This document shows, piece after piece, positions 1 to 38,382 of a DNA stretch of 38,382 bases. The stretch is taken from assembly GCF_016938855.1 (NCBI RefSeq), contig NZ_JAFHAP010000015.1, positions 1 to 38,382 on the forward strand. Reading direction: 5' to 3'. A program made the position numbers and the translations under genes. Under the pieces are notes generated by a model. It did not search any database and was not told where the DNA came from. It was given only the letters and a program-made list of their open reading frames with translations. Numbering within the stretch: the stretch's first letter is position 1; the number at the start of each line of letters is the position of its first letter. The stretch is from Polycladomyces zharkentensis. GTDB lineage: Bacteria > Bacillota > Bacilli > Thermoactinomycetales > JIR-001.

Positions 1-948
1 CTGGCCGTCCGTCTGATGAGTCGCATTCGCGACGTGCTTGGGGTCGAACTGGGCATCGGCAGCCTTTTTGAGGCACCCACCGTGGCCGGTCTCGCCGAAC
101 GGCTCGAGAGGGGCGTCAGTCAAGGCGCGTTGAACGTGCTGCTGCCGCTCCGCACGCATGGAGAGCGATTACCGCTGTTCTGCGTGCACCCGGCGGGAGG
201 ACTCAGTTGGTGCTATGCCGGACTGATGCGGCATTTGGGAGCGGATTATCCGATTTACGGACTGCAGGCACGCGGCATTGCTCAGCGTGAGGAACTTCCG
301 AAGACCCTGGAGGAAATGGCTGCGGATTATATCGACCACATTCGCTCAGTCCAACCCACCGGTCCTTACTGTCTTCTGGGCTGGTCCCTCGGAGGGAATG
401 TCGCGCATGCGATCGCGTGCGAACTTCAGAACCAGGGCGAGCAGGTAGCTCTGCTGGCCATGCTCGACGCTTATCCGAGCCACTTCCTGCCTCTCGGAGA
501 AGCACCCGACGAACAGGAAGCGCTGATCGCCCTGCTCGCTTTGGGCGGTTACGATCCGGAAAGTCTGAAAGATCAACCGTTGCGACTTTCCAGCGTCATG
601 GAGCTGCTGCGCCGCGACGGCAGCGCGTTAGCCAGTCTTGAAGAGTCTGTCATTTTGAATCTGAAGGAGGCCTATGTGAATTCCGTCCGTATTCTGGGGG
701 CCTTTGTACCCAATCGATATCATGGCGATTTGTTGTTTTTCAGATCAACTGTGATACCTGACTGGTTTGATCCGATCTCCCCGGAAACGTGGGCTCCCTA
801 TGTTGATGGACGGATTGAACAATATGACATCGCTTGCCGGCATAAGGACATGTGTCAGCCGGGACCGCTTGCCGAGATCGGGCGTATCCTTGCCGCCAAG
901 CTGAACGCCCTGCACCATCCCGCAAAACGGTTGGAGGGAGGAAGATGA
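1..948 (+). CDS. Non-ribosomal peptide synthetase, C-terminal carrier end plus thioesterase (5' partial)
   Basis: The frame is open at the window start, so this is the 3' end of a larger synthetase. The first codons read [10 protein letters not shown], which is what normally follows the GGHSL phosphopantetheine site of a peptidyl carrier domain; the site itself lies just outside the window. From about codon 55 a type I thioesterase domain follows: HPAGG near codon 63 (oxyanion region), GWSLGG with the nucleophilic serine near codon 129, an LDAYPS segment that probably carries the catalytic Asp, and RHKDMCQPG near the end with the catalytic His. The domain would release the finished peptide from the assembly line by hydrolysis or cyclisation. 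An MbtH-like gene starts 3 bp after the stop, so the genes are co-transcribed. The product (siderophore or other peptide) cannot be told from this fragment. Confidence 0.93.
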
Positions 949-951
949 CTG

Positions 952-1173
952 ATGACAAATCCATTCGAGAATGCGGACGGCACCTTCTTTGTGCTGATCA
1001 ATGACGAGGGCCAGTATTCCCTCTGGCCCGCTTTCGTTCAGGTGCCGGCCGGTTGGACCGTTGTTTATGGGCCGGAGAGTCGCCAAGCATGTCTCGACTA
1101 CGTCGACTCAAAGTGGACGGACATGCGGCCGAAAAGCATTCGTTCCCTGGCGGGCATTGCTAAAGGGGAGTAA
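952..1173 (+). CDS. MbtH-like NRPS accessory protein
   Basis: A 73-residue protein with the MbtH family pattern: NPFEN near the start, [18 protein letters not shown], then [10 protein letters not shown] with the conserved tryptophans. The length is normal for the family. MbtH-like proteins bind NRPS adenylation domains and help their folding and amino-acid activation. The gene begins 3 bp after the thioesterase stop, with GGAGGGAGGAAG upstream as ribosome site, and is followed 2 bp later by an exporter gene. This tight spacing supports one operon. An overlapping ATG at 945 is in another frame and is not used. Confidence 0.95.
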
Positions 1174-1175
1174 AT

Positions 1176-2603
1176 ATGCTGATTTCACCAAACCAAAAGG
1201 TCGTTGTCAGTATGTTATATGTGACCGCGATGTTTATGGCTGCCATGGACGCAACGATTGTAAACGTAGCATTGGTGACAATCAGTAAAGAGCTTCGGGT
1301 GCCTCCTTCGGCCATGGGAACCGTGAATATCGGATACCTGGTCAGTCTGGCAGCATTTTTGCCGGTCTCAGGCTGGCTGGGTGACCGATTCGGTTCCAAA
1401 CGCGTGTTTTTGCTTGCGTTCGGTGTGTTCACATTCGCTTCTGCATGGTGCGGCATTGCGGACAATTTGACTGCACTGAACTTGTTTCGCATGCTCCAAG
1501 GTGCGGGAGGCGGATTGCTGACGCCCATTGGCATGGCAATATTATTGCGGACATTCCAACCGCATGAACGACTCATCATATCCAGAACGCTCATGATCCC
1601 CATTGCGCTGGCGCCCGCAATGGGGCCCATTCTTGGCGGATTTCTTGTGGATTTTGTATCCTGGCGTTGGATTTTCTTTGTCAATCTCCCCGTCGGCATT
1701 CTTTGCCTGCTGTTTGGCTCCGTCTTTCTGAAGGAGTACAAGGATGAAAGTCATCAGCGATTTGATTTGCCGGGATTCCTGCTTTCTGCGTCAGGCTTTG
1801 CAATGGTGATGTACGCATTAACCCAAGGGTCGGCAAGAGGGTGGGGCTCCCCGGAAATTTTGGGACTGGGTCTGGGAGGAACGCTGTTACTTTCTATCTT
1901 TGTCTATATGGAGTTGCGTGTCAGTCAACCGATGCTGAATGTACGGTTGTATTCTGATCGATTGTTCCGAACGATGGGGTTGCATTCGCTGCTCATCGCT
2001 GCGGGCTTACAGGGAATGTTATATGTGTTTCCGCTCATGTATCAGGATGCCATTCAGGCATCAGCGCTGGATGCCGGACTCACAACTTTTCCCGAAGCGC
2101 TCGGCTTGATGCTTGCATCCCAGTTCGTCCCATGGTTCTACTCAAGGCTGGGGCCGAAGCGAATGATGACAATCGCTTTGATATGTGCCATTGTGCTGTA
2201 TGTGCTGTTAAGCTTGGTTCAAAAAGATACGAGTCCATGGCTGATCAGGGTTCTGTTGTTTGGTGCCGGTTTTTTCCTGGGAAATGCGGTTGGCGTGGTA
2301 CAGGCTTCAGCTTTTAACACGATTTCACCATCTTCCATGGGACAGGCATCGACTTTGTTTCATGTTCAGAACCGGTTGGGGGCCGCACTTGGTGTGGCTT
2401 TGCTGGCCAGCATACTTTCCGGCATCCGTACTGACACTGCCACACTGTTGGCGTATAAAACCGCGCTGTTGTGTTCCACAGGCTTCCTGTTGGTTGCCTT
2501 GTTCTTCGCGCTCCGCATTCGGGATGCCGATGCAGCTGCAACGATGCGCAAACCAACAACTTTGCAGAAATCAAAGGTTCCACTTACGGAGAGTGAAGGA
2601 TGA
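1176..2603 (+). CDS. DHA2-family (EmrB/QacA-like) MFS exporter
   Basis: A 475-residue, very hydrophobic protein of the drug:H+ antiporter-2 type, which usually has 14 membrane segments. Visible family motifs are AMDATIVNVAL in the first helix with an acidic residue at about 25, and motif A GDRFGSKR near residues 69-76. The segment around PAMGPILGGF and the following SWRWIFFVNLP stretch are typical of DHA2 proteins. It should export small molecules at the expense of the proton gradient. Its place between an NRPS end with MbtH and a phosphopantetheinyl transferase suggests that it exports the peptide made by this locus; that is inference. The ribosome site AAAGGGGAG overlaps the mbtH stop. Its own stop overlaps the next start by 4 bp (ATGA), so translation is probably coupled. 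Confidence 0.93.
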   Translation: MLISPNQKVVVSMLYVTAMFMAAMDATIVNVALVTISKELRVPPSAMGTVNIGYLVSLAAFLPVSGWLGDRFGSKRVFLLAFGVFTFASAWCGIADNLTALNLFRMLQGAGGGLLTPIGMAILLRTFQPHERLIISRTLMIPIALAPAMGPILGGFLVDFVSWRWIFFVNLPVGILCLLFGSVFLKEYKDESHQRFDLPGFLLSASGFAMVMYALTQGSARGWGSPEILGLGLGGTLLLSIFVYMELRVSQPMLNVRLYSDRLFRTMGLHSLLIAAGLQGMLYVFPLMYQDAIQASALDAGLTTFPEALGLMLASQFVPWFYSRLGPKRMMTIALICAIVLYVLLSLVQKDTSPWLIRVLLFGAGFFLGNAVGVVQASAFNTISPSSMGQASTLFHVQNRLGAALGVALLASILSGIRTDTATLLAYKTALLCSTGFLLVALFFALRIRDADAAATMRKPTTLQKSKVPLTESEG

Positions 2604-3358
2604 CAGAGTGGGAGATCATCCATGAAGTGCCCAGACTTGACCATCACATTTGTCAGGTCTGGTGGGCTCGTGTTACAGATCTGCAGCCATGGCACGAGGA
2701 GTTGCTGAACGAGGTGGAGCATGGCCGGGCACAAGCGTATCGGAACCCCAGTGACCGTGCACGGTTTATTCTTGGATGTGCATTGAGTCGGCTTGTATTG
2801 TCTGCACAGCTGATGGTCGCTCCTCAAGAGGTGCCGCTGGACCGTACCTGCCCAAAATGCGACAAACCGCATGGCCGACCTAGGCTCCCGTCCGGAATGC
2901 CGCAACTGTCGGTTTCGCATTCCGGTGATCGAGTTGTTGTTGCCGTTACAACGGCAGCGCCTGTCGGTGTCGATGTTGAGCAAGTCCTTGATTCCTTCGA
3001 TTTCAAGGAGATCGCAGGAGGGGTGTTGGCAGCGTCGGAGTACGCACAGCTGATGCAGTTGCCGCCAATGGAACAGTTGGACGGATTCTTCACGTATTGG
3101 ACTCGGAAAGAGTCCGTGCTCAAGGCAACGGGGGACGGCCTGTCCGACCCACTCACCAGCATCACGGTTACCGGTCCTGGCGAGCGTGCCCGTTTGTTGT
3201 CTTTCAGAGGACAATCCTGTCTGGTCAATCACACGACCATGATCGATTTGCACCCCGGGCCGGGGTACATTGCGGCTCTTTCCATTTTGAATGATGCTCC
3301 TTATGAAGTTCGCGAGTTTGATGGAGCGGGGATCTTGCATTCTGCTTATTTAGAATAA
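2600..3358 (+). CDS. Sfp-type 4'-phosphopantetheinyl transferase
   Basis: A 252-residue protein that fits the Sfp/AcpT family. Residues 123-127 read GVDVE (metal-binding acidic residues) and residues 167-175 read WTRKESVLK, the W-x-x-K-E-S signature. The SVSHSGD stretch near 104-110 is also typical. The enzyme moves the phosphopantetheine arm of coenzyme A onto carrier domains, turning apo-NRPS into the active form. Sfp-type enzymes are broad in substrate; here the natural target is the NRPS whose end lies upstream. A CPKCDKPHGRP segment near residue 84 is cysteine-rich, as in several bacillary relatives. It overlaps the exporter by 4 bp and is the last gene before a terminator. Confidence 0.93.
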   Translation: MTEWEIIHEVPRLDHHICQVWWARVTDLQPWHEELLNEVEHGRAQAYRNPSDRARFILGCALSRLVLSAQLMVAPQEVPLDRTCPKCDKPHGRPRLPSGMPQLSVSHSGDRVVVAVTTAAPVGVDVEQVLDSFDFKEIAGGVLAASEYAQLMQLPPMEQLDGFFTYWTRKESVLKATGDGLSDPLTSITVTGPGERARLLSFRGQSCLVNHTTMIDLHPGPGYIAALSILNDAPYEVREFDGAGILHSAYLE

Positions 3359-3474
3359 AGATCTCCTCGGGTACGTTTTTCACCCCGAAGTGGTGAAGAG
3401 ACCTCGTGAAAGTTCACAACGTAAACTTTTCCGGCCGCTTCGGGACAACTTGAAGTTACCTTAGATGGTGTAAG

Positions 3475-3498
3475 CTACCCGGCCAGGGTAGTTTTTTT
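3475..3498 (+). terminator. Rho-independent terminator of the NRPS operon
   Basis: CTACCC and GGGTAG form a 6-bp stem around a GGCCA loop, followed by seven T residues. It lies about 115 bp after the Sfp-type gene, the last gene of the plus-strand operon. Confidence 0.8.
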
Positions 3499-3577
3499 GT
3501 TTCTCTGTCAACCGGATGATGATAATCCCATTGATCATCGTCCACTATCATTCTCGGGAATGACAAATACAGAAAAA

Positions 3578-4048
3578 GTCGCCTGAAAGCCCACGGCGCC
3601 CATAGGAAGTACCCTTGGGGTATTTCAATCGTGGGATGAAAGGCGGCGTTGCCCGGCATCTCCTTTTGGGAATGGTAAGGGCAACCAATTTGCTGTATAA
3701 TTGAACGTACGAGCGGTGCTCATCCCACTGGTAGTGGGTTTGTTCCTGTGTACGTCATGGTATGAGGTTCCAGTGGCGAACAAATCTCTCCCACTGGGTA
3801 AAACCATGAGAGTGAGGCAAAAAGAACTAGCGTACTGGTAATACCACGGGCACTTCTGTTGGTCGCAGGTACGCCGCCCATGTGGGTACATACGGTAAGA
3901 AACGTAGAACCGCATGGGATGGGGTGATGACACACCCCTTAGCTTGAGGGTTGCCCGAAACAGAAATGGACTGAGGGCGTTAACCACTCAAGAATCCCAC
4001 GGTGACCATAGGGAGTGCCTGTGGTACTTTAGCCGTGTGGAGTGTCAA
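3578..4048 (+). mobile_element. Transposase-less IS200/IS605-like element or remnant, rich in hairpins
   Basis: No credible gene lies here. Two similar composite hairpins sit in the same orientation at 3578-3646 and 3996-4040. Each has an outer stem starting CCCACGG and closed by CGTGGG or CCGTGTGG, and each holds an inner segment CCATAGG(A/G)AGT(A/G)CC that forms its own small hairpin (TACCC/GGGTA at 3610-3622; AGTGCC/GGTACT at 4014-4028). The second one ends in TTTAGCCGTGTGGAGTGTCAA-type sequence, like right ends of IS200/IS605 elements, with TCAA at 4045-4048. Further hairpins lie between: CCCACT/AGTGGG at 3724-3738, CCAGTGG/CCACTGG at 3770-3797 and GGGGTG/CACCCC at 3921-3938. A TATAAT hexamer is at 3696-3701. 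Best reading: a non-autonomous derivative, perhaps keeping an omega-type RNA region. A decayed TnpB 3' end is the alternative. Confidence 0.5.
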
Positions 4049-4096
4049 AAATCATTAGGTTGGAAGCGCCTGATCATTCCCCTGGAGTTCAAATCA

Positions 4097-4122
4097 AATC
4101 CCCCGAATCATATCGGGGGATT
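4097..4122 (-). terminator. Terminator downstream of the cyclophilin gene
   Basis: AATCCCCCGA and TCGGGGGATT form a perfect 10-bp stem with a 6-nt loop. Read on the minus strand it starts 4 bp after the ppiB stop and is followed by a T-rich tract (TTTGATTTG). Confidence 0.75.
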
Positions 4123-4126
4123 GTCG

Positions 4127-4564
4127 TCATTCTTCCCACACGCGCACTTCTTTCATCCGGTCACCGGGCTTCATGTTTTTGACTGTTTCCAATCCTTCGG
4201 TCACTTGCCCGAATACGGTGTGGACACCGTCCAGATGGGGTTGGGCTTCATGGCAGATGAAAAACTGGCTTCCACCGGTGTCTTTCCCGGCATGGGCCAT
4301 GGAGACGGCGCCGGGAATGTGTTTGTGGGGGTTGCCTTCCGTTTCGCATCGGATGGTGTATCCCGGTCCTCCCATCCCGTTTCCGTACGGACAACCGCCT
4401 TGGCTGACGAAACCGGGAATCACGCGGTGAAACGTCAAACCGTCATAAAACCCCTCGTTGGCCAGTTTTTCAAAGTTGGCGACGGTTCCCGGTGCGGCTT
4501 CCGGGAACAATTCGATGAGGATTTTCTCGCCGCTTTCCATCGTGATGCTGCCTTTTTTGGCCAT
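4127..4564 (-). CDS. ppiB: Peptidyl-prolyl cis-trans isomerase, cyclophilin type
   Basis: A 145-residue single-domain cyclophilin without a signal peptide, so cytoplasmic. Typical motifs are [15 protein letters not shown] near residues 45-59, with the catalytic Arg in FHRV, then GAVSMAH, GSQFFI and a VFGQVTEG segment. The enzyme speeds cis-trans isomerisation of Xaa-Pro bonds during protein folding. The length and the start match small bacillary PpiB proteins. A GGAGGAGT ribosome site lies 7 bp before the ATG. It is the second gene after the P450 gene on the same strand, with a 39-bp gap, and ends at a clear terminator. Confidence 0.95.
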
Positions 4565-4603
4565 GTGTTCACACTCCTCCCGTCACCGATTGTATCACAC
4601 TCA

Positions 4604-5766
4604 TCATGAAGCAATGGTCAGTTTTTCATATCCATTGAGAAAGATCGTTTTCACAGGCCGGGCTTCCTCAACCTGAATTTGTTCCTTCCGGTTCCAATGG
4701 GAAAGGAGCGCCTGCATCGCGATGTGTGCTTCCATTCTCGCCAGCGGTGCCCCCAGACAAAAATGAATTCCTTTGCCAAACGCGAGGTGGGGATTGGGTT
4801 TACGGTCCGCTATAAATCGGTCGGGACGGTCGAAAACCTGTTCATCCCGATTGGCGGAAGCGATCCACGCCACCACCGTGTCTCCCGCATGGAGGATCTC
4901 CCCGCTCAGCCGAACATCACGGGCAACGGTGCGTGTCACAAACCGAACGGGAGAATGATACCGCAACACCTCTTCGACAAACAGTGGGATGTTCCCGTAG
5001 TCTTCCTGTAAACGGCGGTACGTTTCGGGATCTTCGGCCAGAGAGTAGACGGCATTGCCGATCAGGTTGGTCGTCGTGATATGCCCTGCCAGCAACAGCA
5101 AGAAACAGATACTGAGAATTTCTTCTTCCGATATCTGTCCACGGGAATGGGAGTCGATCAACAGGGAGATCAGATCGTTTTGCGGCCGTTGTTTTCGTGC
5201 GTGGACAATGTCCCGGAAATATTGCTTCATTTCCAGTTGTACATTTCGGATACGCTCTCGCTCGTCCGGTTTGGTTTCATCAGCAAAACGGATGTTGGTG
5301 GGATCGTTTTCCATCATGAACAATCGGTCCACCCACTGGCGGAACATCGCCTGATCTTTCGAAGGAACGCCCATCATGTCCGCGATGACCGTCACCGGGA
5401 GCGGGTAGGCGAAATCTCTGATCAAGTCGAAAACGGGCGGGGTTTGCGACAGGAGATCCTTGGCAATGGTACGGATGCGGGGTTCCCATTCTCGTAGAAG
5501 CGCAGGTGAGAAGGATCGGTTGACGATGGAGCGTAATTGGGTGTGCTGTGGCGGGTCCAGGGAGAGAATGCTGTCGTGGAAGACGGGCTCTTCCTGTTGG
5601 CGAGCCGGTTTTGCGAGGAAAAGGTGTGATGATCGTTCAGAACCCGGTTCACGTCTTCGTAACGAAAGACTTCCCAATACCGGTGTTCACGATTGTAGTG
5701 AAGAGACGACTCTTTGCGCATACGAGTCCACCAATCTTCCAGCTTCCCTGCAAAACGTGTGGTCAT
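4604..5766 (-). pseudogene. Cytochrome P450 (CYP107-like), split by one frameshift
   Basis: Two overlapping frames together make one bacterial P450. The N-terminal part (start ATG at 5766, ribosome site AAAGGGG) reads MTTRFAGKLEDWW and then VFRYEDVNRVLNDHHTFSSQ. The rest, in the next frame, carries PPQHTQLRSIVNRSF, the oxygen-binding helix AGHITTT, the ExxR helix EEVLRYHSPVR and the heme loop FGKGIHFCLGAPLAR with the cysteine ligand. The break is at a run of four T on the plus strand, 5609-5612 (AAAA in the gene). Adding one base there restores SQKPARQQEEP and a 387-residue protein. All catalytic motifs are intact, so this is either a very recent inactivation, a phase-variable tract or a homopolymer sequencing error. 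P450s of this type hydroxylate small hydrophobic substrates with ferredoxin partners. Confidence 0.85.
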
Positions 5767-6058
5767 AGACCAATCCCCTTTCCGGTTGATCGGAGTGATC
5801 TCGTGTAATTATATATTGAATCGGGATTATTTTCAACAAATATAGCGATATTTGAGCTATTTGTCAGTATATGTTCATTATCTATAATGGATTTTTATAT
5901 TAAAAATCGGATTTGGATTGAAGCATATAACATGAATCTATTTTAAAACATAGATGAATTTCTATTTGAAATTCATTTGCTTTTCAAAGATAATAAGAAT
6001 CTAGATACAATTTTCTACAGGAAAGGATGCGTTTCAAGAAATGAAGGGGCTCCGGAGA
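5767..6058. other. AT-rich divergent promoter region with an inverted repeat
   Basis: This gap between the divergent P450 and lipoprotein genes is far more AT-rich than its surroundings. It holds an imperfect inverted repeat, ACAAATATAGC (5836-5846) and GCTATTTGT (5856-5864), which could be an operator for the P450 gene. The lipoprotein promoter lies at its right end. I see no gene in it. Confidence 0.5.
5966..5994 (+). promoter_or_regulatory. Sigma-A-type promoter for the lipoprotein gene
   Basis: TTGAAA at 5966-5971, a 17-bp spacer, then GATAAT at 5989-5994: five of six matches in each hexamer with ideal spacing, about 65 bp before the lipoprotein start. Confidence 0.7.
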
Positions 6059-6373
6059 ATGAAAGGTCTTGCCATCATTTTTGCTCTTACCGTGTTGACC
6101 ACCGGCTGTTCGGATTTTGAAGGGACATGGAAGCTCGTCAATACCGGCGAATCCGGTTGCGCAGACAAACTCACCTTTTACGATGACGAAGAAACGCTGG
6201 TCTGGGAGGAAGATGGTTCGGATACAATCACGACCACCATTAAAAACCTTGAAGGTGATCAATATAAATTGCAAGCCGGCTTTATGTCCCTGGTGGTGGA
6301 ACTGAAAGAAGAGGATGATATGTTGATCATGAAAGTCGATGACGACGAATGCCGTTATGTTGAGGCAGAATAG
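6059..6373 (+). CDS. Small secreted lipoprotein of unknown function
   Basis: I do not recognise a family. The N-terminus MKGLAIIFALTVLTTGC is a short lipoprotein signal peptide with lipobox LTTG-C; the mature protein would begin at the Cys, residue 17, and be anchored to the outer face of the membrane. The mature part of about 88 residues begins SDFEGTWKLVNTG, like small lipocalin-like or META-type beta-barrel lipoproteins, and is strongly acidic with runs of E and D. An in-frame ATG lies 18 bp upstream at 6041, but AAGGGG at 6044-6049 is spaced 9 bp before 6059, so the inner start is preferred. A good promoter precedes it and a shared terminator follows at 6617-6648. It is a single-gene unit. 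Confidence 0.75.
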   Translation: MKGLAIIFALTVLTTGCSDFEGTWKLVNTGESGCADKLTFYDDEETLVWEEDGSDTITTTIKNLEGDQYKLQAGFMSLVVELKEEDDMLIMKVDDDECRYVEAE

Positions 6374-6616
6374 TATGTGATTGGTCATTCCGCAACGAGG
6401 CGATGGTTTTCGAGCGTTGGATCTAAGCTTGACCCATCAACGATTCGGGTATACAGGAGGAAGATCACGGGCAATTGTTCTCTAAGCGACGTTTTCCCGC
6501 ATCCTGCACTCTCCGGTTCGGAGCGGTCTTGTTCTGTTTCTTATCAGGGCACAGGTGGAGCGAGCCGGGAAGGCAACACAGGCAATATTGATCAGGCACA
6601 CCCCAATCTTATGTAC
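6374..6616. other. Intergenic stretch without a recognised gene
   Basis: Open frames here have no family features, and the longest one runs into the 3' end of the 5'-nucleotidase on the other strand. I see no promoter of good quality. It may be the remains of a lost gene, but nothing supports a name. Confidence 0.5.
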
Positions 6617-6648
6617 AAAACCCACCGACATGTGAATCGGTGGGTTTT
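6617..6648. terminator. Bidirectional terminator between lipoprotein and nucleotidase genes
   Basis: AAAACCCACCGA and TCGGTGGGTTTT form a perfect 12-bp stem around an 8-nt loop, with A and T tracts at both sides. It can end the plus-strand lipoprotein transcript and the minus-strand nucleotidase transcript. Confidence 0.8.
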
Positions 6649-6689
6649 GTCTGACGGAATCAACCGGTTCTTTTCACGAGTCGGGTGCT

Positions 6690-8306
6690 TCACTGCCCCG
6701 CGAGTTGAATGCGCCCTTCGATTTGGGCGGAGAAAGGTTGCGGCAATTGTTTGATGTACTCGATCAATGCGTCCAGATCGACCGGTCCGACTACTTTGTC
6801 GGTCGGTTCCTGGAAGACGGTGAATCCGTCTCCGCCGCCGGCCAAAAAGCTGTTGGCGGTCACGGTGTAACGGCCGTCTGGTGTGATCGGGGTGCCGTCC
6901 GTTTTTTTCAGATTTGTGATCCGGTCACCGACGGGACGGGAGGGGTCCCATGTGTAGGTAAAGCCGGAGATTTGCAGGATCTTGGCGCGGTCTCCCTGCC
7001 ATTGCTGTTCCAACACCCGCTTCAGCTGATCGCCGGTCATGGTCATTTTGACCAAGTCGTTGCTGAACGGTTGTACATTGTACAACTCACCCCAAGTGAC
7101 TTCGCCCGCTTCGATGTCGGCCCGGATCCCGCCTGGATTCATCAGCGCGAAATCCGTTTCCATTTTCCAGCGTTGCGCATCGGCAATGAGGTTTCCCAGT
7201 GCAGACTCGCCCGCGGCGTTTCCCTCCTTGCTCAATGTCAGTGCGGCTGTTCCGATTGTCTGGTTGACGATGGGTGCCACTTTTTCTTCATAATACTGGA
7301 TCAGATCCCGGATTTCCGGATCGGGTTGCACGTTGTCCTGATAGGTGGTGATGATTTCTCCTTTTTTCGCCACGATGTCTTTGGTCCGCTTGTCGATTAC
7401 GACATCCACATCGGAAAACGCCGTTCCGTAACTGTAGGACTGCACGATTAACTTGCCGTCAACCGTGCCGTTGAGATAGCTGTGACTGTGCCCGGCGAAA
7501 ATCACGTCCACATCGTCATCCGCCTTGTTGGCGATATCTGCGATGGGGCCGGTGATCTGGCCGGTTTTGGCGTCTTGGAACCCCCCTTCATGCGCCAGCA
7601 CCACGATGGCATGAACGCCTTTCTTTTTCAGCTTGGCAGCCTCCCGGTTGATCGCTTCCGCTTCATCGGTGAACAAGACACCTTTGACACCGGAGGGCGT
7701 CACAATGGACGGGGTCGTCTTGGTCACTACGCCGATGAACCCGATCGGTACGCCGTTCACCCTCTTGATGAGCGAGGGGGGCAGAATCGGTCGCTTGGTT
7801 TTTTCATCGACGACATTGGCGCAGATATAGGGAAAATCGGCTCCTTCAAAATAACCCGTCTTCTCGTGATACCCCCCGTAAATCAACCGCATCATCTCGT
7901 TGACGCCTTCATCGAACTCATGGTTGCCTACCGTTCCGACATCAAATTTCAGCTTGTTCAACATTTCAATGGTTGGTTCATCCTGCATCAAAGCCGAGAC
8001 GGGCGCGCTCGCTCCGGCCATGTCGCCCGCATGTACCAGCAGGGTGTTCGGGTTTTGTGCCTCCCGCTCGCGCAAATAAGCGGCCAACACATCCCCGCGT
8101 CCCGCCGGTTTGCCGTTCACGTTGCGTGTCACGTTGAGCTGGCCGTGAAAATCGTTGATCCCCAACAATTGCACGTTCATCAAAAACGGTTGGGGATGTG
8201 CCTCGGGCGACAGATCCGCTGCCGTCAGCAGCGGCGCACATGTGAGTACGGCACAGGCCAAAAGTGCCCCGGTCCATCGCTGCAAACGGAAGCTTCGTTT
8301 TTTCAT
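6690..8306 (-). CDS. Secreted 5'-nucleotidase / UDP-sugar hydrolase family protein
   Basis: A 538-residue protein with a Sec signal peptide (KKR-rich start, hydrophobic core, cleavage probably after TAA near residue 30). The metallophosphoesterase domain shows GINDFHGQL, HAGDMAGAS, GNHEFDEG, VLAHEGG and AGHSHSYL, which carry the two-metal ligands. The C-terminal 5'-nucleotidase domain starts near residue 360, with GESALGNLIADA and MNPGGIRADI for substrate binding. Such enzymes remove phosphate from nucleotides outside the cell so that nucleosides and phosphate can be taken up. No sortase motif or membrane anchor is seen at the C-terminus, so the protein should be released or held in the wall. 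GAGAGGGGATT lies just before the ATG. It is a single-gene unit, related to one half of the longer Bacillus YfkN. Confidence 0.9.
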   Translation of the reverse strand: MKKRSFRLQRWTGALLACAVLTCAPLLTAADLSPEAHPQPFLMNVQLLGINDFHGQLNVTRNVNGKPAGRGDVLAAYLREREAQNPNTLLVHAGDMAGASAPVSALMQDEPTIEMLNKLKFDVGTVGNHEFDEGVNEMMRLIYGGYHEKTGYFEGADFPYICANVVDEKTKRPILPPSLIKRVNGVPIGFIGVVTKTTPSIVTPSGVKGVLFTDEAEAINREAAKLKKKGVHAIVVLAHEGGFQDAKTGQITGPIADIANKADDDVDVIFAGHSHSYLNGTVDGKLIVQSYSYGTAFSDVDVVIDKRTKDIVAKKGEIITTYQDNVQPDPEIRDLIQYYEEKVAPIVNQTIGTAALTLSKEGNAAGESALGNLIADAQRWKMETDFALMNPGGIRADIEAGEVTWGELYNVQPFSNDLVKMTMTGDQLKRVLEQQWQGDRAKILQISGFTYTWDPSRPVGDRITNLKKTDGTPITPDGRYTVTANSFLAGGGDGFTVFQEPTDKVVGPVDLDALIEYIKQLPQPFSAQIEGRIQLAGQ

Positions 8307-8444
8307 GAGTGAATCCCCTCTCCCTGTGATCTGTCGTTATCGATTTGAATGGTATCAAATGGGTATGAATACGCGGTCAACCCATCGTAAAGATTTGGAC
8401 AATCATGGCAAAAAACCCTTCATCGTTTGATAACCGTTCCCAAA

Positions 8445-8459
8445 TTATACTTAATATAA
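8445..8459. promoter_or_regulatory. Probable PerR box upstream of the peroxiredoxin gene
   Basis: TTATACTTAATATAA matches the known PerR box TTATAATnATTATAA at 12 of 14 defined positions. It ends 7 bp before the -35 of the peroxiredoxin promoter. PerR is the peroxide-sensing Fur-family repressor of Bacillales, so peroxide induction of the gene is expected. This is inference from the site alone. Confidence 0.6.
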
Positions 8460-8466
8460 ATTAGTA

Positions 8467-8495
8467 TTGACTTTAAATAAGGGTCGTGGTATGGT
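8467..8495 (+). promoter_or_regulatory. Promoter of the ykuU-like peroxiredoxin gene
   Basis: TTGACT at 8467-8472, a 17-bp spacer and TATGGT at 8490-8495. The leader before the start codon is about 110 nt. Confidence 0.6.
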
Positions 8496-8612
8496 TATAA
8501 ACGTCGGGGGTACACGAGCCATGTTTACATACGATAAGCGATGGGTAAATTAAACATGGCTCTGGAACAAAACCCCTCAATTATCTCAAATACAAAAAGG
8601 AGGAAGGGACAC

Positions 8613-9158
8613 ATGGCAACTCGTCTTGTGGGACTGCCGGCTCCGGATTTTGAAATGGAAAGCACCAAAAATCTGGAGACGCTGGACGAAAAGGTGAAGC
8701 TCTCCGATTACAAAGGAAAATGGCTGGTGCTGTTCTTCTGGCCGCTGGACTTCACCTTCGTTTGCCCGACGGAAATCACTGCGATGAGCGATCGTTATGA
8801 AGAATTCAAAGACTTGGGAGCTGAAGTGCTGGGCGTCAGCACGGACAGCAAATACTCCCACCGTGCTTGGATCAAAACGCCGCGTGAAGAAAACGGTCTG
8901 GGCGAAGTCAAATTCCCGCTGGCTTCGGACTTCACCAAAAAAGTGGCCCGGGACTACGGCGTTTTGATCGAAGAAGAAGGCGTGGCCCTGCGCGGTCTGT
9001 TCATCATCGATCCGGAAGGCATCGTGCGTTACCAAGTGGTGCACGACTTGAACATCGGTCGCAGTGTGGATGAAACCCTGCGGGTACTGCAAGCCCTGCA
9101 AACCGGCGGGTTGTGCCCCTCCGACTGGAAACCGGGACAAAAAACCCTGAACGTTTAA
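8613..9158 (+). CDS. ykuU: Typical 2-Cys peroxiredoxin (YkuU/AhpC-Prx1 type)
   Basis: A 181-residue thioredoxin-fold peroxidase. FTFVCPTE carries the peroxidatic Cys51; GGLCPSDW carries the resolving Cys168 near the C-terminus, as in obligate-dimer 2-Cys enzymes. It reduces hydrogen peroxide and organic peroxides in the cytoplasm using a thioredoxin-like donor. An upstream in-frame ATG at 8541 exists, but AAGGAGGAAGG directly before 8613 and the usual start [13 protein letters not shown] decide for the inner start. The gene is followed by a thiol-disulfide oxidoreductase, the same order as ykuU-ykuV in Bacillus subtilis. A hairpin after the stop may separate the two messages. A PerR-type box lies upstream. 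Confidence 0.95.
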
Positions 9159-9172
9159 TCAAACATCTGTGA

Positions 9173-9205
9173 AAAGGGCCTAACGCGTCTGCCGTTAGGT
9201 CCTTT
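9173..9205 (+). terminator. Terminator or attenuator between ykuU and ykuV
   Basis: AAAGGGCCTAACG pairs with CGTTAGGTCCTTT (13 bp, one G-T pair) around a 7-nt loop. The T tract is short, so read-through into ykuV is likely; this would make more peroxiredoxin than partner. Confidence 0.65.
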
Positions 9206-9240
9206 CTTCCACCAAACGCTAGAAGGAGGTTTGATGTGCG

Positions 9241-9690
9241 ATGGCCATGCGTCTGAGAACGCCAATGCCCGAGCTCAAAGGGGTCACCGAGTGGGTGAAC
9301 GGCGAAGTCTCCAAGGAAGATCTTCAAGGCAAGCCGGTGCTCATTCACTTTTGGTCCATCAGTTGTGGCATGTGCAAGGCCAGCCTGCCGCAAGTGAATG
9401 AAATTCGGGAAAAATACAAGGACAAAGGACTGCAAGTGATCGGTGTCCACATGCCGCGATCCGAAAAAGACACGGAAATCGGCCCGGTCAAAGAGACGAT
9501 CGAAAAATACGAATTGAAGCATCCCCAAGCAATCGACAATGAACACAACGTGGTGGACGCATTTGAAAACGAATTTGTACCGGCGTTCTACCTGTTTGAT
9601 CAAGAAGGCGTATTGCGTCACCGCTCGGCCGGTGAAAAAGCGCTCAACCTGTTGCAAAACCCGTTGAATCGCATTTTGGGCGAAGAATAA
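9241..9690 (+). CDS. ykuV: Cytoplasmic thiol-disulfide oxidoreductase (YkuV-like, TlpA/thioredoxin fold)
   Basis: A 149-residue thioredoxin-fold protein with the redox motif SCGMC (Cys42 and Cys45) and no signal peptide. The start MRLRTPMPEL, the block IHFWSISC, the VHMPRSE segment and FENEFVPAFYLFD closely match what I know of B. subtilis YkuV. It can reduce disulfides, and its position right after ykuU suggests that it recycles the peroxiredoxin; that partnership is inference. AGAAGGAGGT is 11 bp before the ATG at 9241; a second in-frame ATG at 9247 fits the family start equally well. gcvH follows after 15 bp. Confidence 0.9.
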   Translation: MAMRLRTPMPELKGVTEWVNGEVSKEDLQGKPVLIHFWSISCGMCKASLPQVNEIREKYKDKGLQVIGVHMPRSEKDTEIGPVKETIEKYELKHPQAIDNEHNVVDAFENEFVPAFYLFDQEGVLRHRSAGEKALNLLQNPLNRILGEE

Positions 9691-9705
9691 TGCGGAGGGA
9701 TCAGG

Positions 9706-10092
9706 ATGAATCTGCCGAAAGAATTGCGGTACAGCGAAGAGCACGAGTGGGTCAAAGAAGAGGGCGACAACAAGGTACGCGTCGGGATCACCGATTTCGC
9801 CCAATCGGAATTGGGTGATATTGTGTTTGTGGAGCTGCCCGAAGCAGGTACCGAAGTGACGGCAGGCGAGCCGTTCGGCAGTGTGGAATCCGTCAAGACG
9901 GTGTCGGAGTTGTATGCACCGGTCAGCGGAAAAGTGGTGGAAGTGAACGGTGAATTGGAAGATTCGCCGGAAAAAGTGAACGAGTCCCCGTACGGTGACG
10001 GGTGGATGATTGTCGTGGAAATGTCTGATCCGTCCGATCTTGACAAACTGTTGAGTGCGGAAAAATATGAGGAATTGGTGAATGAAGATTAA
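9706..10092 (+). CDS. gcvH: Glycine cleavage system H protein
   Basis: A 128-residue lipoyl-carrier protein. The lipoylation site is Lys64 in [15 protein letters not shown], and the family start YSEEHEWV is at residues 9-16. GcvH shuttles the aminomethyl group between the P and T proteins during glycine breakdown, and in Bacillus it is also the entry carrier for lipoic acid, from which LipL passes lipoyl groups to E2 subunits such as PdhC. No gcvP or gcvT is nearby, which fits a stand-alone lipoyl-relay role. GCGGAGGGATC is the ribosome site. It lies 15 bp after ykuV. Confidence 0.96.
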
Positions 10093-10117
10093 ACATTCTG
10101 ATAAAATAAAGTATAAT
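10089..10117 (+). promoter_or_regulatory. Possible promoter at the end of gcvH for the yusG-like gene
   Basis: TATAAT at 10112-10117 is a perfect -10; the -35 candidate TTAAAC at 10089-10094, with a 17-bp spacer, is weak and overlaps the gcvH stop. Confidence 0.45.
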
Positions 10118-10135
10118 ATATGATAATCGGTGCGT

Positions 10136-10173
10136 GAAGGTCCTCGGTAAAAGATTTTGCTGGTCGGACCTTC
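10136..10173 (+). repeat. Inverted repeat in the leader of the yusG-like gene
   Basis: GAAGGTCC (10136-10143) and GGACCTTC (10166-10173) are perfect inverted repeats separated by 22 nt, placed between a TATAAT promoter and the ribosome site. No T tract follows, so it is not a simple terminator. It may be an mRNA-stabilising leader hairpin or an operator. Confidence 0.5.
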
Positions 10174-10217
10174 CGCATCCCCTCATGCCAGGTACGCTTG
10201 AAGGAGGGATGACCGAG

Positions 10218-10451
10218 ATGTCTTCAAACACCAAATACCGTGTCAACATCACGCGGAAAGTGACCGGACGGATGGGCGATGGCGAAATGGTGCTGTATTA
10301 CAACAAGAAGCCGATCGGAAAGATCGACTTGCGCAACATGGACATGGAAGTGGTAGATGGGTTTGAGGTGGAGGAGAACTCCATTTACGCCGTAGGCGAT
10401 CATTTCCCCGATGAACATTATACGCAGAGCTGTGATATGGGATGGTGCTGA
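10218..10451 (+). CDS. YusG-like DUF2553 family protein
   Basis: A 77-residue protein resembling B. subtilis YusG, which also sits beside gcvH. The core is YRVNITRKVTGRMGDGEM, then YNKKPIGKIDL and a cysteine near each of the last positions (QSCDMGWC). The function is unknown. ATG codons occur at 10209 and 10218; AAGGAGGG at 10201-10208 touches the first and is 9 bp from the second, so 10218 is preferred. The conserved neighbourhood suggests a link with H protein or lipoyl transfer, but nothing in the sequence shows the activity. A strong terminator follows 10 bp after the stop. Confidence 0.75.
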   Translation: MSSNTKYRVNITRKVTGRMGDGEMVLYYNKKPIGKIDLRNMDMEVVDGFEVEENSIYAVGDHFPDEHYTQSCDMGWC

Positions 10452-10460
10452 TCCCATGAG

Positions 10461-10499
10461 AACCGTATAGCACCCCTGTTCGCTATGCGGTTTTTTTTT
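10461..10499 (+). terminator. Terminator after the yusG-like gene
   Basis: AACCGTATAGC pairs with GCTATGCGGTT (one G-T pair) and is followed by nine T residues. Confidence 0.9.
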
Positions 10500-10623
10500 C
10501 ATCAGGTTTGGCTGTTCTCCTCATGTGGTACAATATTAACAATAACAAAACAAACGCATTTTGAAAAGCGGCCGTGCTTCTTTTTTGACAGAAAGAGACA
10601 GGATCGAAGGAGGCGGAGGAGCC

Positions 10624-11046
10624 ATGGGTTTTTGCTGTGGCGCTTCGATGATCGGAACAATCGGATCATTGCGTCAGGGACCGACACGGGTGCATAACGT
10701 ACCGCTGTTTTATTGTCCGGTCTGTCACCAGGTTGAGGTGCATCACGCGGTCCGCGACGAGTTTGAACTGCTGATGGAATACGCTCTGGAAGACGGAGCG
10801 CGCGAAGTAAATCTCAATGAATATCTGGACCCTCAAAAGGTGCAGGAGTGGAAAGAACACTGCACCAGCTTTGAAGAGGATAACCCGGAAACGGTGTTGC
10901 GGGAACAGATCGACATGGCGTTGGATTTGTCACGTGTAGCCAAGGCGCTCAAAGACGAAGAATGGGAAGAACAGTTGAACAACAGGCTCCGTGTGCTCAG
11001 CCGCCGTTTGATCCGTTTCCAGCAGCAACGCGCCGAGAATAAATAA
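10624..11046 (+). CDS. Hypothetical zinc-ribbon-like protein
   Basis: A 140-residue protein of no family I can name with confidence. The N-terminus has paired cysteines (MGFCCGAS, Cys4-Cys5). A second cluster, FYCPVCHQVEVHHAV at residues 29-43, has Cys31, Cys34 and three histidines, which looks like half of a zinc ribbon. After residue 44 the protein is charged and helical, rich in E, K and R, with possible coiled-coil segments up to a basic C-terminus. The start is fixed by AAGGAGGCGGAGGAG just before ATG 10624; the frame extends upstream but without family features. It stands alone between two terminators. A structural or nucleic-acid-binding role is possible, but unsupported. Confidence 0.7.
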   Translation: MGFCCGASMIGTIGSLRQGPTRVHNVPLFYCPVCHQVEVHHAVRDEFELLMEYALEDGAREVNLNEYLDPQKVQEWKEHCTSFEEDNPETVLREQIDMALDLSRVAKALKDEEWEEQLNNRLRVLSRRLIRFQQQRAENK

Positions 11047-11052
11047 GCGAGT

Positions 11053-11081
11053 AACCCTGCCGAGTGACCGGCAGGGTTTTT
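11053..11081 (+). terminator. Terminator after the zinc-ribbon-like gene
   Basis: AACCCTGCCG and CGGCAGGGTT form a perfect 10-bp stem with a 6-nt loop followed by five T residues. Confidence 0.9.
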
Positions 11082-11116
11082 GTATGCGGAAAAACGTGCA
11101 TGAAATATTGTCCGGC

Positions 11117-11950
11117 TTACGAATGGCCGGAAGGCAGCGTTTGTTTCATCTTTTCGTGAATCCGGCGTTTGCGGTAAAACTGTTTACCGGCCTCCGCCAC
11201 GTCTTGCAACATGGTTCGGTTCCAGATTGCGCCGAAAAAGACGCCGATGACCGGTACGAGTTGGAACAGCTTTTTCCATCCCCAGGTGTCACGATAGCTT
11301 TCGAACACTTCGCGCCAACCCTGCAGTTCTGAGATTATATGCCGCTCCCGTTGGGGATCGGGCGGTTGATGGAAAACGGCCAACTGTTCGATAATCGCTT
11401 GTTTGCCTACGTAGTCGGAGCAGGAAAATTGCATGCACTTGACGATGAATGCCCGTTCTCGCGGGTCTTTGGGATCATATCCGTATACGATGGCGATTTC
11501 CTGCAGGATTTTGAGCGACAGACCCAACACGGCCGGAATGTCCAGCGCCAGTGTGAATACGCCACCGAATCCCGTGGTCGCCCCCTGTACGGTGGCGACC
11601 CCGACATGAGTTTCAATCATGTCATCGGCCAACTCGTCCATGACATTCAGCGGGGCCTCCGCCATTTGCGCGGGCGTGTAAGGAGGACGGAGCTGTGGCC
11701 ATTTTTGGGCACACTTTTGGTAGACGCGCTGTTCCAGAATGAGATAGCGGCCACCTGTCATCAAAAAGTTGCCCAATTCGTTCAACGCTTGTTCGATTTT
11801 GTCGTGAACGGCGCGTGGTGTGATTTTGTCCAATACAGCGAAAGGGATTCTGCCGAGTTTCTCCCAAATCCAGAGATCTTTTTGCTCCTGTTCCCATTTT
11901 TCGATGTGAGCCAGTTCCTGCTGGAGGAATTCTCTGCTCTCATGCATCAT
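11117..11950 (-). CDS. EcsC family protein
   Basis: A protein of about 277 residues that fits the EcsC-like family, whose members share the pattern ATTGFGG, an LDIPAVLGLSLKILQEIA helix and a YGYDPKDPRERAFI segment, all visible here. B. subtilis EcsC is encoded with an ABC transporter, but its own activity is not known. No transporter genes are nearby, so this is a stand-alone member. Two hydrophobic stretches (around VFTLALDIPAVLGL and LVPVIGVFFGAIW) suggest membrane association. The frame opens at 12070, but AAGGCGGTGG lies just before ATG 11950, and the family-like sequence begins there (MMHESREFLQQEL). It ends 36 bp from the terminator of the convergent gene. Confidence 0.8.
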   Translation of the reverse strand: MMHESREFLQQELAHIEKWEQEQKDLWIWEKLGRIPFAVLDKITPRAVHDKIEQALNELGNFLMTGGRYLILEQRVYQKCAQKWPQLRPPYTPAQMAEAPLNVMDELADDMIETHVGVATVQGATTGFGGVFTLALDIPAVLGLSLKILQEIAIVYGYDPKDPRERAFIVKCMQFSCSDYVGKQAIIEQLAVFHQPPDPQRERHIISELQGWREVFESYRDTWGWKKLFQLVPVIGVFFGAIWNRTMLQDVAEAGKQFYRKRRIHEKMKQTLPSGHS

Positions 11951-12524
11951 GTTGTCCACCGCCTTGCTCGGATGGGATGACACGTCAGTATTGTACCGGA
12001 CTTCATTTGGTATGTAACGATTTCGGTCAAAGATTGAAAGATGATGGACGGATGGAAGCGCCATTTGCATGATTTTTTCAGTATCCGGGCGGAAGTGCAG
12101 ATTGAAATGGAAGACGAAAAATTGCCTAAAACTGAAAGAAGCGGCGTATTTCTAGCAGGTTTCACCTGTGACAATCCGCTGCCGGTTTCGAACGGGAAAA
12201 CTTCCCGGAGTCGAAGTTTCCAATATGTGGCGTGTGCGCAAAAGTGATTGGAAAAAAATGATTTATGATGTGGATCAACCTTGGCATGAACAAACGAAAT
12301 AATGGATGATTTGTACGGAAGTCGTCTTAACATGGATTCGGGTGGCTTTTTCCCCTTTTTGTTCTTCGGTTAGCCCAAAGGCGGTCCGTTGGAAAAAGGC
12401 CAGCTTTCCTATGTCTACCAATGATCCAACATGCCTTACAACCTGTACATTGGAGAGGGCCATTCCGCTCAACCGATGCCATCAGAAAGGAACCGTAGCG
12501 ATCATCGGCAACTGTCGTATCACT
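11951..12524. other. Long intergenic region without a supported gene
   Basis: It separates the EcsC-family gene from the alpha/beta hydrolase, both on the minus strand. A plus frame at 12041-12247 and a minus frame at 12275-12472 are open, but neither has a family pattern or a good ribosome site. A small hairpin CAGGT/ACCTG lies at 12156-12168. It may be decayed coding sequence. Confidence 0.5.
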
Positions 12525-13217
12525 TTATCTCCCCGACCAATTTGTGATGAATGCTTCGATCTGTTCCGCCGTTTTATCCGCATCCACCAACAGATGAAAA
12601 TGATTGCCCTCAAGATGCCGGCATGGCCAGCCTTGTTGCTCCGCCTTGGCTGCCATGCTTCGGTAGGTCTCGCTGAAGCGAAGGTAGGCACACGGTGCGT
12701 CAGGCCAGGACGGGGGTACCGGGATTTTCTCTTCGTAAACGGCCAATGGAGTCGGTTGCAATTCCGCTGCAAATGCGCGACGGATGTCGGGGTCCGGGAT
12801 GGCTTCCTGCAAATCTTCTTCCGTCCATGCGGGAAGTAAACCATCCGTCGCCGCTTCGCGAAAGGCTTTTGCTTCATCCGAAGTGTCAAACAGATCCAAT
12901 CGACTTTTTCCGTCATCAGGAATCATGGCATCCACCCAAATGTAACCCGTGACCCGTCCTTCCAACGCCCGGCCGAGCATGGGAAGCAGTACGCCCGCTC
13001 CGCTGTGGGCCACCAAAACAACCGGAGAGGCGGGAGCGGCAGAGAGATGTTTCACCACCAACTCGACGTGATATTCCCAAAAGAACCGGACATGATCCGG
13101 TTTTTGGTTGTGCAGGCGGGGAACGGTCGTCTGCCATCCTCTTTTTCTCAGTCTTTCGGCCACCGGCATCCAGGAGAAAGGTCCGACCAGTGGACTATGA
13201 ATCAGTGTGACGAGCAA
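12525..13217 (-). CDS. Alpha/beta hydrolase
   Basis: A protein of about 230 residues with the alpha/beta hydrolase fold. LVTLIHSPLVGP at the start is the first strand with the oxyanion loop; VLVAHSGAGV near residues 67-76 carries the nucleophilic Ser (G-x-S-x-G type, with Ala in place of the first Gly); GNHFHLLVD near the end supplies the His. The Asp is probably in DAMIPDD or near EKIPVPPSWPD. The substrate is unknown; small esterases and the acyl-hydrolase group look like this. GGAAAGGAGG touches an ATG at 13223 but lies 6 bp before TTG at 13217, so the TTG start is preferred; the difference is two codons. It is a single gene, divergent from panE. Confidence 0.8.
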   Translation of the reverse strand: MLVTLIHSPLVGPFSWMPVAERLRKRGWQTTVPRLHNQKPDHVRFFWEYHVELVVKHLSAAPASPVVLVAHSGAGVLLPMLGRALEGRVTGYIWVDAMIPDDGKSRLDLFDTSDEAKAFREAATDGLLPAWTEEDLQEAIPDPDIRRAFAAELQPTPLAVYEEKIPVPPSWPDAPCAYLRFSETYRSMAAKAEQQGWPCRHLEGNHFHLLVDADKTAEQIEAFITNWSGR

Positions 13218-13515
13218 AGTCATCCTCCTTTCCTGTCAGGGCGTGTCCTGTTCAATGGGTTGCTCGTCTCTCCACCTGCGCCCTGAGAGAAAGCTCCGCC
13301 CCGGAAGAATACGGGTAAATACGGCTGCAATTGGAGGGAATTGCCCGCAATTTCATTCCTGCGCTTCCCGGTCTTCTCGGCCTGACTCGGTCAGTCGCTC
13401 ACTCTTCTGGTTATTGCCGGACACGCCCCGGACAGTCGTCTTTCTTTTCCGATATCTTGTGGTAGAATGGCGTTTGAGAAAACACCAAGTATTCCACACA
13501 AGGGAGGGGCGCACC

Positions 13516-14445
13516 ATGCGCTTTTTGTTTGTCGGTGCAGGCGCCGTCGGCGGATATTTCGGCGGTCGGCTGTCGGAGAAAGGAGCCGATGTCACCTTTT
13601 TGGTACGGGAAAGAAGAAAGCGTCAACTACAAGAACGTGGATTAACCATCCGAAGTATACACGGGGATTTCCATACGCAGCCAAAATTGATCACCGCAGG
13701 TGAGAAAGCGGAGCCGTTTGATTGCATCGTGCTTTCGGTTAAAGCGTATCATTTGGACACGGTGTTGGATTCCATTGCGCCGTATGTAGACGAACGGACG
13801 GTCATCCTGCCCTTACTCAACGGCATTGCCCATATCGAGGCATTGTTTGACCGCTTTGGACGGGAACGGGTATTGGGCGGGCTTTGTTTCATCGAAACCA
13901 CGTTGAACGAACAGGGAGAAGTGGAGCAATACAGCCCGCGTCACGATATCGTGTTCGGGGAATGGAATGGGCGCGTGTCGGAGCGCGTGAAAGCGATGCT
14001 TCGTGAGATGGAAGGTTCCAAAATGCAGGTACGGGTCAGCGATCATATCGTACAGGAAATGTGGAACAAATATGCGTTTATCGCCACCTTTAGCGGGATG
14101 ACGGCACTGATGCGCACCACGGTGGGGGGAGTGACGGCAGCACCGTTCGGAAAAGAGTTGTTTCGCAGGCTGTTGAACGAAGTGGTCTCGGTAGCCCGGT
14201 CGATCGAACCGTCGTTGCCGGAGGAGATGGAGGAGAAAATATGGCGGGTGATTGAGGCGCAGGGACCCCAGATGAAGTCTTCGTTGTCAAGGGACATCGA
14301 AAAGGGGTTGCCCACCGAGACGGACCATCTGCATGGTTACTTGATTCGGAATGCCCCCGCCGATCTGGATCTTCCGTTGTTGAAAACCGTGTATAGTCAC
14401 GTCAAAGCATACGAAGCCGACCGGGAAAAAACGCTCGCTCGGTGA
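13516..14445 (+). CDS. Ketopantoate reductase (PanE/ApbA family)
   Basis: A 309-residue protein with an N-terminal Rossmann fold (FVGAGAVGGYFGGRL, residues 6-19) for NADPH, the LSVKAYHLD segment with a conserved Lys near 76, an LNGIAHIE segment, and the C-terminal all-helical domain with EMWNKYAFIATFSGMTALMR and the E-T-D-H-L-H stretch near the end. The family reduces 2-dehydropantoate to pantoate for coenzyme A synthesis. The genome may contain more than one member, and some act on other 2-oxo acids, so the panE name is not certain. The open frame runs far upstream, but GGGAGGGG is 7 bp before ATG 13516 and the Rossmann motif begins there. A strong terminator follows. Confidence 0.88.
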   Translation: MRFLFVGAGAVGGYFGGRLSEKGADVTFLVRERRKRQLQERGLTIRSIHGDFHTQPKLITAGEKAEPFDCIVLSVKAYHLDTVLDSIAPYVDERTVILPLLNGIAHIEALFDRFGRERVLGGLCFIETTLNEQGEVEQYSPRHDIVFGEWNGRVSERVKAMLREMEGSKMQVRVSDHIVQEMWNKYAFIATFSGMTALMRTTVGGVTAAPFGKELFRRLLNEVVSVARSIEPSLPEEMEEKIWRVIEAQGPQMKSSLSRDIEKGLPTETDHLHGYLIRNAPADLDLPLLKTVYSHVKAYEADREKTLAR

Positions 14446-14526
14446 GTGGAGAAAGGGCGGTATCAAAGGAGAATAACGTCAAATATGATTCTCTGCTCAA
14501 TTGCGAGCACATTGGTTGCTTGGAAG

Positions 14527-14565
14527 GGACGATGACCCGGGTAAGCTGGGTCATCGTCCTTTTTT
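14527..14565 (+). terminator. Terminator after the panE-like gene
   Basis: GGACGATGACCC and GGGTCATCGTCC form a perfect 12-bp stem around a 9-nt loop, followed by six T residues. Confidence 0.92.
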
Positions 14566-14731
14566 GTGTAGGACATATACCACTACGAAAACCCGATCTC
14601 AATGTTCGTTTGGGTTTCGGATATTCCTTAGGTGACGGAGAGAGCGGGGGCCGAGGTAAGTACCGGAACAAGCTCAAGCTAGTGCCGGTATCACAGTTAT
14701 TTGAACGAATCCCAAAGTTCTGTTCAGTATC

Positions 14732-15511
14732 TTAACTTAATTCATTTTTGAGAACTTCATAGAATCTGTCTCTTGCCGTTCGTTCGATCCAAGGGACATG
14801 CCCGCAGTTCTTCAATAGAATGAATCGAAAGTCTTCAATCATTTGAGATAAAGGTTGTTTGATTCCTTCATAAGGATGCGGGTCGTAGTCACCATGGATT
14901 GCGATTACCGGACATTGTATTCGTTTGCCCAGTTCCAGAAGCTTTCCACTGCGTCTTAATTGACTGGCTTCTGTCCATACGTTTTGAAAGATATCGGGTT
15001 GAACCTCCGTTTCTTCGCCAATGGAAGGCAAAGGATCAAAAGAATCAGCTTTGGATAGGAGCTTTCCAAATTGAGATAAGGCTGCCTTGTTGTCTTGCCC
15101 GGGGTCAAGTAAGGCTTTACCCAAAGCATGTGCTTTTAACCTTTCTTCTTCGTTCAATCTGCTTAACCGCGTTGCCATGATTTTCGAAGCGTATTTTTCT
15201 TCGAAGGGACCACTTCCAATCAGTATCAATTTTTCAATCAACGAAGGATAGCGCGCAGCAAAAATAAAGCTTAACCAAGCTCCCCATGAATGACCAATCA
15301 ATGTGACGGGAAGGTCTCCATGTTTTTTTAAGAGAGTCAGCAATTCTTGCACTTGTCCTTCAATGGATGCAGATGTTTGCAACGGTTCCAAAGTGCCTGA
15401 AATATGGGAGATTTCCTTTGCTACCGGTGCCATTTCTCCCGGGGCACCGGGCCCGCCATGAATGAGTGCCACAGTGAAAGGGGGATTTCCATATTTTCTT
15501 ATATTCTTCAA
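14732..15511 (-). CDS. Alpha/beta hydrolase with HGGPG motif (proline iminopeptidase-like)
   Basis: A protein of about 259 residues. VALIHGGPGAPG at residues 14-25 is the oxyanion-loop motif seen in prolyl iminopeptidases and related hydrolases; LIGHSWGAWLS carries the nucleophilic Ser near 75; IHGDYDPHP supplies the Asp and NCGHVPWIE the His. It lacks the large cap domain of true proline iminopeptidases, so the substrate is open. The frame allows an ATG at 15526, but that codon has no ribosome site. GGGAG within the first codons is 8 bp before TTG 15511, giving MKNIRKYGNPPFTVAL, which looks like the family start. The gene is visibly more AT-rich than its neighbours and sits beside an IS-end remnant, so it may be acquired. 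Confidence 0.8.
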   Translation of the reverse strand: MKNIRKYGNPPFTVALIHGGPGAPGEMAPVAKEISHISGTLEPLQTSASIEGQVQELLTLLKKHGDLPVTLIGHSWGAWLSFIFAARYPSLIEKLILIGSGPFEEKYASKIMATRLSRLNEEERLKAHALGKALLDPGQDNKAALSQFGKLLSKADSFDPLPSIGEETEVQPDIFQNVWTEASQLRRSGKLLELGKRIQCPVIAIHGDYDPHPYEGIKQPLSQMIEDFRFILLKNCGHVPWIERTARDRFYEVLKNELS

Positions 15512-15629
15512 GTTCAAGACTCCCATTCATAAATCGTAATGACCATCTTCGTGACCTTGAGGCAAAACGGACACCCCCGATTTGACTGATGTTTTCCCCC
15601 ATCCCCCCTCATAAGCCGGTGGCTGATCG

Positions 15630-15850
15630 TGACATGCTCCGCACGGCTAAAGCACCGGAGGCCTTCTCGCTTCATCTGGCGTGGCAACCCACATCCATCC
15701 ACGATGGCTTCGTCCAAGCGTGGGTGATGTTATGTTTCACGAGTCTTAGCTCGCATCGTCGTTTTCAGCGTTTTCGCACTTCCCGGCTTGATGGTACCAA
15801 AATTCGGCGGACTTGCGAGAGCGGATGCCCTCCCGCGTCCGACGCTCGCT
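15630..15850 (-). mobile_element. Remnant of an IS200/IS605-family (TnpB-type) right end
   Basis: Read on the minus strand, 15672-15630 gives an end of the type GAGAAGGCCTCCG ... CTTTAGCC ... CGGAGCATGTCA, a hairpin (CTCCG/CGGAG at 15637-15660) typical of IS200/IS605 right ends. The minus-strand sequence before it (about 15850 to 15730) encodes a stretch reading LASPPNFGTIKPGSAKTLK that looks like a decayed end of an element's coding or guide-RNA region. No transposase or intact TnpB is present. The rest of the gap from 15512 to 15927 shows nothing else I can support. Confidence 0.45.
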
Positions 15851-15927
15851 TTCATCTCAATCCTCATTAACATCATTCTTGACCTCGCCTGTCGAATTCC
15901 TCTTTGCTTCACCTTTTTGTTTGTCCA

Positions 15928-17133
15928 TCACACGGATTCTCTCTGATCCTTCTCCCGGTGTACGGGAGACAGTCGGACACTGATCATCAGCAGGGCCAAA
16001 GAGATCAACTGCAAGGCACTGCTGGCCCACCCCAGATCGGGCAGAGTGCCGTACTGAAGCACCATGCCACCGAGGGCGGAACCGCCGCTGATCCCCACAA
16101 AGAGAAAGGAGGCGTTTAAAGACAGTACCACTTGCGAGGATTGCGGTGCCAATTTGATCAAATGTTGTTGAAAAGCGGGGTTGAGCGCCCAACTGGCGAT
16201 TCCCCACAAGATCATGGCCGTCACCGACAATGGGATCGTGAGCGTTGAAGAGGGAATCATCAGCAGAAGGGCGAACATCGCCAGCGTCAGGAATTTGGTG
16301 ATGATCGTAGCGACGTAAGTGGGAATAGCTCCGATGCGATCCGTGAGATATCCACCCACGCCCACGCCGATCACGCAAGCAACCCCGAAGATCGCCAACA
16401 TCACGCTGATGCCCGTATCTCCCCATCCGCCGACCGCGCGGAGCACCGGATTGATGTAGGTATGCAGGGCAAAACTTCCAATCGTTACACCCAATCCGGA
16501 AATCAGGAAACTGAGTACGGAGAGTTGGGTGATCGGTGAAAGCCTGTCTTTCAATGGGATGACTTTCGTCTGATCCAAGTGGGGCAGCAGGCGCTGAATA
16601 CCAAAGGTGGCGATGAAGCCGGCGGCGGCGACGATTGCAAACGCGATTCTCCAGCCGAAGGTGTTTCCCAGCCATGTCCCGATGGGCACACCGAGGGTGA
16701 TGGCGACCGTCAGACCTGAGGAAATCATGGAGATGGCGCGTCCCTGTTCCTCTTTCGGGGCGACCTGTGCGGCGACCGAAGTGGAAAGGGGCGTGTACAA
16801 TGCCGCTCCCAACGCAGTAATGACGCGTGAAAACATCAACCATCCGAAATCTGGCGCCATGACGGAGAGGACATTCCCGAACGTAAAGACCGACAATGTC
16901 CAGACAAGAACCCGCTTGGGTGGAACGGAGGCGGTGACGGTGGCCAGGATGGGTGCCGCCAGGGCCACCACCAGTGCAAAAACCGTCACCAGTTGCCCGG
17001 CAGTCGCGTAAGAGACGTCGAGATCCCGGACAATGGCGGATGTGATCCCGGCGATGAGAAACCCGTTGGTTCCGATTGCGAATGTGCCCAGTGTGAGAAT
17101 CAAAAGGCGGGAATGGTGGATACGGCGGCTCAA
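15928..17133 (-). CDS. MFS transporter, DHA1/AraJ-like efflux permease
   Basis: A protein of about 401 residues with around 12 membrane helices. The start LILTLGTFAIGTNGFLIAGI, the loop VPPKRVLVWTLSVFTFGN and the stretch YTPLSTSVAAQVAPKEEQGRAIS match the DHA1 group that includes AraJ and YdhP-like sugar or drug efflux proteins. It should export a small molecule by proton antiport. The frame is open from 17184, but AAAGGAGAGG is 7 bp before TTG 17133, and this TTG overlaps the stop of the upstream merR gene (TTGA), a sign of coupled translation. As the only other gene of a MerR-controlled unit it is probably induced by the compound it exports; the compound is unknown. Confidence 0.88.
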   Translation of the reverse strand: MSRRIHHSRLLILTLGTFAIGTNGFLIAGITSAIVRDLDVSYATAGQLVTVFALVVALAAPILATVTASVPPKRVLVWTLSVFTFGNVLSVMAPDFGWLMFSRVITALGAALYTPLSTSVAAQVAPKEEQGRAISMISSGLTVAITLGVPIGTWLGNTFGWRIAFAIVAAAGFIATFGIQRLLPHLDQTKVIPLKDRLSPITQLSVLSFLISGLGVTIGSFALHTYINPVLRAVGGWGDTGISVMLAIFGVACVIGVGVGGYLTDRIGAIPTYVATIITKFLTLAMFALLLMIPSSTLTIPLSVTAMILWGIASWALNPAFQQHLIKLAPQSSQVVLSLNASFLFVGISGGSALGGMVLQYGTLPDLGWASSALQLISLALLMISVRLSPVHREKDQRESV

Positions 17134-17513
17134 CCGTTTTCCTCTCCTTTCCATGTTGATCGTTTCAGATTGATCTTTTTCCAATGGTTCAACAGCGATT
17201 CAATGCGTTGTTCCGCTTTTCGGAGCAGAGACAATTGTTCCCTCACATCAGCCAGTTTCTGCTCGTAAAAGCGGATGGCTCGTTCCGCACATGAATGATC
17301 AGCGGCCGGACAGCGGATAAATTGGGCGATTTCATCCGTGGTCGCACCCATCTCCAGATAAAATTGGATCATGCGGACTCTTTCCACATCCGACTCCTCA
17401 TATACCCGGTAACCGTTCGGGAGGCGTTTGGGAGAAATCAGTCCCTTTTTTTCGTAATAACGAAGAGAACGCAAGCTGACGCCCGTTTGTTCGGACAAGT
17501 CACCGATTCGCAC
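17130..17513 (-). CDS. MerR family transcriptional regulator
   Basis: A 127-residue regulator. The N-terminal winged helix-turn-helix reads RIGDLSEQTGVSLRSLRYYE and KGLISPKRLPNGYRVY, standard for MerR; the dimerising helix follows (SDVERVRMIQFYLEMGATTDEI). The C-terminal part has Cys residues in IRCPAADHSC and a long coiled helix. It starts at GTG 17513, 4 bp after AAAGGGGTGAG; the open frame upstream has no family sequence. It is co-transcribed with an MFS exporter, whose start overlaps its stop. The upstream promoter has the 19-bp spacer on which MerR proteins act, with a dyad between the hexamers, so it very probably controls its own unit. The effector is unknown. Confidence 0.93.
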   Translation of the reverse strand: MRIGDLSEQTGVSLRSLRYYEKKGLISPKRLPNGYRVYEESDVERVRMIQFYLEMGATTDEIAQFIRCPAADHSCAERAIRFYEQKLADVREQLSLLRKAEQRIESLLNHWKKINLKRSTWKGEENG

Positions 17514-17536
17514 GTGTCTCACCCCTTTGGCGGAAC

Positions 17537-17567
17537 ATTGTAGACCATGACATCGTGTCAGGGTCAA
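17537..17567 (-). promoter_or_regulatory. MerR-type promoter with 19-bp spacer and operator dyad
   Basis: On the minus strand TTGACC (17567-17562) and TACAAT (17542-17537) are separated by 19 bp instead of 17, the hallmark of MerR-activated promoters. The spacer region holds an inverted repeat GACCATGACA (17543-17552) and TGTCAGGGTC (17556-17565), 9 of 10 positions symmetrical, with a 3-bp centre. Confidence 0.82.
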
Positions 17568-17843
17568 TACCATCGGAAAAATAAATAATCCGGTCTTGGT
17601 CACGATTCGTGGATAGTCGGCAACGAGGCATGTGTCTTCCTCGGGTTTTTGGCTGGCGAACTAACACGGCCCAACATTTCGGCTCCAATTCTCGGTGTCG
17701 TGGTGAGGATGGACGATTTGTAGATGCTGGGCTAAAAAGTATGAATGATGGTGATAAACGGTCAAGGGTGACCGAATATAGCCAGACGGGGAATGGTTCG
17801 AAAGGGACACATTGATTTGTCATTCTGCGGCCAATTGGGTTGC
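17568..17843. other. Divergent intergenic region between merR and lacI-type genes
   Basis: No gene is supported. A perfect small hairpin, CGGTCA-AGGG-TGACCG, lies at 17759-17774. The rest shows no clear signal. Confidence 0.5.
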
Positions 17844-17873
17844 TTGACTTTTGCCGTGAGGAAAAGATAGCAT
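17844..17873 (+). promoter_or_regulatory. Possible promoter of the LacI-type regulator gene
   Basis: TTGACT at 17844-17849 and TAGCAT at 17868-17873 with an 18-bp spacer. A perfect 12-bp palindrome CATTCTAGAATG (17871-17882) overlaps the -10 end and start region and could be an operator. Confidence 0.5.
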
Positions 17874-17933
17874 TCTAGAATGAAGATTTCATTTGTATTT
17901 TTTGTGGGTTGGTCATGAGAGGAAGAGGAAGCG

Positions 17934-18917
17934 ATGAAGAAAAACATAGATGACATTGCGGCTTTGGCCGGTGTGGCCAAGAGTACGGTTTCCCGCTATT
18001 TGAATGGAGGTTATGTGAGTGAGGCGACAAAACGGAAAATCAAAAAAGTAATTGAGGAGACCAACTACGAACCCAACGCGTTTGCACAAAGCCTGAAAGC
18101 GAAAAAGACGAATTTCATCGGCGTAATTGCCCCGAGGCTTGATTCCTATGCCACATCCAAAACCCTGATCGGGATCGATGAGGAACTGAAACGACAAAAT
18201 CACAATCTGTTTATCGCCAATACCGGACAGAATGTGGAGCGGGAATGGGAGTATCTCTATTCGTTTGCGAAACAAAAAGTGGCAGGCATCATTTTGATCG
18301 CGACGGAGATGACGGAAAAACATGAGGAGATCATCAAGAACATCCAGCTGCCGGTGTTGATTGTGGGACAGCAAAGCGAAAGTTTTCATAGCTTGATCCA
18401 TGATGATTATCAAGCGGGATGGGTGATTGGCAACTACGTAAAGGAAAAAGGGCATAAGCGAATCGCTTATTTGGGCGTGACGGAAAGAGACATCGCCGTT
18501 GGCGTAAAACGGAAAAAGGGGTTCAGCCAAGCCGTTGGACGGGGGAAACCCGTCGAAGTCCGTTATTATGAGACCAGTTTCTCAATGGAGGAAGCGATCG
18601 AAAAAGCCAAACAAATCTTGGATGAGTATCATCCGACGGTTATCGTGTGCGCCACGGACAATATCGCCTTTGGTGCAATGAAAGCCATTTCGCTGAAGGG
18701 ATTGTCGATTCCGGGAGATGTGTCGGTGACGGGTTTTGGTGGATACAATATATCCAGAGTAATTCATCCCAGCCTGACGACAATTCGCTTTGCATACAAG
18801 CAGACAGGCGAGATGGCGGCGGCCAGCATCATCAAAATGATTAACGGGGGAGATGTCCCCCGGTTGCAAGTTTCACATTTCAACTTTGATGAAGGGGATA
18901 GTGTGCGAACTTTGTAA
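17934..18917 (+). CDS. scrR: LacI family repressor, probable regulator of the sucrose operon
   Basis: A 327-residue LacI/GalR protein. The helix-turn-helix and hinge are at residues 5-60 (IDDIAALAGVAKSTVSRYLN, then YEPNAFAQSLKAKKT); the sugar-binding core follows, with FIGVIAP, AGIILIATEM, HDDYQAGWVIGNY and SVTGFGGYN segments. AGAGGAAGAGGAAG precedes the ATG. It ends in a terminator and is followed on the same strand by the sucrose PTS operon, whose promoter carries two palindromes built on GGAACCGGTTCC, a classical LacI-type operator shape with a central CG. The sucrose role is inferred from this context; the ligand could be sucrose-6-phosphate or fructose as in other ScrR proteins. Confidence 0.88.
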   Translation: MKKNIDDIAALAGVAKSTVSRYLNGGYVSEATKRKIKKVIEETNYEPNAFAQSLKAKKTNFIGVIAPRLDSYATSKTLIGIDEELKRQNHNLFIANTGQNVEREWEYLYSFAKQKVAGIILIATEMTEKHEEIIKNIQLPVLIVGQQSESFHSLIHDDYQAGWVIGNYVKEKGHKRIAYLGVTERDIAVGVKRKKGFSQAVGRGKPVEVRYYETSFSMEEAIEKAKQILDEYHPTVIVCATDNIAFGAMKAISLKGLSIPGDVSVTGFGGYNISRVIHPSLTTIRFAYKQTGEMAAASIIKMINGGDVPRLQVSHFNFDEGDSVRTL

Positions 18918-18922
18918 GGGAG

Positions 18923-18972
18923 GGAAGCTTTTTCCGTTCCGTAGATGGCGAGCGGATGAAAGCTTCCTTTTT
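18923..18972 (+). terminator. Terminator of the LacI-type regulator gene
   Basis: GGAAGCTTT (18923-18931) and AAAGCTTCC (18959-18967) are perfect inverted repeats with further pairing inside, followed by TTTTT. Confidence 0.75.
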
Positions 18973-19012
18973 CCATACTTTAAAACACTGCAATGGGGGA
19001 AGGATCATGCTT

Positions 19013-19026
19013 TGTAAGCGTTGACA
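19013..19026. promoter_or_regulatory. cre-like site over the -35 of the sucrose promoter
   Basis: TGTAAGCGTTGACA matches the CcpA cre consensus TGWAARCGNTWNCW with a single mismatch, and its last six bases are the -35 hexamer. CcpA bound here would block RNA polymerase, giving repression when preferred sugars are present. Confidence 0.6.
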
Positions 19027-19049
19027 TGTTATGCCGCCATCCCTATAAT
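19021..19049 (+). promoter_or_regulatory. Consensus sigma-A promoter of the sucrose operon
   Basis: TTGACA (19021-19026), 17-bp spacer, TATAAT (19044-19049): perfect match in both hexamers. Confidence 0.95.
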
Positions 19050-19057
19050 GAGGATAA

Positions 19058-19069
19058 GGAACCGGTTCC
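19058..19069. promoter_or_regulatory. LacI-type operator O1 of the sucrose operon
   Basis: GGAACCGGTTCC is a perfect 12-bp palindrome placed at the expected transcription start, 8 bp after the -10. Confidence 0.8.
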
Positions 19070-19116
19070 ACAATCATGATTTCTGAAATGAATGATATTC
19101 ATAATTTATTAACCAT

Positions 19117-19136
19117 TTGTGGAACCGGTTCCACAA
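19117..19136. promoter_or_regulatory. LacI-type operator O2 of the sucrose operon
   Basis: A perfect 20-bp palindrome, TTGTGGAACCGGTTCCACAA, directly before the scrA ribosome site. It contains the same 12-bp core as O1; the centres are 63 bp apart, six helical turns. Confidence 0.82.
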
Positions 19137-19155
19137 CCGGAAGGAGGGGAGATAT

Positions 19156-20628
19156 ATGACGGAAGTAAAAACGGACAAAGATTATCAGCAAATCGCCAAA
19201 GAAATATTGGCTTGCCTTGGCGGAAAAGAGAATATCGAAGGGGCGGCCCATTGTGCCACCCGTTTGCGCCTCGCTTTAAAAGATGAAAGCAAGGTGAATC
19301 AGAAACAATTGAAAAGCATGGATGTGGTGAAAGGAACGTTTTCAACGGGAGGGCAATTCCAGATCATTATCGGGTCCGGCACGGTAAATGAAGTATATAA
19401 GGAATTTGCCGTACTGGCGGAAATAAAGGAAATGTCCACTATCGAGGTAAAGAATGCCGGAGCGCGCAAATTGAATCCGTTGCAACGGTTCGTCAAGATG
19501 CTTTCGGACATCTTCGTTCCCATTATTCCGGCCATCGTTGCCGGGGGATTGTTGATGGGCATCAATAATTTGCTGACCTCCAAAGGCTTGTTTTTTGCCG
19601 GTAAGTCATTGATTGAGCAATATCCCGGCATTGCGGATTTGGCAGCGATGATCAACACATTCGCAAACGCCGCCTTTGTCTTTTTGCCTATCCTGATCGG
19701 CTTTTCGGCCACGAAGAAATTTGGCGGCAACCCTTATTTAGGGGCGGCGCTTGGCATGTTGATGGTTCATCCCGATTTGTTGAATGGATGGGGATATGGA
19801 GAAGCGTTGGCAAAAGGGCAAATCCCGGCCTGGCACATTTTCGGTTTTTCGATAGAAAAGGTTGGGTATCAGGGAACGGTGTTGCCCATCTTGGTGTCTT
19901 CCTATATCTTGGCGAAAATCGAGCAAACGCTTAGAAGGATTATCCCTTCTGCATTGGATAATTTGTTGACCCCCTTATTGTCCATTTTTATCACCGGCCT
20001 GTTGACGTTTGTCCTGGTGGGACCCATTACGCGTTCAGCCGGGAATTTGTTGACGGACGGCCTTGTTTTCTTGTATGACACGGCCGGATTTGGCGGGGCC
20101 ATTTTTGGGCTGTTGTATGCGCCGTTTGTGATTACCGGAATGCATCACAGCTTTATCGCGGTGGAAACGCAGTTATTGGCCAATATCCCGAAAACAGGTG
20201 GCTCTTTCATCTTTCCGATCGCCGCGATGTCCAATGTGGCTCAGGGGGCGGCCGCTTTGGCGGTCATCTTTGCCTCAAGGAACGTAAAGATGAAAAGCAT
20301 CGCATCTGCTTCCGGAATTTCTGCCCTGTTGGGGATCACGGAACCGGCGATGTTTGGGATCAATCTCAAGCTCAGATATCCATTCATTGCTGCCATTAAC
20401 GGGTCGGCGCTGGGCAGTGCCTATGTGGCCTTCAATCAAGTGAAGTCGGTTGCGCTTGGAGCCGCGGGGTTGCCGGGCATTATCTCCATCCGGACCGATT
20501 GCATTATCCATTACATCACCGGGATGGCAATCAGCATGCTTGCGACGTTTGCGCTCACGCTCATGTTGGCAAAGCGATTTGAACAATCGCAACGGGATGA
20601 AACGGTATCTGATACGGGAGTGGCATAA
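19156..20628 (+). CDS. scrA: PTS sucrose-specific EIIBC component
   Basis: A 490-residue permease of the glucose-glucoside PTS family. The EIIB domain (residues 1-90) has the phosphorylated Cys33 in GAAHCATRLRL; a linker leads to the membrane EIIC domain from about 110, with SDIFVPIIPAIVAGGLLMGI, GMHHSF and GITEPAMFGINLKLRYPF, the last being the EIIC motif. It imports sucrose and phosphorylates it to sucrose-6-phosphate. No EIIA domain is fused, so it must borrow a glucose-type EIIA, as SacP of B. subtilis does. The start ATG 19156 follows AAGGAGGGGAG; the frame is open further upstream through operator O2 but without coding signs. scrA is the first gene after the operator-rich promoter. The sucrose call rests on the next gene, sucrose-6-phosphate hydrolase. 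Confidence 0.92.
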   Translation: MTEVKTDKDYQQIAKEILACLGGKENIEGAAHCATRLRLALKDESKVNQKQLKSMDVVKGTFSTGGQFQIIIGSGTVNEVYKEFAVLAEIKEMSTIEVKNAGARKLNPLQRFVKMLSDIFVPIIPAIVAGGLLMGINNLLTSKGLFFAGKSLIEQYPGIADLAAMINTFANAAFVFLPILIGFSATKKFGGNPYLGAALGMLMVHPDLLNGWGYGEALAKGQIPAWHIFGFSIEKVGYQGTVLPILVSSYILAKIEQTLRRIIPSALDNLLTPLLSIFITGLLTFVLVGPITRSAGNLLTDGLVFLYDTAGFGGAIFGLLYAPFVITGMHHSFIAVETQLLANIPKTGGSFIFPIAAMSNVAQGAAALAVIFASRNVKMKSIASASGISALLGITEPAMFGINLKLRYPFIAAINGSALGSAYVAFNQVKSVALGAAGLPGIISIRTDCIIHYITGMAISMLATFALTLMLAKRFEQSQRDETVSDTGVA

Positions 20629-20700
20629 GAAAATGGATCGATTCCTCTGGATGGACGAACTAAAACAAGGCGATTTTTGAAACGGAGTGGCTTACAAAAA

Positions 20701-20757
20701 TCTCCTCAGGTCTTTTCATCAACCTCTGGGAGAAGGGTCAATTCTCCTATCTTTTTT
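20701..20757 (+). promoter_or_regulatory. Possible attenuator between scrA and scrB
   Basis: GGGAGAA (20728-20734) and TTCTCCT (20742-20748) form a hairpin followed by TTTTTT (20752-20757). An upstream arm TCTCCTCAGG (20701-20710) can instead pair with CCTCTGGGAGA (20723-20733), using the same GGGAGA bases. The two folds exclude each other, as in terminator/antiterminator pairs. Confidence 0.5.
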
Positions 20758-20806
20758 GATGGAAAGTTATTGCGGGAAGAGAATATGGGTTGGAAGGAGA
20801 GGGACG

Positions 20807-22285
20807 GTGCTTCAAGAAACAAAATATCGAACGATTTACCAAGCGAGAAAAGGAGAACTGCAATCTTTACGGCGTATGGCAAAAGACGATCCGTGGAAAC
20901 CCATTTATCACATCCATCCACCCTATGGGTTGATGAATGACCCGAATGGATTGTCTTATTTTAACGGGTACTATCATGTGTTTTACCAATGGTATCCGTT
21001 TGGTGCCATTCATGGGATGAAACATTGGGCCCATGTGAGATCAAAAGACCTCGTCCATTGGGAACGAATGCCGGTCGCGCTGGTGCCGACGGAATGGTAT
21101 GAATCGCATGGGGCTTTTTCCGGTACGGCGCTGGAAAAGGACGGGCAATTGCACCTCTACTACACGGGAAATGTGAAGTTTGATGAAGCGAACCGTTCTG
21201 CTAACCAGTGTTTGGCGATCATGGACCCAGCGTTCCGGATTCACAAATATAAGCGCAATCCCTTGATCAAAGGAACGCCAAAAGGGTATACCGGTCATGT
21301 GCGGGACCCCAAAGTGTTTAAAAAAGACGGGCTCTTTTACATGTTTCTTGGTGCGCAACGAAACGATTTGACCGGAACCTTGCTGGTGTATGAGTCGCAA
21401 GATGCCATTGGTTGGGAGTTCAAAGGGGAACTGCAAGTGGAGGGATGGTCGAAAGGGCGTATGTGGGAATGTCCCGATTTCTTCTGGTTGAACGGGAAAG
21501 ATGTGTTGATTTTATCGCTCCAAGGCGTGGAGAAAAACGAGCACAACTACCACAACGTTTACAATGTCATCTATTTGGTGGGGGAGTTGGACCTGGCACG
21601 CCTCTCATTTAAGGTCGATTATTGCCGAGAGCTGGACAAAGGCTTTGATTTTTACGCCCCGCAAACGTTTGCCGATCCGCAAGGAAGAAGAGTCCTGTTT
21701 GCGTGGGCGGGCTCCGGTGAAGTCGCGTATCCGACGGACCCGCATGGGTGGGCCCATTGCCTCACACTTCCGCGGGAATTGATACTGGATGGAACCAAGC
21801 TCAAACAGAAGCCGATCGGTGAATTGGTGCGGTTGAGGGAGCAGGGTTTGACGGTGGCGGGACAGTTGGAAAAAGGAGAAAAAGCGGTCATAAACGGGGA
21901 TGATGCGTTCGAGTTGAACGTCCGATTCACGGAGATTGCGGCAGACCGCTTTGGCATTCGGTTTTGTCAGTCGGACCGTGAAGAGGTGACCTTGCTGTTT
22001 GACAAGCGGAAAGCGGTTGTCACTCTTGACCGGAGCCAATGTGCGCACCGTTTCGGGGAACAGTTTGGGACTGTACGAAGCGAAGAGCTTCCGATCGGAG
22101 ATGATGTGTCCGTACGTATCTTTGTCGACAGGAGTGTGGTGGAGATTTTTTTGCAAGATGGAGAAGTCGCTTTTACTTCCCGTGTCTTTCCATTGGGAGA
22201 GTCGAGGGGGATTACGCTTTTTGCCGACGGGAAACTGGATTTCCATGTCGAAAAATACGCCTTGGCCCGGGGAATTGACGGCTGA
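20807..22285 (+). CDS. scrB: Sucrose-6-phosphate hydrolase (GH32)
   Basis: A 492-residue cytoplasmic glycoside hydrolase family 32 enzyme. The catalytic triad motifs are present: LMNDPNG with the nucleophile Asp45, VRDPKVF with the transition-state Asp, and MWECPDFF with the acid/base Glu. A five-bladed propeller domain is followed by the C-terminal beta-sandwich (IFVDRSVVEIFLQDGE). There is no signal peptide, so it acts on the sucrose-6-phosphate made by scrA, giving glucose-6-phosphate and fructose. The frame extends upstream to 20687, but AAGGAGAGGG lies just before GTG 20807, and the sequence from there (LQETKYRTIYQ) is the usual family start. A 178-bp gap with an attenuator-like structure separates it from scrA. 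Confidence 0.93.
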   Translation: MLQETKYRTIYQARKGELQSLRRMAKDDPWKPIYHIHPPYGLMNDPNGLSYFNGYYHVFYQWYPFGAIHGMKHWAHVRSKDLVHWERMPVALVPTEWYESHGAFSGTALEKDGQLHLYYTGNVKFDEANRSANQCLAIMDPAFRIHKYKRNPLIKGTPKGYTGHVRDPKVFKKDGLFYMFLGAQRNDLTGTLLVYESQDAIGWEFKGELQVEGWSKGRMWECPDFFWLNGKDVLILSLQGVEKNEHNYHNVYNVIYLVGELDLARLSFKVDYCRELDKGFDFYAPQTFADPQGRRVLFAWAGSGEVAYPTDPHGWAHCLTLPRELILDGTKLKQKPIGELVRLREQGLTVAGQLEKGEKAVINGDDAFELNVRFTEIAADRFGIRFCQSDREEVTLLFDKRKAVVTLDRSQCAHRFGEQFGTVRSEELPIGDDVSVRIFVDRSVVEIFLQDGEVAFTSRVFPLGESRGITLFADGKLDFHVEKYALARGIDG

Positions 22286-22444
22286 CAAAAGGAATGGGAG
22301 TGAAAGGTTGTGATAGGATGGATACAGTATGACATGGGATCACAATTATCAGACATATAACTGGTGAACTTGGTTTCGAAAGAGAAGAGTCAATAATAAT
22401 CACAAAAAATTGCTATCATTAAATTGATAAATGGGGTGAGAGTA

Positions 22445-23968
22445 ATGGGAACAAGACGGGCATTAATGTCGATTCTTCTCGTTACGGCACTTTTATTATC
22501 CTGGACATCAAGTGAGGTCAAAGCGGACGTGAAAAATGAAACCGGTTACCAAGAGGCATACCGACCACAGTATCACTTTTCTCCTCCGAAAAACTGGATG
22601 AACGATCCCAACGGACTGGTTTACTACAAAGGCGAATACCACTTGTTCTATCAGTACAACCCTTACGGCAATCAATGGGGACATATGAGTTGGGGACATG
22701 CAGTCAGCAAGGATCTGATCCGTTGGCGGCACCTTCCCGTGGCGTTGAAAGAAGACGACCTGGGTATGATCTTCTCAGGAAGTGTCGTGGTGGACAAACA
22801 TGACACAAGCGGTTTTTTTGGTGGGAAATCCGGTTTGGTCGCCATCTACACCAGCGCGGGAGAGAGCCAGCAGCAAAGTATTGCGTATAGTAAAGACGAC
22901 GGCCGGACATGGCATAAGTATAAAGGAAACCCTGTGATCCCAAACCCGGGATTGAAAGATTTCCGTGACCCAAAGGTGTTTTGGGACGATCAAACAGGGA
23001 AATGGGTGATGGTGCTTGCAGCCGGTGACCGGGTCATGTTTTATTCATCCACCAATTTGCGGAACTGGTCATACATGAGTCAATTCGGCGCCGATCAGGG
23101 GGCGCACGGCGGAGTATGGGAGTGTCCCGAACTGTTTCAACTTCCGGTGGAAGGGCACCCCGGAGAGAAGAAGTGGGTCTTGCAGGTGGACATCAATCCG
23201 GGTGGAATCGCGGGTGGATCCGGTGGCCAATATTTTGTCGGGGAGTTTGACGGAAAGAAGTTTACAACCCAACAAAAGGGGATCAAGTGGGTGGACTTCG
23301 GGAAAGACTTCTATGCCACGCAGACATGGAGCAACACACCTGGACGCTTGATTTGGGTGGCTTGGATGAACAACTGGCAATATGCTCAGGATATTCCGAC
23401 CTCTCCTTGGCGTGGTGCCATGTCTTTCCCAAGGGAATTGTCCCTGAAAAAAGTAAACGGAGAGTATGTGTTGGTGCAAAAGCCTGTTCAGGAGATCAAC
23501 AAGTTGAGGGAAGATACGCGAGTCTGGAACAACCGGATCATCACGCCGGGAACCGAGCTGCTGCCCGTCCGGGGGGAGACCTTGGAGATAGAGGCTGAAT
23601 TCCAGTTGGATACTGCGGATGAGTTTGGTTTGATCGTACGCAAAGGCACGAAAGAAAAAACGATTATCGGCTATAATGTGGGGAACCAAACCCTCTTCGT
23701 CGACCGAACCCAATCCGGTCGAACCGATTTCAGCAAAGATTTCCCCGTTGTAACCAAAGCCCAAATGAAGCCAAAAAACCGTGTGATCCAACTTCATATT
23801 CTCGTGGATCGATCCTCAGTCGAGGTGTTCGGAAATCATGGTGAAACCGTACTGACGAATCAGATTTTCCCCGACCTTAAAAGCCAAGGGTTGGAATTGT
23901 ATGCCCGAGGTGGAAATGTGAAACTCCAAACTCTCCGGATCCATCGACTGAAATCGGCTTGGCAATGA
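22445..23968 (+). CDS. sacC: Secreted GH32 levanase / exo-fructosidase (SacC-like)
   Basis: A 507-residue exported enzyme. The signal peptide is MGTRRALMSILLVTALLL and following residues, with cleavage probably after VKA near residue 27. The GH32 motifs are WMNDPNG (nucleophile Asp54), FRDPKVF and WECPELF; the C-terminal sandwich ends the protein with HILVDRSSVEVFGNHGE. It should cut fructose from levan, inulin or sucrose outside the cell. B. subtilis levanase is longer because of a C-terminal levan-binding module, which is absent here. Start ATG 22445 has GGGGTGAG before it; the frame is open slightly upstream. It lies 159 bp after scrB and may have its own weak promoter, AATAAT with a poor -35. 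It ends before a strong terminator. Confidence 0.92.
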   Translation: MGTRRALMSILLVTALLLSWTSSEVKADVKNETGYQEAYRPQYHFSPPKNWMNDPNGLVYYKGEYHLFYQYNPYGNQWGHMSWGHAVSKDLIRWRHLPVALKEDDLGMIFSGSVVVDKHDTSGFFGGKSGLVAIYTSAGESQQQSIAYSKDDGRTWHKYKGNPVIPNPGLKDFRDPKVFWDDQTGKWVMVLAAGDRVMFYSSTNLRNWSYMSQFGADQGAHGGVWECPELFQLPVEGHPGEKKWVLQVDINPGGIAGGSGGQYFVGEFDGKKFTTQQKGIKWVDFGKDFYATQTWSNTPGRLIWVAWMNNWQYAQDIPTSPWRGAMSFPRELSLKKVNGEYVLVQKPVQEINKLREDTRVWNNRIITPGTELLPVRGETLEIEAEFQLDTADEFGLIVRKGTKEKTIIGYNVGNQTLFVDRTQSGRTDFSKDFPVVTKAQMKPKNRVIQLHILVDRSSVEVFGNHGETVLTNQIFPDLKSQGLELYARGGNVKLQTLRIHRLKSAWQ

Positions 23969-24053
23969 TGGATGAAACCATCAAGGTTTCGGGGGATCGT
24001 TTCTCTGGCCGATACGGCTCTTTATGCTGCCGAGGTACTTCGCCAGCTTTTTC

Positions 24054-24077
24054 AGGCACCCTTATGGGTGCCTTTTT
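24054..24077 (+). terminator. Terminator of the sucrose/levan operon
   Basis: AGGCACCC-TTAT-GGGTGCCT is a perfect 8-bp stem with a tetraloop, followed by TTTTT. Confidence 0.92.
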
Positions 24078-24111
24078 AAGATGGGGAATAAAGGAAATAT
24101 AGAGACTCTAT

Positions 24112-24177
24112 GCTCCACACAAGCGGTCAAACCACTCGCGATTTTGAGCGGGTCCGAATTCCCGTTAAGTGTGGAGC
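24112..24177. repeat. Long inverted repeat with an internal hairpin between sacC and udk
   Basis: GCTCCACAC (24112-24120) and GTGTGGAGC (24169-24177) are perfect inverted repeats. Inside, CGGG/CCCG and GCG/GCG-type pairings allow one or two branch hairpins. It lies in the gap between convergent genes, after the sacC terminator, and has no T tract. Confidence 0.5.
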
Positions 24178-24250
24178 TTCAGACGGGAAATCGAAACCCG
24201 CAGACTCGTTCATTGCAAAAGGGACCGGGTTTGTTTGGGGATGTTTCTGT

Positions 24251-24871
24251 TCATTGGTCCTGCAAATAGGTGCGAATCTGGTTCACCAACAGATTGATGG
24301 CGACCTGGTTGTATCCGCCTTCGGGGATGATCAGGTCGGCGTAGCGTTTGCTGGGTTCGATAAATTGCAGATGCATCGGACGAACGACGGTGAGGTATTG
24401 ATGGATGACGGATTCCAGCGTGCGTCCACGCTCTTTGATGTCCCGTTCCATTCGGCGGAGAATCCGAACATCGGCGTCGGTGTCGACAAACACCTTGATA
24501 TCCATCAGTTCGCGTAACCGTTCATCCTCCAAAATCAAAATGCCTTCCAAAATAATGACGTCCTTGGGTTCCAGGTACACGGTTTCTTCGGAACGGGTGT
24601 GTAATTTGTAGTCGTAGACGGGTTTGTGAATGGGTTCGTAGTTCAGCAGCTTTTTCAGATGCTCGATCAACAAATCGTTGTCAAACGCGAGCGGATGGTC
24701 GTAGTTGGTTTTCATCCGTTCTTCGAGGGGAAGATGAGACTGATCCCGGTAGTACGCATCCTGTTCGATCATCACGACCGAATCGGCAAATTGCTCGTAC
24801 AGTTTGCGCGCGATCGTCGTTTTGCCGGAGCCGCTTCCACCGGCCACTCCGATGACAACAGGTCGCTTCAT
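24251..24871 (-). CDS. udk: Uridine kinase
   Basis: A 206-residue P-loop kinase. [11 protein letters not shown] at residues 9-19 is the Walker A; EQDAYYRD near residue 37 and the [10 protein letters not shown] stretch are conserved in uridine-cytidine kinases; [12 protein letters not shown] is the lid region and [17 protein letters not shown] is the family's C-terminal signature. It phosphorylates uridine and cytidine to UMP and CMP in pyrimidine salvage. AGGAAGGG precedes the ATG. It is a single gene, divergent from the fructose operon and convergent with sacC. The extracellular 5'-nucleotidase in this window could supply it with nucleosides, but they are not linked physically. Confidence 0.96.
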
Positions 24872-25005
24872 ATTCGCATACCCTTCCTAGATCCATATTC
24901 CGCAACACACAAACCTCCGCTGATGATAGCAGGTTACGTACCTTTTTTCAAGATGGCGGCAGCCGGGGACCGACGGGATGGGCCGAATTACCATAAAAAA
25001 ATTGA

Positions 25006-25035
25006 TTGAAAAAAAGGAATAAAATCATATATAAT
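25006..25035 (+). promoter_or_regulatory. Promoter of the fructose operon
   Basis: TTGAAA at 25006-25011, 18-bp spacer and TATAAT at 25030-25035. The FruR-type repeats begin 8 bp downstream. Confidence 0.7.
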
Positions 25036-25042
25036 CATTAGT

Positions 25043-25076
25043 GATCACAAACGATCGTAAATGATCGATCGCAAAT
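25043..25076. promoter_or_regulatory. Tandem DeoR-type operator repeats of the fructose operon
   Basis: Three copies of a 10-bp unit GATC(R)(Y)AAA(Y) occur in direct orientation: GATCACAAAC (25043), GATCGTAAAT (25053) and GATCGCAAAT (25067), with an extra GATC between the last two. Short direct repeats near the start site are typical of DeoR/FruR operators. Confidence 0.7.
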
Positions 25077-25086
25077 GAGGGTTATC

Positions 25087-25848
25087 ATGTTCACAGAAGA
25101 ACGACAAATGCAAATCCTGTCCCATTTGCATGAGCACAAGCGCGCATCCGTTTCCGAACTGTGTAAGCGCTTCGGTGTCTCTCCCGCAACGATCCGACGG
25201 GATCTGAAGGAGCTTGAAGACGCGGGTCTGCTCAAACGCACCCATGGCGGCGCCATTTCGTTGGAACACGTGGGATTTGAACCCTCCTTTCAGGAAAAGG
25301 AGGACCAGTACCGCGAGGAAAAACGGCGCATCGCCATCAGAGCCGCGAGCATGATTCGCGAAGGAGAAACCGTGCTGTTGGACGCCGGAACGACCACTTG
25401 GGCGCTGGCAAGGGAGTTGACCCCATTTCAGCAATTGACGGTCGTGACGAATTCGGTATTCGTAATACGGGAGCTGGCTGGTCATTCCTCCATCGAGCTT
25501 CTCTGCGTGGGCGGGACGGTTCGCGGCACGACACAGTCCATGGTCGGCCCCGTAGCGGAGCAGACGTTGGAAACGATCCGGGTGGACAAAGCGTTCATCG
25601 GCACCAACGGGGTGGACCCGGATGCGGGACTGACCACACCCCATCTGTTGGAAGCCCAGGTGAAAAAGGCGATGATTCGTTCGGCAAAACAGGTGGTGTT
25701 GCTGAGCGATTCCGACAAAGCGGGGAAAGTGAGCTTTGCCCAATTTGCCCCCGTGGAAGCGGTGGATGTGTGGATCACGGACACGGGAGTGCCGGAGGCG
25801 TTGGCGGAACGGATACGGGAAAAAGGCGTGCATGTGATCAAGGTGTGA
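25087..25848 (+). CDS. fruR: DeoR family transcriptional repressor of the fructose operon
   Basis: A 253-residue DeoR-type regulator. The N-terminal winged helix reads ERQMQILSHLHEHKRASVSE and GVSPATIRRDLKELEDAGLL with the signature HGGAI; the C-terminal sugar-phosphate domain shows LDAGTTTWALA, VVTNS and GTNGVDPDAGLTT, which bind phosphate of the effector. FruR proteins are relieved by fructose-1-phosphate or a related ester. The ATG 25087 has GAGGG 6 bp upstream, whereas ATG 25075 has no ribosome site. It is the first gene of fruR-fruK-fruA-fruB and its own promoter carries the repeat operator, so autoregulation is likely. Confidence 0.92.
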   Translation: MFTEERQMQILSHLHEHKRASVSELCKRFGVSPATIRRDLKELEDAGLLKRTHGGAISLEHVGFEPSFQEKEDQYREEKRRIAIRAASMIREGETVLLDAGTTTWALARELTPFQQLTVVTNSVFVIRELAGHSSIELLCVGGTVRGTTQSMVGPVAEQTLETIRVDKAFIGTNGVDPDAGLTTPHLLEAQVKKAMIRSAKQVVLLSDSDKAGKVSFAQFAPVEAVDVWITDTGVPEALAERIREKGVHVIKV

Positions 25849-25883
25849 TCAGAAAACGAAACGTTGCCAAAGGAGCCGTTGTC

Positions 25884-26831
25884 ATGTGCGAAGTGCTGAC
25901 CGTAACCTGCAACCCGGCGATTGATCAGACTGTGGAAGTGGCTGTGATGCGGCCCGGTGAGGTGAACAGAGGGAAAAAGGTCAGGATGGATCCGGGCGGC
26001 AAAGGTATCAATGTGGCACGTGTGCTCAAGGGCTGGCAAACAGATGTGATGGCGACCGGGTGGATCGGGACGGCCAATGGAGATTTTGTCGTCAATGCCT
26101 TGGATCGTATGGGTATTTTGCATCAGTTTGTTCCGGTCGATGCCATTACTCGTATCAATTGCAAAATCGCCGAGACGGAGCCGCAACGGATGACCGAGCT
26201 GAACGCACCGGGTTTTCAGGTTCATGCCAAAGATGTAGACGCTTTCATCGGTTTGTTCGAGCGTCTCTTGGATCAAGCAAAGGTGGTGGTGTTGTCGGGA
26301 AGTTTGCCGACCGGTGCCCCGAATGAGTTATATCGTGAATGCATCAAAATGGCAAGGAGCAAAAATGTAAAGGCTTTCTTGGATGCTGAGGGTATGCCGT
26401 TCAGGATGGGTGTGGATGCAATTCCCTTTGCGGTGAAACCGAATCGGCGCGAGTTGGAAGGGTATGTCGGTGCGCCGTTGGACACGGAGCAGAAAGTGTT
26501 GGAAGCGGGCCGTCGTTTGCTGGACATCGGGATTCGTTGGGTAGCGGTGTCCGATGGTGCCAACGGCGCGTGGTTGATGACGGAAACGAAAACGATTCGT
26601 ACCATTCCTCCGCGCATTGAAGCCAAAAGCCCTGTCGGATCGGGCGATTCGATGATGGCGGCGCTGGTCTGGGGATGGCTGCAAGGAAAAAGTGAAGAAG
26701 AAGTGGCGCGGTTTGCGACGGCGGCCGGAACGGTTACCGCCGCTCACGCCGGAACCGAGTTGTGCGGTTGGGAGGAAACCGTCGCCATGAGTCAACAGAT
26801 ACATCTGGAGCGGGTATCGTTCAGCGGATGA
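25884..26831 (+). CDS. fruK: 1-Phosphofructokinase
   Basis: A 315-residue PfkB-family kinase. TVTCNPAIDQTVEV is the usual start of the 1-phosphofructokinase/tagatose kinase group, DPGGKGINVARVL at about 36-48 is PfkB signature 1 region, and SPVGSGDSMMAALVWG near 250 is signature 2 with the catalytic Asp. It turns fructose-1-phosphate from the fructose PTS into fructose-1,6-bisphosphate. AAAGGAG is 9 bp before the ATG. It lies 35 bp after fruR and 16 bp before the EIIBC gene, a clear operon. An open frame that runs into it from inside fruR is not a fusion, since fruR occupies a different frame. Confidence 0.94.
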   Translation: MCEVLTVTCNPAIDQTVEVAVMRPGEVNRGKKVRMDPGGKGINVARVLKGWQTDVMATGWIGTANGDFVVNALDRMGILHQFVPVDAITRINCKIAETEPQRMTELNAPGFQVHAKDVDAFIGLFERLLDQAKVVVLSGSLPTGAPNELYRECIKMARSKNVKAFLDAEGMPFRMGVDAIPFAVKPNRRELEGYVGAPLDTEQKVLEAGRRLLDIGIRWVAVSDGANGAWLMTETKTIRTIPPRIEAKSPVGSGDSMMAALVWGWLQGKSEEEVARFATAAGTVTAAHAGTELCGWEETVAMSQQIHLERVSFSG

Positions 26832-26847
26832 AAGGAGGAGAACAAGT

Positions 26848-28230
26848 ATGAAACGATTGGTTGCCGTCACCGGATGTCCGACCGGGATCGCTCATACGTT
26901 TATGGCTGCGGAGGCATTGCAACAGGCGGCCGAGCAACACGGCGTTTCGCTCAAGGTGGAGACGCGCGGTGCGACGGGAGTGGAAAACCGGCTGACCGAG
27001 GAAGAGATTCAGGAGGCCCACGCCGTGATCATTTCGGCGGACGTGGATGTGGAAGAAGAACGATTCGCAGGGAAACCGGTGGTGCGCGTTCCGCTCGGGG
27101 AAGCAATCAAAAAGGCAAATGACGTGATCGAGCGGGCCCTGGCCCAATCCCCGGAGGAAGCGGAAGCCCGACCCACCCCGAAAAAGGAAGCGAGCAAAAA
27201 GGAGGCCCCACGGACAGGGCCGTACCGCCACCTGATGAACGGCGTGTCGTTTATGATTCCGCTGGTGGTGGCAGGCGGGCTGATGATCGCATTGTCGTTC
27301 TTGTTTGGAATCAAAGCGTTTGAACAAAAGGGTACGTTGGCAGCCGCGCTGATGGACATCGGCGGAGGCACCGCCTTTGCCCTGATGGTACCGGTGTTGG
27401 CCGGTTACATCGCGTACTCGATTGCTGACAAAGCAGGTCTGGCACCGGGATTGATCGGCGGGATGCTGGCATCCAAACTGGGGGCCGGTTTTCTCGGCGG
27501 GATCGTGGCCGGATTTATGGCGGGATATTTGTCACAGGGGATCAAAACCTTGTTGCCTCTCCCCAAGACACTGGAACGGTTGAAGCCCATCGTCATCATT
27601 CCGTTTCTCTCATCCTTGATCGTCGGGTTGTTGATGATCTACGTGATTGGTGCCCCGATCAAAAGCATCATGACTGCCATGACCGCATGGCTGCAATCGC
27701 TGGGTACCGCCAATGCCGTTTGGCTGGGTCTTGTGCTTGGCGCGATGATGGCGTTTGACATGGGTGGTCCCGTCAACAAGGCCGCATACACGTTCAGCGT
27801 CGGCCTGCTGGGATCACAGGTGTACGGACCGATGGCGGCGACGATGGCCGCGGGTATGGTGCCCCCGTTGGGGTTGTGGTTGGCCACATTGATCGCCAAA
27901 CGCAAGTTTAGTGAAGAAGAGCGGGAAGCGGGCAAAGCAGCCGGTATCCTGGGCCTTTCCTTTATCACTGAAGGTGCCATCCCGTTTGCGGCGGCTGACC
28001 CGATTCGCGTGATCCCATCGTTGATGATCGGTTCCGCTGTGACAGGGGCGTTGTCAATGGTGTGGGGATGCGCACTCCGGGCGCCGCATGGCGGCGTGTT
28101 CGTCCTGGCCATCCCGCATGCGGTGGAACGGTTGGGCTACTATGTGTTGGCCATCGCCATTGGAACGGTGGTGACGGCGTTGCTGGTGACATGGTTGAAG
28201 CGCAAGCCGACAGAGCAAGGAGGAAACTGA
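26848..28230 (+). CDS. fruA: PTS fructose-specific EIIBC component
   Basis: A 460-residue fructose permease. The EIIB domain (residues 1-105) begins KRLVAVTGCPTGIAHTFMAA with the phosphorylated Cys10; a charged linker rich in K, E and P follows; the EIIC domain starts near 125 with GVSFMIPLVVAGGLMIAL and carries FDMGGPVNKAAYTF and CALRAPHGG. It imports fructose and phosphorylates it at C1. The B. subtilis FruA is a fused EIIABC; here the EIIA part is a separate following gene. AAAGGAGGAG is the ribosome site. The stop is one base before the next start. Confidence 0.94.
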   Translation: MKRLVAVTGCPTGIAHTFMAAEALQQAAEQHGVSLKVETRGATGVENRLTEEEIQEAHAVIISADVDVEEERFAGKPVVRVPLGEAIKKANDVIERALAQSPEEAEARPTPKKEASKKEAPRTGPYRHLMNGVSFMIPLVVAGGLMIALSFLFGIKAFEQKGTLAAALMDIGGGTAFALMVPVLAGYIAYSIADKAGLAPGLIGGMLASKLGAGFLGGIVAGFMAGYLSQGIKTLLPLPKTLERLKPIVIIPFLSSLIVGLLMIYVIGAPIKSIMTAMTAWLQSLGTANAVWLGLVLGAMMAFDMGGPVNKAAYTFSVGLLGSQVYGPMAATMAAGMVPPLGLWLATLIAKRKFSEEEREAGKAAGILGLSFITEGAIPFAAADPIRVIPSLMIGSAVTGALSMVWGCALRAPHGGVFVLAIPHAVERLGYYVLAIAIGTVVTALLVTWLKRKPTEQGGN

Positions 28231-28231
28231 A

Positions 28232-28681
28232 TTGGATCTCAAAACAGTGATCAAACCTGACAGCATGGTGTTGTCTTTGGAAGCGTCTACACGGGAAGAA
28301 GCAATCCGGCAATTGTCCGAACGTCTGCAACAACAGGGTATGATCACCGACGTCGAGGGTTATCTGCAGGATGTGGAGCAGCGGGAGAAGCTGGGCTCTA
28401 CGGCGATCGGATTCGATGTTGCCATTCCCCACGCCAAATCCGCATCCGTTACACAGCCGGCGGTGGCATTTGCCCGATTGTCCGAGTCGATTTACTGGGA
28501 TGCCGATAAAGAGGAGACGGTGCGACTCGTCTTTCTGATCGCCGTCCCCCGTGAACAGGCGGGCAACGAACATCTGCAAATCCTGGCCGCGTTATCACGA
28601 AAATTGATGCATGCCGAGGTTCGGAATCGTCTGATGCAAGCCGAGACAAAAGAAGAGATTCTTGACGCATTGGCGTCATGA
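28232..28681 (+). CDS. PTS fructose-family EIIA component
   Basis: A 149-residue EIIA of the fructose/mannitol family. AIGFDVAIPHAKS carries the phosphorylated His67 and the later VFLIAVP and LQILAALSRKL stretches fit the fold. It takes phosphate from HPr and gives it to Cys10 of the EIIBC encoded just upstream. The start is TTG 28232, one base after the fruA stop, with AAGGAGG 8 bp before it. Being split from EIIBC is a gene-order variant rather than damage. A perfect terminator follows. Confidence 0.93.
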   Translation: MDLKTVIKPDSMVLSLEASTREEAIRQLSERLQQQGMITDVEGYLQDVEQREKLGSTAIGFDVAIPHAKSASVTQPAVAFARLSESIYWDADKEETVRLVFLIAVPREQAGNEHLQILAALSRKLMHAEVRNRLMQAETKEEILDALAS

Positions 28682-28685
28682 GGTG

Positions 28686-28722
28686 AACAGGACCGCCCGT
28701 AAGAAAGGGCGGTCCTGTTTTT
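28686..28722. terminator. Bidirectional terminator between the fru operon and pckA
   Basis: AACAGGACCGCCC (28686-28698) and GGGCGGTCCTGTT (28707-28719) form a perfect 13-bp stem followed by T residues on the plus strand. It also stands directly at the 3' end of pckA on the minus strand. Confidence 0.9.
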
Positions 28723-30296
28723 CACTCAATGGTCGGCCCCGCGGTGCGGATCGACTCGGGTACATCCTTGAACCGGTTGAAATTCTCCTGAAACCGCAAC
28801 ACCAGCTCACGGGCTTTCCGATCGTAGGCTTCGGGATCGGACCAAGTGTTGCGTGGTTTCAGGATGTCGCTCGGAACGTCCGGACATGTATCCGGCACCG
28901 CTACATGGAAGAAGGGGTCGGTGCTGAAAGTGCTCTCTTCCAGGCGACCGTCGATGGCCGCCCGTACCATGGTCCGCGTGTAGGTGAGGCTCATCCGTTT
29001 CCCCACGCCGTACGGACCGCCGGTCCAACCGGTGTTGACCAGATAGACGCGAACATGGTGCCGGATGATTTTTTCTCCCAACATCTCCGCGTACTCCCGG
29101 GCGGGCCGTGGAAGGAAAGGAGCGCCGAAACAAGCGGAGAATGTCGCTTCCGGTTCGGTGACGCCGCGTTCGGTGCCGGCCAGTTTGCTGGTGTAACCCG
29201 ACAGGAAATGATACATCGCTTGTTCCGGGGTTAACCTGGAGATGGGCGGTAACACACCAAACGCATCCGCCGTCAAAAACAAAATCACATTCGGATGACC
29301 GGCGATGCCAGGAATCACCGCGTTCGGGATGTGATCAACCGGATAAGCGGCACGGGTATTTTCCGTCAATGAACCATCATCATAGTCCGGACGGCGGTTT
29401 TCGTCCAATACCACGTTTTCCAACACCGAACCGAACCGGATCGCGTTCCAGATTTGCGGTTCTTTTTTCTGGGAAAGTCCGATGCATTTGGCGTAACAAC
29501 CGCCTTCGATATTGAAGATGCCCTTGTCCGACCAGCCGTGCTCATCATCTCCGATCAGGCGGCGCGCCGGATCGGCGGACAATGTGGTCTTTCCTGTTCC
29601 CGAAAGTCCGAAGAAGAGGGCGACGTCCCCTTGATGCCCCACGTTGGCTGAGCAGTGCATGGGGAGGACACCTCGCTCCGGCAACAGATAATTCATGACG
29701 CTGAAGACGGACTTTTTCATTTCCCCGGCATATCGGGTGCCGCCGATCAACACGACCCGATGTTCAAAACTGATGATGATGAAGGTCTCCGAACGCGTCC
29801 CGTCCCGTTCGGGAACTGCTTGGAATCCGGGTACCGAGATGACGGTGAATGAAGGAGTGTGATCGGATAATTCCTTTTCTGCAGGACGAATGAACAACTG
29901 ACGGGCAAAGAGGTTGTGCCATGCATATTCTGTGATGACACGAATGGGAAGACGGTGGGAGGGGTCGGCTCCTGCATAGCCGTCAAACACGAATACTTCC
30001 CTGTTGCGCAGATATTCCCGCACACGTGCATACAAGCGTTCAAACACTTCCCGTTTCATCGGTTGATTGACCGCCCCCCAGTCGATGTGGTCAGAGACAG
30101 CAGGCTCATCCACAATGTATTTGTCCTTGGGCGATCGGCCGGTGTACTTGCCCGTTGTTGCCAGCAGTGCACCGTTTTCAGTCAATACGGCTTCTTTTCG
30201 CATGATCGCCTGTTCAATCAATGCCGCCACCGGCAATTGACGGTGAACGGTTCCGTTCAGATTCAATACGCTCCCCTCTTGAACACCGATTTGCAT
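28722..30296 (-). CDS. pckA: Phosphoenolpyruvate carboxykinase (ATP)
   Basis: A 524-residue enzyme of the ATP-dependent PEP carboxykinase family. Visible motifs are [13 protein letters not shown] near 48-60, the substrate-binding segments, [15 protein letters not shown] with the P-loop at 230-237, and the Mg/ATP region DDEHGWSD. It turns oxaloacetate to PEP, the first step of gluconeogenesis. The open frame reaches 30365, but AGGAAGG is 10 bp before ATG 30296, and the family start [14 protein letters not shown] lies there. A CcpN-type box covers the probable -10, fitting repression by glycolytic carbon. It converges on the fructose operon, sharing its terminator. Confidence 0.96.
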
Positions 30297-30355
30297 CGTC
30301 AAAAATCCTTCCTTCCTGAATAATCTGTTCTGATTGCACGATGGTCGCCTAAAAA

Positions 30356-30366
30356 AGTATAGCATA
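30356..30366 (-). promoter_or_regulatory. Probable CcpN box at the pckA promoter
   Basis: On the minus strand TATGCTATACT matches the CcpN site TRTGHYATAYW at every position as I remember it, and it contains the likely -10 hexamer TATACT. CcpN represses gluconeogenic genes (gapB, pckA) during glycolytic growth in B. subtilis. Confidence 0.65.
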
Positions 30367-30491
30367 TTAACCGGAAAAAGGTGAATGAAATTGCAAGGAA
30401 AACGGCAAACGTGTTATCCTTATTATACAAAGGAATGCATCAGTGGGAACGGTGCGTGGGAATACATTCAATACATTGGGTAGATTAACCA

Positions 30492-30520
30492 TTGACTTGC
30501 GCACAAATAAATGGTATTTT
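30492..30520 (+). promoter_or_regulatory. Probable promoter of the yabR-like gene
   Basis: TTGACT at 30492-30497, 17-bp spacer and TATTTT at 30515-30520, 35 bp before the start codon. Confidence 0.55.
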
Positions 30521-30554
30521 CGTACAGAATGAATATCATTTCGGGAGTGTTTGA

Positions 30555-30932
30555 ATGAGCCAGGTAACGGAAGGATCCGTCGTCAGCGGAGAAGTAGTTG
30601 CAATTAAACCTTTCGGGGCATTCGTCAAATTGGAGTCTGGAGAGACGGGTCTGGTGCACATTTCGCAAATCTCCACGAAGTATGTGGAAAAAGTAGAGGA
30701 CGAATTGCAGGTGGGCGATACGGTCAAAGCCAAAGTGCTTTCGGTCGACCCATCCGGGAAAATTTCCCTTTCGATTAAAGCGCTCAGCGATGACCGCCCC
30801 AACCGTGGTGACCGGCGCGGCTCCGGACGTCGCAATGGCCCCACCGATTTTGAAGACATGATGAAAAAGTGGCTCAAAAGTAGTGAGGAACGGCTCAGTG
30901 CTTTGGCCGCCAAACAAAAAAGAGGTCGCTGA
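30555..30932 (+). CDS. S1 domain RNA-binding protein (YabR/YugI-like)
   Basis: A 125-residue protein with one S1 domain at residues 5-78: GSVVSGEVVAIKPFGAFVKL, TGLVHISQIS and KVLSVDPSGKISLSIKAL are typical OB-fold S1 blocks. The tail is basic and arginine-glycine rich (RPNRGDRRGSGRRNG), then a helix FEDMMKKWLKSSEERLSALA. The tail helix resembles YabR of B. subtilis more than YugI (general stress protein 13). It should bind RNA, probably with ribosomes or polynucleotide phosphorylase, but its precise role is not settled. A GGGAG ribosome site is 8 bp before the ATG. It is a single-gene unit ended by a hairpin terminator. Confidence 0.88.
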   Translation: MSQVTEGSVVSGEVVAIKPFGAFVKLESGETGLVHISQISTKYVEKVEDELQVGDTVKAKVLSVDPSGKISLSIKALSDDRPNRGDRRGSGRRNGPTDFEDMMKKWLKSSEERLSALAAKQKRGR

Positions 30933-30954
30933 TCCAAGCGATACGTCTTCAGAC

Positions 30955-30987
30955 AAAAACATCTTCCCAAACGGGAGATGTTTTTTT
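30955..30987 (+). terminator. Terminator after the S1-domain gene
   Basis: AAAAACATCTTCCC pairs with GGGAGATGTTTTT, with one bulged T, around an AAAC loop, followed by a run of T. Confidence 0.9.
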
Positions 30988-31178
30988 ATGACAGTACAAG
31001 GAAATATATACCATGCTTGTGCGGATGAAATCGTTTCGATCGGCAAGCGGGGGTTCGTACATACCGTTTCGCGTGACCTTCTCTCTTGATGTGACGGTCG
31101 ATCTGTTTGCTTGTTTCGGGAGGAACGTCCAGCTTTCATTGGTGTACAATCACGACAGAAGCATATGGGAGGATGGTC

Positions 31179-32219
31179 ATGATGTGGAAATATTTGCTGG
31201 CCAAGCTGGGGCACGGTTCCGCCCGTGTTGATCTGGTGCTGGAAAAAGACTGCTATGCGCTTGGTGATGAGGTGCGTGGGCGGTTGATCATCCACGGGGG
31301 AGAGGTGGAGCAGAAAATCAACGGCATCAATGTGGATCTCGTATTGCACCTGTGGGCGAACCAACGTCAGCATACCCGTCGGGTGACGCGGATTCCGTTT
31401 CCCACATCATTTATAATCGGGGTGCGTGAGGTGAAAGAGTATCCGTTCACTTTCCGCCTGCCGTATAACCTCCCTCTGTCCGGTCACGGAATTTCCTACG
31501 TGTTTCACACCACTTTGGACATTGCGCAAGGGGTGGACTCATCGGACAGCGATCCCATCCAAGTGGTGCCTCCCGCCAGGTTGGCCTGTTTGCTCCAAGC
31601 GTTTGCTGAGCTGGGGTTCCGTGAAAAACACGGTTCCCGTTCGTTCAACGGGTATGTACAGGAGTTTGCGTTCTTTCCGACCGCATTTTTGCATGATCGG
31701 GTCAAGGAAGTTGAATTTACGGCTGCCGTTGACGATCACGGCATTCGATTGTGGTTGGAAGTGGAATGTCACAGCTACGGTCACGGGCGGGAGATTCGCC
31801 GGGAATGGTATGTAACCAACGAAGTGTTGGATCAACCGTCCCTGTTGACCCAACAATTGCGTCATACATTGGAAGAAATGGCGGCAACCGGCGTTGCGGG
31901 TCATCACATGGGACAGTACACGCACGGGCACGGGTTCCCATCCGGACACGGATGGCATGGACACGGTACCTATGCACATACACCTCACGGATGGCACGGT
32001 CACCACGGGCATTTCAGCGGTGGCATCGGTGGATTTGCCGCAGGCATGCTTGGCGGTATGGTGGCCGGTGAATTGTTGGAGGAGGCGATGGAGAGCATCA
32101 CTGACAATGACAGTGGCATTGCTGATTGGGTGAATCAAGTGGAGGATCAAGTGGAAGATTGGGTCGATGATGCGGGAAATTTCTTGGACGACATCGGCGA
32201 TTTCTTCGGTGACGATTGA
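31179..32219 (+). CDS. spo0M: Spo0M-like sporulation-control protein with a histidine-rich segment
   Basis: A 346-residue protein. Residues 1-235 are the arrestin-like Spo0M fold: ARVDLVLEKDCYALGDEVRG, then EVKEYPFTFRLPYNLPLSG and the second sandwich. B. subtilis Spo0M affects sporulation timing and cell division. From 242 to 278 the protein has 13 histidines in 37 residues, mixed with glycine, which is like a metal-binding stretch. Then comes a glycine-zipper-like hydrophobic segment (GGIGGFAAGMLGGMVAGEL) and an acidic amphipathic tail rich in D, E and W. The Spo0M part is normal; the C-terminal layout is unusual. Start ATG 31179 has GGGAGG 6 bp before it. It is a single gene between two terminators. 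Confidence 0.88.
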   Translation: MMWKYLLAKLGHGSARVDLVLEKDCYALGDEVRGRLIIHGGEVEQKINGINVDLVLHLWANQRQHTRRVTRIPFPTSFIIGVREVKEYPFTFRLPYNLPLSGHGISYVFHTTLDIAQGVDSSDSDPIQVVPPARLACLLQAFAELGFREKHGSRSFNGYVQEFAFFPTAFLHDRVKEVEFTAAVDDHGIRLWLEVECHSYGHGREIRREWYVTNEVLDQPSLLTQQLRHTLEEMAATGVAGHHMGQYTHGHGFPSGHGWHGHGTYAHTPHGWHGHHGHFSGGIGGFAAGMLGGMVAGELLEEAMESITDNDSGIADWVNQVEDQVEDWVDDAGNFLDDIGDFFGDD

Positions 32220-32235
32220 TCGTGGTATGTAAAAA

Positions 32236-32255
32236 GGCCGCCCTGTCAGGCGGCC
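32236..32255. terminator. Terminator hairpin shared by spo0M and ytqB-like genes
   Basis: GGCCGCC and GGCGGCC form a 7-bp GC stem with a CTGTCA loop, flanked by A5 and T5 tracts. The stem overlaps the last codons of the minus-strand methyltransferase gene. Confidence 0.8.
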
Positions 32256-32827
32256 GTTTTTCGTTTTTCCACCAATACCAGCGAAGGTGCCTGTTTCCGG
32301 TTGAGCAGTTGATAATGCATTACCTGAAACGCCTTGGGGGAAAGAGATTGAGCCCATTGCAACACGTGTTCCGCTTCTTCTTGTCCGCCGGGGTGTCCGG
32401 TGTACAAAACGACGGAAAGAACACCTCCGGGAGCCAACCAGACGGTTGACGTCTCCAACGCGGGAAGTGTGGTTTCCGGTCGGGTGATGATGGCAGGATC
32501 GCCATGCGGCAAATATCCCAGGTTGAACATCACGGCTTGCAGTTTCCCGCGAGTCTCATCCGGTAAATACCGATCCATCTCATGGTGTCCGGCGTGAAAC
32601 AGCGAGACGCGATCGGCAATCCCCCGTTCGCTCAGACGCTGTTTCGTGCGGCAGAGCGCCTCCTGCTGGATGTCGAACGCATACACTTTCCCCGCCGAAC
32701 CGACGCATTCCGCCAAAAACAGTGTATCGTGCCCGTTGCCGGCAGTGGCATCGACGGCAATCCCACCTTCGCCAACCGCTTGCCTGACCAATGCATGGGA
32801 AAAAGAAAGGACGGCGGGGACGATCAT
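32246..32827 (-). CDS. ytqB: Class I SAM methyltransferase, YtqB/MnmM-like
   Basis: A 193-residue protein with a Rossmann methyltransferase fold. AVDATAGNGHDTLFLAE is motif I for SAM binding, AFDIQ is motif II, and FNLGYLPHGD is the N-L-G-Y-L-P block typical of the YtqB group. YtqB of B. subtilis has been reported as MnmM, which methylates the aminomethyl group of 2-thiouridine at the tRNA wobble position. It overlaps the upstream radical SAM gene by 4 bp, the same order as ytqA-ytqB in Bacillus. Its 3' end lies inside the terminator stem shared with spo0M. Confidence 0.88.
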   Translation of the reverse strand: MIVPAVLSFSHALVRQAVGEGGIAVDATAGNGHDTLFLAECVGSAGKVYAFDIQQEALCRTKQRLSERGIADRVSLFHAGHHEMDRYLPDETRGKLQAVMFNLGYLPHGDPAIITRPETTLPALETSTVWLAPGGVLSVVLYTGHPGGQEEAEHVLQWAQSLSPKAFQVMHYQLLNRKQAPSLVLVEKRKTAA

Positions 32828-33813
32828 CTCCCTCCCCCGCTTCTCACCAACCCTGAACGCGGGGCTGAGAACCGTTTCCCTTGCCAGGAATTCCGGCGTT
32901 TCAGCTCATCATCGATGGCGTTGAGCACTTCCCACTTCTTCAAGCTCCACAACGGTCCGATCAAAAGGTCGGGCGGTCCGTCCCCGGTCAACCGGTGGAT
33001 GATCATGTCCGGCGGAAGGATTTCCAGCGTGTCCACCACCAATTTCACGTACGTTTCCTTGTCCAGGAAGCGAAGCAGACCGGCTTCATACTGTTTTACC
33101 ATCGGCGTGTTTTTGAGCAAGTGCAACAGATGGATTTTGATGCCCTGAATATCCATCTCCGCACATGCTTTTGCCGTTTCCATCATCATTTCTTCCGTTT
33201 CACCGGGAAGGCCGTAAATGATGTGGGCGCACGTGCGGATATTGTGACGGCGCAGTTTTTCCACACCGTCCAGAAAACATTGGAAATCGTGCCCCCGATT
33301 GACCAGGCGCGAGGTCTCTTCGTGGATGGTTTGCAGGCCCAGCTCCACCCAAAGATACGTACGTTCATTCAGCTCGGCCAACAGCTCCACCACGTCGTCC
33401 GGCAAACAGTCAGGGCGTGTGGCGATGGCCAACCCCACCACCCCTTCCTGTTCCAATGCCGTCTCGTACATCGGCCGCAACACGTCGACCGGTGCATACG
33501 TGTTGCTGAAGGCCTGGAAATAAGCCAGGTATTTGGCTTGGGGCCATTTCCGGTGCATGCGTTCCTTCACTTCTTCAAATTGTTGCACGAGGCTGTCTCG
33601 CCGATTGCCTGCGAAATCACCGGAACCGCGGGCGCTGCAGAACGTACATCCGCCCGTCGCTACAGTACCGTCCCGGTTGGGACAGGTAAAACCGCCGTCG
33701 AGCGGCACTTTGAATACCTTTTCACCAAAGGTTTGGCGCAGATGATAGTTCCAGCTGTTATATCGTTTGTCTCCCCACATCAGCGGGGTTTCTCCGGATT
33801 GTATCGTTTCCAT
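32824..33813 (-). CDS. ytqA: Radical SAM protein, TIGR01212 family (YtqA-like)
   Basis: A protein of about 329 residues. The start WGDKRYNSWNYHLR and then FKVPLDGGFTCPNRDGT and GGCTFC give the cysteine set for the 4Fe-4S cluster, with the unusual long spacing of this family. LAIATRPDCLPDDVV, LWVELGLQT and HIIYGLPGET are the other core blocks. Its reaction is not established as far as I know. The frame is open to 33861, but only GTGGAG, 9 bp before ATG 33813, looks like a ribosome site, and the family sequence begins shortly after. It overlaps ytqB by 4 bp, so the pair is co-translated and a role in tRNA modification is a fair guess. Confidence 0.88.
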   Translation of the reverse strand: METIQSGETPLMWGDKRYNSWNYHLRQTFGEKVFKVPLDGGFTCPNRDGTVATGGCTFCSARGSGDFAGNRRDSLVQQFEEVKERMHRKWPQAKYLAYFQAFSNTYAPVDVLRPMYETALEQEGVVGLAIATRPDCLPDDVVELLAELNERTYLWVELGLQTIHEETSRLVNRGHDFQCFLDGVEKLRRHNIRTCAHIIYGLPGETEEMMMETAKACAEMDIQGIKIHLLHLLKNTPMVKQYEAGLLRFLDKETYVKLVVDTLEILPPDMIIHRLTGDGPPDLLIGPLWSLKKWEVLNAIDDELKRRNSWQGKRFSAPRSGLVRSGGGR

Positions 33814-34088
33814 TGTGATCATCTCCACTTGTTCGGGCACCTTTTTCCCTTTCATTTGCACGCCAACGGAGCTTCAAATATACTCACCGGGAAAAGATCC
33901 CCCTCATTGAACGCGATGAATCAACAGATACGTTTGAACATCTGCCCACTATTATACAACATTTGTGCGGGATTGATCGAAAACCCATACTCCCGTCATC
34001 ATTTTAAGGTGGAGTCATGTTTTATTTTTCATGAAATGGGTACATTGATACCGTGAGAAACATTTAAAGGAAAAAGGAGTTCATTTTG

Positions 34089-34523
34089 ATGGATAGGGAT
34101 CGTCAAGTATTGATCGACGGATTGAATGAAGATTTGGCGTATGAATATGGCGCGGTGATCCAATACACGCACAATGCGGCGGCGGTATCCGGTCTGAGCC
34201 GTCCGGTGCTGAAACCCTTTTTCGAATCGGAAGCGCAGGACGAACTGGGACACGCCATCTATTTGGCCGAAAAAATCGTGGCGTTGGGTGGCACGCCTGT
34301 CGTGGAACCAAAAGAGGTAAAACGGATGCAGAATGTGCGGGAAATGATCCAGCATGCATTGGATGCCGAGAAGGCGACCATTGCCCGATATACGGAACGG
34401 ATCTCGCAGGCGGAGAAAGTGGGCGAGATCGGTTTGAAAATCCAGCTGGAAGACATGATCGCCGATGAGACGAAACACAAAGAGGAATTGGAGCGTTTGT
34501 TGCAAGATCCCCGTTTGGGATGA
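34089..34523 (+). CDS. Ferritin-like domain protein (bacterioferritin/Dps-like)
   Basis: A 144-residue four-helix-bundle protein. LAYEYGAVIQYTHNA (Glu19) starts the first ligand helix, EAQDELGHA has the E-x-x-H pair (Glu52, His55), LDAEKATIARY supplies the third helix Glu, and ADETKHKEEL the second E-x-x-H. These are di-iron ferritin ligands, so it can hold or oxidise iron. It is nearer to bacterioferritin-like proteins than to classical Dps. AAAAAGGAG is 9 bp before ATG 34089; a TTG one codon earlier is equally well spaced. It is a single gene. Iron storage together with the PerR-type control seen elsewhere in the window suggests a stress role, but no PerR box is seen here. Confidence 0.85.
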   Translation: MDRDRQVLIDGLNEDLAYEYGAVIQYTHNAAAVSGLSRPVLKPFFESEAQDELGHAIYLAEKIVALGGTPVVEPKEVKRMQNVREMIQHALDAEKATIARYTERISQAEKVGEIGLKIQLEDMIADETKHKEELERLLQDPRLG

Positions 34524-34574
34524 GGGATGATGTGCAAGCTTCTCCTGTCCGGAAGAGGACGGGTGATGCAGCGG

Positions 34575-34588
34575 TGAAAACGCTCTCA
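34575..34588. promoter_or_regulatory. cre-like CcpA site after the ferritin-like gene
   Basis: TGAAAACGCTCTCA matches TGWAARCGNTWNCW with one mismatch and is nearly palindromic. It lies 52 bp after the ferritin-like gene stop and about 350 bp before pdhA. What it controls is unclear. Confidence 0.5.
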
Positions 34589-34684
34589 AATTGTGATACA
34601 ACACCCGTCAAATCGGCTCCATAATATATAACAGCATGGATAAGATTATTGATACAGAAGTGTGTGGGAATAATTTCTTTCGCC

Positions 34685-34713
34685 AAAATGCCAGTTAGAT
34701 TACTGGCATTTTT
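34685..34713 (+). terminator. Terminator upstream of the pdh operon
   Basis: AAAATGCCAG and CTGGCATTTT form a perfect 10-bp stem with an 8-nt loop and a T tract. It could end the ferritin-like transcript or a short RNA from the 34590-34680 region. Confidence 0.85.
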
Positions 34714-34938
34714 CGTGTTGAAGTGTTAGGATATTAGATGGAACACGTCTAGGATATCGATGAAATAATTTGTGATCCTGACGGACGGACTTTCTGATTT
34801 CCTTTCAACCTGCGTTCCGATTCAGCCCGGATGCGTCCGGCAGGGAATGCATTTCGGCAGTAATTGGGACGCTATACATTGAACTGTCCATAAGCATCAT
34901 CATCCCTGAAAACAAGGGCAACCAATGGAGCGAGGTGA
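34714..34938 (+). other. Leader region of the pdh operon
   Basis: No gene is supported. TATACA at about 34870 could be the -10 of the operon but lacks a good -35. A CGGA-TGCG-TCCG palindrome lies near 34829-34840. The 20-codon frame at 34635-34697 just upstream has no ribosome site and was not called. Confidence 0.4.
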
Positions 34939-36021
34939 ATGATCGTGGCAGAACTGAAGCAGGAATTTGAAACGCTTCAGATCCTGAATCCGGACGGCGA
35001 GATCAATAAAGGACAAGAGCCGCCGGAATTGTCCGATGAAGAACTGAAAGATCTGTACCGCTGGATGTACGGTCTTCGCGTGTTTGACCAACGCGCCATC
35101 AAGTTGAACCGGCAAGGCCGGCTGGGCTTCTATGCTCCCATGGCCGGACAGGAGGCTTGCCAAATCGGTTCCGTGGCCGCACTGAACAAAGACGATTTCT
35201 TCTTCCCGAGCTACCGCGACATGGGGGCGGCCATGTACCACGGTCTGCCGATGGAGCAAGTGTTCCTCTATTCTCGCGGACAAAAAGGCAGTGGCCAAAT
35301 CCCGGAAGGTGTGAACATGTTCCCGCCGCAAATCATCATCGCGGCTCACGTATTGCACGCGGCAGGTGCGGCTTGGGGCTTCAACCTGAAAGGCGAGAAA
35401 AAAGTGGCCATCGCGCTGTTCGGTGACGGTGCGACCTCGCAAGGGGACTTCCACGAAGGGCTCAACTTCGCGGCTGTGTACAACGCACCGGCGATCTTCT
35501 TCGTGCAAAACAACCACTATGCCATCAGTGTGCCGCTGGAAAAACAAATGAAATCCAAAACCATCGCGCAAAAAGCGGTGGCTTATGATATTCACGGCGT
35601 GCGCATCGACGGTAATGACATTTTCGCTGTGTACAAAGCAGTGAAAGAAGCGGCTGACCGCGGGCGCAACGGGGAAGGACCGACCCTGATCGAAGCGGTG
35701 ACGTACCGTCTCGGACCGCACACCATGGCAGGGGACGATCCGGCCCGTTACCGGAAAAAAGAAGAAGAAACCGATTGGGAAAAACGCGAACCGATTCGTC
35801 GCTTCCGCAAATATCTCCAAAACAAAGGTTTGTGGAGCGAAGAATGGGAAAAACAAATCGAACAAGAAATGATGGATCAGATCGCGGAAACCATCAAGAA
35901 AGTGGAGAAAATGGACAAAGGTCAGATCACGGATCTGTTTGAGTATGTCTACACCGACATGACGCCGGATCTGAAGAAACAGAAAGAGGCGTACCTGCGC
36001 TGGAAGGAGGAGACGAAGTAA
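34939..36021 (+). CDS. pdhA: Pyruvate dehydrogenase E1 component, alpha subunit
   Basis: A 360-residue thiamine-diphosphate-dependent subunit. [20 protein letters not shown] (from 162) through NN (191-192) is the ThDP motif; [15 protein letters not shown] and the phospholoop [16 protein letters not shown] are conserved. With PdhB it decarboxylates pyruvate and passes the acetyl unit to lipoyl-E2. An alternative start is GTG 34945, 7 bp after GAGGTG, which would remove MI from the N-terminus; the ATG is kept here. pdhB starts in the last base of its stop codon. Confidence 0.95.
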
Positions 36022-37001
36022 TGGCCACGATGACGATGATCAAAGCGATCACGGATGCCATGCGCGTGGAGATGGAACGGGATGAGCGCGTATTGGTGAT
36101 GGGGGAAGACGTCGGGGTCAACGGCGGTGTGTTCCGCGCGACGGAAGGCTTGTACCAACAATTTGGTGAAAACCGGGTGTTTGACACGCCCTTGGCCGAG
36201 TCCGGCATTATCGGTACGGCTGTGGCGTTGGCGGCGACCGGGTTCCGTCCGGTGGCGGAAATCCAGTTCTCCGGTTTCGTTTATGAAACGATGGACCAAA
36301 TCTGTTCGCAAGCGGCCCGGCTTCGTTTCCGTTCCGGCGGGCGCTTCAACGTTCCGCTCGTGATCCGTTCTCCGTACGGCGGGGGCGTAAAAACGCCGGA
36401 AATGCACTCTGACAGCCTGGAAGCGTTGTTCGTGCATCAACCGGGTTTGAAAGTGGTCATCCCGAGCACGCCCTATGATGCCAAAGGCCTCCTGATCTCG
36501 GCGATGCGCGATCCCGACCCGGTATTGTTCTTCGAGCCGATGCGCCTGTACCGCTCGGTAAAGCAAGAAGTGCCGGAAGGCGAGTACACGGTGCCGATCG
36601 GCAAAGCCAACGTGGTGAAAGAAGGCAACGACGTCACCCTGATCGCCTGGGGTGCGATGGTGCCGATGGCGCAGAAAGCGGCCGAACAAGCGGAACAGGA
36701 GCGGGGTATCTCCGCCGAAGTGATCGATCTTCGCACCCTGGCTCCGATGGACATGGAGACCATCCTCTCTTCGGTGGAAAAAACGGGACGCGTCGTTGTC
36801 GTGCATGAAGCGGTGGGTACCGCCGGCGTCGGTGCGGAAATCATCGCCCGGATCAACGAAGAAGCGATCCTCAGCCTCGAAGCGCCTGTGTTGCGGGTGA
36901 CCGGATTTGACACGCCGTATCCGATCTCCTCGCTCGAAGACGAATGGTTGCCCTCGGTGGCGCGGATTCGCACGGCAATCGACAAAGTTTTGGATTTCTA
37001 A
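36021..37001 (+). CDS. pdhB: Pyruvate dehydrogenase E1 component, beta subunit
   Basis: A 326-residue transketolase-like subunit. It shows [18 protein letters not shown], the catalytic-site Glu in [15 protein letters not shown], the conserved [20 protein letters not shown] block and the C-terminal domain [13 protein letters not shown] type sequence (here [18 protein letters not shown]). It forms the E1 heterotetramer with PdhA and binds ThDP at the interface. GGAAGGAGGAGA lies before the ATG. The one-base overlap with pdhA favours equal synthesis of both subunits. Confidence 0.96.
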
Positions 37002-37025
37002 TCTGAGAAGGGAGGAACGAGGCCC

Positions 37026-38294
37026 GTGGCCTACGAATTTAAACTGCCGGACGTGGGTGAAGGCATCCACGAAGGTGAGATCGTCAAGCTGTACGTCAAG
37101 GAAGGCGATCAGATCAAGGAAGATGACGTGTTCGCCGAAGTGCAAACCGATAAAGCGGTGGTGGAAATCCCGTCCCCGGTGACCGGGACGGTGAAGGAAC
37201 TGCGCGTCAAAGAAGGAGAAATCGCCGTGGTCGGCACGGTGATCGCCGTGTTTGAAACCGAAGGCGGTGAAGGTGCACAGCCGGAAGCGGCCAAGGAAGA
37301 AAAAGCCGAAGCCAAACCGGAACAGCCCAAACAGGAGCAACCGCAAGCGGCTCCGGCCAAACAGGAAACGCAACCGGCCGGTCCGAAAAAGCGTGTGCTG
37401 GCCATGCCGTCTGTCCGCAAATTGGCCCGTGAATTGGGTGTGGACATCACCCAAGTAAACGGAACCGGTCCGAATGGACGGATCACCGCCGAAGACGTGC
37501 GCAAAGCGGCGGAAGGTCCGCAAGCCGAAGCGCAACCGGCGGCCGAAGAAAAACAAGCGGCAGCTCCGGTGCAAGCGGCTCCGGTGGCGGGTACGGAAGA
37601 ACGTATACCGCTGCGTGGTCTGCGCAAAACGATCGCCAAGCGGATGGTGGAAAGCAAGTTTACTGCCCCGCACGTGACGATCATGAACGAAATCGACGCC
37701 GGCGAGCTGGTGGAACTGCGCAAATGGGCGAAACAAGCTGCGGCCGAGCGCGGCATCAAGTTGACCTACCTGCCGTTCATCATCAAAGCTTTAATTGCGG
37801 CCCTGCGCGAGTTCCCGACGTTGAACGCGTCGATCGATATGGAGAAGGAAGAGATCGTCATCAAGCACTACTACCACATGGGCATTGCGACCGCGACCGA
37901 CGATGGTCTCATCGTGCCGGTGGTCAAAAACGCGGACCAAAAATCAATCTTCGAACTGGCCCAGGAAATCGCCGACCTGGTGGAGCGGACCCGTTCGCGC
38001 AAAGCGGCGCCGGACGAGTTGAAAGGCAGCACGTTTACCATCACCAACATCGGTTCCTTCGGTGGCCAGTTCTTCACACCGATCATCAACTATCCGGAAG
38101 TGGCCATTTTGGGCGTTGGTACCATCACGGAAAAACCGGTGGCGCGTAACGGCGAAGTGGTCATCCGTCCGATGATGGCCATCTCGCTCAGCATTGACCA
38201 CCGTTTGATTGACGGCGACGTGGCGGCCCGATTCATGAACCGGGTGAAAGAGCTGCTTGAAAACCCGAACCTCTTGATGATGGAGATGAGATAA
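37026..38294 (+). CDS. pdhC: Pyruvate dehydrogenase E2, dihydrolipoamide acetyltransferase
   Basis: A 422-residue E2. One lipoyl domain (residues 1-80) has Lys43 in [12 protein letters not shown]; an alanine-proline-glutamate-rich linker follows; the peripheral-subunit-binding domain is near 127-163 ([17 protein letters not shown] and [11 protein letters not shown]); a second linker leads to the catalytic domain, ending with [11 protein letters not shown], His392 and Asp396. This layout is that of the Geobacillus-type E2, which builds a 60-mer core. It moves the acetyl group from lipoamide to coenzyme A. Start is GTG 37026 after GGGAGGAACG. GcvH, also in the window, may provide its lipoyl group through LipL-type relay; that is knowledge of Bacillus, not shown here. 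Confidence 0.96.
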
Positions 38295-38295
38295 G

Positions 38296-38382
38296 ATGGT
38301 AGTGGGAGATTTCGCAAACGAAGTCGACGTGCTGGTCATCGGCGGCGGTCCCGGCGGCTATGTGGCCGCCATCCGGGCCGCC
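38296..38382 (+). CDS. pdhD: Dihydrolipoamide dehydrogenase E3 (3' partial, cut by window end)
   Basis: The first 29 codons of the next gene are visible. They read [21 protein letters not shown] and then YVAAIRAA, an FAD-binding dinucleotide fold with GGGPGG, nearly the same start as bacillary PdhD. The ATG is one base after the pdhC stop, with GGAGATGAG inside the end of pdhC as ribosome site. The protein re-oxidises dihydrolipoamide with NAD. Confidence 0.93.

Follow-up and report, generated by a model that had tools for sequence, protein, structure and literature searches.

What sort of element ends in two composite hairpins with the same inner insert, and does that insert belong to the ends or is it something of its own? 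The question is posed by a stretch of 38,382 nucleotides from Polycladomyces zharkentensis (the whole stretch analyzed, called the window below), in which a left and a right hairpin with the stem CCCACGG each carry an insert containing CCATAGG(A/G)AGT(A/G)CC. An earlier note on this DNA had described them as the ends of a transposase-less IS200/IS605-type element with a conserved branch in both loops. Both composite hairpins are indeed there, and the insert common to them is a separate unit of 24-26 nt, CGACCRNNGGRAGTGCCYRTGGTR. We consider it probable that two mobile things are nested at this locus, a guide-RNA-carrying, PATE-like host and a 24-nt micro mobile repeat that has invaded it.

The borders of the host follow from its copies. 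It spans about 3571-4048 on the forward strand (478 bp); near-full copies in its own genome match 3568-4049, share both end points and lie in unrelated flanks. A BLAST search of that genome with 3540-4080 gives 58 matches, to be read as pieces and not as places, and full or partial copies occur in all three family genomes searched, many of them in the own genome. Related copies are found in Marinithermofilum abyssi, in Paenactinomyces and in two more genomes of the order. The multi-copy, non-autonomous element that had been proposed is therefore real, and the objection foreseen for it, a lack of other copies, falls away. Most aligned copies have TTAC before the left end (ATAC at 3567-3570 in the window copy) and TCAA at the right end (4045-4048, retained in most copies), the latter as expected for the right end of an IS200/IS605 element; with flanks unrelated, this amounts to a fixed target tetranucleotide and no target duplication. 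By analogy with ISDra2 and IS608, ATAC would serve as target or TAM. The left flank of the window copy has no DNA match in genomes G001 or G002, whose DNA does match the PPIase side. Further out, at 16-3358 of the window, genes for a thioesterase, an MFS transporter and a 4'-phosphopantetheinyl transferase stand in a row, an arrangement like that closing a peptide or polyketide gene cluster.

No transposase gene lies between the hairpins, as the earlier note had said: the two listed frames that overlap the element, 3625-3987 (minus strand) and 3914-4609 (plus strand), have no Pfam match. A search of the window against Rfam gives no match above the gathering score and one sub-threshold snoRNA match (E 0.78), so that neither HEARO, the RNA of IscB, nor another Rfam family is matched; a search for IscB itself (RRXRR) is negative, with a control search equally silent. 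Nothing in these results makes the region part of an ordinary gene or of a single known RNA family, the other outcome that would have overturned the first description. A search of phages for the host element finds no match.

The left-end hairpin occupies 3590-3635, with arms CCCACGG (3590-3596) and CGTGGG (3630-3635) and the insert in its loop; in copies that have no insert there it reads CCCACGG/CCCATGG-TTTNAATCGTGGG. A second left-end hairpin, TTGCCC ... GGGCAA (3649-3684), changes from GCCC/GGGC to GCTC/GAGC between copies. The right-end hairpin, CCCACGG ... CTTTAGCCGTG (3996-4037), has the insert on the 5' side of its loop, and its stem CCCACGG at 3996-4002 pairs with CCGTG. The two end hairpins are about 75% alike; a generic repeat finder at default thresholds reports no direct or inverted repeat in 3300-4400.

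The ancestry of these ends can be read from relatives that still carry transposon genes. L037, in the own genome, is a TnpB element (PF07282 and PF01385; its best hits among solved structures are named IS605 OrfB and Cas12f proteins) that shares with the host the left end, the second left-end hairpin and the right 141 bp, the hairpin inserts being missing. In L042 and L043 homology starts at 3834, directly behind tnpB remnants, so that 3830-4048 is the counterpart of the RNA at the right end of such elements; altogether the right ~215 nt of the host match the region behind tnpB. L346 (genome G012) has open TnpA (PF01797) and TnpB (PF07282, PF01385) frames and the same right end, insert included, its left end not being recognized. 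In L347 (G002) the same left end accompanies an open TnpA frame, on a contig that stops inside tnpB. The end hairpins of the host are thus common to transposase-bearing relatives, the left one in L347 and the right one in L346, as in a PATE. The full-length relatives that the earlier note had advised looking for were accordingly found in part, as TnpA and TnpB with one end or the other; among the relatives compared, none has both ends together with both genes. In the own genome and in G001, the search for a whole TnpA gave only partial matches and fragments.

Eight plasmid records, 7 from Bacillus and 1 from Klebsiella, match the right-end and RNA part of the host at about 75-80%; in the two of these that were inspected it lies behind tnpB, and the right-end hairpin has a different insert. 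The Bacillus and Klebsiella plasmid loci L076 and L077 show such a TnpB right end, with another branch inserted in its hairpin. A second TnpB clade (L128-L147, and the TnpB loci L036, L039, L044, L046 and L049) has right ends that mostly read ..GTGTGGAGCAAGTCAC, and carries the insert in the right-end hairpin in the contexts listed.

What lies between the ends looks like a gene for a guide RNA. The element region folds far better than expected (z -5.5 versus shuffles, none of 100 shuffles being as good), and RNAalifold on 15 copies from several genera gives 99 pairs, 30 of which have both sides changed and the pairing kept in at least one copy. The doubly compensated pairs sit in two regions: the omega/reRNA-like scaffold at 3830-4048, homologous to the region 3' of tnpB in L042, L043 and L037, and a 5' module with a long covarying stem at about 3752-3815 (alignment columns 154-217), which is not seen in the TnpB-carrying relatives compared. 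Upstream, a TATAAT box at 3696-3701 resembles a -10 element and is a weak candidate for the start of an RNA gene; over 24 copies it reads TATAAT in 15, T/CAGAAT in 2 and neither in 7. A full sigma-70 promoter pattern has no match in the window. ISDra2 is described (PMC8612924, in the part of that paper available) as making a right-end RNA whose guide is its final stretch, about 16 nt of flank, and if an RNA of the present element ran past its right end in the same way, the guide would occupy 4049-4064, a stretch that varies between copies.

From homology and covariation, then, the element apparently carries a guide-RNA gene, whose transcription, binding by TnpB and use of a guide would be as in ISDra2. 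The inside of the host would be a structured RNA gene composed of the 5' module and a tnpB-type guide-RNA scaffold ending at TCAA; because the scaffold ends there, flanking DNA would become the guide. A Y1 TnpA encoded elsewhere, working on both end hairpins, would have spread the element, and a TnpB supplied in the same way may take up its RNA and cleave the vacated donor site. We think it rather doubtful that the element is instead a plain PATE without a working RNA, its fold a leftover of tnpB elements and its ends alone mattering. Such an account draws on the Haloquadratum PATEs, described by their near-terminal palindromes and in some cases as fused ends only (PMC3119063, in the accessible part of its text), and on the negative results above for a full promoter and, in the own genome, for a whole TnpA. 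It does not sit well, however, with double compensations far from the ends, some of them in the 5' module that the compared TnpB relatives do not share, or with a -10 box retained in 15 of 24 copies. The guide-RNA reading of the host is the one followed here. In the source cited, the Haloquadratum PATEs resemble the host in having no transposase, IS605-type near-terminal palindromes and no target duplication; the host differs in being bacterial and in having its core filled by a covarying tnpB-type RNA and the further 5' module. As far as the consulted part of PMC8612924 goes, the reRNA of ISDra2 (omegaRNA) is like the putative RNA of the host in taking its scaffold from the right end and its guide from the flank, with the TAM equal to the target, while the host has no tnpB and has the 5' module and loop inserts.

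We now turn to the insert, hereafter the unit. Searched with up to 3 mismatches, its pattern has two matches in the window and none in 100 shuffles: 4003-4026 on the plus strand, in the right-end hairpin (24 nt), and 3842-3865 on the minus strand, an inverted copy in the loop of an internal RNA hairpin that the earlier note had missed when it found the two end copies. The left-end copy, at 3597-3622, is diverged and 26 nt long. Taken in its own reading direction, the unit follows the 5' arm and precedes the loop in each of the three slots. It had been thought a conserved branch of both ends; it is present in both hairpins, and it is not a fixed branch of them, since it comes and goes copy by copy and recurs in repeats of other phyla (below). 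Among 24 full copies it is missing from the left slot in 9, from the internal slot in 8 and from the right slot in 12. The slot states (left, internal, right) are +++ in 7 copies, ++- in 5, --- in 4 (L160, one of these, has a larger internal deletion rather than a clean empty loop) and -++ in 3; the rarer ones are +-- in 2, and -+-, +-+ and --+ in 1 each. The internal unit is cleanly absent in L006, L016, L153, L155, L163 and L165, and also in L037 and L229. On a tree built without the unit columns, at least 7, 5 and 7 changes are needed for the left, internal and right slots; the --+ copy L157 (G001), whose right-end slot holds a different or diverged insert, is left uncounted at that slot. 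That insert is 27 nt long and perhaps represents a second family of micro-units.

Near-identical copies can differ in their units. Two units separate L003 (+++) from L006 (+--), although the rest of their sequence differs at just 2 of 405 positions and 3 gap columns; L008 (+++) and L010 (++-) differ at 3 of 402 other positions and 5 gap columns. The strongest single case for an optional unit is the pair L154 (G001) and L163 (G002), which share one insertion point, as the left flanks match over ~45-50 bases and the right flanks over 384 at 91%: L154 has all three units and L163 none, with 26, 24 and 24 nt cleanly absent. These two copies also differ elsewhere, and the difference in all three slots could be a single gene conversion of the whole element, just as gene conversion among copies within the genus could shift units between equal slots. 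L026 and L151 give a second hint of orthologous copies.

Another explanation is that the insert is no more than a variant tip of the IS605 end hairpins, passed among copies and IS families by homologous recombination, and that no mobile thing of 24 nt exists. The end hairpins do recombine, because left and right ends share stems and solo left/right fusions exist, and the unit sites listed for the genus outside this family are mostly in one right-end slot, that of the second TnpB clade ending GTCAC, with solo left/right fusions besides. However, the internal copy is inverted and sits in a loop with unrelated flanks, and other phyla have the unit in palindromes and in a gene unlike IS605 ends. 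The explanation is hard to hold for the inverted slot and for the IS110 gene described below, and we regard it as improbable. On balance we favor the reading that the unit is an independent mobile element, present over many bacterial phyla, which inserts at R|C without target duplication, favors loops in palindromic mobile repeats, is carried along by these and by TnpB guide-RNA genes, and would be moved by an enzyme.

Its distribution outside the host carries much of this argument. With up to 3 mismatches, genomes G000, G001 and G002 have 56, 16 and 17 matches (0, 1 and 0 for the reversed control). Within the order, 13 of 42 genomes have the unit at up to 2 mismatches, and further slots appear there: ahead of the right hairpin in L168, L170, L178 and L180, and within a different element in L169, L174 and L179. 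In a sample of the class, searched at up to 1 mismatch, it occurs in 13 of 398 genomes (control, 2 of 398), 12 of them among the 38 sampled from its own order and 1 among the other 360; since nearly all class matches fall in the one order, the distribution is patchy. An exact pattern scan of 84,980 species genomes yields at least 120 exact stretches, with titles from many phyla, against a chance expectation of about one (our own arithmetic, assuming equal base use). The 80 loci listed include Sulfurovum, KSB1, Oleiagrimonas, Kangiella, Brachyspira, Methyloglobulus, Poribacteria, Falkowbacteria, Clostridiales and others; single taxon assignments may be wrong, because many of the source genomes are MAGs. 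In 11 genomes picked as holders of the unit there are 3-45 matches each at up to 2 mismatches, and none for the control in any of the 11. The unit is thus a dispersed, multi-copy repeat in the 20-30 nt range of SDR-type micro repeats. Since distantly related bacteria carry it in repeats that are unrelated to one another, it seems to rank among the smallest known mobile DNA elements.

An IS110 transposase gene of Oleiagrimonas soli contains the unit as an in-frame insert of 8 codons, which two relatives, 54% and 50% identical, do not have. In a Campylobacteraceae MAG (L251) an open frame whose product resembles an aminotransferase encloses a unit-bearing palindromic repeat, and L209 has similar flanks. 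The Brachyspira region L232 belongs to a very abundant dispersed repeat of ~190 bp, many copies of which apparently do not have the unit-bearing stretch; the orthologous locus in G414 was rejected as an empty site for the unit, being without the whole host repeat and not merely the unit. The exact pattern has no match in viral contigs, and a search of phages and E. coli is negative with a query of one two-unit tandem, which could miss diverged units. The best plasmid match (Burkholderia multivorans), obtained with a one-variant tandem as query, proved on reading to be only part of the unit and was not counted. Six unit loci from other phyla fall in no Rfam family.

A different account would see in the unit a site that does not move and whose function, for instance as a protein-binding hairpin, has led selection to conserve it in many repeats. 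Conservation of the unit ends and loop is strong across 108 sites, and two of the four unit variants folded are clearly better than shuffles (the other two are not), both of which might be expected of such a site. The account does not explain, however, why copies of one repeat lack the unit precisely, why the unit interrupts an IS110 transposase in frame, or why its distribution is patchy and its copies can be tandem, and we hold it to be highly improbable.

How a mobile unit would sit in its targets can be seen where empty counterparts are available. Several Brachyspira contexts, L259 and L226 have exact empty counterparts, in which 26 of 26 letters match, and other contexts have near-exact ones; because the exact empty sites show no duplication, insertion is precise and without target duplication, and for the contexts with an empty counterpart presence and absence are thus of the SDR type. 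At 108 distinct single sites (up to 2 mismatches) the preceding base is a purine in 105 and the following base is not G in 105, being C in 71. In 17 of 154 sites the unit stands in tandem, head to tail. The unit itself starts with C and ends with R, and therefore each insertion recreates R|C. A fixed pairing of unit positions 1 and 13 (C-G to T-A) held at three of three changed sites, yet was rejected on exceptions in a wider listing.

The flanks of the unit also tend to pair with each other. A first test for hairpin loops, with 64 of 76 sites kept, found none of 300 re-pairings as low as the observed value. A second test started from 59 exact sites with long flanks and kept 26 host contexts after collapsing on a shared 7-mer beside the unit, a crude procedure under which some contexts may still be related; the mean is -7.81 versus -6.65 when re-paired (22 of 1000 re-pairings as low) and versus -6.00 for local windows (24 of 2000 bootstraps as low). 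Neither test, nor the count of base preferences, includes tandem sites or sites close to a locus end, and both tests also omit sites with N. The preference for hairpin loops is moderately supported and, once related hosts are collapsed, modest; the weaker figure is the one to trust.

Taken together, the guest would be a hairpin-forming unit of 24 nt that inserts precisely and without target duplication, prefers an R|C junction, with a purine ahead of it and mostly C behind, frequently within palindromic repeats, and also stacks head to tail. We tentatively propose that an HUH or tyrosine-type enzyme joins it at R|C, the unit being at that stage a small intermediate, either single-stranded or circular; since the unit has C...R ends, an insertion by this route would always leave a new R|C target behind. 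Routes through RNA or template switching are alternatives.

Very short mobile repeats have been reported before, in cyanobacteria (SDR) and in Haloquadratum (SMR-A, whose mobilization is enigmatic). The SDRs of Nostoc, reportedly described by Elhai and colleagues in 2008, are said to be 21-27 nt long, with a common hairpin fold in some families, to be nested in minitransposons and tandem repeats, and to be confined to one group of cyanobacteria; the unit, compared with them by description and not by sequence, would be spread more widely. Cyanobacterial SDRs are mentioned in work on REPINs (PMC3116915, in the part available). SMR-A, according to the consulted part of PMC3119063, is like the unit in inserting into near-terminal palindromes, those of PATEs and IS605 elements, without target duplication and in an enigmatic way, and differs in its size (~110 bp), its inverted terminal repeats and its restriction to one archaeal species, against 24 nt and many phyla; at 24-26 nt, the unit was rejected as a form of SMR-A. 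By these analogies, which for SDRs rest on description, the unit may be akin to both in the way it works. A 28-nt insert that disrupts the type 2 right-end hairpins of five Halanaerobium IS605 elements, where a PATE-like element also has the type 2 right end, can be likened to it by description and not by sequence (PMC7290912, the accessible part of which reports no further sites for that insert). A literature search lacking most subscription papers yielded no earlier naming of the unit and, in 5.39 million papers, no occurrence of six of its 16-mers.

The unit brings together in one case a spread over many phyla, exact empty sites, a consensus target and plus and minus alleles at a shared insertion, and so makes the old question of how 24 nt of DNA can move a testable one; if the reading is true, the unit would rank with the smallest and the most widespread of known mobile DNAs. 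The host, a transposon cut down to its ends and a tnpB-type RNA region, offers a natural case for testing trans-acting, RNA-guided maintenance.

In G000, L116, L120 and L122-L125 are solo mini elements of ~75 bp, in which the 5' half of the left end and the 3' half of the right end are joined through a unit-bearing hairpin. Core deletion between the two palindromes, as in these elements, is described for the PATEs of Haloquadratum in the part of PMC3119063 consulted, and the mini elements may be likened to solo LTRs.
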